Shown here: piece by piece, positions 1 to 58,966 of the stretch
How positions within the stretch are numbered: the first letter of the stretch is position 1
How the letters are laid out: each line of letters begins with the position of its first letter
Assembly: GCA_016927555.1 (NCBI GenBank)
Contig: JAFGML010000035.1
Coordinates: forward strand, 1-58,966
DNA length: 58,966 nucleotides
Direction: 5' to 3'
Origin: Thermoplasmatota archaeon
Lineage (GTDB): Archaea > Thermoplasmatota > E2 > DHVEG-1
The notes under the pieces: generated by a model
Told to the model about the DNA's origin: nothing
What the model saw: the letters and a program-made list of their open reading frames with translations, nothing else
The model's database searches: none
Translations under genes and position numbers: made by a program

Positions 1-2
1 AG

Positions 3-75
3 TGGGCCCGTTGAGATTTGAACTCAAGTCACTAGCACCCCAAGCTAGAAGGATACCAAGCTACCCCACGGGCCC
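3..75 (-). tRNA. tRNA-Pro (anticodon GGG)
   Basis: Reverse complement folds as a cloverleaf: acceptor GGGCCCG/CGGGCCC, anticodon stem CTAGC/GCTAG with loop TTGGGGT, and T-arm GAGTTCAAATCTC. No intron. Confidence 0.93.
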
Positions 76-97
76 AAGGCACACATGACATCCATGT

Positions 98-460
98 ATG
101 CTGCTACTAGCGTATTCGTGCATCCTAGAAAGCCTTAATATACTTTCTCAGATGACCCCTTTATGTATGATAGTAGATATTTTTACTCTCCTTGGCTTTG
201 CCGCTGGTGTGATTACATCCATAGGATTCATTCCTCAACTCATCCGCGGGTACCGAACAAAACAACTCACCGACGTTTCCTATTGGATGCCGTTAGTTCT
301 CACTGTTGGTATGGCCCTCTGGCTCCTCTATGGAGTCTTACGTAGTGACCTGGCTATCATGATTGCCAACGGAGTCGGTGTCACCTGCAACATCTTGCTT
401 GTACTCCTGAAAAAACGATACGCAACAAAGAAAGTACCAGGACTGCACACAATATCTTAA
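98..460 (+). CDS. SemiSWEET/PQ-loop (MtN3-like) small sugar transporter
   Basis: Three-TM protein with 'LLGFAAGVITSIGFIPQLIRGYRTKQLTDVSYWM', typical of SemiSWEET. The start may be an internal Met. Confidence 0.8.
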   Translation: MLLLAYSCILESLNILSQMTPLCMIVDIFTLLGFAAGVITSIGFIPQLIRGYRTKQLTDVSYWMPLVLTVGMALWLLYGVLRSDLAIMIANGVGVTCNILLVLLKKRYATKKVPGLHTIS

Positions 461-527
461 ATACTATCATACTCCATACCTCCTTAAAAACAAGAACCAG
501 CAGGTTCTCCTCCTCAAGTGACCAGGC

Positions 528-1157
528 ATGAAACCCCGGACAACTAAAAACACTATCCTTGATATCCTTGCTATTTTTACCATCAAAGTCATCTCGAATT
601 GCTTCTGGGAGGTCGCAGACAGCTGGTCCTATAAAAACGAGAAAATAGCGCGGATCTATGACCGCTCTATAGGAAAAGAATATCGCAAGGAGTATGAAAC
701 CTGTGGTATCCCCCCTACCGCCTCTATTTTACACATAGGCTGTGGTGCGTACCCACTCACTGAGATGGTACTTGCGGACTGCAGCAGTGGTCCTATAGTT
801 GGGATTGATAAAAATCTTCACACCGTCCACAAGGCACAACACGTGATACAACAACATCACCTGACCAACCATCTTACGATTATCCATGGTGACGGTTTAG
901 ACTACCCCATAGAACAATTCGATGTCATCATCGTCTCTAGCTGCTCACTGCCAAAAGTAAAAATCCTCACCCACCTCTTTGAAAAAGCAAAATCACACAG
1001 CATCATCATTGTCAGAGAAGTTGATATTGCAGCACAGGAGATCCTTCACTGCATCGATGCACACCAGGACATCACGGTCGAAAAACAAGTCCACCACAAC
1101 CCTTTCCCCTTCTTTGAGCCGATTGGTTGGACGACGCTCTGTTTGAAAAAGAGGTAA
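528..1157 (+). CDS. Rossmann-fold SAM-dependent methyltransferase (nicotianamine-synthase-like motif I)
   Basis: Motif I 'ILHIGCGAYPLTEMVLA', then 'VGIDKN' and 'IIHGDGLDYP'. Similar in layout to the ORF at 6613-7287. Confidence 0.7.
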   Translation: MKPRTTKNTILDILAIFTIKVISNCFWEVADSWSYKNEKIARIYDRSIGKEYRKEYETCGIPPTASILHIGCGAYPLTEMVLADCSSGPIVGIDKNLHTVHKAQHVIQQHHLTNHLTIIHGDGLDYPIEQFDVIIVSSCSLPKVKILTHLFEKAKSHSIIIVREVDIAAQEILHCIDAHQDITVEKQVHHNPFPFFEPIGWTTLCLKKR

Positions 1158-1201
1158 GGAATCTATTTGAGTCACACACCCTCTACTCTCATGTGAGACA
1201 C

Positions 1202-2251
1202 ATGGAACAGGCAGCAGAAAAAAAAGACCATTTACTGAAACGCCCCATCAGGTTTCTCTTCAAATGGCGGTCGTTTTACCCCTACGAACTCGTCTGCTAT
1301 GTTCTCATGTACGCAGGTGCCACACTCTTTGCCTATGCTACCCTTCCTCCCGCTGGAATCCCACCGTACACCCCCAGTCTCCTACGCATCCTTCTCCTCA
1401 GCATTCTCACCTTATACTCCGGGTTCTTTGCTGCACTTATCTGGAATGACATCACAGATAAAGACATCGATCAGGTGGTGCATCCCACGCGACCCATCCC
1501 TGATGGACGCATCAGTCAATCCCGCTTCTTTGCTATAGCGCTTCTTTTCTCAGCGATGACGTTTCTCTTTGCTGTGCTCACCAGCCCTTGGTGTCTCATC
1601 CTCGTGGGCATGACTGCGTTGTTTGTCACCTTCCACAATAAATACCTCAAGAAAAAAATACACCTCCCAGCGTACTCAGAGATTTTCACCCCGGTCCAAT
1701 GGCTCACCGTACCACTGTTTGGGTTCTTTGCTATGTGGACTGCACTGCCTGCCACAGGGGATAGTACGATTACTGTACCGGTGCTTGGGTACCTCTCTCT
1801 CCACAGCACACAGCTCGTCCCCTTACTGCTCCTCGTGCTATTTACCTACTTTGCTGACGATGCCCACGACCTTGCTGAAGGTATCCATGACGTTGAAGGA
1901 GACCGTTTACAACGTGTGAACACCTACGCAACTTCCTTTGGCACCGCAGTTGCAGCTAAGGTCTCCTGCGCCATGATCATTATCTCAGGTATCTTTGGCA
2001 TTCTCCTCTGGTATACGACCCTCTTGTCTCTCCTCTTCCTTGTTCCCTTTCTCATCCTTTGGGTGTACACCTTGCGCTCTTTCTTCAAACTCGTCTCCGT
2101 AAAAGATGACCTCCAGGGGAAACAGCTCGCGAAACTCATGGGAAAAAAAGGCTATGACTACCTGCTCCTCAGCTACGTGATCCTCTTCTGCGACGTGTCA
2201 TTCCAACTCGTCAATGCCTACTCTCTTCACTGGGTCATCGGACTACTTTGA
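1202..2251 (+). CDS. UbiA-family prenyltransferase (paralog 1)
   Basis: Multi-TM protein with first Asp motif 'NDITDKDIDQVVHPTRPIPDGRI' and second motif 'IHDVEGDR'. The ORF track starts at 1127; the internal Met at 1202 avoids overlap with the upstream gene. Confidence 0.85.
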   Translation: MEQAAEKKDHLLKRPIRFLFKWRSFYPYELVCYVLMYAGATLFAYATLPPAGIPPYTPSLLRILLLSILTLYSGFFAALIWNDITDKDIDQVVHPTRPIPDGRISQSRFFAIALLFSAMTFLFAVLTSPWCLILVGMTALFVTFHNKYLKKKIHLPAYSEIFTPVQWLTVPLFGFFAMWTALPATGDSTITVPVLGYLSLHSTQLVPLLLLVLFTYFADDAHDLAEGIHDVEGDRLQRVNTYATSFGTAVAAKVSCAMIIISGIFGILLWYTTLLSLLFLVPFLILWVYTLRSFFKLVSVKDDLQGKQLAKLMGKKGYDYLLLSYVILFCDVSFQLVNAYSLHWVIGLL

Positions 2252-3173
2252 CGAGGAGTGCCATCTGAGCCCACATCCGGTTTTCCGCCTCATCAATAAT
2301 CACTGACTGTGGTCCGTATGCAACGTCTTTGGTGACTTCTTGCCCATAGTAGATCGGCATGCAGTGCAGAAAGATGGCATCTGGCTTGGCGTTCTTCATC
2401 ACATCCTTGGTAATCGTGTAGTTCTGGAGGTCTCGGAGTCGTTGCTGCCGTTCCTTCTCATACCACAACGACACCCAGGTGTCTGTAGCAACGACATCGG
2501 CGTTAGCTACTGCATTCAACTCCTCAGTAATCACAACAGCATGGTTCTGAGCTGAGGCAATCTCCTTTGCCGTCCGGTGGTAGTGTGCAGTTGGCCAGTA
2601 CTGCTTTGGGGCAATCACAGTTGTATTCATCCCTACCAGGCTGCATCCCAGCATGTATGAATGCGTCAGATTATCGTTCCCATCACCGATGAACACGAAA
2701 TTCAAATCCTGCAGTCGCCCCTTCTTCTCTTTTATAGTCATGAGGTCGGCAAGAATCTGGCAGGGGTGTTCATTACGGTCTAATCCATTGATGACAGGGA
2801 CTGTCGCATGCGCTGCTAGTTCCTGCAATGATTTTTCATTGATGGCTCGGTACATAATCACATCGACATACCGTGAGAGCACCAAGGCGACATCCTGTGG
2901 AGACTCTCGAGTCCCAATCCCCATTTCCGCGCCTGAAATAAAAATCGCATGACCACCAAGCCGTGTCATCCCGACTTCAAAAGAAACCCTGGTGCGCGTT
3001 GATTGTCGCTCGAAGATCATCGCGAGGGTCTTCCCCTGTAAATGCTGGATTTGTTTACCTGCCTTTGCGTCTTGTTTTAAGGTAATCGCAAGATCAATGA
3101 TGTCCTCGATTTCCTCCCCCACATCGAGGATGGACAGCACATTCTTTTTCATACGACGGACGCTAGGAAACAA
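2235..3173 (-). CDS. argF: Ornithine carbamoyltransferase
   Basis: Carbamoyl-phosphate motif 'STRTRVSFE', plus 'NGLDRNEHPCQILADLMTI', 'FIGDGNDNLTHSYM' and 'FLHCMPIYYGQEV'. Confidence 0.95.
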   Translation of the reverse strand: MFPSVRRMKKNVLSILDVGEEIEDIIDLAITLKQDAKAGKQIQHLQGKTLAMIFERQSTRTRVSFEVGMTRLGGHAIFISGAEMGIGTRESPQDVALVLSRYVDVIMYRAINEKSLQELAAHATVPVINGLDRNEHPCQILADLMTIKEKKGRLQDLNFVFIGDGNDNLTHSYMLGCSLVGMNTTVIAPKQYWPTAHYHRTAKEIASAQNHAVVITEELNAVANADVVATDTWVSLWYEKERQQRLRDLQNYTITKDVMKNAKPDAIFLHCMPIYYGQEVTKDVAYGPQSVIIDEAENRMWAQMALLVKVVR

Positions 3174-3198
3174 GCCCGAGTATATTAAAATTGTCTTC

Positions 3199-4527
3199 TC
3201 ATCTGTTCCTGTGAGAGAAAGACGGTGGCGTCAGCCGTGTGTGCTTCCATTGAAGTTTCGGAACTGGTGCGAACTGTACAAGCACATCGATGTTCTTTTT
3301 GAAAAAATGAGACTCCACGTGTGCAGAGAGTCCAACACCCTTTGGTGGTCGTATGAACTCTATGGTCATCATGTTGTGCCCCAAGCAGGACAGCTCCCGC
3401 TGCGGCTCTATTTTACACACCCCGGTCAGTGGAGTTGTGTGGTGCCCATCGCTGTAGGACCCTGTCATGAGACCTGGCGCTTCACAGATCGCTAGACCAG
3501 ACCAAAATGAATTCTTACGAGCGATTCGTATGTACTCTCTGCTTGTACACGTCATCGTACAGGTGAGAGCGAGGGTTTCTTTCCCTTTGTTTGCCCGTAA
3601 TTGAATTGCAGTTGGATACACGAAATCATGCTCCTTCGCAGACACGGTGTTCGTGTATTGAAAGGAGATGTCAGAGAACTCTGTGTAGGTCTCTCCGTCT
3701 TTTGAAAAGATGAGGATGCCTGCCGCTGGTCCTTTCATAATCCAAAACAGTGCATTACCATAAAATACAGACCACCCGTTGTCAAAGACACCCCAAATCC
3801 AATCATACCCAAGCGGGTTGTTCTCAGTGCTAAAACCAAGTGATTTCGGTAGTCGTATAGTCCGGTTCTGCAGCCACCAGAACACGAGTTTCTTGTACAC
3901 CCAGAGAGTGCTCAACAATCCCGATGCCGTCGAGAGCGGATGTTCGTAATCAAAACTCCCCCAGACATGCTCCAGATACCCTGTTCCTTCAATGGTGTAC
4001 TGTTTCTGTTGTATCCTCAGGGTTCCTGAAATCCTGGTTTTAGGGATGAACCAGTACCGATAGAACCCGACGCCCATCGGCAGCCACCCTTTGGTTGCTT
4101 CTTGGGCAACCCAGTGAGGCTGCGACTCTGCCTGTGAGGTGAACTCAAGGGTGATCTCATGATCAGGATCATGAAACTTCATCTGATACAGCGGGTATGA
4201 TCCTCTCATGAACGACTGCTCGTACTGGACATCGAAGACCTCTGGGTTCTGTTGTAATCGTGTCTGTGGGATGCGTCTGTAATACTCGTAGTACTTATTG
4301 GCGTCCTCGTCAAACACAGTCATGTTGAACACAGACATCTGCTGGCGGTGTTGCGGATCGCCAAACCCCTCAGACATCGCGACCTTCACACTCCACCTCT
4401 TCTTGTCCTCGTGTGACTGAAAAAACGCCTCAATAGACCACCACTCCAGCACACTGTGTGGATGCCCTTTCTCATCTTCACGTGGATGGGACCTGTGCAG
4501 CAGTTTTTTTTGCTTCATTGACAGCAC
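3199..4527 (-). CDS. CrtC/AttH-like (carotenoid 1,2-hydratase / lipocalin-like) domain protein
   Basis: N-terminal 'LEWWSIEAFF' (EWWY-like) and central 'GTGYLEHVWGSFDYEH'. Resembles the protein at 11597-12886. Confidence 0.6.
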   Translation of the reverse strand: MLSMKQKKLLHRSHPREDEKGHPHSVLEWWSIEAFFQSHEDKKRWSVKVAMSEGFGDPQHRQQMSVFNMTVFDEDANKYYEYYRRIPQTRLQQNPEVFDVQYEQSFMRGSYPLYQMKFHDPDHEITLEFTSQAESQPHWVAQEATKGWLPMGVGFYRYWFIPKTRISGTLRIQQKQYTIEGTGYLEHVWGSFDYEHPLSTASGLLSTLWVYKKLVFWWLQNRTIRLPKSLGFSTENNPLGYDWIWGVFDNGWSVFYGNALFWIMKGPAAGILIFSKDGETYTEFSDISFQYTNTVSAKEHDFVYPTAIQLRANKGKETLALTCTMTCTSREYIRIARKNSFWSGLAICEAPGLMTGSYSDGHHTTPLTGVCKIEPQRELSCLGHNMMTIEFIRPPKGVGLSAHVESHFFKKNIDVLVQFAPVPKLQWKHTRLTPPSFSHRNR

Positions 4528-4629
4528 AGTGATTCGCTTCCTCTCTTAAATAGTTTTTAGAAGAAGGAGGGAAGATCGTATGTTAAAGATTTAAATGCAG
4601 CCATTGTCATTCCACGTTGAACGGACAGG

Positions 4630-5610
4630 TTGCTGCGCGTGACGCTTGGAAAAACCAGACTCTTTGCTCATCTTGAGACGATGAGGCCATACACCTTACT
4701 GTGGTGTGGCCTCGTCAGTCTTGTTGGGGCGAGTCTCGCTTACGGGGATATTCCTCCGCTCCGGGTCTCGCTCCTTGCCTTCTTCATTCCCATCCTTGGA
4801 TGGATTGCAGGGTTGTACCTCGCAGATTACTGCGACAGCACTCTTGACGCGATACAGAAACCCCATCGCCCTATCCCCTCAGGTCGCATCACCCGAAAGG
4901 AAGCACTCAGTGTGGGTGCAGCCTATGCAATCGCTGGCTTAGGCCTAGCATTTCTGCTCCCATTGTGGTCTCTTCTCTTTGTGTTCATCGCCGGTTTCCT
5001 CGTGTTCTGTTACGCGAAATTCACAAAAACACGAGGGATCCTAGGGAACCTCACGAGAGGCGCCTTAACAGTTATCACCTACTTCTTCGGCGTCATCTCC
5101 ACCGGAGTATATTCCGCAGTCACCCTCCCCATCGTCCTGCTCTCCCTCGTGTTTTTCTTCCATGACACCAACAGCAACATCATCGGTGCCATCCGAGATG
5201 TTCATGGAGATCGTACCGGTGGATATCATACAACACCCGTGATGTATGGTATTCGCATAGCGCTGTATCTCTCCCTGTGTCTCAGCGTGCTGTACCTTGC
5301 TCTCACAGGCGGTATCGTGTTTGTCTTTCCCCTCATCAATAACATCTCTTGGTTCCTCTTCATCTTCTGTATAGGCATTGGTATTCTGACTACTATGTAC
5401 GTAGCGCTGTTCACCTCCCTGCCTGTTCCAACTCAGAAGCAGTCCTTACGTGCCCATGAGTTATTCGTCGCAGAACGCATCGTCTTTTCCTCTGCGTTTC
5501 TGCTTGGAATCGCATCCCAACCTCTGCCGTCTCTGTCCTTATTTCTCCTCTCACTCCTCTTGACTCTACTGTCCCAGCATCTGCTGAGAGAACGATATGA
5601 ATTAACCTAG
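4630..5610 (+). CDS. UbiA-family prenyltransferase (paralog 2)
   Basis: Multi-TM protein with 'ADYCDSTLDAIQKPHRPIPSGRI' and 'IRDVHGDRTGGYHTTPVMYG'. TTG start in the track; alternative ATG at 4681. Confidence 0.85.
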   Translation: MLRVTLGKTRLFAHLETMRPYTLLWCGLVSLVGASLAYGDIPPLRVSLLAFFIPILGWIAGLYLADYCDSTLDAIQKPHRPIPSGRITRKEALSVGAAYAIAGLGLAFLLPLWSLLFVFIAGFLVFCYAKFTKTRGILGNLTRGALTVITYFFGVISTGVYSAVTLPIVLLSLVFFFHDTNSNIIGAIRDVHGDRTGGYHTTPVMYGIRIALYLSLCLSVLYLALTGGIVFVFPLINNISWFLFIFCIGIGILTTMYVALFTSLPVPTQKQSLRAHELFVAERIVFSSAFLLGIASQPLPSLSLFLLSLLLTLLSQHLLRERYELT

Positions 5611-5619
5611 GGATCCCCT

Positions 5620-6558
5620 ATGAATGTGTTGGTCACAGGAGCCTCAGGCTTCATCGGATCTGCATTGGTCAAACGACTTACCACTGAGGGGTTTTGCGTT
5701 CGTGCGCTCATCCACAACACACCTCCTGCAGAACTGGACTGTCAAGTACGCTACATTGTCGCCGATGTCACAGACCCCCAATCGTTAACCACAGCAGTAC
5801 AGGACGTTGACGTGGTGTTCCACTGCGCTGCCCTCGTCAAGGACTACGGCTCAACACGGGAGATACTCAACGTGAACTACCAGGGGACTCGTCATCTGGT
5901 TGAGTACTGTGGCACGCGCCTTCAGCGATTCATTTACCTAGGTCACCTGCATACCACACAGACGAGACGTGTGGGAGCGTACAGTCGTTCAAAAGCACTC
6001 GCAGAAGACTACCTCCTGCAACAACATCAGCGCAATCATTTTCCAGTCGTCATCATCAGACCCGGGAACGTCTACGGGCCTGGACAGGCTACCTGGGTGC
6101 TCCGGCCACTCCGTGCGATTCAACACGACCGGCTTCTGCTCATCGACCATGGGAAAGGAATCTTCCTTCACACCTACATCGACAATCTCATTGATGCACT
6201 GGTCACCTCGATGCATGCACCCTCCATCATTGGAGAAACCATTGATATCACCGATGGAGATGCAACAGTCACCTGGAAGCAGTACCTCAACTCTCTTGCC
6301 AAGGTTACAGGGAAACCGCCCCTCACCAAATCCCTCTCAAAAACCACCGCGCTCCTTCTCGGTTACGGACTACAGCTGAGTGCACGCCTCACGCACAAGG
6401 AACCTCTGCTCACACCTATGGCTGTCCATCTTTTTACTAGACAGTGCTCCGTATCACTGGAAAAAGCAGCAGCCTTGCTTGGGTACCACCCCTCCGTTGA
6501 GTACGAGGAGGCTATGGAACGGATCCGGATCTGGTTGAAAACCCACCACTACATTTGA
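5620..6558 (+). CDS. NAD(P)-dependent epimerase/dehydratase or 3beta-HSD-like SDR
   Basis: 'MNVLVTGASGFIGSALVKRL' Rossmann motif, 'DVVFHCAALV', 'YSRSKALAEDY' (YxxxK) and 'IIRPGNVYGPGQ'. Confidence 0.88.
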   Translation: MNVLVTGASGFIGSALVKRLTTEGFCVRALIHNTPPAELDCQVRYIVADVTDPQSLTTAVQDVDVVFHCAALVKDYGSTREILNVNYQGTRHLVEYCGTRLQRFIYLGHLHTTQTRRVGAYSRSKALAEDYLLQQHQRNHFPVVIIRPGNVYGPGQATWVLRPLRAIQHDRLLLIDHGKGIFLHTYIDNLIDALVTSMHAPSIIGETIDITDGDATVTWKQYLNSLAKVTGKPPLTKSLSKTTALLLGYGLQLSARLTHKEPLLTPMAVHLFTRQCSVSLEKAAALLGYHPSVEYEEAMERIRIWLKTHHYI

Positions 6559-6612
6559 GAATAACCCAATGTTTAAAGGAGCGGAACTGCATTTCATCCC
6601 TGAGCACGTCCT

Positions 6613-7287
6613 ATGGCTGCCTCTCTGCTTGAACGTCTCTTGTCCCTGCTACAAACCATGGTGTTTCAGCTCATTGGTAACAAAATACCGACTAACGCGT
6701 TGAAACACATCATGGACCTTGGGTTTGTCCTGTTTGAAAAAGTCAGCTGCAAATTTGAGGTTCTCTCAACTCTTTACCTCAAAATGTACTCAGACATCGT
6801 TCGAAAAGAAATCGCACTCGCCAACATTACCGATGGAGAACACGTACTCGTCATCGGCAGCGGAGCGCTACCAGCAACACCGGTACTCATCGCGCAGTAC
6901 TCCTCTGCACAGCGCGTCATCTCTATTGACAACGACCGATATGCTGTGAGAGAGGCAAGCCGCTACGTCCAAACCCATCATTTGGAACAGAAACTCTCAA
7001 TTGTCTACGCTGATGGTGTCAATTACCCTGTTGAGCCGTTCACTGTCATCTTTGTCCTCTACGGAGTCAAACACCCTCAGGAAATACTTACTTACCTCGC
7101 TGGTGCTGTGAGAGACGACACACGGATTATCTTTCGCGCAATCACAGATATCACTGGTCAACTCACAGATAGGAGCATCCGGCTCTCACCACTGTTCACG
7201 ATACAAAAGAAAGTACACACTGAAACACTAGGGTCCTTTGACTCGTTTCTGTTAGTGAAAAAGACATCACTCCATCCTGAGAGTTAA
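6613..7287 (+). CDS. Rossmann-fold SAM-dependent methyltransferase (paralog of 528-1157)
   Basis: 'HVLVIGSGALPATPVLIAQ', 'VISIDNDRYAV' and 'IVYADGVNYPVEPF'. Same layout as the first methyltransferase ('TIIHGDGLDYPIEQF'). Confidence 0.7.
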   Translation: MAASLLERLLSLLQTMVFQLIGNKIPTNALKHIMDLGFVLFEKVSCKFEVLSTLYLKMYSDIVRKEIALANITDGEHVLVIGSGALPATPVLIAQYSSAQRVISIDNDRYAVREASRYVQTHHLEQKLSIVYADGVNYPVEPFTVIFVLYGVKHPQEILTYLAGAVRDDTRIIFRAITDITGQLTDRSIRLSPLFTIQKKVHTETLGSFDSFLLVKKTSLHPES

Positions 7288-8603
7288 AACTTGAAATCTC
7301 GTTTATAGTACCGCCGGAAGGTGTAATTCGTGCCTGCAGGAAGCACCGCTGCCGTGGTTCTGACGATGGCAAACGTCCGTAGGGCACGCATCACCACATT
7401 GGGTATCGAATAAAACTCTCTTGCGACCTTGCGTGATCCTTCAAAGAGTTCTTTCTCTGTCATCTGCTTTGGTTTGAACACGACATCAACCTGGTTGTAC
7501 CGCATCCAGTCCTTCGTAATGATCCGTCCTTCACGCTCCAGCCGATCGTACAACGGTGTCCCAGGATACGGGGTTAAGATATTGATTTCCACGGCATCCA
7601 GCTCCCAGTCATACATCTTCTCAAGCGTCGCGTCAAAAATATCCGGTGTATCTTGGTCAAACCCAAAGATGATACCCCCCTGCACCGCCATCCCATGCTT
7701 GTGTAATCGCTTTATTGTCCGGCGGAAATCCTCGACCTTGTTCACTGTTTTTTTAATCCCATTCAGAGACGCTTGACTGACTGATTCAAACCCAACGAAC
7801 CACTCCACACACCCTGATCGTTTCGCCAAATCCAGGAAATCATCGTCGATTTTCCCAAGCACGTTGGCATTCCCGTTTGAGACCCAGCCTTTCTCGACTT
7901 TCTGCTTGATGAGTTCCTTGAAGAGCTCCCGGGAGTACGGTGGATTCACCGTGAGACTTGGGTCGTGGATGATGTAGATGCGGTTTGGCATCTGCTTGAT
8001 TTCCTCCACGACGTTTTTGATAGGACGGTGTTTGACGCCATGTTTGCAGAAACTCGCAATCGCACAGAACTCACATTGATTTGGACAGCCTCTGGTTGAC
8101 TGCACCGCGCCAAGCAGTGGGTTCTGACGGATTAAATCACGACGGAGCGGTGGAATTGCTGCCATATCAAAATCTGGACTTGGGCCATAGAATGGTTTTA
8201 GCACACCGTTCTGGCAATCAGCAATCAGCTCAGGCCAGGTCGCCTCTGCCTCCCCAAGGATAATGCTATCCGCATGCTGTTTTGCTTCCTCAGGCATCGC
8301 GGTCGGATGGTACCCACCAAGGACTACTTTCTTTCCTCGTCTGCGGAACTCATCAGCCAGTGCATACACATGAGGCGCAGTCATCGTGTAGCTCGTAATC
8401 CCTACCAGGTCCACGGGTTCATCAAACTTGATGTCCTCATAGTTCTCGTTGATAATCTTCACAGAATGACCCTGCGGGGTGAGTGCAGCCAGATGCGGCA
8501 ACGTGATAATAGGGTACCCAAAGAGAATCAAACTCCATGAGCCTTTGTCAGAGTACGTGGTAGCGCCATGCTCTATCTTTGGAAACACAAGTAGAATGTT
8601 CAT
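7284..8603 (-). CDS. B12-binding-domain radical SAM protein (HpnP/GDGT-ring-synthase-like class)
   Basis: N-terminal cobalamin-binding-like region ('GGYHPTAMPEEA', 'ILGEAEATWPELI'), radical SAM 'STRGCPNQCEFCAIASF', 'TPYPGTPLYDRLEREGRI', and a DUF4070-like C-terminus. Confidence 0.8.
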   Translation of the reverse strand: MNILLVFPKIEHGATTYSDKGSWSLILFGYPIITLPHLAALTPQGHSVKIINENYEDIKFDEPVDLVGITSYTMTAPHVYALADEFRRRGKKVVLGGYHPTAMPEEAKQHADSIILGEAEATWPELIADCQNGVLKPFYGPSPDFDMAAIPPLRRDLIRQNPLLGAVQSTRGCPNQCEFCAIASFCKHGVKHRPIKNVVEEIKQMPNRIYIIHDPSLTVNPPYSRELFKELIKQKVEKGWVSNGNANVLGKIDDDFLDLAKRSGCVEWFVGFESVSQASLNGIKKTVNKVEDFRRTIKRLHKHGMAVQGGIIFGFDQDTPDIFDATLEKMYDWELDAVEINILTPYPGTPLYDRLEREGRIITKDWMRYNQVDVVFKPKQMTEKELFEGSRKVAREFYSIPNVVMRALRTFAIVRTTAAVLPAGTNYTFRRYYKRDFKF

Positions 8604-8666
8604 GTTGCGGGCACCCAATAGCAACACCGTCTATTAAGAGTTATCATCAACGATATCATACCACAG

Positions 8667-9437
8667 TTAGGGAAGGTCATGTTCAGTGGGGCCGATGTAC
8701 TCAGCGTCAATAGAAAACATCTCCCGCATGGGTTTTTCCTTTGTCTGCTCTTCATACACGTGTGCAGTAAGCCCAGCGACCCGGCCTAAGAGGAAGAATG
8801 CTTTTCCCAGCCGCCAGTCAAACCCCATGTCAGAGATGATGGCTGCGATGGCACCATCGACATTAATCGGAAGTTTTTTCCCTTGTGTTTTTTCTAATTC
8901 ACGTTCAACAGCCTTGGACAACGCGATGTGATTCTTTGCGATACCTAGCTTTGTTGCCAGTTCGAACAACCGTTGTGTTCGAGGATCCGCCGTGTGGATC
9001 CGATGCCCAAACCCTGGGATGCGTTTTCTCTGCTCGGTGGCTTCTTTCACAAGAAGTTCTGCCGTCTTTTCAACAGACCGCCCCTCGTTGGTCATATGCA
9101 GCACACCGTCTTGCAGTAACTGTGCTCCTTTTTCAATCGCGCCACCATGGGCATCACCGATGGAGAGAATCCCGGCTGCAACCGCCGTAGGTAACGGTAC
9201 GCCTCCCGATGCAACGGTTCTGGATGCAAGAGACGAAGGTGGTGTCACCCCATGGTCAATACAGGCGGTCAGGATAGCGTCGATCATTGTTCCCTGTTCC
9301 TTTGAAGGGAGTTCCTCCTTCAGCAACAGGTACACCACGTGGGAGAACGGGACATTGCCGATGAGATCCTCCTGTCGATACCCTTTCGTCACAATATGAT
9401 TCGGCTCAATTTTCGTAATCGAGGTTTTCCACTTCAT
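8667..9437 (-). CDS. Citryl-CoA lyase-like protein (short citrate-synthase superfamily)
   Basis: 256 aa. 'CIDHGVTPPSSLASRTVASGG', 'GILSIGDAHGGAIEKGAQLL', 'IPGFGHRIHTADPRTQRL' and 'INVDGAIAAIISDMGF' carry the expected His/His/Asp of citrate synthase-fold enzymes. Confidence 0.8.
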   Translation of the reverse strand: MKWKTSITKIEPNHIVTKGYRQEDLIGNVPFSHVVYLLLKEELPSKEQGTMIDAILTACIDHGVTPPSSLASRTVASGGVPLPTAVAAGILSIGDAHGGAIEKGAQLLQDGVLHMTNEGRSVEKTAELLVKEATEQRKRIPGFGHRIHTADPRTQRLFELATKLGIAKNHIALSKAVERELEKTQGKKLPINVDGAIAAIISDMGFDWRLGKAFFLLGRVAGLTAHVYEEQTKEKPMREMFSIDAEYIGPTEHDLP

Positions 9438-10930
9438 ATGTTGTCCTCCTGTACCCGTCGGACGATGTCTAACACCGTTCCGTCAAACCATTTAATGATG
9501 CCGATGATGTCGTCTCCAAGATTTGGTGACGCTGGTCCACCCGTTGCTTCATACGCCATGTCTTTGAGTGTTTCAATGGGAACAAAATCGATAGATCCCG
9601 CTATCTTTTTCAGCAGGTCTTTTCGTAGTGGATTAATCGCGATCCCACGGTTCGTCACAATCGCATCAACAACCGCACCAGGTGTTGTAATCGTCGTGAC
9701 GCTCTCCCGTACAATCGGGTTTGTCTTCCTGAATATCGGGGTAGTGATTATTGTCAGGTACGATGCAGCTGCGGTGTCTTGATGTCCTCCGATTCCATGC
9801 AAGAGTCTGCCATCGCTGTGGGTATTAACATTGACATTAAAGTCGACGTCTACTTCTGTGGCGCCCAGGACCACGGCATCCAGGCTGTCAGCAGTCCGCC
9901 CCTTTGATGTCGGGTCCGCGTAGTGACCAATGTCTGCTGGCAGGCCAAGGTCATGTTGGATGAACTGAATCGATTCGGTGTCAAACACCTGCGAGTAGTA
10001 GATCTTCTTCACACGACCTGCTCTGTAAATATCAATGATGAACTTGGTCAGACCACCTGTGGCACACGAGGCAACCACGTTTTTTTCCTCAAGTCGCTCG
10101 GCAAGGTACTTCACTGCAGCAAGTGAAATGCCTCCTGCTCCGGATTGGAACACCATGCCGTTTTCTATGAGACCAGCTGCGTCCATTAAATCTACGCACT
10201 GTCTGGCGATGTTCAGTTTCTCAGCATCATCCGTGATTTTCAGCGACCCCGTGACAATCATCTTTGGATCACCAATCTGGTCTACCTGTGCGACGTAGTC
10301 GACGTGGCGCTCCTGGATCTCCTGTGGTTGGCAGGGGTACTCAACGATAGTGTCGGTGACGACGATCACATGTGCTGCTTTCATCGCATCAACTTGTGAG
10401 TACGAAATCGGGCCAAAGGCACTGTCTCCTACCACGCCGGTGCAGTTCCCATGCTCGTCTGCTGCTGAGGCAGCGATGATGGCGATGTCAACAGCAAGCT
10501 CCCCTGTTTTAACTGCTGCCCACCGCCCTCCATGGGACCGCAGGATCACCGGGCTATTCAAAGGGTGCTTTGAGACATAGTCACCCACCGAGTCGTTCAA
10601 GCTTCCCTCTATGCGGCTGACCACTCCTTCTTTGATGTACTCGATGACCGGTTGATGCACGGTGAACAACGCTGTCTGTGCAAGACGAATATCCTTCACA
10701 CCGAGTTCTTTGATTGCAGCAAGCGTCTGGTTCACCACGAAATCCCCGTTGCGCAGCTGATGGTGGAACGACACGGTCATCCCGTTCTTCAACCCACAGT
10801 GCTTCAACGCTTTCTCAAGAGTGGTGAGCTTGGAGTCAAACCCGTACTTCCGTGCACCAGAGAACGGCTTCATCGTCACCTCCCCAAAGGTGGTTTCCAC
10901 TTGTCTACCAGCAGCGTTCCTCACAAGCAT
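9434..10930 (-). CDS. citF: Citrate lyase alpha subunit (citrate CoA/ACP-transferase)
   Basis: CitF-like sequence 'GMTVSFHHQLRNGDFVVNQTLAAIKELG', 'GDSAFGPISYSQVDAMKAAHVIVVTD' and 'NVNTHSDGRLLHGIGGHQDTAAAS'. The track start at 10984 overlaps the neighbouring HD gene; ATG at 10930 preferred. Confidence 0.85.
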   Translation of the reverse strand: MLVRNAAGRQVETTFGEVTMKPFSGARKYGFDSKLTTLEKALKHCGLKNGMTVSFHHQLRNGDFVVNQTLAAIKELGVKDIRLAQTALFTVHQPVIEYIKEGVVSRIEGSLNDSVGDYVSKHPLNSPVILRSHGGRWAAVKTGELAVDIAIIAASAADEHGNCTGVVGDSAFGPISYSQVDAMKAAHVIVVTDTIVEYPCQPQEIQERHVDYVAQVDQIGDPKMIVTGSLKITDDAEKLNIARQCVDLMDAAGLIENGMVFQSGAGGISLAAVKYLAERLEEKNVVASCATGGLTKFIIDIYRAGRVKKIYYSQVFDTESIQFIQHDLGLPADIGHYADPTSKGRTADSLDAVVLGATEVDVDFNVNVNTHSDGRLLHGIGGHQDTAAASYLTIITTPIFRKTNPIVRESVTTITTPGAVVDAIVTNRGIAINPLRKDLLKKIAGSIDFVPIETLKDMAYEATGGPASPNLGDDIIGIIKWFDGTVLDIVRRVQEDNI

Positions 10931-10934
10931 CGTC

Positions 10935-11450
10935 TCACTTCCTTTTCTTGATCTCAAAATCAATGAAATCACAGTGATGGACAACGATTGCTTCGTACGT
11001 CCGGTTCATGGTGTCCCCCTCATGGGAGTGCGCAGCGATGATATGGACAACCTCTCTAGGAAGCCCGCATTCCTCAGCAAGCTTCGCACCAGACACTGGG
11101 TGACGCATGGTTTCCCCGAGTTTGCTTTTCACGATTCTACCGTCTCTCAGTTCATATTCAAGCATCTTTCCGACATCATGGAGCAGCGCTCCTGCGAGAA
11201 GAAAATCACGGTTGAGGGGTTCGTCTCGGGCGGCTGCCACGCTTTGTGCAAGTTTCGTAATCCTCTTGGTGTGGTCGACCAGTAACCCTGAGTTCTCAAA
11301 CAGCAGGGTGAAGGGTACTTGAGTGAGGTCCTCCCAGTGTCCTTGGTCCGCAGCTTTTTTCCAGACCTCGACAACCTTTTCTCGAAGACTTTTATCGTGT
11401 ATCCATGCTAGCTCTGTGAGATACTTCTCAATATCGCGTTTCTCAACCAT
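10935..11450 (-). CDS. HD-domain phosphohydrolase
   Basis: 'LVDHTKRITKLA', 'LLAGALLHDVGKMLEYE' and 'HIIAAHSHEGD'. Start trimmed to MVEKRD. Confidence 0.85.
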   Translation of the reverse strand: MVEKRDIEKYLTELAWIHDKSLREKVVEVWKKAADQGHWEDLTQVPFTLLFENSGLLVDHTKRITKLAQSVAAARDEPLNRDFLLAGALLHDVGKMLEYELRDGRIVKSKLGETMRHPVSGAKLAEECGLPREVVHIIAAHSHEGDTMNRTYEAIVVHHCDFIDFEIKKRK

Positions 11451-11596
11451 GATGAAGCCTCCACATGTAGGTGGGTTGTAATTGTTCACCGTATTATATA
11501 CATATCCGCGCGGTGAAAACGGGTAACAGTTGTACAAGAAACTATTTATATACTCCCTTCAGACGCACAAGTACAGTACATTCAACTTGGTGGAGA

Positions 11597-12886
11597 ATGA
11601 CATTCAGAAAAACAGATACCGTCATCATCGTGATCCTCATCATTACGTCAACAGCGTTCTTGTACAAAGCAGACTACATCTCCACTATTCTCCACCCAGA
11701 CCCTTCGACTCCACCAGGCGGTAACAATACAACCACGACACTCCCACCGATACAGGTACCTGCTCCACCAATGTCTTTTGTACCTGCGTATCGACGGGAT
11801 GTCTCCGCGGTTGATGAGGGCGTCCATTTTGATGAACTGCGCGTCTCCCGGGAGTGGTGGTACTTCAACGCGGTGTTCAACGACACTGCAAGTCATCTGA
11901 AGGACTGGTCTGTTGTGGTGAGCTTCAACCACATGGCCCGGGGTGATCTCTTTGGAACGAACAAACCTGATCTGCTCGTCGTCAGCCTGCTTGGGAATTC
12001 CAGTGAAGCCTACGGAGGCATGATCAACAAGGAGCACTTCCTAGGGATCATCAAGCAAGGGACGCTCATCGCCAGCTCCCCGGGTGTGAAAGTCGCGTTT
12101 GACAACTCTTGGGCAGAAGGCTCCTATCCCCACTGGCATGTCCATGCTGAGGATGAGGAGATCGACTCAGCCCATGAGATCATCATCGACCTTGATTTCA
12201 CTGCTCCCTCACTACCGATTTGGACGTTGAGTACACGAGCGTTTGATAAATCAGACAGCGAAGTCGCCAGCTACGTGCTGCTGGGATGCGAGGTGGTTGG
12301 CACTGTTACTATTGACGGGCAGACCTATCCTGTGAGAGGCACTGGGTCCCATGAGCACTCCTGGACCCCAGTTGCTATTACCCGACTGGCGATTGGCGGA
12401 TGGGACTGGTTCACGCTTAGCTTGGAGAACGGTTGGAGCATCTACGCGTCGAACTATTTGCCTACGCCGCAGGCATTATCTGGTGCAATTTCCTCACTCG
12501 ACCCGTTTGGCACCCTGCTGATTACCGCAGATAATGGACAGACGGTAACCGAGCTCAAAGATGTGAACTTGAAGATCACTGCGAAAGACGAGAAGATCTT
12601 TCCCCTCGTTGCGTTACCAAAGACGTTGACGGTTCAGGCAGACCCCAGCCTGAACCCTTTATTCCTCACCAGTCAGTCCTTGCTGTTTGGTACACAAACA
12701 TCACTGCAGGCTACCTTGGACATCACCCATGGGACACAAAAAATTTGGAAGTTCCCAACGTATTTGGGGATGAAAATCGGGTACGTGACCATTGATGGGT
12801 CACTGACGTGGACTGATAACGATGGTGATCATGAGGTTGCTCTCCAGGGTACTGGTGTGTCGTGGAGTATGCGAGCGTTCCTCTAG
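11597..12886 (+). CDS. Membrane-anchored or secreted CrtC/AttH-like lipocalin-family protein
   Basis: N-terminal TM 'VIIVILIITSTAFLY', then 'SREWWYFNAVF', 'FDNSWAEGSYPHWHVHA' and 'GTGSHEHSWTPVAITRL'. Confidence 0.7.
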   Translation: MTFRKTDTVIIVILIITSTAFLYKADYISTILHPDPSTPPGGNNTTTTLPPIQVPAPPMSFVPAYRRDVSAVDEGVHFDELRVSREWWYFNAVFNDTASHLKDWSVVVSFNHMARGDLFGTNKPDLLVVSLLGNSSEAYGGMINKEHFLGIIKQGTLIASSPGVKVAFDNSWAEGSYPHWHVHAEDEEIDSAHEIIIDLDFTAPSLPIWTLSTRAFDKSDSEVASYVLLGCEVVGTVTIDGQTYPVRGTGSHEHSWTPVAITRLAIGGWDWFTLSLENGWSIYASNYLPTPQALSGAISSLDPFGTLLITADNGQTVTELKDVNLKITAKDEKIFPLVALPKTLTVQADPSLNPLFLTSQSLLFGTQTSLQATLDITHGTQKIWKFPTYLGMKIGYVTIDGSLTWTDNDGDHEVALQGTGVSWSMRAFL

Positions 12887-13394
12887 GTTCTTTTTTTATG
12901 ATGATGATTTGTTCATAGGTGATTCATCATAGGTTTTTTTCATATGACCGTTGATTAGAAACGACTGTGTTATGCGATGATTGCAGCGATCCAAGTCACA
13001 ACCGGTAGTGGTCTGCTACTCTCAACTGTTGTGTATCCTCACAGGTCATGGGACGTGATTTCGCAGTCGTCTCATTCGGCAGTCATTTTTGCTGAAGCAC
13101 AAAATCCCGGGTTCACTATTCATTTTCTACCCCTCTGGACAGTACTATATTGAATTATTATTGGTACTTGTTCTCTTTATTAGATTCTTTACTGTCGTTG
13201 TGAATTATTTGAAAAGACACTCACATTTCAATAAACGTTATACTCTCTTTTGAAAAAACCGTCGAAGATTGGATGACTGTTCTATAAACCTAATATACAT
13301 CGTAGCGTCATATCTCCCTTCGGAATGATGAAGACAAAGGTGCTTTCACCAACAGGTAGTTTTTTTATATGGAACATTCAATCTCAATGATGGA

Positions 13395-13793
13395 GTGATT
13401 CATTTGAAAATACAGACCACGAGGGTTCTTCTCTCACTAATCGATGGTACACTCATCACATTCTTATATTTCCTCTCTGTTGACATCACAAAACCTTTTC
13501 AAAACCTCCAACCTCTTTTCGTCCTCATCGTTTTTTGTCTATCCTCTTTTGGGATTTATATTATCTACTACGTGTTAGGAATGAAAACAACAAAGCACTA
13601 TCTTCAACATACAACACCGTGGGATTCTCCAAAAATGATTGGGATAATCACAATTATCTGGTGGATTCTGTGTGCCCTATTGTACTTTATTCATCCAGAT
13701 GGATTGATTTTATTTTCAGCAATTGGTGTACCTAAAGTATATTTATCCGGGGTTTATATGAGGAATGTCTACAGAAAACAAAAAGTACCTTAG
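13395..13793 (+). CDS. Hypothetical multi-TM membrane protein
   Basis: 132-aa hydrophobic ORF with several predicted TM segments in an AT-richer region. No family recognised. Confidence 0.5.
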   Translation: MIHLKIQTTRVLLSLIDGTLITFLYFLSVDITKPFQNLQPLFVLIVFCLSSFGIYIIYYVLGMKTTKHYLQHTTPWDSPKMIGIITIIWWILCALLYFIHPDGLILFSAIGVPKVYLSGVYMRNVYRKQKVP

Positions 13794-13795
13794 TT

Positions 13796-14182
13796 TTATC
13801 GTGCTACTTCGACAGTCGCGTTATCCGCATTCAACACTATAGTGTCCCCCTCTTTAATCTGATCAATGTCAATCTTGTCGACACAGGGGATTCCTGCTAG
13901 GATCACACCGGTAGCAACAATGGTTTCTGTTTCTCTGTTGATGATTCCTTTGGGGCCAACACCGTTCTTCTGCAACCCGTAGATAACGTACGAGCCGACG
14001 GTGGAGCCTTTTCCACACGGGAACACCAGGATTTTGTCTTTGACGTTCTTCCCTTCGAGGGGATGGCCTTTTTCTATGACTATGCCGGTTTTGATGTTGA
14101 TGCCGCCGTAAAATCCAATTGGCTCTTTTGACACAAGCGCTGTCCCTTTGACTTTCCCTGGTGAGATCATGCGTCCTTTCAT
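13796..14182 (-). CDS. Phosphomevalonate dehydratase small subunit (aconitase X swivel, DUF126)
   Basis: 'KGRMISPGKVKGTALVSKEPIGFYGGI' and 'LVFPCGKGSTVGSYVIYGL'. Adjacent to the aconitase X catalytic subunit. Confidence 0.88.
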   Translation of the reverse strand: MKGRMISPGKVKGTALVSKEPIGFYGGINIKTGIVIEKGHPLEGKNVKDKILVFPCGKGSTVGSYVIYGLQKNGVGPKGIINRETETIVATGVILAGIPCVDKIDIDQIKEGDTIVLNADNATVEVAR

Positions 14183-15366
14183 TAGAGAACCGCCTCCAGC
14201 AGTTTATGGAGATTGTTGAAACACACGTTCTGTTTGCAGAACCCGGGGAGGTAGTTGCCTGCTTTGCCGCTGTTCACACCCGTGGTCTTGTACCCCATGT
14301 CCTCGATGGGTGAGACGACCATGCATGTGTCAGCAACAATGTGTCCTCCTGCTTGTTCAATGGTTGCTGTGAATCCCATGCGGTCTGCTGCTTCTTTCAT
14401 CATCCGGCTGGTGCACACCCAGACTGGTTTTTTCAGGTGTTTTCCTTTGAGGTGCTCTGCGACAGCAGCGATTTCCCGTAACGAGGCATGCGGGCAGCCG
14501 AGGATTACGATATCTGGTTGTTTTCCTGTGTTGAGCTTCGCGTACGCCTCATCAAGCTCTTTTTTGGTGACCGTGATGGTCTCCAGGTTGTCTTTCTTAA
14601 CAAGATCTGCTTCTGGGGTGAGTCCTTCGACGTGGTACAGGGCGACTGCGCCTGAGGCGGCCATCGCCGCACCCAGGGCTTTGAGCTGGTCAGTGTCAGC
14701 ATTCTTGATGCCGGTGAAGTACGGAATCTTGTTTTTGATGAGTTTGCCGACATGATATCCAAGCGCGCCGTAGTCAGCATCAAAGGTCAGGTCTGCTTCT
14801 ATCTTCACTTTGATGCTCGGCTGTCTGTTCTCCCAGAGGTGGAACCCGTAGTTTGGGGTTTTTCCTAGGATGGCTGCGGCGAGTGCTGAGGGTCCTCCCT
14901 CGCGGTTGGTACGTGCGCCGATCACTGAGTTGGCAAATGAGATTGCTGATGATTCTGACCAGGCGATGTGCTCGCGAAACCGTGGGAGGTTGCCTGCGAG
15001 GTATGGCGTGCAGGTCGCGGTGATGACGATACCCATGCTTTTGAACGCGTTCATGATACGTAATTGGTTTTTTGCGAATTCCTTGGGGAACTTCAGCGTC
15101 TCCCAGTTCTCCAGGTCCATGCCTGCTGGGTTGAGGAACGTCAGGACCTTGACTTTTGCTCCTTTGCTGGCGAGGTCCTCGAGGAACTCGGTGCCTGGGT
15201 CTGCGATGGATTTGTAGGAGACACCAGCGACCTGGACAGAGCCGACCGGTATCATCTTGTCAGCGCCGTAGATGTCACCGAGCTGGACGAGCAGCCGCAT
15301 CATGCGTTCTGCGACCTCGCCTGATTCACCATGAAGTATTTTTTCTTCTTCTTTTGTCAGATACAT
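14182..15366 (-). CDS. Phosphomevalonate dehydratase large subunit (aconitase X catalytic)
   Basis: 'MYLTKEEEKILHGESGEVAERMMRLLVQLGDIYGADKMIPV', 'CTPYLAGNLPRFREHIAWSESSAISFANSVIGARTNREGGPSALAAAILGKTPNYG'. Confidence 0.9.
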   Translation of the reverse strand: MYLTKEEEKILHGESGEVAERMMRLLVQLGDIYGADKMIPVGSVQVAGVSYKSIADPGTEFLEDLASKGAKVKVLTFLNPAGMDLENWETLKFPKEFAKNQLRIMNAFKSMGIVITATCTPYLAGNLPRFREHIAWSESSAISFANSVIGARTNREGGPSALAAAILGKTPNYGFHLWENRQPSIKVKIEADLTFDADYGALGYHVGKLIKNKIPYFTGIKNADTDQLKALGAAMAASGAVALYHVEGLTPEADLVKKDNLETITVTKKELDEAYAKLNTGKQPDIVILGCPHASLREIAAVAEHLKGKHLKKPVWVCTSRMMKEAADRMGFTATIEQAGGHIVADTCMVVSPIEDMGYKTTGVNSGKAGNYLPGFCKQNVCFNNLHKLLEAVL

Positions 15367-15432
15367 ATGAGAATAACCCCTGTAATGGACAGGGTTATAT
15401 GCTCTGATTATTTTAGTGTTTGTGTTGTGCCT

Positions 15433-16599
15433 ATGAAGCTGAAGCAGCAGCCCTCTGATTTCATTGTCGAGGAGGTCTCCTCCGTCCCCATCAGTCCAGA
15501 GAGGGAGGAGCATACCGTGTTTCTGCTGGAGAAACAAGAGGTTGATACGTTTGACGCGGTGCGGCGGATCGCAGGAAAACTGCGGATTTCACTCTTTGAG
15601 ATTGGCTATGCTGGTCTGAAGGATAAACATGCGGTGGCGCGGCAATACGTGTCGATTCCTACGAAATACAATGTTCGTGGCTTGAAGCTGGAGTCGTTGT
15701 CCCTCACCCTTGTTGGGCATGCTCAGAAAAAAATCAAGATCGGTGATCTGACAGGGAACCGGTTCATCATCACCGTGCGTGATCTGAAACCTGATGAACT
15801 CAAGGACGTCATGGCACGGGCAGAGACTGTTCCTCGGTGTGGTGTGCCGAACTATTTTGACTCACAGCGGTTCGGCAGCGTCCTTGACCATGAGTTCATC
15901 GGAAAAATGATTATACAGAAGAACTATGAGCAAGCGGTTAAACAATACTTAACCATGTATCAGAAATCAGAGCCAAAAAAAATCAAGGATGAGAAACGCA
16001 GGATTCTTGTTCAATGGAATGACCTTGCGGGGATACGTGTGTTCAATAAAGCGTTCTCCCTCGTCATCAAGGAATATCTCAAGACGCACAGCTGGCTTTC
16101 TGCATATAAGAGGATCCCTGCGAACCTGCGGGAGATGTACGTGAATGCGTACCAGAGCTATCTGTGGAACGAATGCGTCAAGGAAGTACTAAGACAGGGT
16201 GTGGAGGCGAGGAAGTTGTACTCAGTGGAGTACTCCATTGGGGCGTTGCTGTTTTACACTGGTCTTTCTGAGGAGGAGAGGAAAAAGATTCCGTTGACGT
16301 TTCTTTCGGTCAGCGAGACCGCGGTGTTCACCGAGGCAGAGCAACGGATCGTCGATGCTGTGCTTAGAAAAGAGAGGGTAGCGATCCCTGATTTTGATAT
16401 TGAGACGGAGACCGGGAATTTCTTCAAAGCCAGGCCACGGAACGTCCTGCTCATGCCAACGGATTTCTCTGTCTCGTCACCAGCGCCAGATGAGATCAAC
16501 AGCAGAGGAAATGTCCAACGGCAGAAACTTCAGGTCAGTTTTACGTTACCGAAAGGAAGCTATGCCACCATCGTCACAAAAGGGTTGTTCGCTCATTAA
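15433..16599 (+). CDS. truD: tRNA pseudouridine(13) synthase TruD
   Basis: 'KQQPSDFIVEEV', 'GYAGLKDKHAVARQYVSI', 'NRFIITVRDL', 'VPNYFDSQRFGS' and 'NAYQSYLWN'. Confidence 0.95.
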   Translation: MKLKQQPSDFIVEEVSSVPISPEREEHTVFLLEKQEVDTFDAVRRIAGKLRISLFEIGYAGLKDKHAVARQYVSIPTKYNVRGLKLESLSLTLVGHAQKKIKIGDLTGNRFIITVRDLKPDELKDVMARAETVPRCGVPNYFDSQRFGSVLDHEFIGKMIIQKNYEQAVKQYLTMYQKSEPKKIKDEKRRILVQWNDLAGIRVFNKAFSLVIKEYLKTHSWLSAYKRIPANLREMYVNAYQSYLWNECVKEVLRQGVEARKLYSVEYSIGALLFYTGLSEEERKKIPLTFLSVSETAVFTEAEQRIVDAVLRKERVAIPDFDIETETGNFFKARPRNVLLMPTDFSVSSPAPDEINSRGNVQRQKLQVSFTLPKGSYATIVTKGLFAH

Positions 16600-16601
16600 T
16601 A

Positions 16602-16922
16602 TCAGACGTGCTTGACCAACTTCTTGCAATTCTGGACTAATACTTGGATTTCCTCTTTCGTCGCATGATCAACATGCACACCACCAACCGCGACTACCTT
16701 GACATGATATTTTGTACACGCTGCCTCAGCGATCGGTTTGAGCACAACATCATCATAGTGACCAGACAACCGGATGACCCTCACCTGTTCCCCAGGCTCA
16801 GCAATCACCACACCACCAACATGTGGTCGTTCCCCACCACCAACAAAAAACACAAGGTCCTTACCGATCTCGTAGCGCTTCAGCCAGACCTTGTACTTCC
16901 CACTACCTGACGTACTCATCAA
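16602..16922 (-). CDS. LpdD-like UbiD-associated (prenylated-flavin chaperone-like) small protein
   Basis: 'YEIGKDLVFFVGGGERPHVGGVVIAEP' and 'HVKVVAVGGVHVDHATKEEI'. Overlaps the 3' end of the UbiD-family gene by about 20 nt. Confidence 0.65.
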   Translation of the reverse strand: MMSTSGSGKYKVWLKRYEIGKDLVFFVGGGERPHVGGVVIAEPGEQVRVIRLSGHYDDVVLKPIAEAACTKYHVKVVAVGGVHVDHATKEEIQVLVQNCKKLVKHV

Positions 16923-18213
16923 GGTTCACTGTTCTGTACTTCACAATCTCATACTTACTCTTATCGACAGTAGACGGAATCGTCGCATCCACACCGACCT
17001 TATCGGTCAGCGCCTTCTTGCCCTCCTCCTGCTTTGAGGACGGGTCAAGGGAACTACCTGGTTGGTCACGCTTCACCACCAAATCACTGCCACCCTGGAA
17101 CCTGGTCGCAATCGCCCACTCAATCGCATTGGGATTGTAAATGTCAACATCCTCATCAATCACGACGACATGCTTCATGCTCTTATGACCCGAGAGCGCA
17201 GCCTCAATAGCTTTCTTGCCATCATCCGGGTGCTTCTTCTGGATTTGCACGACACCATGCAGCCATGAGCCGCCACCCATGGTCACCAGCACATTCTTAC
17301 AGACGGCTACCTTGCTGACCTGATCGTAGATCGTCGGCTCCTTTGGCATGCCCATGAGGATTTTATGCTCCAGCCGCCCAGGGATGAGCGCCTGGTACAT
17401 CGCATCCTTCCGATGCGTGATGCAATCTACGACAAACACAGGCTCCTTACGCTCAAAATCACGGGTCTCCGTCAGATCCACGAAAGGACCCTCTTTATCA
17501 ACATCCCTGATGAGTCGTCCTTCAAGCACAATCTCAGACTCAGCAGGCACCTCAAGGTCCTTGGTCTTACATCTCACCATCTTCATCGGATACAACGCGT
17601 TCGCTATGGAAAACTCATCAACACCGGACGGTGGACCAAGTGAGGCGGCAATCATCACGGGCACCGAATTCCCGATACAGACAGCCATCTCCAGGTCACC
17701 CGTGGTCTTGTCGTACGTCGTCCGTGTCTGACGACCCTTAATCAAGCGAGCAGTACACCGATTCTTGCCACGCTCCATCAGCCGATGGTACGACACGTTC
17801 CTACCAGTCTGCGGATCCTTAATCGTCGCCACGGTCGCAGTCGCATACCTGCCGCCATCACCATCCAGATGAAACAGCAACGGCAACATACTCAGATCCG
17901 GGTCCTTGACCACGACTTCCTGACATGGCGCGTTCTGCACCACCTCAGGGACCTTCGGATGACGCAAGGCTTCAACCAGCTTCATCAACAGGTTCTCCTT
18001 CGTCGTACCTAGACCTTGCGCGATGACATCCCGATCAGAGGTAATACCCCCGAACACCGGGAACCTGTAGCCTTTCACATGCTCAAAAATCACGGGTTTC
18101 TCATTCAGAGAGTACATTATATTAGCAATCTCATGTTTCACTGAGACTTCCTTGGTGATGCGAACAAGACTCCCCTGTTCTTCGAGCTTCTTGAGAAACG
18201 GACGAAGATGCAT
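16903..18213 (-). CDS. UbiD-family decarboxylase, probable anhydromevalonate phosphate decarboxylase
   Basis: UbiD-like 'GPPSGVDEFSIANALYPMKMVRCKTKDLEVPAESEIVLEGRLI', 'EGPFVDLTETRDF' and 'VVIDEDVDIYNPNAIEWAIATRF'. Co-operonic with mevalonate kinase. Confidence 0.88.
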   Translation of the reverse strand: MHLRPFLKKLEEQGSLVRITKEVSVKHEIANIMYSLNEKPVIFEHVKGYRFPVFGGITSDRDVIAQGLGTTKENLLMKLVEALRHPKVPEVVQNAPCQEVVVKDPDLSMLPLLFHLDGDGGRYATATVATIKDPQTGRNVSYHRLMERGKNRCTARLIKGRQTRTTYDKTTGDLEMAVCIGNSVPVMIAASLGPPSGVDEFSIANALYPMKMVRCKTKDLEVPAESEIVLEGRLIRDVDKEGPFVDLTETRDFERKEPVFVVDCITHRKDAMYQALIPGRLEHKILMGMPKEPTIYDQVSKVAVCKNVLVTMGGGSWLHGVVQIQKKHPDDGKKAIEAALSGHKSMKHVVVIDEDVDIYNPNAIEWAIATRFQGGSDLVVKRDQPGSSLDPSSKQEEGKKALTDKVGVDATIPSTVDKSKYEIVKYRTVNLDEYVR

Positions 18214-19169
18214 TAGTACTCCACATCCTCACGCGACGCACCAATGATGGTTTTCACAGTCTGGAAGCCTTCCTTCTCAATAGCGGTGGCTACCTTGTTC
18301 TGCACGTCTTTACCCGGCGTCAAAGCGATCATGTTGCCACCCAGGCCGCCACCAGTGAGCTTCGCACCAAGCGCGCCAGCCTCACGGGCGATACTGACCA
18401 GGAAATCAAGCTCACGGGACGACACCTCAATCTGCTGCAGCAGCTTATGGTTCTCATTCATCAACTTGCCGATATCGGTGTACGACCGATCCGCAAATGC
18501 ACGTTTCGCAAGATACGCGATGTTCTCAGCCCGATCAAACACCTCCTGGTACTTCTTCGGGTTCTGCTCCTTGCGCTGTCGCACGCCATCCACTGCTGCC
18601 TTGGTGTCAGTCACCTTCCCGGTGTTGCCAATAACAATCTCCACCGGGTTTGCCAAGGTTATCCGGTCGATGACGTTCGCATCGCCTTTCTGAAACCAGA
18701 TGAGCCCACCATACGTGGATGCGGTGTTATCCACACCAGACGGCGTCCCATGGTACCCCTTCTCACCCTCGTAGGCGATCTCGTTGATCTGCTCATCAGA
18801 CAACGACATCTCATAATACTCTGCAAGAGCTCGTGCGACCGCGACGCAGGACGCAGCAGACGCACCAATGCCACTCGCGGCATACAAATTACCATCCAAC
18901 GTGATGCTCACGCCGTTTTTGGACAGATCAAGCCCCATCTTCTTAAACATCAACGAGAAGGAGTCCTTCTGCTGCTCTAGCTTATCCTCCTTGTACTTCG
19001 GCGTCGCTGGTCGCTTATCGAGCAGTGTAAACCCTGGCTTGTCGTACGGCTCTACTTTTGCTACGGTATGTTGCCCAATAGCAGATACAATCGAGGGAAT
19101 CCCGTACACCACAAAATGTTCATTAAACAAGATAGCCTTCCCGAAACCAATACCATGACCTCTCTTCAT
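18213..19169 (-). CDS. mvk: Mevalonate kinase
   Basis: GHMP kinase: 'GFGKAILFNEHFVVYGIPSIVSAI', 'AASGIGASAASCVAVARALAEYY', 'HGTPSGVDNTASTYGGLIWF' and 'GAKLTGGGLGGNMIAL'. Confidence 0.93.
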   Translation of the reverse strand: MKRGHGIGFGKAILFNEHFVVYGIPSIVSAIGQHTVAKVEPYDKPGFTLLDKRPATPKYKEDKLEQQKDSFSLMFKKMGLDLSKNGVSITLDGNLYAASGIGASAASCVAVARALAEYYEMSLSDEQINEIAYEGEKGYHGTPSGVDNTASTYGGLIWFQKGDANVIDRITLANPVEIVIGNTGKVTDTKAAVDGVRQRKEQNPKKYQEVFDRAENIAYLAKRAFADRSYTDIGKLMNENHKLLQQIEVSSRELDFLVSIAREAGALGAKLTGGGLGGNMIALTPGKDVQNKVATAIEKEGFQTVKTIIGASREDVEY

Positions 19170-19245
19170 ACACTATCCCAATGATGCTCAGATATATTTG
19201 GTTACATGACAAGATGAGTATATTATTTTTATGGAATATTATCCG

Positions 19246-19767
19246 TTATATTATTTTACTTGTACAATACTGCCTCATTGAGCACCGCTGACATCGACCG
19301 GGCTGGTTATGATTCCGCTCTACCACGCCTGAGCGAAGCAGGTGTCGCATCGTTTTTATCACTGACTCTAACTCGAACCGAAGCTTCGGATTAAAATGAA
19401 TAGTATACGGCTTCGTGTTGTACACCAGGATGCCCTCAGGGACAAACACCCCAAACGCCTCTTCGATCAACAGACAGTACGCAGCCAGCTGCAGGATATG
19501 ACCCTGCTGCGGCTGGGACTGCCCCCCAGTCTTCACCTCCACCGGCAGGAACTGTCCATCCCGCTGCAGGATATAATCTGGTTTTCCAGAGAGACGGAAC
19601 CGCTTGGAGAACAACGGCGTCGCAGGGACATTCAGATCAGTGTAGACCACGGTTCCTTCTGGGATGCCTGAGCGTTGCTTCTCACGAGACACCGATGACC
19701 TGATCCTGACTGCGTATGCACACAGCACACCTGCGCACACCACTAAGAGCAGACCAAAAATGAGCAC
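19246..19767 (-). CDS. Cas4-like PD-(D/E)XK nuclease domain, C-terminal half, TM-anchored
   Basis: N-terminal TM 'MLIFGLLLVVCAGVLCAYAVRI', nuclease core 'SGKPDYILQRDGQFLPVEVKTGGQSQPQQGHILQLAAYCLLIEE', and C-terminal Fe-S cysteines 'CQRCSMRQYC'. GTG start. Confidence 0.75.
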   Translation of the reverse strand: MLIFGLLLVVCAGVLCAYAVRIRSSVSREKQRSGIPEGTVVYTDLNVPATPLFSKRFRLSGKPDYILQRDGQFLPVEVKTGGQSQPQQGHILQLAAYCLLIEEAFGVFVPEGILVYNTKPYTIHFNPKLRFELESVIKTMRHLLRSGVVERNHNQPGRCQRCSMRQYCTSKII

Positions 19768-19769
19768 CT

Positions 19770-20030
19770 CTATAAGACCACCTCAACCAGGAACAGACAC
19801 AACGCCACACACAACAGCACAATACCTACGAGGGCGTACCACCGTGAACACCGCATCTTCCTCTCGAACCCATCCAGTCGATCCCCAAGTTCACTATGCA
19901 TCTGTTTGCCTGGCTCAAGAAACGCTGACTGCGGTGTGTACCCCATGCGGTGCAACTGCCACGCGCACGCACAGTACATATACTGACCAATCTCAGATGC
20001 ACTGATGACATCGGTCTTCTTCGACGACAC
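19770..20030 (-). CDS. Cas4-like N-terminal fragment with C-terminal TM segment
   Basis: 'VISASEIGQYMYCACAWQLHRMG' resembles the Cas4 N-terminal motif (tS.i..Y..CprK..L). C-terminal TM 'YALVGIVLLCVALCLFLVEVVL'. Stop lies 2 nt before the next ORF start. Confidence 0.65.
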   Translation of the reverse strand: MSSKKTDVISASEIGQYMYCACAWQLHRMGYTPQSAFLEPGKQMHSELGDRLDGFERKMRCSRWYALVGIVLLCVALCLFLVEVVL

Positions 20031-20199
20031 CTACGCTCACACCACTGTATCCAGAAAGGACCAGACTATATATAGCTAGGAGGGGGATAGCTGAAACTAC
20101 CAGAAGGCACTGTTTGGTTTTTCCCAAACGTTTTCAGACAGTATATAAACGCTGACAGGTATAACAGGAAATACTACAATAGGAAATGATGTGAGAACC

Positions 20200-22200
20200 A
20201 TGAAAAAAGAACACGTCCAGCTGACCAGTGTGTTGTTTGTAGTAGTGTTAGTATGCGCAAGCGGCTTTGCATTGATAACCTTCTTGCCACAGAACCAAGG
20301 CTATAGCTATACACTCAATACCTTCACGTCTTATGACGATCTCCTTGCCTTCCTGCAGGAACGCTACGAAACCAGTATGAGCCAGGGTACTATGTACCGT
20401 GATTTTGGTCTCAAATGGGAGAATTCTGCTCCTGGAGTAGCCATGGATGCCGGGGAAGCACTCGGTAGTGGGGGGGCTCCTTCCTACTCAACAACGAATG
20501 TCCAAGTCATCGGTGTCGATGAGCCGGACATTGTCAAAACTGATGGCACCTACCTGTACGTGCTGGCGAACCAAACGATTTACATCCTGAAAGCATACCC
20601 GGTGTTCGATGCAACGATTCTTGCTACCATCTCTGTGCAGAACGTCTACATTAGCGATTTATTCATCCGAGGGGACCGTCTGGTACTGTTCGGCGAAGAG
20701 TACGAGTCCTATGACCCTGAGAAAGGAGACGTAGGAATCTATGGGAACTACTGGTGGGGTGGTTCTTCACAAACCGTGATTCGTGTCTATGACATCACTG
20801 ATAAAACGACCCCTGTGTTATCCAAAGAAGTGAAAATCGACGGCAGCTACTTTGACGCTCGCTTAATCGATGAGTACGTGTACCTGGTTGCCACCGAGTA
20901 CACCTACAACATTTACCGCATGATTGATGAGCAGAACTACACCCTGGAGATCCCAACGATACGGATTGATAACGACACGCAGAACATCTCTGCTGATAAG
21001 ATTTACTATGTGGACGTCCCAGAGCTCTCAGACACCATGAGCCATGTGCTGTCCATTAACCTGGACACCAACGAGGTTGACGAGAAGAGCTTCATGCTGG
21101 GCAGCTCCCAGACCATGTACGTCTCACGGGACAACATCTACCTTGCTTCAGCCCACTACCCGGTCTATGCTCTCTACATGACTCAACAGGGGGTGCCATC
21201 AACCGGTATCGATGAGACGACTATCCTGCATAAGATCTCTATCAACTCAGGGGACATCACCTACATCGCCCAAGGAGAAGTCCCTGGTCACATCCTCAAC
21301 CAGTTCTCCATGGATGAGCACAACGGGTTCTTCAGGATCGCAACGACCGTGGGCAACAACTGGGGCGAAGGCTCGCAAACCAGCAACAACGTGTACATCC
21401 TGGATGCCGACCTGAAGCAGATTTCACAGATTGAGAACATCGCACCTGGCGAGTCCATCTATGCAGCCCGGTTCCTAGGCGACCGAGCGTACCTCGTGAC
21501 CTTTGTGCAGGTTGACCCGCTCTTCACCCTTGACCTCTCAGACCCATACAACCCACGGATCCTTGGTGAACTGAAAATCCCTGGCTACTCTGAGTACCTC
21601 CACCCGTACGATGAGACGCACATCATCGGCGTTGGAAAAGAAGTCGACCCCAGCATTGATGCAGACAAGATTCACACCACCCACGCGGTGTACTACACCG
21701 CTATCCTAGGGGTGAAGCTCGCACTCTTCGACGTCAGCGACATAGAGCATCCTGTGGAAGTCGCCAAGGTCGTCATCGGCGACCGTGGCACGGACAGCCC
21801 AGTCCTGTACGATCACAAAGCCTTCCTCTTCGACAGGGAAAAAGAACTCCTGGTCATCCCCATCAGCTTGTATGAGATCCCACAAGCAACGATTGATACT
21901 ATCAATGAGAGTAACATCATAGAGATACCACAAGACTGGGGGCAGTTCACCTTCCAAGGAGCCTATGTGTACCACCTCAGCCTGGAGAACGGGTTTGACT
22001 ACCATGGGCGCATCACCCATCAGACCCCTGAGCAGGTGCAACAGCAAGGACAGGACTACTACTGGTACTGGGGATCCTCTGACACCGACATCACCAGGTC
22101 CCTGTACATTGGAGATAACCTGTACACCATCTCCAATGCCATGGTGAAAATCAATGCTCTCACTGATCTCAGCGAACTGACCAGTATTTCCTTTGCATAG
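20200..22200 (+). CDS. Secreted beta-propeller domain protein (PF09826-type)
   Basis: N-terminal signal/TM, then 'TTNVQVIGVDEPDIVKTDGTYLYVLANQTIYILKAYP', 'VIRVYDITDKTTPVL' and 'LFTLDLSDPYNPRILGELKIPGYSEYLHPYDETHIIGVGKE'. Confidence 0.9.
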   Translation: MKKEHVQLTSVLFVVVLVCASGFALITFLPQNQGYSYTLNTFTSYDDLLAFLQERYETSMSQGTMYRDFGLKWENSAPGVAMDAGEALGSGGAPSYSTTNVQVIGVDEPDIVKTDGTYLYVLANQTIYILKAYPVFDATILATISVQNVYISDLFIRGDRLVLFGEEYESYDPEKGDVGIYGNYWWGGSSQTVIRVYDITDKTTPVLSKEVKIDGSYFDARLIDEYVYLVATEYTYNIYRMIDEQNYTLEIPTIRIDNDTQNISADKIYYVDVPELSDTMSHVLSINLDTNEVDEKSFMLGSSQTMYVSRDNIYLASAHYPVYALYMTQQGVPSTGIDETTILHKISINSGDITYIAQGEVPGHILNQFSMDEHNGFFRIATTVGNNWGEGSQTSNNVYILDADLKQISQIENIAPGESIYAARFLGDRAYLVTFVQVDPLFTLDLSDPYNPRILGELKIPGYSEYLHPYDETHIIGVGKEVDPSIDADKIHTTHAVYYTAILGVKLALFDVSDIEHPVEVAKVVIGDRGTDSPVLYDHKAFLFDREKELLVIPISLYEIPQATIDTINESNIIEIPQDWGQFTFQGAYVYHLSLENGFDYHGRITHQTPEQVQQQGQDYYWYWGSSDTDITRSLYIGDNLYTISNAMVKINALTDLSELTSISFA

Positions 22201-22229
22201 AAGCCATCCGTAAACCAAAAGATGAGAGA

Positions 22230-22302
22230 GGGAAGCATCCCATCCTGTATGCTTTCCATTTACTCCTCCCCTTCCTTCCCTCTCTCCCTTCTCTTTTTTT
22301 TC
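22230..22302 (+). terminator. Putative terminator: imperfect hairpin followed by pyrimidine/T-rich tract
   Basis: GGGAAGCAT/ATGCTTTCC arms (22230-22257), then a C/T-rich stretch ending in a run of Ts just after the beta-propeller gene. Confidence 0.45.
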
Positions 22303-22376
22303 TCCAGTGATCTGTGCTTTCTGCTGTCCGTAAAACCTATTAAACATGAATGGTTGGGGTGTTGTAGGTTTCACAG

Positions 22377-23684
22377 ATGAGTTCAACCCTTGGTATCCGT
22401 AGAGAAGATAAGAACCGCTGGGAGAGACGTGTTCCTCTCACCCCTCAGCATGTGCTCGAACTCCACAGGAACCATGGGATTGACACGATTATTCAACCGT
22501 CTCAGATTCGTGTATTTCCTGACACCGACTATCACTCTGCTGGAGCGCGTGTCCAAGAGAGTCTCACACCAAGCTCGGTGGTGTTCGCAGTCAAAGAGAT
22601 ACCGCTCCCTGTGTTTGAACACGGAAAAACCTACGTGTTCTTCTCCCACACCATCAAAGGCCAGAGCTACAACATGCCGATGCTGAAAATAATGATGGAG
22701 AAGCATTGTACTCTCATCGATTACGAGCGGATTGTTGATCAGACGGGGAAACGACTCGTGTTTTTCGGCAGATTCGCTGGTCTTGCTGGCATGGTGGATA
22801 CTCTCTGGGCATTTGGCAAACGACTGCAGTGGGAGCAGGTTGACTCGCCATTAAAAGAAGTACACTTAGCCCATCAGTACCAAAATCTCGATGACATTAA
22901 AACACATCTAGCTGCAATTGGTCGTACTATCCAAACCACGGGGCTGCCAACCTCTCTGACTCCTCTTATTATTGGTATCGCAGGCTATGGCCATGTCTCA
23001 GTAGGTACACAAGAAATCCTAGATATGCTACCGGTACAGGCGATCCAACCAGCAGACATCCCTCAGATCAGCGCCCATCCATCAAACAGAGTGATCTACA
23101 AGGTGGTCTTCAGAGAGGAGCATATGGTGCAACCAAATTCTGCTGATACCCCCTTCAATCTTCAACAGTACTACCAACACCCTGAGTTGTACTACTCTGT
23201 GTTTGAGCAGTATATCCCCTCACTGTCCATTCTGATGAACTGTATTTTCTGGAATAACCAGTATCCACGGCTCGTCACAAAGGATTATTTGAAAAAAATC
23301 ATGCCTAGGAAACCACAGCCGCACTTAAAAGTGATTGGAGATATCAGTGTTGATATCAAGGGGGCTATTGAGTGTACAGAGAAAATCACTACTCCAGATA
23401 ATCCTGTGTTTGTGTACTCTCCTGCTACCGATTCGATTCATGATGGCTATACCGGTGATGGTGTGGTCATCATGGCTGTCGATAACCTCCCTTGCGAGTT
23501 GCCACGGGAGTCCTCCCAAGCGTTTAGTGAAGTGCTCGTCCGATATATCCCCGAGATTATGAATGCTGATTACTCGGTCCCTGAGTTTGAGTCCCTTGCC
23601 GTACCTGATGAGATAAAAAATGCCGTGATTTTATATCGAGGTACACTCACCCCCCAGTACCAGTACATCAACAGATTTTTATAA
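22377..23684 (+). CDS. Lysine-ketoglutarate reductase-like (saccharopine-forming; AlaDH/PNT N-domain)
   Basis: 'LGIRREDKNRWERRVPLTPQHV', 'VVFAVKEIPLPVFEHGKTYVFFSHTIKGQSYNMPMLKIMMEKHCTLIDYERIVDQTGKRLVFFGRFAGLAGMVD'. Adjacent to saccharopine dehydrogenase. Confidence 0.88.
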   Translation: MSSTLGIRREDKNRWERRVPLTPQHVLELHRNHGIDTIIQPSQIRVFPDTDYHSAGARVQESLTPSSVVFAVKEIPLPVFEHGKTYVFFSHTIKGQSYNMPMLKIMMEKHCTLIDYERIVDQTGKRLVFFGRFAGLAGMVDTLWAFGKRLQWEQVDSPLKEVHLAHQYQNLDDIKTHLAAIGRTIQTTGLPTSLTPLIIGIAGYGHVSVGTQEILDMLPVQAIQPADIPQISAHPSNRVIYKVVFREEHMVQPNSADTPFNLQQYYQHPELYYSVFEQYIPSLSILMNCIFWNNQYPRLVTKDYLKKIMPRKPQPHLKVIGDISVDIKGAIECTEKITTPDNPVFVYSPATDSIHDGYTGDGVVIMAVDNLPCELPRESSQAFSEVLVRYIPEIMNADYSVPEFESLAVPDEIKNAVILYRGTLTPQYQYINRFL

Positions 23685-23733
23685 GGTCAGCAGATACGCT
23701 GCTTAGCCACGAGTAACTCCTGGAGGCAGCCCT

Positions 23734-25062
23734 ATGAAACACGTTCTTGTTCTCGGCGCAGGCATGGTCTCTCGACCGATGATTCAGTACTTGTTAGATC
23801 AACCAGAGTACCACGTGATCATGGCGAGTCGTACTGTCAGCAAAGCAGAACACATGATCCAAGGGCACCCACAGGGCAAAGCGTTTGCCTTGGATGTCAC
23901 CGATGACAAAAAAGTAGAAGAGTTTGTCTCACAGGCAGACGTCGTTGTCAGTCTGCTGCCGTACACCTACCACGTGAAGGTCGCTGAGATGTGCATACGA
24001 CACAAGAAGCACATGGTGACGACATCGTACGTCAGTGACGCGATGAAAGCCCTGGATGCACGAGCAAAAGCAGCAGGGATCCTCATCCTCAATGAGTGCG
24101 GACTGGACCCTGGTATCGACCACATGTCCGCGATGCGCATCATCCATGGTATTACCAACAGACAAGGCAAGGTTGTCAGCTTCCGTTCCACGACCGGAGC
24201 ACTTCCCGCTCATGAAGCAAACAACAACCCATTCGGCTACAAGTTCTCCTGGTCACCCCGTGGTGTTCTGCTCGCATCCCGCAACGCAGCACAATGGCTG
24301 GAGCAGGGAAAAGAAATCTCCATTCCTGGTGAGCAGCTCTTTGAGAATTACTACCTCCAAGACGTCCCTGGTGTTGGCACCTTTGAGAACTACCCAAACC
24401 GCAACTCTGTGCCGTACAAAGACATCTATGGATTGCAGGAAGCTAGAACCGTCTACCGGGGCACGTTCCGGATGACCGGCTGGTGTGAGACCCTCCGCAG
24501 TATTGTCGCACTAGGGTGGCTGAGCGAAGAACCACCAAGGGGATTCACCGGGAACACCTACGGCGACCTCACCAGACACCTCATCAAAGCATCACAACAA
24601 GATGACCTCTCTACTGCAGCGGCACGGTACCTTGGGTTGAAACCCTCTGCCGCGATCATCAAGCGACTCAACTGGCTAGGACTGTTTGGCACCGAGCCAC
24701 TCCCCACAGACAAGAACAACCCCCTAGATTACCTCAATGTCCTCACCCTCAAAAAAATGTCCATGGCTCCCCATGAGCGCGACATGGTGGTGATGCACCA
24801 CGAGTTCATCGCACAGTATCCACGGCACCAAGAGTACGTGACCTCAACCCTGGTTGACTACGGCATACCAGATACTGACACCTCAGTGGCACGAACCGTC
24901 GCACTCCCCGCTGCCATCGCCGTGAAAATGATACTGCAGAAAACCATCGCCATCACCGGCGTGCACATCCCTGTCCTCCCAGCAATCTACAACCCTGTTT
25001 TAGACGAACTAGAGAGCATGGGGATACGGTTTGTGGAAACATCAGAGAAAATCACACCATGA
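23734..25062 (+). CDS. Saccharopine dehydrogenase
   Basis: 'HVLVLGAGMVSRPMIQYLLDQPEYHVIMASRTVSKAE', 'VVVSLLPYTYHVKVAEMCIRHKKHMVTTSYVSDAMKALDARAKAAGILILNECGLDPGIDHMSAM'. Confidence 0.93.
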   Translation: MKHVLVLGAGMVSRPMIQYLLDQPEYHVIMASRTVSKAEHMIQGHPQGKAFALDVTDDKKVEEFVSQADVVVSLLPYTYHVKVAEMCIRHKKHMVTTSYVSDAMKALDARAKAAGILILNECGLDPGIDHMSAMRIIHGITNRQGKVVSFRSTTGALPAHEANNNPFGYKFSWSPRGVLLASRNAAQWLEQGKEISIPGEQLFENYYLQDVPGVGTFENYPNRNSVPYKDIYGLQEARTVYRGTFRMTGWCETLRSIVALGWLSEEPPRGFTGNTYGDLTRHLIKASQQDDLSTAAARYLGLKPSAAIIKRLNWLGLFGTEPLPTDKNNPLDYLNVLTLKKMSMAPHERDMVVMHHEFIAQYPRHQEYVTSTLVDYGIPDTDTSVARTVALPAAIAVKMILQKTIAITGVHIPVLPAIYNPVLDELESMGIRFVETSEKITP

Positions 25063-25136
25063 CCGATATCATTTTATAACGTAGAAGGATACCGCTCTAC
25101 CAGGAACCACTCTGTATCCTCTGGAGGAGAACGACT

Positions 25137-26453
25137 ATGGCGATACAACCACAGAACGTCCATACGACCCTTGGCAAATACATGCTTGCCGATGGCTTTG
25201 ACCTTGTGTTAGATTTGAAAAAAAGTAAAGGGTGCCGCATCTACGATGCCCGTAGCAGCACCTCGTTCCTTGACGGCTTTTCTTTTTTTGCGACAGCACC
25301 GCTCGGCTGTAACCCTCCGCAGCTCACGGCACCTGAGTTTGTGAAAAAACTCGGTGACGTAGCAGTGAACAACCCGACGAACTCTGATATTTACACCGTT
25401 GAGATGGCGGAGTTTGTGGACACCTTTGGGAAGTTTGCAGTACCAAAGAACTTCCCACACTTGTTTTTCATTGCAGGAGGAGCCCTCGCTATTGAAAACG
25501 GTGTGAAGACCGCGTTTGACTGGAAGATACGAAAGAACATCGCACGAGGGAAAGGAGAACTGGGTCGACAAGTCATCCACTTCAAAGACGCGTTCCATGG
25601 ACGCACGGGGTACACGCTGTCTATGACCAACACGTTTAACAAGGATAAAACACGGTATTTCACGAAGTTTGACTGGCCGCGTATCACTAATCCTACAATC
25701 ACCTTTCCGTTGAACGCAGAGCACCTCACCACCGTTAAAGACCTTGAACACCAAGCGGTCTCTGAGATAGAACACGCGGTGGAGAAGAACCCTGATGACA
25801 TCGCAGCGCTCATCATCGAACCTATTCAAGGGGAAGGCGGGGACAACCACTTCCGCAAAGAGTTCTTCCATGAACTGCGGCGACTGTGTGATGAGTATGA
25901 GATGATGTTCATCATCGACGAGGTACAAACCGGCGTGGGGTTAACGGGAAAGATGTGGGCGTATCAACATTTTGATTTTGAACCAGATATCATCGCGTTT
26001 GGAAAAAAGACACAGATCTGTGGGATCATGGTCAACCGTCGTGTCGATGAGATACCAGAGAATGTGTTTCGAGTACCGAGCAGGTTGAATTCCACCTGGG
26101 GTGGCAACCTCATCGACATGGTGCGCTGCCAGAAGTACCTCGAGGTCATCGATGAGGAGCACCTGGTGAAAAACGCTGAGGTGCAAGGGAAACGTCTGCT
26201 CGAAGGTCTAGAAGACATACAACAGCAGTATTCTCAGAAGATCTCCAATGCACGGGGACGAGGGCTGATGTGTGCCTTTGACCTGCCGACCCCACAGCTG
26301 CGCGATGCACTGAAATCCAAGCTGTACGCCAATCATCTGCTTGTGCTCACCTGCGGGTCGGTGACGATACGGTTCCGGCCGCCATTAACAATTACTGCTG
26401 AAGAAATCGATGAAATACTTGCTATTGTCAAAAAAACAGTCCACGCCTTCTAA
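25137..26453 (+). CDS. L-lysine 6-transaminase (class III aminotransferase)
   Basis: 'FLDGFSFFATAPLGCNPP', 'FIAGGALAIENGVKTAFDWKIRKN', 'HFKDAFHGRTGYTLSMTNT', 'EPIQGEGGDNHFRKEFF' and 'DIIAFGKKTQICGIM'. Confidence 0.88.
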   Translation: MAIQPQNVHTTLGKYMLADGFDLVLDLKKSKGCRIYDARSSTSFLDGFSFFATAPLGCNPPQLTAPEFVKKLGDVAVNNPTNSDIYTVEMAEFVDTFGKFAVPKNFPHLFFIAGGALAIENGVKTAFDWKIRKNIARGKGELGRQVIHFKDAFHGRTGYTLSMTNTFNKDKTRYFTKFDWPRITNPTITFPLNAEHLTTVKDLEHQAVSEIEHAVEKNPDDIAALIIEPIQGEGGDNHFRKEFFHELRRLCDEYEMMFIIDEVQTGVGLTGKMWAYQHFDFEPDIIAFGKKTQICGIMVNRRVDEIPENVFRVPSRLNSTWGGNLIDMVRCQKYLEVIDEEHLVKNAEVQGKRLLEGLEDIQQQYSQKISNARGRGLMCAFDLPTPQLRDALKSKLYANHLLVLTCGSVTIRFRPPLTITAEEIDEILAIVKKTVHAF

Positions 26454-26460
26454 ACCAGGC

Positions 26461-28122
26461 TTATAGCGACAGCTTCGTTTTCAACAATGATGCGACGTCA
26501 TCAATGTTGATTCGCTCTTGTTTCGTGGTATCGCGGTCCCTGACAGTGACCCTGTGATCTGAGAGTGAGTCATGGTCCACGGTGACGCAGAAGGGTGTGC
26601 CAATTTCATCCATCCGTGCGTACCGTCGTCCTATAGTGCCGCTTTCATCGTAGTAGGTCTCGATGCCGTGCTTGCGGATGGTATCGTCGATGTCTCGTGC
26701 GAGACGTATGAGTTGTTCATTGCTGATTAAGGGAAACACGCCTGCTTTGATGGGTGCCATCTTGGGAGTGAGACGTAAGACGGTGTACTCCTCCTCTTTT
26801 TTCTTGTCTTCCACAAAGTTGTGCTCAAGTACGAAGTACAGGATGCGATCGATGCCGAAGGATGGTTCGATGACGTGGGGGACAAACTTTTCACCACTCT
26901 GTTTCTCTGTGACATCCACAATGTCGTAGCACTCTTTTGGGATCTCCAGTGGCTCGCCATCAACAGTGACTGTGATCTTCTTTGCTGTTGACGGGTGCAG
27001 AGTCTCCAACTGTTCCTTTATTTTCCCTGCTGTACTGCCAAACCGTGGTCCAAGGACGTTCATCTTTGGGATGATTTTTTTGGTGGTAATCTCCTTTGGC
27101 TCATCAAAGGGCCTGAGGGCGTACATGTCAACAGAGGATGAGACGATGTGGGCGTTGAGGTCGTAAGCGGATCGATCAGCGATGCCGACGCATTCGACCC
27201 AACCGAACCGCTCGCTGTGCAGCTCGGCATCCCAGCATTCCGTGGCGTAGTGCGCCAGCTCATCGGCTGCGTGTTTCCGGAACCTGAATTTCTTTGGATT
27301 TACCCCCGCTTGCAGCAGGAACTCTTGTGTGAGGTACATGTAGTACGCGAGTGCCTGGTTGTTGATGACCTTCTTTTTCACGGCATCAGCGACTGACATC
27401 TTCAGTTCATTTATGTTGTCAAAAAGGAAGAGTTCTTTGTCTTGGACGGTAGGGAACAGTGGATGTGTTTTATCCTGCGGGTCGAAGAAGATTTCTGCCT
27501 CAGCCATGGAGAATTCACGTTGTCGAATCGTCCCCTGACGAGGGGATATCTCATTGCGGTAGCCCCTTCCTATTTGTACGACTCCGAAGGGGAGTTTCTT
27601 TCTATTGAATTGGTACAGTAGGTGGAAGTTAGTGAAAATGCCTTGTGCGGTCTCCGGGCGTAAGAACGCCTTCCGTCCGTCACCAGCACCTATGCTAGTG
27701 GAGAACATGAGGTTGACAGGGTGTGCATCGTGTAAGGATGCATGGCAGGTCGGACACCGAATGTTGTCCTCATTCATTGCTTGCTCGACACTTAGTCCTT
27801 TGTCAATGATGTCTTCGACTTTGTAGGAGCGTTGACATTTCAGGCAGTCAACGGTGAGATCCGTGAACTCCTCGACATGACCTGACGCAGCTAACACCTC
27901 GTACAGCGTGATCGTCGGTGTGCTGATTTCAACGCATTTGTCGTGTAAGACAAAAAAACGTCTCCACAGGTTTTCAAGGTTGTTTTTGAGCTGAGAACCG
28001 AGTGGTCCATAGTCGTAGAACCCTGCGATGCCGCCATAGATCTCAAACGAAGGGTAGATGAACCCTCTGCGTTTGGCTACCATCATAATTCTATCGTAGA
28101 TGTCTTGTGGCATCAGTGTCAT
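26461..28122 (-). CDS. glyS: Glycyl-tRNA synthetase (alpha2 type)
   Basis: 'KRRGFIYPSFEIYGGIAGFYDYGPLGSQLKNNL', 'LRPETAQGIFTNF', 'GRGYRNEISPRQGTIRQREFSMAEAEIFF' and 'IEPSFGIDRILYFVLEH'. Confidence 0.97.
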   Translation of the reverse strand: MTLMPQDIYDRIMMVAKRRGFIYPSFEIYGGIAGFYDYGPLGSQLKNNLENLWRRFFVLHDKCVEISTPTITLYEVLAASGHVEEFTDLTVDCLKCQRSYKVEDIIDKGLSVEQAMNEDNIRCPTCHASLHDAHPVNLMFSTSIGAGDGRKAFLRPETAQGIFTNFHLLYQFNRKKLPFGVVQIGRGYRNEISPRQGTIRQREFSMAEAEIFFDPQDKTHPLFPTVQDKELFLFDNINELKMSVADAVKKKVINNQALAYYMYLTQEFLLQAGVNPKKFRFRKHAADELAHYATECWDAELHSERFGWVECVGIADRSAYDLNAHIVSSSVDMYALRPFDEPKEITTKKIIPKMNVLGPRFGSTAGKIKEQLETLHPSTAKKITVTVDGEPLEIPKECYDIVDVTEKQSGEKFVPHVIEPSFGIDRILYFVLEHNFVEDKKKEEEYTVLRLTPKMAPIKAGVFPLISNEQLIRLARDIDDTIRKHGIETYYDESGTIGRRYARMDEIGTPFCVTVDHDSLSDHRVTVRDRDTTKQERINIDDVASLLKTKLSL

Positions 28123-28144
28123 GCTCCCATGGCAAAAAAGGAAT

Positions 28145-29026
28145 TCATTTGGAGGATTTAAACATGCATGACATCAGATCGATATCGGTGACCATGCCCA
28201 ACAGTTTGTTCTCAGGGCTGACGACGGGCACATGGCTGATCTTGTTCTTCATCATCTTGCGTGCTGTCTCAGAGATCGGGTCGTTCTTGTACGCTTTTAT
28301 CACATTGGTGACCATGATTTCTTTCACTGCAACAGGTGGGAGATCCACCTTGGTCGTCGAGTAGTACAACCTGATGGTATCCCGGATGCCCTCCCAGGTC
28401 CACTCATCCTCATCGCCACCCATCCCCAGGTTGGTCTGCGACACGCTCTCTTTGATGTGGCTGAGTTTGAACAGGTCTCCTTCGCTGACGATACCAGCGA
28501 GTTGCCCTTCAAGGTTTAAAATAGGCAGAGCAGTCTCGTTGGTGACACTGATGATTTCCATGATAAGTGTAATCGGGGTTTCCTGGTACACGGGGACGAG
28601 ATTTCTCGTGAAATAGTTATCAACAATGTCATCGTACTCATCGGTTAAGGCTTTGAGCACATCGGTTGGGCTGATGATGCCGACGATGTTCTTGCGTTTA
28701 TCAACCACGGGTAGGCCATGGATGCGGTGCTCGTAGAGCAGTTTCGCAGCGCTGGTCAGTGAATCGTCCTTCATGACAGTGATAGGTTTGGTACTCATGA
28801 TTAACGCGATTTGCTCTTCGTCAGGGTTCCTGAAAATATCGGAACGAGTGAGAACACCTGCGACTTTCTTTGTGTCTTTCTTCAGGATTGGCATCCCGGA
28901 GACGTTGTGTTTGGCAAGGGTTTTTAAGGCGTCTCGAATCGTCCCTGGTACGTAGCCAACGATTAAATCCTTTGACATCGCGTCTTCAATTTTCATCATG
29001 CTGTTATCCCTCTTCATCCCTATCAT
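28145..29026 (-). CDS. Four-CBS-domain protein
   Basis: Repeated CBS signatures: 'VSGMPILKKDTKKVAGVLTRSDI', 'IHGLPVVDKRKNIVGIISPTDVL', 'ETALPILNLEGQLAGIVSEGDLF' and 'ISHVPVVSPENKLLGMVTDIDLM'. Confidence 0.92.
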   Translation of the reverse strand: MIGMKRDNSMMKIEDAMSKDLIVGYVPGTIRDALKTLAKHNVSGMPILKKDTKKVAGVLTRSDIFRNPDEEQIALIMSTKPITVMKDDSLTSAAKLLYEHRIHGLPVVDKRKNIVGIISPTDVLKALTDEYDDIVDNYFTRNLVPVYQETPITLIMEIISVTNETALPILNLEGQLAGIVSEGDLFKLSHIKESVSQTNLGMGGDEDEWTWEGIRDTIRLYYSTTKVDLPPVAVKEIMVTNVIKAYKNDPISETARKMMKNKISHVPVVSPENKLLGMVTDIDLMSCMFKSSK

Positions 29027-30051
29027 CTACGGTATAGGAGTTTTAAAGACCCTTTCTCTAAAACAATGAAGTGTTGTAATAGGGTGGGCCCCTGAATATC
29101 ATCATCTAAATTTAAAGCTTTCCTTGGAGTATATGTTACCATTTTCAGGAGTTCTTCAGTAGAAAAGCTACCAGAGTTGCGTAAGAAGCGGACCTCCTCG
29201 CTGACATCAGGCGTGTTGATCATCGCGTTGTCGGTTCCCAGCAATACGGTCACCTTGGTCTGTTTCATCAGAGAAAAATTATGCTTCAGATGAAAAAAGG
29301 AATAGGAGCGAGGGCAGATGACGACAGGAATACCTGCATCATGCACACGCTGAAGATCAGCCTGCGTTGCCTGAATCATGTGCACCAGAAGGCCTGGTCG
29401 TAACTCCAAGATACGATCCACGTCCTCACGGAGTATCTCACTGGCGTGTACGGCGAACATCTTGTTTTTTCTCCGGGTATGGGCTGCGATTTTCTCTATC
29501 TCCGAAGGCTCCCAGTCTGAGAGGCTGCTCAGGCCGATGCCATCTGAATTCTGCAGGAGCCAGTCGACCTCCTCTCGTTCGTATTTCATCTGCGATGGCC
29601 GTGAGAGAATCATCGCATGAACACTGCTGTGCCTCAGTGCCCTCCTCAGCTGAAAAATTCCTATGAGGCCTCCTTCTCGAAAATCACAGAAGCCTGCGGT
29701 ACCAGCAGCGCTCATCTCTGAGACTGCCTGCTGCATTCCCTGGACAACTTCCTGCTCTGTTGCGCCTTTGAGCAGTTGGAATTTAACTCCATCTGGGGGG
29801 CGGACCAACTCTGAGACACTACGAGGCAACGGGAGCTTTTTGGTTCGGATGAAGGCATCGCCGAGATGAGTATGGGCATTCACCAACGTTGGAAGAATCA
29901 CTCCCTTTGCCACTGGTTGTGCTGGTGGGACGCCTTTTCCAATCTCAACTGCTTGGCTCTTGGCTGAAAATCCAAGGTACCCGTGAACAAAACCCTCGTG
30001 GAGGAGGATGTCTCCCTGGACGTACTGCATACGCAACTGGGAAAGACCCAC
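29023..30051 (-). CDS. Amidohydrolase-superfamily metal-dependent hydrolase
   Basis: 'VILPTLVNAHTHLGDAF', 'FAVHASEILREDVDRIL', 'IPVVICPRSYSFF' and 'VLLGTDNAMINTPDVSEEVRFL'. Confidence 0.85.
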   Translation of the reverse strand: MGLSQLRMQYVQGDILLHEGFVHGYLGFSAKSQAVEIGKGVPPAQPVAKGVILPTLVNAHTHLGDAFIRTKKLPLPRSVSELVRPPDGVKFQLLKGATEQEVVQGMQQAVSEMSAAGTAGFCDFREGGLIGIFQLRRALRHSSVHAMILSRPSQMKYEREEVDWLLQNSDGIGLSSLSDWEPSEIEKIAAHTRRKNKMFAVHASEILREDVDRILELRPGLLVHMIQATQADLQRVHDAGIPVVICPRSYSFFHLKHNFSLMKQTKVTVLLGTDNAMINTPDVSEEVRFLRNSGSFSTEELLKMVTYTPRKALNLDDDIQGPTLLQHFIVLEKGSLKLLYRR

Positions 30052-30126
30052 GTGTTTTTATAGTCTTTTTTCCCTCTGTTTCACCCTGACGAGAGGGTGC
30101 TATAGAAATATTTTTGTATACACCTG

Positions 30127-31275
30127 ATGATTTCTCCCCCTCTCTTTCATTCTCCGATGTCTGTTGCATCACTTGAGATGTCCAGAGAGAGTAAGAACGT
30201 AGAGATGGTTAGCATGGTTGAACATGACTTGGAACGAACATCATCAGTGGATAAGAGCAATATGCTCGATGGACTCGCTCGGTTTCCTGAGCAAATCAAA
30301 GAGGCACTAGCGATTGCTGAGACGGTGGAGCGCTTCACTTTTTTAAAAGTAGATGACGTCGTCGTCTCCGGGATGGGCGGGTCTGCGATTTCTGGGGACA
30401 TTCTCGCCAGTCTGTTTCGAGATACCCTTGATGTCCCCCTCGTCGTCAACAGAGACTACGATCTCCCAAAGTGGGTGAATAAGGACACCCTTGTCCTGTG
30501 CATGAGCTACTCAGGGAACACCTCTGAGACGCTCAGTTCCTTTAAACTGGCGTACCAGAAAAAATGTAAAATCATCTGCATCTCCACTGGTGGGAAACTC
30601 CAGGAGCTTGCTGAAAAACGCCAGGTGCCTTTTGTGAAAATCCCTGCTGGACTTCAGCCACGGGCAGCCACCCCGTACTTGCTGTTTCCCGCTATTGTCT
30701 TTTTGAAGAAAATCGGCTTAGTCAAAACAGCAATTGAGACAGACATCCAGGAAACCATCACCATCACCCAAGAGTTCATCACCACACTTCACCGAACAGT
30801 CCCACTGGAGAGTAACCCTGCGAAGCAGCTGGCAACAAAAATACACCAGACCATCCCTCAGGTCTACGGCTGGGGTGTGTACGCACCCATTGCACTCCGT
30901 TGGCGTCATCAGTTCAATGAGAACAGTAAAGTCATCGCTCGCACAGACATAGTCCCTGAGTGCAACCACAATGATCTCGTCGGCTGGTCCGCAAACCCGG
31001 AAGTCTCGAAACTCTTCTCCTGTATTCTCTTCCGAGATAGAGATGAGGAGCTCGTTGAAATGACACGGCGGCTGGAGTTCATGCACGACCTGTGCTCCAA
31101 CATGGCGGGCGCTGTCATCGAAGTCACACCGAAAGGGAAAAGCAGACTGGCGAAGATGATGTACTTCATGTGCCTTGGTGATTTCACGAGTTGTTACCTC
31201 GCGGTGCTCAGAGGCATTGACCCAAGTCCCGTGGACATCATCACAGCGCTGAAGAACCGACTCGCAGAAAAATAA
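30127..31275 (+). CDS. Bifunctional phosphoglucose/phosphomannose isomerase
   Basis: SIS-domain 'DVVVSGMGGSAISGDILASLF', 'LVLCMSYSGNTSETLSSFKLAYQKKCKIICISTGGKL' and 'PECNHNDLVGW'. Start codon uncertain. Confidence 0.9.
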   Translation: MISPPLFHSPMSVASLEMSRESKNVEMVSMVEHDLERTSSVDKSNMLDGLARFPEQIKEALAIAETVERFTFLKVDDVVVSGMGGSAISGDILASLFRDTLDVPLVVNRDYDLPKWVNKDTLVLCMSYSGNTSETLSSFKLAYQKKCKIICISTGGKLQELAEKRQVPFVKIPAGLQPRAATPYLLFPAIVFLKKIGLVKTAIETDIQETITITQEFITTLHRTVPLESNPAKQLATKIHQTIPQVYGWGVYAPIALRWRHQFNENSKVIARTDIVPECNHNDLVGWSANPEVSKLFSCILFRDRDEELVEMTRRLEFMHDLCSNMAGAVIEVTPKGKSRLAKMMYFMCLGDFTSCYLAVLRGIDPSPVDIITALKNRLAEK

Positions 31276-31347
31276 TCTGTCCGAACTCTATTGAAAAAGC
31301 ATAAATAGGCAGTACTGCATCTTTCCACGCAGCACTCACACGAAGGG

Positions 31348-32553
31348 ATGAGGATGACGAGGCCACCTGCGATCAAACCACTCACCGTCTTATGTATTCT
31401 TCTACTGTCTGTCGCAGTCCACTGCCTGTTCGTATTACCCGGCTCTGCTCAAGACGATGACTCCCTTACGGTTGCGCTGTATGATTCTGAGGATTGGAAT
31501 GAGTACATCGGCACGACGGTGCTTGAAGGAAAGCAGTACGATATCATTGCAAGCACCGCGGATGAAACCATCGAACTCAATGTCACCATTACTGTGCTTG
31601 GGCAGACGTACTTCATCAACGAGACGCAGCCATTCATTACGATCACTGCTCCTCTCTTTGATCAAACACATTCATTTCTGATCAATGCAACAAAAGAAGG
31701 GTATGTTCCTTATACATCAGAAATCAGCGTTGTACAAGGATTCCTGTCGGTTGTTGCTGATCGTAGCATCGTTGAAGAAAAAAAGGAGTTCCAAGTCACG
31801 GTCACCGACCACGATGGTCACCCCGTCGCTGATGTGACTGTCACGACCTCTGGCAACACCGAACCCGCTATTACTGATGCGCAGGGAGTCGCCTACATTG
31901 ATGCACCAAACGTGGACAACGATGTCACCATCAGCATTCAGGCCACAAAGGAAGGCTTCCTCCTCGGAGCTACGACCATTCGCATCGACAACGTCGAAGG
32001 ATTCCTCCTGGATTTCACCGGCGTCCAGTTCCTCCAGGTTCTCCCCATTCTCCTCGCAGTGCTCGTTGTCATCATCGCTATCATCATCGTCCTGTGGAGG
32101 CAGAAACGAAGCAAGTACATGGCGGGGGTGCCTCCTTCATCAGACACACCAGCTGAGCCGCTCCCCTACACACAGAGACGATCCAGCAACCACGCCACCC
32201 ATGACGCCACCCTCTACTCCGTCGACCAGAAGAAAGACCTCTCTGTCTCAACACCTTCTTCCAAGGTAGAAGAACTCCGCATCCCCGTACAAGAAAAGAA
32301 GAAAGAAACCACCTACCTGACCACCGACAAGCACCCAGAGCACCCTGTGCAGCAACAGAAGACAGAACCAGATGAGTGGTTCAAAGGGGAGAACTACATG
32401 CGGTACAAACTCGATGAGCTCACCGGGCAAATCGACCAACAGACCGACGGCAAATGGTTCGAAGGAGAACGCGACAGCAAGTACAAGGTCGATGAGACGC
32501 TCAAGAAATCCGCAAAGAAGAAAAAAGACGATGAGGAAGACGACACCAAATAA
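31348..32553 (+). CDS. Membrane protein with extracellular carboxypeptidase-regulatory/Ig-like domains and cytoplasmic repeat tail
   Basis: Signal peptide, 'VTVTDHDGHPVADVTVTTSGNTEPAITDAQGVAYIDAPNVDNDVTISIQATKEGFL', TM 'VLPILLAVLVVIIAIIIVLW', and a charged tail with a repeated WF.GE motif. Confidence 0.7.
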   Translation: MRMTRPPAIKPLTVLCILLLSVAVHCLFVLPGSAQDDDSLTVALYDSEDWNEYIGTTVLEGKQYDIIASTADETIELNVTITVLGQTYFINETQPFITITAPLFDQTHSFLINATKEGYVPYTSEISVVQGFLSVVADRSIVEEKKEFQVTVTDHDGHPVADVTVTTSGNTEPAITDAQGVAYIDAPNVDNDVTISIQATKEGFLLGATTIRIDNVEGFLLDFTGVQFLQVLPILLAVLVVIIAIIIVLWRQKRSKYMAGVPPSSDTPAEPLPYTQRRSSNHATHDATLYSVDQKKDLSVSTPSSKVEELRIPVQEKKKETTYLTTDKHPEHPVQQQKTEPDEWFKGENYMRYKLDELTGQIDQQTDGKWFEGERDSKYKVDETLKKSAKKKKDDEEDDTK

Positions 32554-32654
32554 TCTGCTTCTTTTACCCGCTCCCTTGTTGATTGCAGAAACTTGCCCTC
32601 CCGTCACTTCATGAACAGGATGATTTTTGTAGCAGCGAGGTTATCACTGTCTCT

Positions 32655-33662
32655 ATGCAGCTCCTCTTCGAACTCTCAAAAGAACATCCTACTCTACCAC
32701 ACGCAGAAGTACTCAGCTGTCTTTCAGCAGAAGCACCCTACTGTACTGTCCTTGAGAAGAACGACAATGTCCTCATAGTCGATGCCCCCGTGACCGAACC
32801 CCCAATCCAGAGACTCGCTGAGCGACTCGCGTTGACCACAACCATAGATCAGATGCTGTTCTCCTGCCCCGCTGACCTCGATGCGATTGCACACGCTGCA
32901 GAGCAGCACCCACTCATGACCCCCGGGTCAATGGCCATACGCTGTCACAACCGTTCCACTACGCTCCACTCGCCAGATCTCATCGATCGTCTTGGGGGCA
33001 TCTACACACCACACAGAGACGTCAATCTCATCGCCCCAGACATCGAACTACGTGCCATCGTCACACAACACACTGCCTACGTTGGGATAAAGAAGGCTGC
33101 TGTTGATACGCGTCAGTTCCACCGACGGCGCGGGCACCTCCGCCCCTTCTTAGCCCCGATTACACTTCACCCAAAGCTCGCCCGTGCGTTGGTGAATCTC
33201 TCTTCAATAAAAACACATGGTCTTTTACTGGACCCTTTCTGTGGCACCGGAGGCATCCTGCTCGAGGCAGGGTTGATAGGAGCAAGAACAATTGGCAGTG
33301 ACATTCAACAACAGATGATTAACGGCTGTCGAAAGACACTTGAACATTACGGGATCACCAATCATCAGTTATTCTGCTGCGACATTGGCCGCATCTCGAC
33401 GTGTGTCCCACCCGTTGATGCGGTGGTGACTGATTTTCCCTACGGCAAGGCAACCACCACCAAAGGCGAACACCTGCAAGAGCTGTACGACCGTGCCTTT
33501 GCCGCTATTGCCTCTGTCGTCAAACCACATGGTACGGTTGTCGTTGGTCTGTCTGAGCAATCCCTCGGCGCCCTCGGTGACCCGTACCTCACACGTGTCG
33601 ACTCCCATGCGTTCCGTGTCCATCGCAGTCTCACCCGTTATTTCTACGTGTACCGCAAGTAA
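32655..33662 (+). CDS. tRNA (guanine-N2)-dimethyltransferase, Trm-G10 type (THUMP/MTase)
   Basis: 'LLDPFCGTGGILLEAGLIGARTIGSDIQQQMINGCRKTLEHYG' and catalytic 'DAVVTDFPYGKATTTKGEHLQELYDRAF' (DFPYG). Confidence 0.9.
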   Translation: MQLLFELSKEHPTLPHAEVLSCLSAEAPYCTVLEKNDNVLIVDAPVTEPPIQRLAERLALTTTIDQMLFSCPADLDAIAHAAEQHPLMTPGSMAIRCHNRSTTLHSPDLIDRLGGIYTPHRDVNLIAPDIELRAIVTQHTAYVGIKKAAVDTRQFHRRRGHLRPFLAPITLHPKLARALVNLSSIKTHGLLLDPFCGTGGILLEAGLIGARTIGSDIQQQMINGCRKTLEHYGITNHQLFCCDIGRISTCVPPVDAVVTDFPYGKATTTKGEHLQELYDRAFAAIASVVKPHGTVVVGLSEQSLGALGDPYLTRVDSHAFRVHRSLTRYFYVYRK

Positions 33663-33702
33663 CCACAACCCTTTTACCCTGAGGTGGCATCCGTTTCTCA
33701 CC

Positions 33703-34623
33703 ATGACGCAGCTGAGCATTATCTTTCTTGGAACTGGCGGCAGCTGGCCGACTGTACAACGCAATGTCACCTCTCTGGCTATCAAACGAGGCAGTGAAAT
33801 CCTGCTCTTCGACTGTGGAGAGGGCACCCAGCGGCAGTTCCAGAAATCAAACCTCAGTTACATGCAGATTTCAAAGATCTTCATCACCCACTTCCATGGA
33901 GACCACTTCCTGGGATTACCAGGGTTAATCCAGACGATGCAGTTGAACGACCGTAACGAACCACTCCACATCTACGGCCCCAAAGGCATGGAGGACCTGA
34001 CCTCCCGCCTCCTCCACCTCGGGTACTTTCGACCAAACTACGAGATCATCCCCCATGAACTTTCTGCAGGTGATGCCGTTGACTTCGAGGGGTACAGCAT
34101 TCAGACGCTGAGAACCGCACACAATATTCCCGCTCTTGCCTACTGTCTCATCGAGGTGGAACGCCCGGGGAAATTCAATAAACCAAAAGCCCTTGAACTG
34201 GGCGTACCCGAAGGTCCCTTATTCAGCAAGCTGCAACATGGACACTCAGTTACACTCCCGAGTGGTAAAGTCATCACCCCAGACATGATTTTAGGGAAGA
34301 AACGGAAAGGTCGAAAGATAGTGATTTCTGGTGACACGCGCCCCTGCGAGGAAATGATTGCGTTTTCAAAAGATGCGGATGTCTTGATCCATGAGGCGAC
34401 ATTCGCCTCAGAGCTGGAAGACATCGCCGCGGGCTACGGTCACACCACCGCTGCACAGGCGGCAGACATCGCGAAAAAAGCAGGGGTGGAACAACTGTTC
34501 TTAGTCCACATCAGTCCCCGGTACCTCGACCATCGTGTCCTGGAAGACGACGCGCGGACACTTTTTAAAAAATCGTATGTACCAAAGGATTTTCAAGAAG
34601 TTGAAATAAAACTAAAAAAATAG
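33703..34623 (+). CDS. rnz: Ribonuclease Z
   Basis: 'IIFLGTGGSWPTVQRNVTSLAI', 'DCGEGTQRQF', 'IFITHFHGDHFLGLPGL' and 'FLVHISPRY'. Track start at 33493 is too far upstream. Confidence 0.95.
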   Translation: MTQLSIIFLGTGGSWPTVQRNVTSLAIKRGSEILLFDCGEGTQRQFQKSNLSYMQISKIFITHFHGDHFLGLPGLIQTMQLNDRNEPLHIYGPKGMEDLTSRLLHLGYFRPNYEIIPHELSAGDAVDFEGYSIQTLRTAHNIPALAYCLIEVERPGKFNKPKALELGVPEGPLFSKLQHGHSVTLPSGKVITPDMILGKKRKGRKIVISGDTRPCEEMIAFSKDADVLIHEATFASELEDIAAGYGHTTAAQAADIAKKAGVEQLFLVHISPRYLDHRVLEDDARTLFKKSYVPKDFQEVEIKLKK

Positions 34624-34659
34624 AAGGCTCCCCTGCACCAATACTTGTATGAAAGGGAC

Positions 34660-35706
34660 TTAGTCCTCTACGGGTTTTGCAAAAAAGGTTCGTGCGATGT
34701 TGTAAATCTTCATGTCAACAATACGAAGCTTCGTGACCGATTCGTTCAGATCAACAGGGACAATTTCATATCCCCGTAACGCCACCATCTTGCCGAACTG
34801 ACCGCTCTTCACGAGTTCGACAGCTTCGACACCATAGCGTGTTGCCAGCACACGATCATAGGCCGTCGGGGATCCACCACGTTGCACATGACCAAGCACC
34901 GTGAACCGCGTCTCGACACCCAGGCGTTTCTCAATTTCTTTTGCCAACCGCTGACCAATACCGCCAAGCCTCACATGCCCAAACTCATCTTTCTCTTGAG
35001 ATACGGTCTCAAACTGCTTGGTATCCTTGGGTATCGCCCCCTCAGACACCACGACGATGCTAAACTTCTTACCGGTGTCATGACGCGCCTTCAGATTCGC
35101 GCAGAGTGCATCAAGGTCAAATGGTATCTCAGGAATAAGGATATCATCTGCCCCGCCCGCGATGCCTGACATGGTCGCAATCCACCCAGCGTGTCGGCCC
35201 ATGACCTCAAGGACCATGATGCGGTGATGTGATTCCGCAGTCGTATGCAGCCGGTCAATCGCGTCTGTCACAATCGACACTGCTGTGTCAAACCCAAACG
35301 TGTAATCAGTCCCTGAAATGTCGTTATCAATGGTTTTGGGTACACCAACAAGTGGAATCCCCATTTTATAGAGCTTCAGTGCAACCCCCAGGGTGTCTTC
35401 CCCGCCAATCGCGATCAGTGCGTCCAGCTTGAATTTTTTCATATTGTCTAAAAGTGCATCGACGTGCTTTTGATCTTTAAAGGGATTGGTCCGTGATGTG
35501 CCAAGGATCGTCCCCCCTTTTGGTAGAATCCCAGAGATATGCGTCTCGGTCAACGTCATCACCTGACCTTCGATGAGTCCTTTCCAACCATCGATAATAC
35601 CGAGAACCTCCCAGCCGTTTCTGTGGGATTTCTTCACGACGGCACGGATTACCGCGTTGAGACCTGGACAGTCGCCGCCCCCAGTTAAAACGCCAATCTT
35701 TTTCAT
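34660..35706 (-). CDS. 6-phosphofructokinase (PFKA family), predicted PPi-dependent
   Basis: 'GVLTGGGDCPGLNAVIRAVV', 'IAIGGEDTLGVALKL', 'GVPKTIDNDISGTDYTFGFDTA' and 'EVMGRHAGWIA'. Asp/Lys at the nucleotide-discriminating positions. Confidence 0.92.
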   Translation of the reverse strand: MKKIGVLTGGGDCPGLNAVIRAVVKKSHRNGWEVLGIIDGWKGLIEGQVMTLTETHISGILPKGGTILGTSRTNPFKDQKHVDALLDNMKKFKLDALIAIGGEDTLGVALKLYKMGIPLVGVPKTIDNDISGTDYTFGFDTAVSIVTDAIDRLHTTAESHHRIMVLEVMGRHAGWIATMSGIAGGADDILIPEIPFDLDALCANLKARHDTGKKFSIVVVSEGAIPKDTKQFETVSQEKDEFGHVRLGGIGQRLAKEIEKRLGVETRFTVLGHVQRGGSPTAYDRVLATRYGVEAVELVKSGQFGKMVALRGYEIVPVDLNESVTKLRIVDMKIYNIARTFFAKPVED

Positions 35707-35803
35707 GTGCCTCCACTCACTTGAAACTGTCGAAAACCTTTATCTGCCGACTCTTTAATAATGTATGGTTCTCATGCTTCAAGGAAAATCGGGGTTATTT
35801 TTT

Positions 35804-35824
35804 TTTAGTTAAATGAAAACTAAA
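35804..35824. promoter_or_regulatory. 7-bp inverted repeat TTTAGTT-N7-AACTAAA at the likely promoter of the P-type ATPase
   Basis: Perfect 7-bp arms read directly from the sequence. The right arm abuts a TATA-like AAATATAA. Located about 50-65 nt upstream of the ATG at 35870. Confidence 0.35.
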
Positions 35825-35869
35825 TATAACACCATGTGGTTCCACGTGGGAACAGAGGCGGGAGATGTT

Positions 35870-38593
35870 ATGAGTGCTAACAGGATAGATCTCTCAGATA
35901 CCTTTACACAACAGTCCATACCGGATCTATTAGCAATATTTCAGACCTCCTCTCAGGGTCTCTCAGATGCCAAGGCTTCCGAGCTCCTTACGGTCTATGG
36001 CGCCAATGAGTTCGCACAAGAAAAAAAGAAAACGATTGTGCGAAAGATAGCTGAGGCGCTCATCGAACCAATGGCAGTGATTCTCATTTTCGCATCCCTG
36101 TTGTCGTTTTTCGTTATCGACGATTCGCTGGAGGCGTTTGCCATTCTTGGTGTTGTCATCATCAATACGGTCATCAGTTTGTTTCAGGAGGGAAAAGCAG
36201 AGAAAGCAGCAGAGGAGCTCAAAAAAATCCTTTCACCACAATGTAAAGTACTGCGCAATGGAACCGTCGAAGTCATTGCCTCAAAGTTCCTTGTCCCCGG
36301 GGATGTCATCGTCTTTGAAGCAGGGGATATCATCCCTGCAGACGGCCGACTCATGGAGATGACTGAACTGTTGGTCGATGAGGCGCATCTCACCGGAGAG
36401 AGCGACCCTATCCGCAAGATCACCGAGCCGATATCACAACCTCGTTTGGAACTCTATGAGATGAAAAACATCGTGTTCGCCGGCAGTAAAGTCCTGAATG
36501 GAACTGGAAAAGCGGTCGTGGCGAAAACAGGGAATGCGACAGAGATCGGAAAAATCGCGGTCAACATCCAAGAGGCAAAAGCAGAGCGGACACCCTTGCA
36601 GAAGAAGATGGACCGTGAAGTCAGAGTGTTAGTCGCCCTTGCTATAGTTGCCCTGGTGTTAGTCTTACTCATGGGAGTGTACCGCGGCGCAGACATTCGA
36701 ATCACCATCTTACTTGCGATCAGCATCATGGTCGCCGTTTTCCCTGAAGGACTGCCTGCCTCCATGACGATTGCCTTGTCACTGGCGATGGAGCGGCTGG
36801 CGAAGAACTCCGTAATCGTGAAACAGCTTTCCTCTGTAGAGACGCTGGGGAATGTCGACTACATCTGCACAGATAAAACCGGTACGATCACGAAGCATGA
36901 CATGACCGTCAAGGAATTCTTCATTGGCACGAAATTCCATGTGATGGCTGATCTCTTCAAAATGAGTGCTGAAGGTGAATCGTCCCTGCTCCATGACATC
37001 TTTCTGACGTCGGTGAAGTGCTCGACTGCTCAGGTGGTAGAGCAGGATGGAAACGTTGTCAAAGAACTCGGTGACCCAACAGAGGTTGCCTTGATTAAAG
37101 CCGCGATTCTGAATGGCTTTAAACAGAATCACTTCGACACCTTTACCATCCTCAACAGTATTCCGTTTTCCTCAGAGTTGATGTTCTCTGCGGTTCTCAC
37201 TGAGAGCAGGGCAGGGCAGCGAGAGATTTACATTAAGGGTGCGCCAGAGAAGGTCCTCTCCTTCTGTGATACGTACTATGTGAATGGGAGGATACAACCG
37301 CTTGATGATCACCATCGACACCACATCATTAAGGAGTTGAGTACCCGGTCGGAGAAAGGATTCCGTCTCATCGGATTTGTAAAAAAATCCACCGTCGGCC
37401 CCCTTCAGAACATCGACGTTCACACCATTGAGGGTTGTACGTTCCTTGCCACCGCTGCTATCTACGATCCACCAAAAGATGAAGTCAAGCAGATGATTCA
37501 GGAGACCAAAGAGGCGAACATCCATGTGGTGATGATTACTGGTGATAGTAAAACCACAGGGTTTTCCATCGCAGAGAGCGTTGGGATAGCTTCTGATATC
37601 AACCAGGCTGTTGAGGGCAAAGACATCGAGCAGATGAGCGATGAGGAGTTCGGAAGGCGCGTGGAGGATCTGCGTGTGTACTCACGTGTCGCCCCGCTTG
37701 ATAAATTGAAGATTGTGGAAAAACTACGACAGAAAGACCACATCGTGGCGATGACTGGTGACGGGGTGAATGATGCTCCCGCGTTAAAGCAGGCTGATGT
37801 GGGTATTGCCATGGGCCGTGCAGGCACCCAGGTGTCTCAAGAGGCAGCCAACATCATTCTCACCGATGATAATTTCTCTGTCATGGTGAAGGCCGTTGAG
37901 GAAGGCAGACGGGTGTACCAGAACCTGAAGAAGCTGATCCGCTACCTTCTGACGAACAACATCGGCAAGGTCGTCGGTGTGCTCATCACCCCGCTGCTTG
38001 GGTACCCCGTGCCGTTGATGCCTCTGCAGTTGCTCTGGTCGAATGTGGTGATGGAGTCGTTTCCCGCGGTTGGGGTGAGTACAGATTCTGCTGATCAGTC
38101 TATCATGAAGCGACGTCCCTCGAAGCTCTCCGAGCCGATTATATCCCGGCAGCATCGTCTGCTCATGGTACTGGACGGCGTAGTCTTTGGCTTGTCCATA
38201 GCAGCAGGGTACATTCTGACGCTGCACTACATGCTCACTGCTGGTGCAACACAATCGCACGCGGAGATGACCGCTAGCACGGTTTCCTTTGCCATCACGC
38301 TACTGTCTCCTCAGATCTACGTTTTTATCCTGCGTGAAGGGCGTTTCTTAGAAAAATTCAGACGACGTAATGTACTGCTGAAATCATTTTTTGTCATCAC
38401 GCTACTCATGATCCTTGCGATTCTCTACGTCCCCTGGCTCAACAAGATATTTACGACCACGCCGCTCGTTGATCCTCTGCTGTGGGGTCTCATTCTCGTC
38501 TTTGCGTCATTGACAACGGTTGTCCGAGCAGTGCTCGGGGAGAGGCCTATCCTCTGGCGGAGCAACAGGGCGCCTCAACGTGACAAATCATAA
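35870..38593 (+). CDS. P2-type cation-transporting ATPase
   Basis: '[12 protein letters not shown]', '[12 protein letters not shown]', '[38 protein letters not shown]' and '[22 protein letters not shown]'. Track start is 35813; MSANRI at 35870 has a GGGAG ribosome-binding-like site. Confidence 0.93.
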
Positions 38594-38634
38594 TTTTATT
38601 AAGCGGTCGTCTCATTCGTTGCTGTGGGTTTCTT

Positions 38635-39081
38635 ATGGCAGACCGACCGTCGTACGATGAGTACTTTATGGAAATGGCGCATGTCGTTGCAAAACGGAGC
38701 ACCTGTTTACGTCGAAAGGTTGGTGCTATTCTTGTTAAAGACAAGCACATTCTCAGCACAGGGTACAACGGTGCGCCGAAAGGCCTGAGGCATTGCGCAG
38801 AAACCGGGTGTCTGCGAGAGAACCTCAATATTCCATCGGGTGAGCGCCATGAGCTCTGTCGGGGGTTGCATGCTGAGCAGAACGCGATTATTCAGGCAGC
38901 GGTGTTCGGTATCTCGATCAAAGGCTCTGTGCTGTACTGCACAAATACACCGTGTGTCGTGTGTGTCAAGATGCTGATTAACGCAGGAGTCACAGAGATA
39001 ATCTATTCTGGGGACTACCCTGATGAGCTTGCAAAACAGATGATGGAGGAGAGCACTTTAAAAATAAAAAAATTTAAATAA
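38635..39081 (+). CDS. dCMP deaminase family protein
   Basis: '[12 protein letters not shown]', '[15 protein letters not shown]' and '[20 protein letters not shown]' (zinc HAE...PCxxC). Confidence 0.93.
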
Positions 39082-39162
39082 TAGGAAGAGATATAAAAAT
39101 TTGGTTGAAAAATTGAAAAATTATATATACATAAGAATTGATTTATTCTGCGAGGAGAATGT

Positions 39163-39549
39163 ATGAAACGGAAAAAGTCATTCGTGTTGGATGATAACGA
39201 GAATAAGGCGGTCCAATTGTTCTCAGAGCTCGGTATGCCTAAGAACCTTGCGAAGACATTACTGTATATCTCCCAGGTCGATGAATGCCGCTCCGCAGAC
39301 GTTGAACAGGGGGCAGACCTTCGACAACCAGAAGTCAGCGTAGCCATGCAGGAACTCAGACGACGGGGCTGGGCAAAGAAACGGGATGTCAAGAAGAAAG
39401 GGAAAGGACGACCAGTTCATCTCTACAAGCTCACGGCAGACCTGCCGACGATTCTAAAGAGCTTTGAAAAAGAAAAAATGAAAGAAGTCGAGAACATCAG
39501 AACTGACCTGGATCAGCTCCATAATCTTATCACTTCCATAGAAAAGTAA
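39163..39549 (+). CDS. Winged-helix-turn-helix transcriptional regulator
   Basis: 'LGMPKNLAKTLLYISQVDECRSADVEQGADLRQPEVSVAMQELRRRGWAKKRDVKKKGKGRPVHLYKL'. GAGGAG upstream of the ATG and an AT-rich promoter. Confidence 0.75.
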   Translation: MKRKKSFVLDDNENKAVQLFSELGMPKNLAKTLLYISQVDECRSADVEQGADLRQPEVSVAMQELRRRGWAKKRDVKKKGKGRPVHLYKLTADLPTILKSFEKEKMKEVENIRTDLDQLHNLITSIEK

Positions 39550-39633
39550 CCAGTGAGAGTTCGTATTCCCCTCACTCCTTCTAAACTATTCATTAGCGTA
39601 ATACGTCGTTCGTGGATTTGAGGAGAGTGAAAC

Positions 39634-40725
39634 ATGAGCGCGAGAGTCAAAACTCTTTTTCAGAAGAGTACAACAGCTGTTGACGTAATCCTGGTAAAAA
39701 ATGGTGCGGCTCCTTTTATCGATGATAACTTCTTTTATGTCACGGAACTAACCCAGGGGCTGTTCGAGGGTTCTGCTGTTCTCCTCCATCCCGATGGCGC
39801 CTGTGACCTTCTCGTCTCTGAGCTGGAAGCAGAGAGCGCACGGAAAGCAACCGCCAACCTCTCCGTCTACACGTCCACTGAGCAGTACTCAACGCTGCTG
39901 AAACACCTCCTAGGGACAGCAACAACTGTTGGAATCAATGGTGGCGGACTGTCGTACCATGAGTACATAAAACTCAAAGAGATGTTCCCGCAGGTGGCCT
40001 TCGTTGACCTCTCCAAAGTGTTCATAGCCACCCGCATGGTCAAAGAACCCCAAGAGGTAGAGCACATCAAGCACGCCTGCCGGATCGCTGATGATACCAT
40101 GGCTGCTCTCCCCGATGTGGTGTTCCCTGGGATGACCGAATGTCAGCTTGCCGCAGAGATCAACTACTTGCTGCAGAGCAATGGCGCAGAAAAACCAGCG
40201 TTTGACACGATCTCCTCATTTGGAAAGAACAGTGCAGAGCCGCACTACAGCCATGGCGACACACCACTTGCTGAGGGTGATCTGATGGTCTGTGATTTTG
40301 GAGCAAGTCTGAACAAGTACAACTCTGACATCACCAGAACGTTTGTGTATCGATCCGCACGCCAGCAGCAGAAAGAGATGTACGACACCGTGCTGCAGGC
40401 ACAACGCATCGCCTGTGAGATGATACGACCCGGGGTGGTCGCACGAGACGTCCACCAGGCGGTCAGTTCCTACATCGATTCAACCAAATTCAAAGGAACC
40501 TTCATCCACTCCACAGGGCATTCCCTTGGGCTTGCTGTCCATGATGGCCCTGGCTTGACTGCTGAGAACACGATGGTCCTGCAGGAAAACATGGTGCTCA
40601 CCGTAGAACCCGGGGTGTACCTCCCAGGTATCGGTGGGGTTCGCATTGAAGACGACGTCCGTGTCACCCACGAGGGCATTGAGGTACTGACGAAAAGCCC
40701 ACGGACGTTCACTGAATTGAACTAA
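39634..40725 (+). CDS. M24-family aminopeptidase P / Xaa-Pro peptidase
   Basis: 'DLMVCDFGASLNKYNSDITRTFVY', 'FIHSTGHSLGLAVHDGPGL', 'MVLTVEPGVYLPGIGGVRIEDDV'. Confidence 0.93.
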   Translation: MSARVKTLFQKSTTAVDVILVKNGAAPFIDDNFFYVTELTQGLFEGSAVLLHPDGACDLLVSELEAESARKATANLSVYTSTEQYSTLLKHLLGTATTVGINGGGLSYHEYIKLKEMFPQVAFVDLSKVFIATRMVKEPQEVEHIKHACRIADDTMAALPDVVFPGMTECQLAAEINYLLQSNGAEKPAFDTISSFGKNSAEPHYSHGDTPLAEGDLMVCDFGASLNKYNSDITRTFVYRSARQQQKEMYDTVLQAQRIACEMIRPGVVARDVHQAVSSYIDSTKFKGTFIHSTGHSLGLAVHDGPGLTAENTMVLQENMVLTVEPGVYLPGIGGVRIEDDVRVTHEGIEVLTKSPRTFTELN

Positions 40726-40742
40726 GGGTTCTACCACAGCTC

Positions 40743-40982
40743 TTAGGGTTTATCTCGCTTATACGTCCAGTTGATTTCCGAGTTGATTTTCTTGTACAAC
40801 TCGGCGCCCCTCTCTAATATTTTCTTCTCATTGAGAACTTCTAAGGATTCATCAGCGACTATCTTTAAGGCATCACGGAGTTCCTTCCGTTTTGCCTTCA
40901 GCATTTCAATTCCAATGGTAATCAGTTCGTTCATGATTTCAGAGACATTCTCTCCTTCTATTGTAATGTTAATCTTCACCAT
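40743..40982 (-). CDS. Small hypothetical protein (predicted helical)
   Basis: 79-aa ORF with coding-like composition, 'MVKINITIEGENVSEIMNELITIGIEMLKAKRKELRDALKIVADES'. No family recognised. Confidence 0.5.
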   Translation of the reverse strand: MVKINITIEGENVSEIMNELITIGIEMLKAKRKELRDALKIVADESLEVLNEKKILERGAELYKKINSEINWTYKRDKP

Positions 40983-41154
40983 GCCTGTTCCCTCAGTTTA
41001 TTTTTTCCCTGGTTTTTCTGGTTCAAAACCGGTGTTGCACCCTGCCATAAAAACCACCACTTATATACTTTTGTGTCTCACAAGAGAGGCATGATTGAAG
41101 CATGGGCCCTTCAAAGAATAATTCTTAATACCCTGAAGCTCTTACGGAGGTCCA

Positions 41155-42078
41155 ATGGTCACTGTAGGCTCTTCTGTTGTCAGTCGTACAGAAACTATCG
41201 CAGCAGCGACAACACTTTCTCTCGTTGGTCTGGGTGTACTGCAGGTACTCCTTGGTGAAACTATTTCGCAGAGTGTCGCCCTCATCGCTAATGGTATCGA
41301 TTGCATTGGAGACGGCTTTGTCTCTGGTATCGTCTGGGTGAGTCTGCGGTTCGTCAAACGACCTGCGGACCAGCGGTTCCATTTCGGGTACTACAAACTT
41401 GAGAACATTGCTTCGATTGCTGCCACTGTCGTAATGTTCCTGTTATCAGGCTACATCATCTATCGTTCGTATTATCAATTAGTGAGCCCTCAGGAAATCG
41501 AGCTACCGTTTCTTGGGGCAGTTGTCGCCTTTGTTGCTGGGTTCGTTGGCGTTACCCTTGGCGTCATCAAGATTAGATCGGGCAAGCAGAACAAAATGAA
41601 CTCATTGAAACTGGATGCTATCAACACCATCAAAGATGGGACCACCTCATTTCTCACGGTCTTTGCTCTCGTGCTCTCCTCCTTTGGTTTACAGGCCGCT
41701 GATGCAATCATCGGATTCATCATTGCTGGACTTATCCTCACCATCGGGTTCATCGCCATCAAAGAAGCAGGGTACATGCTTGTGGACGCCTGTGATGGCG
41801 ATTGCCTCATGTACGGGCTGCTCATTAAAACCTATGCGGAGCGCGTCCCTGGCGTACAGGCAGCAAAGGTGGTCCGGCTTCGTCGGACAGGCCCGGTCAT
41901 CCAAGGTGAACTTGAGATTGCTGTGCCAGGTCATTTATCCGTCTCAGAGCTGCATGCCATCCAATCTGAGATTATCAAAAAATCCAGTGAGAAAATCTCT
42001 GAACTGGAGCGGTTGACTATCTCTGCCGTCCCCTGTGAACAGCCTGAGCACTTTGAGGGAAACACTCAGCGTCGTTAG
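41155..42078 (+). CDS. Cation diffusion facilitator (CDF) family transporter
   Basis: 'SVALIANGIDCIGDGFVSGIVWVSLRFVKRPADQRFHFGYYKLENIASI', 'KLDAINTIKDGTTSFLTV', multiple TM and a cytoplasmic C-domain. Confidence 0.9.
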   Translation: MVTVGSSVVSRTETIAAATTLSLVGLGVLQVLLGETISQSVALIANGIDCIGDGFVSGIVWVSLRFVKRPADQRFHFGYYKLENIASIAATVVMFLLSGYIIYRSYYQLVSPQEIELPFLGAVVAFVAGFVGVTLGVIKIRSGKQNKMNSLKLDAINTIKDGTTSFLTVFALVLSSFGLQAADAIIGFIIAGLILTIGFIAIKEAGYMLVDACDGDCLMYGLLIKTYAERVPGVQAAKVVRLRRTGPVIQGELEIAVPGHLSVSELHAIQSEIIKKSSEKISELERLTISAVPCEQPEHFEGNTQRR

Positions 42079-42497
42079 AGGTGTTGTAATCGTTGGTGGA
42101 GTTTGACGACGGTTTCTACCGCTGCTTTTCCTCGTTCAATACGGTCTTCAGCCTGCAAGCGACTCATCCCTGGGCCTGAGATTCCCAGGCCAACCGGTTT
42201 ATTGTACTCTAAGGCGAGGTCAGCGATCTTCCGAGCAGCATGCTGGATCACCAGGTCATCATGCTCTGTTTCCCCTTCAATGACTGCTCCGATGGTAATC
42301 ACACCATCGATATCCTTGCGTGCGAGTAGTGCCTTCACCGCTAGACCCATGTCGAAGACCCCGGGGACTTTGACGACTTTGGTGATTGCTGCACCCAGGA
42401 ACTCCGCATGCTCTCTTGCGCGTTCGAACATCATGGTGGTGATGTCGTAGTTGAAATCAGAGACGACTGCTCCGATGCGTATGGTTTCTTTTGCCAT
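42075..42497 (-). CDS. ribH: 6,7-dimethyl-8-ribityllumazine synthase
   Basis: 'RIGAVVSDFNYDITTMMFERAREHAEFLGA', 'VPGVFDMGLAVKALLARKDIDGVITIGAVIEGETEHDDLV'. Confidence 0.95.
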   Translation of the reverse strand: MAKETIRIGAVVSDFNYDITTMMFERAREHAEFLGAAITKVVKVPGVFDMGLAVKALLARKDIDGVITIGAVIEGETEHDDLVIQHAARKIADLALEYNKPVGLGISGPGMSRLQAEDRIERGKAAVETVVKLHQRLQHL

Positions 42498-42524
42498 TCT
42501 TTTTTTGCCTCCATTTATTACTTG

Positions 42525-43437
<913 letters not shown>

Positions 43438-43459
<22 letters not shown>

Positions 43460-44136
43460 GCTTTGATGATTTCTTTTCCTTCAAGGAAGATGAGGTTGTG
43501 GTGTTTCGCATAGGTGCGTGCGTCTTCTTTGGGGAGTGCTTTTCCATGGTTCCCCATGATCTCACAGCCGCTTCCCACAGGAATCAGCCCGGCCATCTCC
43601 AGGAGAGATATGCCTAGCTCGGTATGACCTTTTCGTTCATGGAGCAGCCGTGATGCAGCAACGCAGATGGGCACGTGTCCTGGTGAGCGGAACTCCTTCC
43701 CAAATGCTGTGATAGCTGCATGGCTGTCAAGGTTTTTTGTTTTTTCAACGAGTGCTGCGAACTGTTTCATGGTGAGGCTGCGGTCGTTATCTGTGATCCC
43801 TGTGAAGGTGTTCCGGTGGTTGATGTACAAGGAGAATGAGGATTTAGTATCGTACGGGATGTCATTTGGTACGAGTTCTTTGAGGACTGGGTATTGTGTA
43901 CCGACGCTGGAGAACAGGTCTGCGAGGAACGGCAGTTGCAGGGTCTGTGCAGCCTGGTTAGAAACCATGAGAAAGATGAGTCCTCCGCCGTCTTGACGCA
44001 TGCGTTGAATCGCCTGGGGTGTCGCGTGTTGCGAGGCGATGACAAGGTCGGTTTCTCCTTCTCTGGACTCATTGTCGTAGACGAGGATGAACTGTCCGTG
44101 TTGGAGTGCGTTGAGTGCCTGTTGTATCTTCTGAAT
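43438..44136 (-). CDS. ribB: 3,4-dihydroxy-2-butanone-4-phosphate synthase, N-terminus extended with a putative ATT start
   Basis: The track ORF (43438-44001) lacks the RibB N-terminus. The same frame continues upstream as '(I)QKIQQALNALQHGQFILVYDNESREGETDLVIASQHATPQAIQRMRQDGGG', containing the conserved D..REGETD substrate loop. In-frame TGA just upstream; no ATG/GTG/TTG between; GGTGA lies 6 nt before ATT. Confidence 0.85.
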
Positions 44137-44188
44137 AAGGAGTCACCAGCAGGAAAGCATTCACCCAGGTAAAATAAATATTGGTGTG

Positions 44189-44416
44189 TTACTCAGAAAT
44201 GGGTCGACTTGGTTTGTTTTTACTCCTGGACACCACATAGCGGGTGATGTAGCCCGCTATCCTATTTCGTAACAAGTTACTGCTGACCGTCACTAGCTTG
44301 TCAAGTTTTTCTTTATTCCCTTGAAAATCACCATTGAAATGATCTGGATATTTCTTCACTAAGTCAATTGCTACGCTTTTGATATGTGTCTGTCGTATGT
44401 TGCCCAGGTTAATCAC
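44189..44416 (-). CDS. rps17e: 30S ribosomal protein S17e
   Basis: 'LGNIRQTHIKSVAIDLVKKYPDHFNGDFQGNKEKLDKLVTVSSNLLRNRIAGYITRYV' is a clear S17e signature. Confidence 0.92.
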   Translation of the reverse strand: MINLGNIRQTHIKSVAIDLVKKYPDHFNGDFQGNKEKLDKLVTVSSNLLRNRIAGYITRYVVSRSKNKPSRPISE

Positions 44417-44540
44417 CCTTCAGATATAGAGTCCCGGAATACTGTTGAGTTATTTAAAGTTACTGCGCAAGATTCCCTGGTAAAAACGGGGATAGACAGC
44501 CAGTATTTTCTCCGGATAGATAACAGAGTCATAGAAGCGT

Positions 44541-45791
44541 TTACACGCCGTTGACGTAGTAATCCTTATCGTAATACGAGGTGGTCATCTCTTCTTTAAT
44601 TACATCTGCGAGGCGTTTAATCCCCTCGAGGATAACTTCATCCTCTGAGTAGGAAAAGTTCAGCCGCATCGAGTTATAGTTGCTGCTGTCGGGGTAGAAG
44701 GCATCACCAACCACGTAGGCAACCTTTTTTGCCAACGCCCGCTTAAACATCAATCGTGTGTTGATGTTCTTCGGCAGGGTCACCCAGAGGAACATCCCGC
44801 CGCCAGGCACGTTCCATTTCGCCTCTTTTGGGAAGTACTCTTTTAATGCTTTAATCATCACATCTCGTTTATGATGGTAGAGTGTCTTGATGTGCTGAAT
44901 CTGCTTGTCCAAGTACCCTCCCTTGACGTACTCGTAGGCGACGTACTGCACGAACATATTAGAGCACAGGTCACTGGATTGTTTGGTGAGCGCGAATTTA
45001 TTGATGATTTCTTCAGAGGCGACCACCCAGGCGAGGCGGAACCCCGGGGCAAGGACTTTGGAGAACGTACCGATGTACACCACCCGTCCTTTCGTATCTA
45101 GAGACTTAATTGGGGGAATCGGTTTACCTTCGAACACCAGCTCTCCGTACGGATCATCCTCAATGATCAAGAAATCGTACTCTGAGGCGATCTCCAGTAG
45201 CTCCTTGCGATGCTCCAAGGAGATGCTCTCACCAGAGGGATTCTGGAAGGTTGCCACCGCGTACAGAAACTTAGGAGTAATCCCTGTGCGGTGTAACCGT
45301 TTCAAGTTCCGTCGTAAGGAATCGATGTCAATGCCTTCGTCGTTCATCGGGATACATTCACAGTTGCCTTGGTACGCATGGAACGCCTGCAGCGCACCGA
45401 GATACGTCGGTGCACTGGTAATGTACGTATCACCTTGTTCTAAAAAATTATAGGCAATAAAGGAAAGTGCTTGCTGGGCACCATTAGTGATCAGGATGTC
45501 ATGCAGCTCACAGTCAATACCCTTCTTTTCCTTCATCCTCTTTGCGAGGACATCACGGAGGAGAGGTAACCCCTCAGTGGTCCCATACTGCAGCGCATTG
45601 TGAATGTTGGTCTTGAACACCTTCTCGATGCACTCATGGATGACGTCAACCGGGAATGCCTGGGGGTTTGGTAAACCGCCTGCCAGCGAGATGAACCCTG
45701 CGCTCTGGGTGAGCTTGAGGAGCTCTCGTATTTCTGAGGATTTCAGGGATTTTGATCGGCTTGTGAACAGACGGTCGTAGTTAACCACCAT
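44541..45791 (-). CDS. PLP-dependent class I/II aminotransferase (LysN/2-aminoadipate-aminotransferase-like)
   Basis: 'FISLAGGLPNPQAFPVDVI', 'LQYGTTEGLPLLRDVLAKRM', 'ITNGAQQALSFIAYNF', 'EDDPYGELVFEG' and 'YIGTFSKVLAPGFRLAWV'. Confidence 0.9.
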   Translation of the reverse strand: MVVNYDRLFTSRSKSLKSSEIRELLKLTQSAGFISLAGGLPNPQAFPVDVIHECIEKVFKTNIHNALQYGTTEGLPLLRDVLAKRMKEKKGIDCELHDILITNGAQQALSFIAYNFLEQGDTYITSAPTYLGALQAFHAYQGNCECIPMNDEGIDIDSLRRNLKRLHRTGITPKFLYAVATFQNPSGESISLEHRKELLEIASEYDFLIIEDDPYGELVFEGKPIPPIKSLDTKGRVVYIGTFSKVLAPGFRLAWVVASEEIINKFALTKQSSDLCSNMFVQYVAYEYVKGGYLDKQIQHIKTLYHHKRDVMIKALKEYFPKEAKWNVPGGGMFLWVTLPKNINTRLMFKRALAKKVAYVVGDAFYPDSSNYNSMRLNFSYSEDEVILEGIKRLADVIKEEMTTSYYDKDYYVNGV

Positions 45792-45880
45792 AAAAAATGC
45801 CCCGTGCCTGTAATCGGTTCTCTTATATTAAAACTTGGTATCTAGCAAAAAAAGGTTTTTTTATGTTTTTTCCCTGATTT

Positions 45881-47389
45881 TTATAGATAGGACTTCACTA
45901 ACAATCGTTTCCGTTTCAACGCCCTGTCCAATTCTTTCTCCATATCCCTCGTGTCAATACTCACCCAATGAACAGCATCATGTTCAAACAACTCAAAGAG
46001 AGGGAACCGTCCATCCCAGGGCTCCCAGGTCTTCTGCAACGTCATCCCGCTAATGGTCCGTATATTTGTTGCTCCTATCGCACCCATGGCATCAGCAAAA
46101 GGAATCAACCGATCCATAGGCAGAGCAACACCAATGGTTTGTAAAAAACTCCCAAGAGGTTTCGCACGCGTTGGTAACTCCATGAGATCAGACACCGGGG
46201 TGACCCTGATGACTCTAAACAACGGAGATGGCTCAAAATTCAACGTACTTTCATCATAGACCACTAACCACTGATGCGTTGCTGAGGGAAAAATCTTCAC
46301 TGGCTCCCCCATCATCTCTTTAGTCAAGTACTGGTAGTAGCCATCTAACACCTGCATTTTCCCAGGTTTTGATCCTTTCGGCAGTGCCTGTGTCGTGGTT
46401 TCCATTTCTGTGGCAAGTAACCCAGCAAATTCTTTTGGAGAGACAGTTCCTCCCGTTTCTACAAAGATTTCCTGGGGGGAAAAACATCCTTGTTGATCCC
46501 AGGCACAGACGTCAAGGGACACCAGCTCAGCAATCTCAGATGCCCGCTTTCCCAGATATTCTCTTGCTAATGCGATGAAACTAAATTTATGCCAATGACC
46601 GGCGAGAGGCACTTTATGTCTATGTGAGAGCTCAGAAAGACTCCTGCGTGCTTGTTCCCCGCCTGTCGCACGCACCAGGTCTGATTGTGAAAATAAATAC
46701 TCTTGGACATGCGACTGTTCGCTTCCGAAAGGGAGCACTGCGATGGTAGCGGCAAGCTTCGGGTCGATGTCTGCAATGGATTGTGCGTACAAGGCGCCGA
46801 ACACTGGTTCTTCAGAGGGGACCTTCACCCATGAGGCTGCGTCAACCAGTTTATCCATCACGATTTCAAATGCTGCCAGACCAAGGATGTTCCCTGCGCA
46901 GATATGACCAATGACTTCTGGTTCGTAATTCGAATGACTCACGTGAGGTTTTCCATAGGCTTTGACGTATCCCTCTTGAAAGGGTTGAAAGGTATGGTAC
47001 TCCTGTGGGTTGGGTTTGCCGAATAACGTGAGATTTTCTTTCTTCATCACTTGGAAGAACTGCTGAAAACCCCAGTGCTCAAGCATTTCTACAGAAAAAC
47101 CAGTGATGGTTGGGAGGATTTCCCGCGTCAGTCTCCTCCCCTCGTAGGAGGGATCCATCCATCGGTCATTGACCTTCCCAAGAATGTCTAGAATCTGTGG
47201 GATGTCAAGGGTAAGGAGATACTCGTTTCGCGCTGTTTTTATACCCTGGATGATTTTCTTCAAGGCTTCTTCTGTGAGGATGGGTTTTACAAGAGTGATA
47301 TCATTGCCGGCATCCTCTGACAGAAACTCGATATCGTCGTTTATGCCAAGCGAGGGGTCCCAAAAATAACACTTGATGGTTGTTCCCAT
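45881..47389 (-). CDS. LuxC-like long-chain acyl reductase
   Basis: 'EVIGHICAGNILGLAAFEIVMDKLVDAASWVKVPSEEPVFGALYAQSIADIDPKLAATIAVLPF' and Cys-containing 'SLDVCAWDQQGCFSPQEIFVE'. Consistent with the LuxC acyl-CoA reductase family. Confidence 0.85.
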   Translation of the reverse strand: MGTTIKCYFWDPSLGINDDIEFLSEDAGNDITLVKPILTEEALKKIIQGIKTARNEYLLTLDIPQILDILGKVNDRWMDPSYEGRRLTREILPTITGFSVEMLEHWGFQQFFQVMKKENLTLFGKPNPQEYHTFQPFQEGYVKAYGKPHVSHSNYEPEVIGHICAGNILGLAAFEIVMDKLVDAASWVKVPSEEPVFGALYAQSIADIDPKLAATIAVLPFGSEQSHVQEYLFSQSDLVRATGGEQARRSLSELSHRHKVPLAGHWHKFSFIALAREYLGKRASEIAELVSLDVCAWDQQGCFSPQEIFVETGGTVSPKEFAGLLATEMETTTQALPKGSKPGKMQVLDGYYQYLTKEMMGEPVKIFPSATHQWLVVYDESTLNFEPSPLFRVIRVTPVSDLMELPTRAKPLGSFLQTIGVALPMDRLIPFADAMGAIGATNIRTISGMTLQKTWEPWDGRFPLFELFEHDAVHWVSIDTRDMEKELDRALKRKRLLVKSYL

Positions 47390-47393
47390 GACC

Positions 47394-47798
47394 TTACCCG
47401 TTTATGAAATCAACTGGGATTTTACTTGCCGTGTTGACGAGCTCTTGTGCTGCTTTTGCTTGTTCAAGAATCATTTTTGAATCGCCTTCCACTGTGAACA
47501 TGCCTCTGATTAACCCGCGGAGGGGATCGAGTTCTTTGTTGATGACTTTTTTCCAGTGGGAGTACGGTCCTTTGAGCACAAACTTCGCCTTTTTTTCTCC
47601 TCTCACGAGGTAGGCATCACGGCATTTCCCATGCCAGAGGTCTACGTACACTACTGTTTCGTGAGGGAACCCTTCGTCAGGGGCGATTACAAAGAGGAAA
47701 TCACCTTCCCAGTCTTTTGCAGCCTCAGCATAGGTTGTATTTTTGTTTAGTTCATCTTTGAACATCTTAGCCCATTCATCCGACGGGAAACGTACCAT
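47394..47798 (-). CDS. SCP2 sterol-transfer-like domain protein
   Basis: 'GDFLFVIAPDEGFPHETVVYVDLWHGKCRDAYLVRGEKKAKFVLKGPYSHWKKVINKELDPLRGLIRGMFTVEGDSKMILEQAKAAQELV' is the SCP2 pattern. Start trimmed to MVRFPSDEW. Confidence 0.85.
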   Translation of the reverse strand: MVRFPSDEWAKMFKDELNKNTTYAEAAKDWEGDFLFVIAPDEGFPHETVVYVDLWHGKCRDAYLVRGEKKAKFVLKGPYSHWKKVINKELDPLRGLIRGMFTVEGDSKMILEQAKAAQELVNTASKIPVDFING

Positions 47799-49161
47799 GC
47801 TCTGGTTCCTCCTGTTGCATGAGTTCAGCCATGACTGCAGCGCATCCTCGTCCTTCCACACCTGGAAGACGACTGACCTCGACATCAAGCACCGGTCCTT
47901 GTCGACTACAGACCGGACAGTGGTCTAACATTTTTACTCTATCACCTGTGATGATAAACCCAGGGTAACTCTGTGGTAAGGGGTCAATGAACGCGAACCG
48001 TCCCACTGTGTTATAGCCAACGGGACGTAACTCTTCGTCGAGCACCAAGGGGACGATGACAGGAGGGATGTGTTTGTAATGACCTTCACAGCTGAGAAAA
48101 ATAGAACTACATTCTGACATGGCGTACACATCATGGTAGTGGTCTTGCGGGATGCCTAAGGTGTCTTTGACCTTCTGTCGGAACCGTTCCTCGGGGGGTC
48201 TTTTCTCTTCCTCTGCTTTCCATCCGCCGCCAGTAAGCACCTGGCTGGTCTCTAAGCGCACTGATTTCCCTTCTTTTTTCATCCGCTCAAGAATCCTATC
48301 AAGCCAGAACGGAGGACCAGCGATATTTACTGTCTTCCCTTCTTTTTCAAGGTGCTCTAACAAGTGGATAATCTTCATATCAGAATTTTTTTGCACAAGC
48401 GGACTAATGGTGGCCATCGCTTTTGCTTTGATTTTTTCTGCAATACCAATGGTTTCATCCCGTTGCATACGGAGAAACTGGGTGGTGATTTTCATGTCAA
48501 GGGCAACATGGATGTTCTCTGGTTTGTAAAGATCATAGGCGATACCAAACAAGCTTGCTATCGTCAGGTTAGTTTGCCGAGGATCAGGGATAAGAAGCAC
48601 GATGGTGTCATCAGGATCATAGTTCATCAGCTCTGCGACTGCTACCATCGCATTGTATTTCAACCGGTTCCACGACAGCAAATCCCGGGGGATGAAACTG
48701 AACCGGCCGCTGGTGCCACTGGTGAACATGATGTGAATCCCTTTGTTGTTGTACTCCTCGATGATGGCGTCATGTGAGGGGATAGCCATGGGAAACTCAT
48801 GGGTGGGAAACTCGCCAGAATATATTGCTGCTAACCATTTCAAGAATCCTTTTCCCTCCGGGTAGTCCTTGAAGAAAGCGTCAGGCAGCAGTGGAATGGT
48901 CTTGGCATCATCTGGTGAGGTGATTGTTTCTGGTGTGACGTTGTTCATGTGGCAGATGCGATGGTACAGTGCATTGTTCTCGAAATGGTGTTTAAAACTG
49001 TGTTGAATCGCACGAAAGGTCGACTCTTGAATAGTCGTGTAGTTTGTATAGAACGATGCAGAGGAAAACAAGGCAGCATCCACAGGATTCCATGCTGCTT
49101 GTGGCGGCATGCATTTTTGTAATCGTTGTTGGAGTTCATGATTCAGAGTTGTGTTTTCCAT
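47776..49161 (-). CDS. LuxE-like acyl-protein synthetase / acyl-activating enzyme
   Basis: 'HIMFTSGTSGRFSFIPRD', 'SQVLTGGGWKAEEEKRPPEERFRQKVKDTLGIPQDHYHDVYAMSECSSIFLSCEGHYKHIPP' and 'GRFAFIDPLPQSYPGFIITGDRVKMLDHCPVCSRQGPVL'. Confidence 0.85.
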   Translation of the reverse strand: MENTTLNHELQQRLQKCMPPQAAWNPVDAALFSSASFYTNYTTIQESTFRAIQHSFKHHFENNALYHRICHMNNVTPETITSPDDAKTIPLLPDAFFKDYPEGKGFLKWLAAIYSGEFPTHEFPMAIPSHDAIIEEYNNKGIHIMFTSGTSGRFSFIPRDLLSWNRLKYNAMVAVAELMNYDPDDTIVLLIPDPRQTNLTIASLFGIAYDLYKPENIHVALDMKITTQFLRMQRDETIGIAEKIKAKAMATISPLVQKNSDMKIIHLLEHLEKEGKTVNIAGPPFWLDRILERMKKEGKSVRLETSQVLTGGGWKAEEEKRPPEERFRQKVKDTLGIPQDHYHDVYAMSECSSIFLSCEGHYKHIPPVIVPLVLDEELRPVGYNTVGRFAFIDPLPQSYPGFIITGDRVKMLDHCPVCSRQGPVLDVEVSRLPGVEGRGCAAVMAELMQQEEPEHGTFPVG

Positions 49162-49236
49162 AGTTACTCACCGGTGTTCTCTTGAATAATATGCTGTGCT
49201 GGTCTCACCCCTTCTGAAGAAAGAATCAGAGCCACA

Positions 49237-51165
49237 TTATCCTCCCGCAATGGTATGTACCAGTTCACCGAATATCTGCAACTCTTTCTCAGATAACCCT
49301 TTTGGCAGGGGATAGAAAAAGTGTTCTTTCCTGTACAATCCTTTGTGCAACACGTACTCAACCGGGATGACGTGGTCCATCGCCAGTGTCTTTTGCAAGG
49401 ACTCGACAATTCCTTGATTTAATCGTACATGGTCCTCAGGTTTTGTATGATCGTAGTAATAATCGTATTCAAGGAACGCGAGTTTCCCATGTTCAATGAA
49501 ACCGATGAATCCCAGTGCGTTCACTAAGTGATGTTTCTTCCCAACATCATGAAGCATTTCGGTCATCGATAAAATGAGGTCTTTTTCAGCAGCCATGAAT
49601 CCCCCTCGAACCATGAACATTTTTTGTCGCTGCAGACGACTCGGCAGAATACGGAACGCATGCAGCCAGACTGCATCAGTCATCTCCGGTTTCTCATAGA
49701 CTTTTTTATAAAACCCTTGCAGATCAGGATCAAACGCCTGTGCAATTTTCTCTGGAGATGCCTCTAGTCCTTGTTCAAGATGTGTTTTCATTGGGCCTGC
49801 GAAAAGTGCGTTCAAGGGGTCTTTCTCCTCAGAGAGCACCTTAAGGAACTCACTGTCTTTCAACGAAGCGAGTTTGGGTGCACCAAGCATCAGTGTCTTC
49901 ATCATGGATGAATCCATCGTCACCTTCGCAAGCTCCTCAATCCTCTTTTTATCAACAGTGTCACAGACAACATCAACCACGTACTTCATTTTCAGATGCT
50001 TGCTCATCACGTACTCGACATCTTCTGCTATTTCATTCGTCGGTGAAATGAATTCGGAGAGGTACTTACTTGAGATAATGGCAAGGGATAATCCAATCTT
50101 ACGCTTCGCCAGCACCAAGGCAAGATCCAGGGCATCCTGCAAATGCTCAAAGGGAACAAATACCGCGTACTCATCCTCAAACACAGGGTACAGTTTCACG
50201 GTCATCTCTGTCACAATATGTGAGGGTGTCAGCGTGAGATTCGTAAACGAGTTATCAGTCGCATACGGATTTTTCACTTCTTTATCATTCTGATGGACAA
50301 TGGCTCCATCGTTATTAACCAACTCCACATCAATGAAATTATCTGACCCCCAGCCGTAGGTGTTCCCCCAGGTTGAAATCGGACCAAACGTGGCAACATT
50401 CACACAGACATGTGCTTCTGCTTCAGCAACAAGTGCGCGCATCTGATGAGCATACGCTGCTTTCTGTAGCTCAAAGGCAGTCACCCCAGGGCCAATCGTC
50501 GCTGTCCAACTCTTTGGATGAATCTGGAGTTTTTTCATTCTCCGTAAATCAAGGATCATCCCGCGTTCAAGACTCACTCCTTTCATCAGTAACGTTTGCA
50601 TCGCCATTGCTAAAAACGTCCCATTCCCCCGTGGCATAAACGGGATCTTATGTGTATTGGCAATCTTCACAACCTGTGCAACTTCCTCGGCTGTCTGTGG
50701 CATCACCACATAAAAATTTCCAAGGTGTTCATCAGTGATAATTGACTTAGCGTAGGATGCACTAACAATAGGGTCATTCGTCGCCCATTCATTGCCCACC
50801 ACCGTACGGAGCTCTCGCAAGATGGCATCTTCAGGGATCTTTCGTATGTCACTTGGTTTCAAGTTCTCCGCGTACGTCTTCAACGCCTGTTGCGCCTTCA
50901 TGGGACGCAGGTGGGTGATGAAATGACATTGACGGTCACAGATACCACACATCGTACAAGAGTTCACAATATCTACGAGTGCTTGCGTTGGTGGAACCGT
51001 GCCTGCGGCAAGTGCCTGGACAAGTTCCATACGTCCCTCAGGCCAATACGCCACAAAACCATGTTTGAGTCCTGCAGGACACAACCCGGTCCCCAGGAAA
51101 TCAACCTTGCACATTCCACAATGTGTTTCTTTTTTAGCCATTTCTGCTGCTTCGTGTAGATTCAT
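49237..51165 (-). CDS. FAD-linked oxidase (PCMH-type) with N-terminal Fe-S motifs
   Basis: 'CTMCGICDRQC' ferredoxin-like motif and 'CGMCKVDFLGTGLC', then PCMH-type FAD domain 'YVVMPQTAEEVAQVVKIANTHKIPFMPRGNGTFLA' and 'MILDLRRMKKLQIHPKSWTATIGPGVTAFELQKAA'. Confidence 0.85.
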   Translation of the reverse strand: MNLHEAAEMAKKETHCGMCKVDFLGTGLCPAGLKHGFVAYWPEGRMELVQALAAGTVPPTQALVDIVNSCTMCGICDRQCHFITHLRPMKAQQALKTYAENLKPSDIRKIPEDAILRELRTVVGNEWATNDPIVSASYAKSIITDEHLGNFYVVMPQTAEEVAQVVKIANTHKIPFMPRGNGTFLAMAMQTLLMKGVSLERGMILDLRRMKKLQIHPKSWTATIGPGVTAFELQKAAYAHQMRALVAEAEAHVCVNVATFGPISTWGNTYGWGSDNFIDVELVNNDGAIVHQNDKEVKNPYATDNSFTNLTLTPSHIVTEMTVKLYPVFEDEYAVFVPFEHLQDALDLALVLAKRKIGLSLAIISSKYLSEFISPTNEIAEDVEYVMSKHLKMKYVVDVVCDTVDKKRIEELAKVTMDSSMMKTLMLGAPKLASLKDSEFLKVLSEEKDPLNALFAGPMKTHLEQGLEASPEKIAQAFDPDLQGFYKKVYEKPEMTDAVWLHAFRILPSRLQRQKMFMVRGGFMAAEKDLILSMTEMLHDVGKKHHLVNALGFIGFIEHGKLAFLEYDYYYDHTKPEDHVRLNQGIVESLQKTLAMDHVIPVEYVLHKGLYRKEHFFYPLPKGLSEKELQIFGELVHTIAGG

Positions 51166-51287
51166 CTTTTCCCCCGCATCATGTGTGCATGTAGCACTTC
51201 TGAAAGCACACCGCCTCTATATTATTTTCCATATGTTCTCATACGCACTGACCTTCACATAAAAAAAACAAGTACTCGTTCTTTCGT

Positions 51288-51301
51288 TCAACAATTGTTG
51301 A
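51288..51301. promoter_or_regulatory. 14-bp perfect palindrome TCAACAATTGTTGA upstream of the LuxC/LuxE-like operon
   Basis: Self-reverse-complementary by direct reading, about 125 nt upstream of the ATG at 51165 and upstream of a TATA-like tract near 51213-51230 on the minus strand. Confidence 0.4.
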
Positions 51302-51382
51302 GGTGTAGCGAACACTTTAAATGCCGAATAAAATACCCTTAGAAGGAAAAAATTGATTTCATAAAATCTTGATTATTGATGA

Positions 51383-51456
51383 TGGGCCCGGCCGGATTTG
51401 AACCGACGACCAACTGGTTATGAGCCAGTCGCTCCACCAGTCTAAGCTACGAGCCC
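51383..51456 (-). tRNA. tRNA with CAT anticodon (elongator Met or Ile2)
   Basis: Reverse complement GGGCTCGTAGCTTAGACTGGTGGAGCG-ACTGG-CTCATAA-CCAGT-TGGTC-GTCGGTTCAAATCCGGC-CGGGCCC-A. Full cloverleaf, no intron. Confidence 0.93.
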
Positions 51457-51556
51457 AACACAAACAGTGAGCCCCTATCAGAGTTCTACTACTTAAAATA
51501 TAAACACAAGAAAGAGGGGGAAGGTTCATTAATTACCACAAATATCAGGACCAGTC

Positions 51557-52591
51557 ATGCGGGAGCTAGCCACCTTAGCAAAATATCCGTTTCTACACGA
51601 CACCAGAGAGTACATCAAAGACTACGGCCCAACCATCCCAGAACTCCTCCACGAGCCACCGTTCGAGCGCGCACGACTCATCGGCATCCAACGACTCGAC
51701 AACGCCCTGAAACACCGGGATGTCGGCGTCCGCAGCCTTGCCAACGACACCGACTGCATCATGGAGATCCTCTCGTACCCAATCGCACGGATGGTCGCCG
51801 TCTGCATCGGTGATTCCTTCTTCAATAAACGCTACGCGCTCAGCGAGGCGTACCACGCCTACAGCAGTCTGCTCACTGAACCACCCGGCTTTGTTCTCTC
51901 TGTCGCACACGAACTCAAGCTGAACGTCTCCCACGACACAGAAAAAAACAGTATGAGCATCTACTTCAAAGACTACCTGCGCAACGCACCCACCCGCTAC
52001 AAAGAATGGAAAATGGTGAACCGCGGCGTCAAAGCAGGGTACCTTAGTATTTCTCAGAAGGATCTCGCTCGACTCCTCCTCGAATCTCTCAGAGAGCGCC
52101 TCAACCAGGAGCTCCTCGAGAGAGGTTGTGACCACACCGTGTCTGAGGTCTTCTCTGCTGACATCCACCGCATCCAAAACATACTTGCGATGCAGAAGGA
52201 AAAAACAGAGGCCACACCCTTCGGCACACTCGCTATAGAGAAACTCCCACCCTGCATGAAAGACATCGTCTCCGCGATTCAATCCGGTGAAAACGTCCCT
52301 CACATGGGCAGATTCGCCCTGGTTGCCTTCCTCAACTCCCTCAAACTCACTCCCTCAGAGGTTTTGAAATTGTTCAGTACCGCACCAGACTACCAAGAAG
52401 ACAAGACACGCTACCAAGTCGAACATATCACTGGGGCATCCTCGGCCACCAGATATAAATGCCCGGGGTGTGACAAGATGCGGACCTATGGGATTTGCCC
52501 GGTGGAGAAAATGGATGACCTCTGCAGGAAGATACGACACCCACTGAGTTACTACACCACCAAGTGGAGGCAGGAGAAACGAAAACCATGA
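51557..52591 (+). CDS. priL: DNA primase large subunit
   Basis: 'LATLAKYPFLHDTREYIKDY' and C-terminal Fe-S cysteines with 'YQVEHITGASSATRYKCPGCDKMRTYGICPVEKMDDLCRKIRHPLSYY'. Confidence 0.93.
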   Translation: MRELATLAKYPFLHDTREYIKDYGPTIPELLHEPPFERARLIGIQRLDNALKHRDVGVRSLANDTDCIMEILSYPIARMVAVCIGDSFFNKRYALSEAYHAYSSLLTEPPGFVLSVAHELKLNVSHDTEKNSMSIYFKDYLRNAPTRYKEWKMVNRGVKAGYLSISQKDLARLLLESLRERLNQELLERGCDHTVSEVFSADIHRIQNILAMQKEKTEATPFGTLAIEKLPPCMKDIVSAIQSGENVPHMGRFALVAFLNSLKLTPSEVLKLFSTAPDYQEDKTRYQVEHITGASSATRYKCPGCDKMRTYGICPVEKMDDLCRKIRHPLSYYTTKWRQEKRKP

Positions 52592-53175
52592 AGAACTTCA
52601 TCACCTTTGAAGGCATCGACGGCTCAGGAAAATCCACCGTCTCAAAGCTTGTCGCAGAGAAACTCAAGGCTGCAGGCTACCCCGCCGTCTGGACGTTTGA
52701 GCCTACAGATTCCAAGGTAGGACAGTTCGTCCAAGACTGCATTCGATCGCACTCTGACCCGTTTGTCACGTCGTTTACCTTCATCGCCGACCGCATCCAG
52801 CACTGCAAAGCAATCACTCAGTGGATGCAGGAGGGCACGGTAGTACTCTGTGACCGGTACGCAGAGTCCACGTATGCGTACCAGGCAGCCCAGCTCGAAG
52901 ACACAATCAAGAACCCTTTGAAATGGCTCCAGGACCTCTCCAAAGACCGCATTCTCATCCCAGACCGCACGTTCCTCTTCGTCATCGACCCGAAAGCCTC
53001 GCTCGCACGCATTCAACACCGCGACGAGTTGATACCCTTTGAGCACCTTGCGTTCTTAGAAAAAGTCCATAACAACTACCTGACAGTATCAAAAGGAAAA
53101 CGATTCCTCCACCTCGATGCCACCAAATCCATTGATGAGCTGGTGACACTCTGCTACAACGATATCATAAAATGA
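52588..53175 (+). CDS. tmk: Thymidylate kinase
   Basis: 'MKNFITFEGIDGSGKSTVSKLVAEKL', 'FTFIADRIQH' and 'VVLCDRYAESTYAYQ'. Confidence 0.96.
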   Translation: MKNFITFEGIDGSGKSTVSKLVAEKLKAAGYPAVWTFEPTDSKVGQFVQDCIRSHSDPFVTSFTFIADRIQHCKAITQWMQEGTVVLCDRYAESTYAYQAAQLEDTIKNPLKWLQDLSKDRILIPDRTFLFVIDPKASLARIQHRDELIPFEHLAFLEKVHNNYLTVSKGKRFLHLDATKSIDELVTLCYNDIIK

Positions 53176-53226
53176 CACGGCATGTACCACATACCAAAAA
53201 AAAAGATGCCCTACGATACCTTCAAA

Positions 53227-53454
53227 TTAGGTGTCCTCTTCCTCGTCGTCATCCTCGCTGTCAACTGCACCCTTCTGCAACGCAAGGTACCTGGCTCGCT
53301 GACCAACGATGAACAACTTGGCGATAAACGTGATTTCCGATGCCTCTTCTTTGCTGGAGACCTGTCCGACGATTAACATAGTGATCAACACAAGGGTCTG
53401 CTTCCTGCGTATATACCCTTTGTTGTACAACCAGTACCATAAAAATAAAAACAA
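53227..53454 (-). CDS. Possible small protein with acidic C-terminus
   Basis: 75-aa ORF (TTG start in a T-rich tract) ending 'ALQKGAVDSEDDDEEEDT'. Immediately downstream of polB on the same strand. Start and reality uncertain. Confidence 0.3.
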   Translation of the reverse strand: MFLFLWYWLYNKGYIRRKQTLVLITMLIVGQVSSKEEASEITFIAKLFIVGQRARYLALQKGAVDSEDDDEEEDT

Positions 53455-53477
53455 AAAAATAAAAAAAGACTACAGGA

Positions 53478-56354
53478 TTACATCCACGCGTCAAGGCCTT
53501 TCTGCTCAGTGGCAGCAATATCAGACAAGCCAAACGCACCCTGGATGTAATTCTCAATCATCTTCTTGTACCAGTCAAGGTCAATCTCACTTCTGTCCTT
53601 GACCAAGTCCACAGGGTACATGTAATCAATCGGTTTCACACCACTCTTCGACGGCTTCGAGATACCGGGCAACGGCTTCTTCGTCACCACAAACTTCATC
53701 TTCACCCGACTGCGGATCGGCTCACCAAGCAACTTTTCTAAAGCCTCAGCACGTTTCCCAAAAATCGATGCTGACCCATCTTGATTCAGCTTGTACCGCT
53801 TCTCCGGCTGCACCGCCTGAATCAGAATCAAATCATTCAAATCCACCTCTGAGAGATCCAACCGTGAGACGATCTCCCGTGTTTTACTTTTAATGCTGTT
53901 CTTCACCGCAGCACGCGCCTCTTCCTCTGCTTCCCACTGCGGATTCTCCTGCAGCACCGCCCGCATGATTTCATCAAGCACCTTCCGTGCGATGTTTGCT
54001 TTATCAGACCCTTTGAAGTTATTCCCTTTTGTGACCATCTCCATCAGACTATTTTTCGCATCAAAAATAAGGTAATTCTTATGTTTCACAAAGATCATCG
54101 CATCATGCTGCTCAGCTTCCAATTCAAACTCAGGGTACTTCAACTCCTGCTGCCATCTCTGGTTACAATGCTTGATTGCTTCTAACGCTACTTCTGGTTT
54201 TGTAATCCACGTATCCTCTTGTGAGGGAACCTGTACGCCGAGGGCTTTGGAAAATGCTGGGAGATTTCCCATGGAGCGGGAACATCCAAGGTAAATACCA
54301 TCCGTGTCTCCGTATACCACCCGGATATTCTTCTTATTCAGCACATCAAGTGTGTCAGCCAGAATCATCTGCCCTTTCGTGGTAATCGCCGCAGCACCCC
54401 ACAAGTTAAACTGCCTCCCTGTTATCGTCGGTGCTGCCAAGATGCCATGGGTCCCAGCATTGCGAGCACCCTTCATGCTCTGGTACATCATCTTCAACCG
54501 AGTGAGTTCGAGGTCATGAGATGTGCTTTTCGCTTGTTTTAGCTCCCATTTAATTTTCCCAATCATGTTCATGATACCGGTCATCGCACAGTTCACCACA
54601 CCAGGCTGCGAATCAATACGTACTCCAATCATGTACCCGGTATCCGCATAGGACTCCTGTGTGCTGATCTTTCGCCAGTTCACATTTCGGTTTGAAAAAA
54701 AAGTCTCAGGCAGCTTCTTGAGCCACACCCATGCATCCGGAGTCTCGGTTTTTGTTGCGAGTCGTACTGTGTCCGCCCCAATGTTCATTGCTTTCAATAT
54801 CGTAGGGTACATCGCACCGACGTCAGCGACCACGACATGGTACCAGGGGATGAAATGGGAATGCGCTTCTTTGTCTGGTTTGATGGTCATCCCACCAGGC
54901 ATGTGGTAGTTGACTACGTCCTCATCGTCCTCACCACGCACAAGCTCCTTGTATATCACCTGTGGGTACAGCACCCAGTCTGGCATCTCCTCTCCGTACT
55001 TCAGCACACGGACGAAATCCTTTGAGAGCTGCTCACGGCGCTTCTTCGCCAGACGCACAATCTCTTCTTTAGAAGATGGTGTACTAAAATCTTTCACCAA
55101 GGCCTGTGCTATGGATTTCACCCGGCAGATCGGCGGCATGATTTTTTTCTGAACCGCGCCACGCAGCAACGCCATGTGGTCCCACATGTTCACTGCACCC
55201 GAGGACATCAGCATGTCAAACGGCATGCAGGTGGTAAAGGACAGTGGCAGCGCCTGCTCTAGTAACTGCAATGATACACCGATTTGCTCTTGGACGTCCT
55301 GCTTGTTGTACACCAGTGTTTGTTCGTCCAGTTTAATCTGAGACGGTGACAGGTACACTCGGTCCTTTACAAGGACGTTGAGGAACGGTGCAAGGCTCTT
55401 GAGCCGATAATCATCCAGGTACGGGTAGAACTTCCGTGCCGCAAGGTACGTATCAAAGCTACACGGGTACATCTGGACGACCTCTGCACCCATGATCCCA
55501 AAGTGGAAGGATTTATCCTGCCGGCAGTACCGAGTGATGAAATCCTGCAAGGTGGTTCTCTCTTCACTCGAGAGTTGGTCGTGATTGTTTTTCAGTAGCC
55601 AGCTGATGCGATTCATGATGTGGACGTTGTCGAACCCGACGATGTTATGCCCGGTGATAATATCTGCTTCTTTTGCTAACGAACAGAACCGCAGGAGGTG
55701 CTGGAGTTCCTCATCAACGGTGCGGGCAAGGTGCTGGATGACCTCAACATCCTTCCAGTGCGCTGGGCTGTCTCTGATTTCAAAGCTGAACTCCTCGGTC
55801 TGAATGTTTTTCTGTGATTCAATAACGACATCGAAACTTGCATGACCTAGGATATCGATAGGGATGTGCGTCGTTCCCTCTTTGAACTGGGTTGTCTCAA
55901 TATCGTAGACCAGTACCTTCAGCTTTGTTTTCGCACCGTTGGTGTCAAACAACCATGCGGTGTCTGCTGCGGCAAGATCGACTAACGCCCGCTGGTGGTA
56001 CGGGATGTCATGCTCAGCGGTGTACAATCCTTGTTCGAAAAACAGAAAGTCACTGAGCTCTGGGACAAGGTACGATTCTTTGGTGTAGACTTTAAACACG
56101 GGTCGTGTCGTAGAAAAATCGCAGAAACTCCTGTAGGTTTCCAGCTCTCCAATCCCCGTGATCTTCGACAGCTTCGGATGCTCTGCTGAATTCTGCTCCC
56201 AGTAGTCCACAAACTTCTGACGCGCGGTCTCTGCGTTGTGTGATGATGGGGGAAACGCGAGGAAGTACGGCTGGTGACGCTCTGAGACGAGCTGGGGTTC
56301 TACCCCATGGTAGTACAGGTACGTTGGTGAGATGCCTACGAGTAGATGATGCAT
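53478..56354 (-). CDS. polB: B-family DNA polymerase
   Basis: Exo I 'VYDIETTQF', Exo II 'GHNIVGFDNVHI', Exo III 'YNKQDVQEQI', motif A 'ADVGAMYPTI', motif B 'LKMMYQSMKGARNAGTHG' and motif C 'YGDTDGIYLG'. Confidence 0.95.
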   Translation of the reverse strand: MHHLLVGISPTYLYYHGVEPQLVSERHQPYFLAFPPSSHNAETARQKFVDYWEQNSAEHPKLSKITGIGELETYRSFCDFSTTRPVFKVYTKESYLVPELSDFLFFEQGLYTAEHDIPYHQRALVDLAAADTAWLFDTNGAKTKLKVLVYDIETTQFKEGTTHIPIDILGHASFDVVIESQKNIQTEEFSFEIRDSPAHWKDVEVIQHLARTVDEELQHLLRFCSLAKEADIITGHNIVGFDNVHIMNRISWLLKNNHDQLSSEERTTLQDFITRYCRQDKSFHFGIMGAEVVQMYPCSFDTYLAARKFYPYLDDYRLKSLAPFLNVLVKDRVYLSPSQIKLDEQTLVYNKQDVQEQIGVSLQLLEQALPLSFTTCMPFDMLMSSGAVNMWDHMALLRGAVQKKIMPPICRVKSIAQALVKDFSTPSSKEEIVRLAKKRREQLSKDFVRVLKYGEEMPDWVLYPQVIYKELVRGEDDEDVVNYHMPGGMTIKPDKEAHSHFIPWYHVVVADVGAMYPTILKAMNIGADTVRLATKTETPDAWVWLKKLPETFFSNRNVNWRKISTQESYADTGYMIGVRIDSQPGVVNCAMTGIMNMIGKIKWELKQAKSTSHDLELTRLKMMYQSMKGARNAGTHGILAAPTITGRQFNLWGAAAITTKGQMILADTLDVLNKKNIRVVYGDTDGIYLGCSRSMGNLPAFSKALGVQVPSQEDTWITKPEVALEAIKHCNQRWQQELKYPEFELEAEQHDAMIFVKHKNYLIFDAKNSLMEMVTKGNNFKGSDKANIARKVLDEIMRAVLQENPQWEAEEEARAAVKNSIKSKTREIVSRLDLSEVDLNDLILIQAVQPEKRYKLNQDGSASIFGKRAEALEKLLGEPIRSRVKMKFVVTKKPLPGISKPSKSGVKPIDYMYPVDLVKDRSEIDLDWYKKMIENYIQGAFGLSDIAATEQKGLDAWM

Positions 56355-56445
56355 TGCTTCTTACTCCCCGACAGTGCTGTGTTTCACCCTAAACACATTG
56401 GGTGTACTTAAACCTTCGAATGAATCTTTATAAGAGAGGTATCTG

Positions 56446-57471
56446 ATGTGTGCTGGTGATGCTATGACAACACAGGTCGTCTTCTCCGATGAGTTCAACA
56501 AGCATGACACCGCGGATCACCCTGAGAACGCGGACCGGGTCTACGTCATGCTTGATGCCTTGGAACAGGCACCATTCTACCATGATCTTGAGATTATCGC
56601 CCCTGAGATGATTCCTGAGCAGCAGCTCTATGAGCTGCATTCCGCTGACATGATACAACGCATCAAAGACATCAGTGCACAAGGAGATTCTTGGATTGAT
56701 CTAGACACCTACGTGTGCGCAAAGGATTACGAAACCGCACGTCTGGCCGCAGGTGGTGTGGCACTCGCCTGCAGAAACGTCATGAGCGGAAACGCAGACA
56801 ACGCCTTTGCGTTGGTCCGTCCACCCGGCCACCATGCCTCCAGAGACAGGTCCATGGGCTTCTGCCTGTTCAACAACGCTGGGCTTGCTGCCCATGAGCA
56901 GACCAAGCATGGGAAACGTGTGCTCATCTTTGACCACGATGTGCACCATGGAAACGGCACCCAGTCGATGTTCTACGACCGCAACGACATCATGTACCAG
57001 TCCTTGCATTTATCACCGCACTACCCTGGAACAGGTACGATTAGTGAAGTAGGTGTGGGGAAAGGCGCGGGGTACAACCTCAATACACCCCTTGCCTTTG
57101 GTCATGATGATCGTGCGGTAACCCAGCTGCTTGATGAGGTGTTCATCCCGGTTGCTTCGCAGTTCAAACCACAGCTGATTCTCGTCTCCGTCGGCTATGA
57201 TGCCCATCACGCCGACCCGCTCGGTGGATTACACCTCACTGCGAATTTCTTTGGAGAACTCATCAAAAAACTCCAGACAGTACAACCAAAGATCGTCTGC
57301 ACCCTCGAGGGGGGGTACAACCTGCAGTGGATCGGCAAATGCTTTGTCTCTCAGATGGGTCAACTTGCTGGTCATCCAGTTCACTTTCAGGATGCAGTCA
57401 AGGGGAACGATGATGTCAGCACTCTCATTACTGCCTTAAAAAAAGAATTAGGAGCGTACTGGAAGCTTTAG
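56446..57471 (+). CDS. Histone-deacetylase/acetylpolyamine-amidohydrolase family protein
   Basis: 'ALVRPPGHHASRDRSMGFCLFNNAG', 'VLIFDHDVHHGNGTQSMFY' and 'LVSVGYDAHHADPLGGL'. The start may be MTTQVV at 56464. Confidence 0.93.
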   Translation: MCAGDAMTTQVVFSDEFNKHDTADHPENADRVYVMLDALEQAPFYHDLEIIAPEMIPEQQLYELHSADMIQRIKDISAQGDSWIDLDTYVCAKDYETARLAAGGVALACRNVMSGNADNAFALVRPPGHHASRDRSMGFCLFNNAGLAAHEQTKHGKRVLIFDHDVHHGNGTQSMFYDRNDIMYQSLHLSPHYPGTGTISEVGVGKGAGYNLNTPLAFGHDDRAVTQLLDEVFIPVASQFKPQLILVSVGYDAHHADPLGGLHLTANFFGELIKKLQTVQPKIVCTLEGGYNLQWIGKCFVSQMGQLAGHPVHFQDAVKGNDDVSTLITALKKELGAYWKL

Positions 57472-57480
57472 GGGATCGGA

Positions 57481-57780
57481 TTAGTCAAAGATCATGCCCA
57501 TGCCGGTTGCAGCTGAATCCTCTTGCTCCTTTATTTTCTCGTCGATTACCTTCGCCTTTTTGTCAGGAAGCTTGGTCATCCCTAGTTCTTTTGCGAGTTC
57601 TTCTGCGCGTTTTATCCCTTCAACGCTTCCCTCGACTTTCAAGTAGGACACTGCTTCTTTGATGTCCAGGGAATTCGCATCGCGAATCACGATGCTCTGT
57701 CTGTTGACCACATCATCCTGCAACATGGTTTGTATTTTCCCTGTTTCTGCGGATTTCACTTCAAAGATGACATACGGCAC
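57481..57780 (-). CDS. Conserved-looking small hypothetical protein
   Basis: 99 aa, 'MPYVIFEVKSAETGKIQTMLQDDVVNRQSIVIRDANSLDIKEAVSYLKVEGSVEGIKRAEELAKELG'. Coding-like, family not recognised. Confidence 0.65.
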   Translation of the reverse strand: MPYVIFEVKSAETGKIQTMLQDDVVNRQSIVIRDANSLDIKEAVSYLKVEGSVEGIKRAEELAKELGMTKLPDKKAKVIDEKIKEQEDSAATGMGMIFD

Positions 57781-57833
57781 AGCTTATCACCTTGCAGTTG
57801 CGGATAGAATCACTCTATTTAAATCTGCTCCTA

Positions 57834-58286
57834 CTAGAGCAACCGTCCGTCCTCATCGATTTCTTTGTTTCGAATCCGTGATGAAGAGATAGGCTGCTGG
57901 TCCTCGGCCAAAACAAAGGGAACACAGATGATCTGCAGTGGCGTTCTGCCGCTTTCCCTACGTTTCTTATTGATCTCCTCAGCAGTAGGCTGTGTCTCCG
58001 GGGAGACTATGATTACATCGAAAGCACCTGTTACTGCAGGGCCGTAGCGGTCATGGAGTGGCTGAATCGTCACTTGGTTCAGGGCGTGCAGGTCTTTGAG
58101 AAATCGCTGGAGGTCATGTTTGCGTTTCTCGAATGATGCTGTGATTCCTTTCTGTTTCGCGATGTCATCGTCTGTTACTCCGATAAAAACAGATCCAGTG
58201 CTGCCTGCAGCTTCCACGGCTATACGGAGCAGGGCTTTGTGTCCTCTGTGGAACGGATGGAACGTGCCACCAAGACAAACGCGCAT
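57834..58286 (-). CDS. coaD: Phosphopantetheine adenylyltransferase (archaeal type)
   Basis: 'VCLGGTFHPFHRGHKALLRIAVE' (HxGH), 'VFIGVTDDDIAKQKG' and 'ISSSRIRNKEID'. Confidence 0.92.
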   Translation of the reverse strand: MRVCLGGTFHPFHRGHKALLRIAVEAAGSTGSVFIGVTDDDIAKQKGITASFEKRKHDLQRFLKDLHALNQVTIQPLHDRYGPAVTGAFDVIIVSPETQPTAEEINKKRRESGRTPLQIICVPFVLAEDQQPISSSRIRNKEIDEDGRLL

Positions 58287-58378
58287 GTACGACTAATCGT
58301 ATGGACCTGCTTAAGGTTTTTCGATGAAGAAAACTATAAATCCTATGAAGGATTTCCTACTCTCAAGGTGTTGAGAGG

Positions 58379-58966
58379 ATGGAATCGAATTTCAAAGCAC
58401 TTGTACAACTCATTGTAATCACTCTGCTATTGACCGCAGGCGTAGGTGTATTCTCCTTTAGTTCTTCTCGAGCAGACAGTGTGATAGTGTATGTCAATAC
58501 AGCCTATCCCTATCCCACTGGCGATGGAACTGCAAACCGCCCCTACCGTACCATTCAACAAGGAATTGATGCGGCAAACCCCGGAGACAGTATCTATCTA
58601 TTCAAGGGATTATATAATGAGACATTGACAATCAACAAAGAAGTGACTATCCTGTCCGATGACCGAGAAAATACCACTATTTACTGGGGTGGGAAATCCA
58701 ATGCGTATCTCATTGAGATTACCGCCGATCTGGTGTCCCTCGAAGACCTCAACATCACTGACCCTTCAAACAAGATACGGACTGCCTTAATCCATGTCGT
58801 AGCGGATTATGCGCGTCTGGTGGGTGTTCGAGTGACGCATGGACGCAAATGGGGGGTCTATTTAGATGGATCAGATGATAACACCATAGGTTTCTCGCGG
58901 TTCGATAACAGTTCCAGCGATAGTATCCATGCTGTTGCATCCAGTAATAACGTCTTTACCAACAAC
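58379..58966 (+). CDS. Secreted right-handed beta-helix (NosD/PbH1-like) protein, truncated by window end
   Basis: Open frame from ATG 58379 to the edge: signal peptide 'LVQLIVITLLLTAGVGVFSFSSSRA', then 'VNTAYPYPTGDGTANRPYRTIQQGIDAANPGDSIYLFKGLYNETLTINKEVTI' and 'NTIGFSRFDNSSSDSIHAVASSNNVFTNN'. Absent from the ORF track because it has no stop. Confidence 0.85.
   Translation, partial: MESNFKALVQLIVITLLLTAGVGVFSFSSSRADSVIVYVNTAYPYPTGDGTANRPYRTIQQGIDAANPGDSIYLFKGLYNETLTINKEVTILSDDRENTTIYWGGKSNAYLIEITADLVSLEDLNITDPSNKIRTALIHVVADYARLVGVRVTHGRKWGVYLDGSDDNTIGFSRFDNSSSDSIHAVASSNNVFTNN

Follow-up and report, generated by a model that had tools for sequence, protein, structure and literature searches.

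The stretch analysed here, called the window, is a 58,966-nucleotide piece of a Thermoplasmatota archaeon genome (assembly GCA_016927555.1, contig JAFGML010000035.1, positions 1–58,966, forward strand). It carries an operon in which LuxE- and LuxC-type enzymes, the reductases of bacterial luminescence, stand together with an SCP2-fold protein and an FAD/Fe-S oxidoreductase. The best reading is that the operon represents a variant of the LuxE/LuxC reductase, a system already known and often found without luciferase. Since both luminescence reductases occur with carriers and a flavoenzyme and with no light-making gene, the operon probably serves to convert a greasy acid, aldehyde and alcohol into one another. 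That LuxE-SCP2B-LuxC specifically catalyses the interconversion of a hydrophobic carboxylic acid with the corresponding aldehyde, with the FAD/Fe-S enzyme adding a second redox step, is given about an even chance. The features are as follows.

49237..51165, minus strand: FAD/Fe-S oxidoreductase, 642 aa (FAD_binding_4, E=2.4e-20; Fer4_8, 24.5 bits; invariant cysteines)
50926..50958, minus strand: CxxCxxCxxxC motif (C70-C80) of the FAD/Fe-S protein, expected [4Fe-4S] ligands (invariant in 14 homologues)
49162..49236, minus strand: 75-nt gap, the position of SCP2A in most relatives (comparison with relatives)
47776..49161, minus strand: LuxE-type acyl-adenylating/acyl-transfer enzyme, 461 aa (PF04443, E=1.5e-26; 7xc6_E, E=3.6e-27; SGTSG, C440)
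47842..47844, minus strand: codon of LuxE C440 (aligned with Cys364 of lux LuxE)
47394..47798, minus strand: SCP2B, SCP2-fold predicted hydrophobic-ligand carrier, 134 aa (PF02036, E=7.3e-9; 2cx7, E=1.6e-22)
45881..47389, minus strand: LuxC-type acyl reductase, 502 aa (PF05893, E=2.6e-60; 7xc6_A, E=2.8e-14)
46484..46486, minus strand: codon of LuxC C302 (aligned with Cys286 of lux LuxC)

The earlier note on this DNA had described four co-directional genes of these families, the last three tightly packed, with no luciferase, and the analysis confirms this. All four open reading frames have the coordinates listed above and are read from the minus strand; the SCP2B ATG, at 47798, falls 23 nt within the end of LuxE, and LuxC starts 4 nt past the SCP2B stop. 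HMM searches placed 45881-47389 within LuxC (PF05893) and 47776-49161 within LuxE (PF04443). The luciferase family PF00296 has no match in the draft genome (85% complete), the stretch showed neither luxAB nor luxD, and a Pfam scan of the operon and neighbouring ORFs detected no luxA, luxB or luxD; an acyl-group supplier such as LuxD was likewise not seen in the operon. A MocR-like aminotransferase gene downstream (44541–45791) was considered as a further member and rejected, as it does not stand beside the operon in relatives.

The Pfam match of LuxC spans the whole domain, while that of LuxE is limited to residues 266-447; their profiles match the respective chains of the solved LuxC-LuxE complex (7xc6). 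Both acyl-carrying cysteines are retained. C302 of the window LuxC (WDQQGCFSPQ) aligns with the acylation residue Cys286 of lux LuxC (YDQQACFSTQ), lies in a DQQxCFSxQ-type motif and is invariant in 11 homologues. C440 of LuxE aligns in the 7xc6_E comparison with Cys364, the acyl-transfer residue of lux LuxE (PMC8301110); this cysteine and the ANL motif SGTSG are invariant in 10 homologues. The window proteins thus share with the lux pair both families, the two aligned cysteines and a single operon. However, sequence identity is very low, the window LuxE is ~90 aa longer, and both proteins fall far below the NCBIfam equivalog cut-offs for the true lux enzymes (64 vs 750 bits for LuxC, 99 vs 550 bits for LuxE). 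The lux system also differs in its partners, as the window operon has SCP2 and FAD/Fe-S genes and no luxA/B/D was seen, and in its host, which here is an archaeon in which fatty-acid membrane genes were not found.

The LuxE-SCP2B-LuxC order was found again in 13 other genomes or contigs from several genera. A scan of genome contigs relied on just two peptide patterns and may have overlooked distant operons elsewhere. The gene set stands in differing flanks in these relatives. Comparison of two close relatives gives dN/dS of 0.10-0.16 for three operon genes, indicating purifying selection, which together with the recurring order excludes a chance association. The constant core is LuxE-SCP2B-LuxC; in one genome LuxE is present and LuxC has no match. 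The slot of the FAD/Fe-S gene is filled by different paralogues in different relatives, and this gene is also found alone with SCP2A; it is an exchangeable module. The four-gene set proposed earlier therefore does co-occur in relatives in the neighbourhood survey, but the typical set has five genes, including SCP2A, and its FAD/Fe-S member is exchangeable.

SCP2B is the operon's most conserved gene (74-79% identity). The SCP2 domain covers the whole protein, and the Thermus SCP2 structure 2cx7 is matched over residues 6-127. SCP2A, a second SCP2 gene, lies between the FAD/Fe-S gene and LuxE in most relatives and is absent from the window; the draft genome has a single SCP2 match in total, and neither the 75-nt gap nor the rest of the window yielded a remnant of SCP2A. 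SCP2A was either lost from this genome or never present. In other Thermoplasmatota, an Fe-ADH gene adjoins close relatives of SCP2B in 14 of 17 loci, and in Haloferax mediterranei (pHME132) an SCP2 homologue is placed between Zn-ADH/ALDH and long-chain acyl-CoA ligase genes, in a cluster that also includes an alkyl sulfatase and an acyl-CoA dehydrogenase. These clusters share with the window a related SCP2 beside aldehyde/alcohol enzymes, but Fe-ADH, or Zn-ADH/ALDH and FACL, replace LuxC/LuxE. These neighbourhoods point to hydrophobic aldehyde/alcohol chemistry.

The FAD/Fe-S protein joins an Fe-S part at its N-terminus to an FAD domain of the GlcD/VAO type; FAD_binding_4 and the CxxCxxCxxxC motif are both present, and the Fer4_8 score lies just below the 27-bit cut-off. 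Seven cysteines (C16, C19, C29, C70, C73, C76 and C80) are invariant across 14 homologues. The FAD domain resembles VAO-group alcohol oxidases and D-lactate dehydrogenases.

In the proposed pathway, LuxE would adenylate the acid with ATP and then load the acyl group onto C440, from where it may be handed to C302 of LuxC and reduced to the aldehyde, presumably with NAD(P)H. SCP2B would hold the greasy substrate or the aldehyde. A further redox reaction on molecules of this class, in all likelihood an alcohol/aldehyde or other dehydrogenation, would fall to the FAD/Fe-S enzyme, which usually has SCP2A as a carrier of its own; the electrons would leave via its Fe-S centres. The reductive direction, from acid to aldehyde, is plausible; the genes found next to relatives of SCP2B elsewhere in the archaea would also allow the catabolic one. 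A more elaborate version, which we consider improbable, has LuxE, SCP2 and LuxC forming a complex in which SCP2B is the dedicated acyl/aldehyde carrier between the enzymes, with isoprenoid acids (archaeal-lipid- or phytol-derived) as substrates and interchangeable FAD/Fe-S-SCP2A modules setting the specificity.

The host background bears on the substrate. The earlier note assumed an archaeon with isoprenoid lipids, and this is supported: the GGGPS gene is present in the host, and it was found in 40 of the 43 genomes of the host family. PlsC (PF01553) was matched in none of the 43, and ketoacyl synthase gave weak, partial matches only in the family, none of them convincing. The substrate is therefore less likely to be a membrane fatty acid made by the cell itself than an isoprenoid acid or a fatty or aromatic acid taken up from outside.

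It is possible, with a likelihood clearly short of even, that the operon runs in the catabolic direction: a fatty alcohol, phytol or another hydrophobic alcohol would be oxidised to the aldehyde by the FAD/Fe-S enzyme, LuxC would oxidise this to an acyl thioester and LuxE would handle free acid, with beta-oxidation following and SCP2A and SCP2B carrying the intermediates. The Haloferax cluster, the Fe-ADH genes beside SCP2B relatives and the alcohol-oxidase-like FAD domain all fit such a route, as do acyl-CoA dehydrogenase domains in 41 of the 43 family genomes, the window's included. However, those dehydrogenases may serve amino-acid breakdown, the operon itself has no acyl-CoA dehydrogenase or thiolase, and a LuxC paired with an ATP-using LuxE classically works toward the aldehyde.

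There are two further readings. LuxE could be a PaaK-like CoA ligase and LuxC an ordinary acyl-CoA reductase, linked only via free acyl-CoA, without passing the acyl group from protein to protein. The best fold matches of the LuxE model (pLDDT 61) are PaaK-type CoA ligases and BT_0428, although the AlphaFold models (pLDDT 61 and 64) are of low to moderate confidence and fold matches were thus used for broad class only. This likeness and the scores below the equivalog cut-offs leave room for acyl transfer to CoA instead of LuxC; in addition, LuxC is fused to an AMP-binding domain in other Thermoplasmatota, and the family PF05893 carries the description acyl-CoA reductase. On the other side, the sequence profile scores 98 bits with LuxE but 18 bits with PaaK, and the acyl-transfer cysteine has its aligned counterpart in C440; we consider the CoA-ligase arrangement unlikely. 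An alkyl-DHAP-synthase-like ether-lipid step, suggested earlier, in which the FAD protein would couple an alcohol produced by LuxC to a glycerol backbone, was rejected as highly improbable. The protein and AGPS do belong to the same flavoprotein superfamily (2uuu, E=2e-8; 4bby, E=6e-7), but these matches are mid-ranking and outscored by LctD, D-LDH and VAO chains, and AGPS is at rank 50 in a fold search with a low-confidence model. The N-terminal Fe-S part and the absence of PlsC matches in the 43 family genomes also argue against it. Bacterial ElbD/AGPS ether-lipid clusters similarly combine acyl activation, acyl reduction and an FAD_binding_4 protein in one pathway, but ElbD is composed of FAR, ACS, ACP and acyltransferase, without LuxC, LuxE or SCP2 (PMC9131029); no ElbD-type FAR, ACP or PlsC-like acyltransferase domain was detected in the four operon genes by Pfam scan.

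Luciferase-free LuxC/LuxE as such is not new, since it is already common in bacteria. The pairs in flagellin glycosylation islands (PMC4875605), on Lactiplantibacillus and Priestia plasmids and in Verrucomicrobia likewise lie in one cluster with no luciferase among the annotated neighbours. Their LuxC is ~30% identical to that of the window, and their partners are ACP, FabG/SDR, transporters or PTPS, in contrast to the SCP2 and FAD/Fe-S genes here. None of the papers found in a literature search describes this archaeal operon. With it, LuxE/LuxC reductase chemistry reaches archaea that apparently lack fatty-acid synthesis, and is linked to SCP2 carriers and to an Fe–S flavoprotein specific to the lineage. 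Such a small operon is accessible to experiment; knowing the substrate would uncover either a path by which these uncultured archaea turn over isoprenoid or fatty alcohols, or a lipid modification so far unrecognised in archaea.

A plasmid search with the FAD/Fe-S protein gave partial matches only, confined to the FAD domain. For a possible wax-ester route, WS/DGAT was matched in 0 of the 43 family genomes, a count that carries no weight, as the control likewise matched nowhere. The haloarchaeal wax-ester reductase FcrA is a homologue of HMGR and is unrelated to LuxC (PMC11948995).

The four co-directional genes proposed in the earlier note, encoding an FAD/Fe-S protein, LuxE, SCP2 and LuxC, were recovered as open reading frames on the minus strand, with Pfam in agreement.

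51165–49237, minus strand: FAD/Fe-S protein
49161–47776, minus strand: LuxE-type protein
47798–47394, minus strand: SCP2 protein (SCP2B), its ATG 23 nt inside the LuxE gene
47389–45881, minus strand: LuxC-type protein

The window's LuxC and LuxE match the NCBIfam equivalogs of true lux proteins only far below the cut-off. In the solved LuxC–LuxE complex 7xc6, both chains are matched by the LuxC and LuxE family profiles. C302 of LuxC (WDQQGCFSPQ) aligns with Cys286 of lux LuxC (YDQQACFSTQ), and C440 of LuxE (GRGCAAVM) with Cys364 of lux LuxE; neither residue varies across the window's family. Literature cited by PMC8301110 identifies Cys286 as the acylation site of LuxC and Cys364 as the acyl-transfer site of LuxE. 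The predicted LuxE structure, of limited quality, resembles PaaK-type ligases, which belong to the same ANL superfamily.

In the phylum sample searched, close LuxC homologues were found only in the window's family (relatives mostly labelled Thermoplasmata, Thermoplasmatota or Euryarchaeota archaea), and SCP2 and LuxE precede LuxC wherever the upstream DNA is readable. LuxE–SCP2–LuxC loci were found in genomes G000–G008, G012, G017, G027 and G034 and on contig L097; the operon is patchy, as the nearly complete genomes G010, G021, G025, G030 and G038, from the same family, have no LuxC. The flanking genes change from the window to members of its genus and to other genera, indicating that the operon holds together in different contexts. 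The close pair G008/G001 gives a dN/dS of 0.10–0.16; the remaining pairs are at or near synonymous saturation. In the single-contig genome G034 (L051, L073) the operon is broken inside LuxE, its 5′ portion lying at about 1.50 Mb and its 3′ portion, together with SCP2B and LuxC, at about 0.78 Mb, reflecting either a rearrangement or an assembly error. The entire operon, with a 65% identical LuxC, also lies on L097, a contig of 7.3 kb assigned to a bacterial (Peregrinibacteria) bin; this is probably a misbinned archaeal contig, the alternative being transfer.

Most relatives carry another SCP2 gene, SCP2A, which is more divergent and lies between the FAD/Fe-S gene and LuxE, and in two genera two FAD/Fe-S–SCP2 pairs precede LuxE; such FAD/Fe-S–SCP2A pairs also occur on their own. 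In the window the FAD/Fe-S gene and LuxE are separated by only 75 nt with no detectable SCP2A remnant, and the 1.47-Mb draft genome (completeness 84.7%) gave no SCP2 match besides SCP2B. Identity to the window copy is highest for SCP2B (74–79%), followed by LuxE (68–73%), LuxC (65–72%) and FAD/Fe-S (53–63%). In a tree of 26 FAD/Fe-S proteins the LuxE-adjacent copies fail to group together, at least four changes being forced, and the window's copy lies nearest to upstream copies from other genera. Operon LuxE, in contrast, forms a single clade. From this pattern we read the operon as a constant LuxE–SCP2B–LuxC core with an exchangeable FAD/Fe-S module.

In the FAD/Fe-S protein a GlcD/VAO-type FAD domain is fused to a cysteine-rich N-terminal part, in which seven cysteines, among them those of CxxCxxCxxxC, are invariant. 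Among proteins of known structure, a lactate dehydrogenase subunit (LctD) and D-lactate dehydrogenases come closest in sequence, with alkyl-DHAP synthase lower; a fold search with a low-confidence model broadly agrees. The N-terminus presumably resembles a divergent GlcF-type Fe-S domain, which suggests a dehydrogenase handing on electrons rather than an O2-using oxidase.

Elsewhere in the phylum, SCP2B relatives directly adjoin an iron-containing alcohol dehydrogenase (14 of 17 loci examined). The Haloferax mediterranei homologue lies among alkyl sulfatase, ALDH, Zn-ADH, long-chain acyl-CoA ligase and acyl-CoA dehydrogenase genes, unlike that of Halococcus. By association, such surroundings suggest a role for this type of SCP2 in the aldehyde/alcohol chemistry of hydrophobic compounds, and are compatible with either direction, reductive or catabolic. 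In many Thermoplasmatota (L180-L195) genes of the SCP2B subfamily and the iron-containing alcohol dehydrogenase make up a two-gene unit, in some with a TPP-dependent enzyme upstream. As to the acid, a self-made membrane fatty acid is unlikely, since among the 43 family genomes the isoprenoid-lipid gene GGGPS is present in 40, the acyltransferase PlsC in none (controls worked), ketoacyl synthase gave only weak partial matches, and acyl-CoA dehydrogenase occurs in 41, including the window's genome.

Luciferase-free occurrences of LuxC and LuxE are already known from flagellin glycosylation islands (PMC4875605), and we also found them in bacterial plasmids and Verrucomicrobia. The haloarchaeal wax-ester reductase is an HMGR homologue (PMC11948995), and the bacterial ether-lipid system ElbD differs in composition (PMC9131029). 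No description of LuxE–SCP2–LuxC in archaea was found in the part of the literature searched. From these comparisons, the enzyme chemistry is known; what is new is the host, the modular anatomy and the pairing with a carrier and a flavoprotein.

At one verrucomicrobial locus (L105:8733-11673) the gene that follows the LuxE–LuxC pair encodes a 6-pyruvoyl tetrahydropterin synthase. In other Thermoplasmatota (L079, L080, L083, L086) LuxE adjoins a LuxC–AMP-binding domain fusion of about 820-890 aa, an architecture different from that of the operon's LuxC. Beside the operon, the aminotransferase at 44541-45791 best matches MocR-type regulators, without their DNA-binding domain, and was not found adjoining the operon in relatives. 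LuxE paralogues, about 40% identical, occur class-wide (L016-L050), up to four per genome, including the window's own genome (L032:6910-9283, C8); the copies read retain the SGTSG motif and the C-terminal cysteine. Almost all are followed by a transglutaminase-like protein, sometimes with an Nramp-like or MFS transporter, and the two proteins are possibly an acyl/amide-forming pair.
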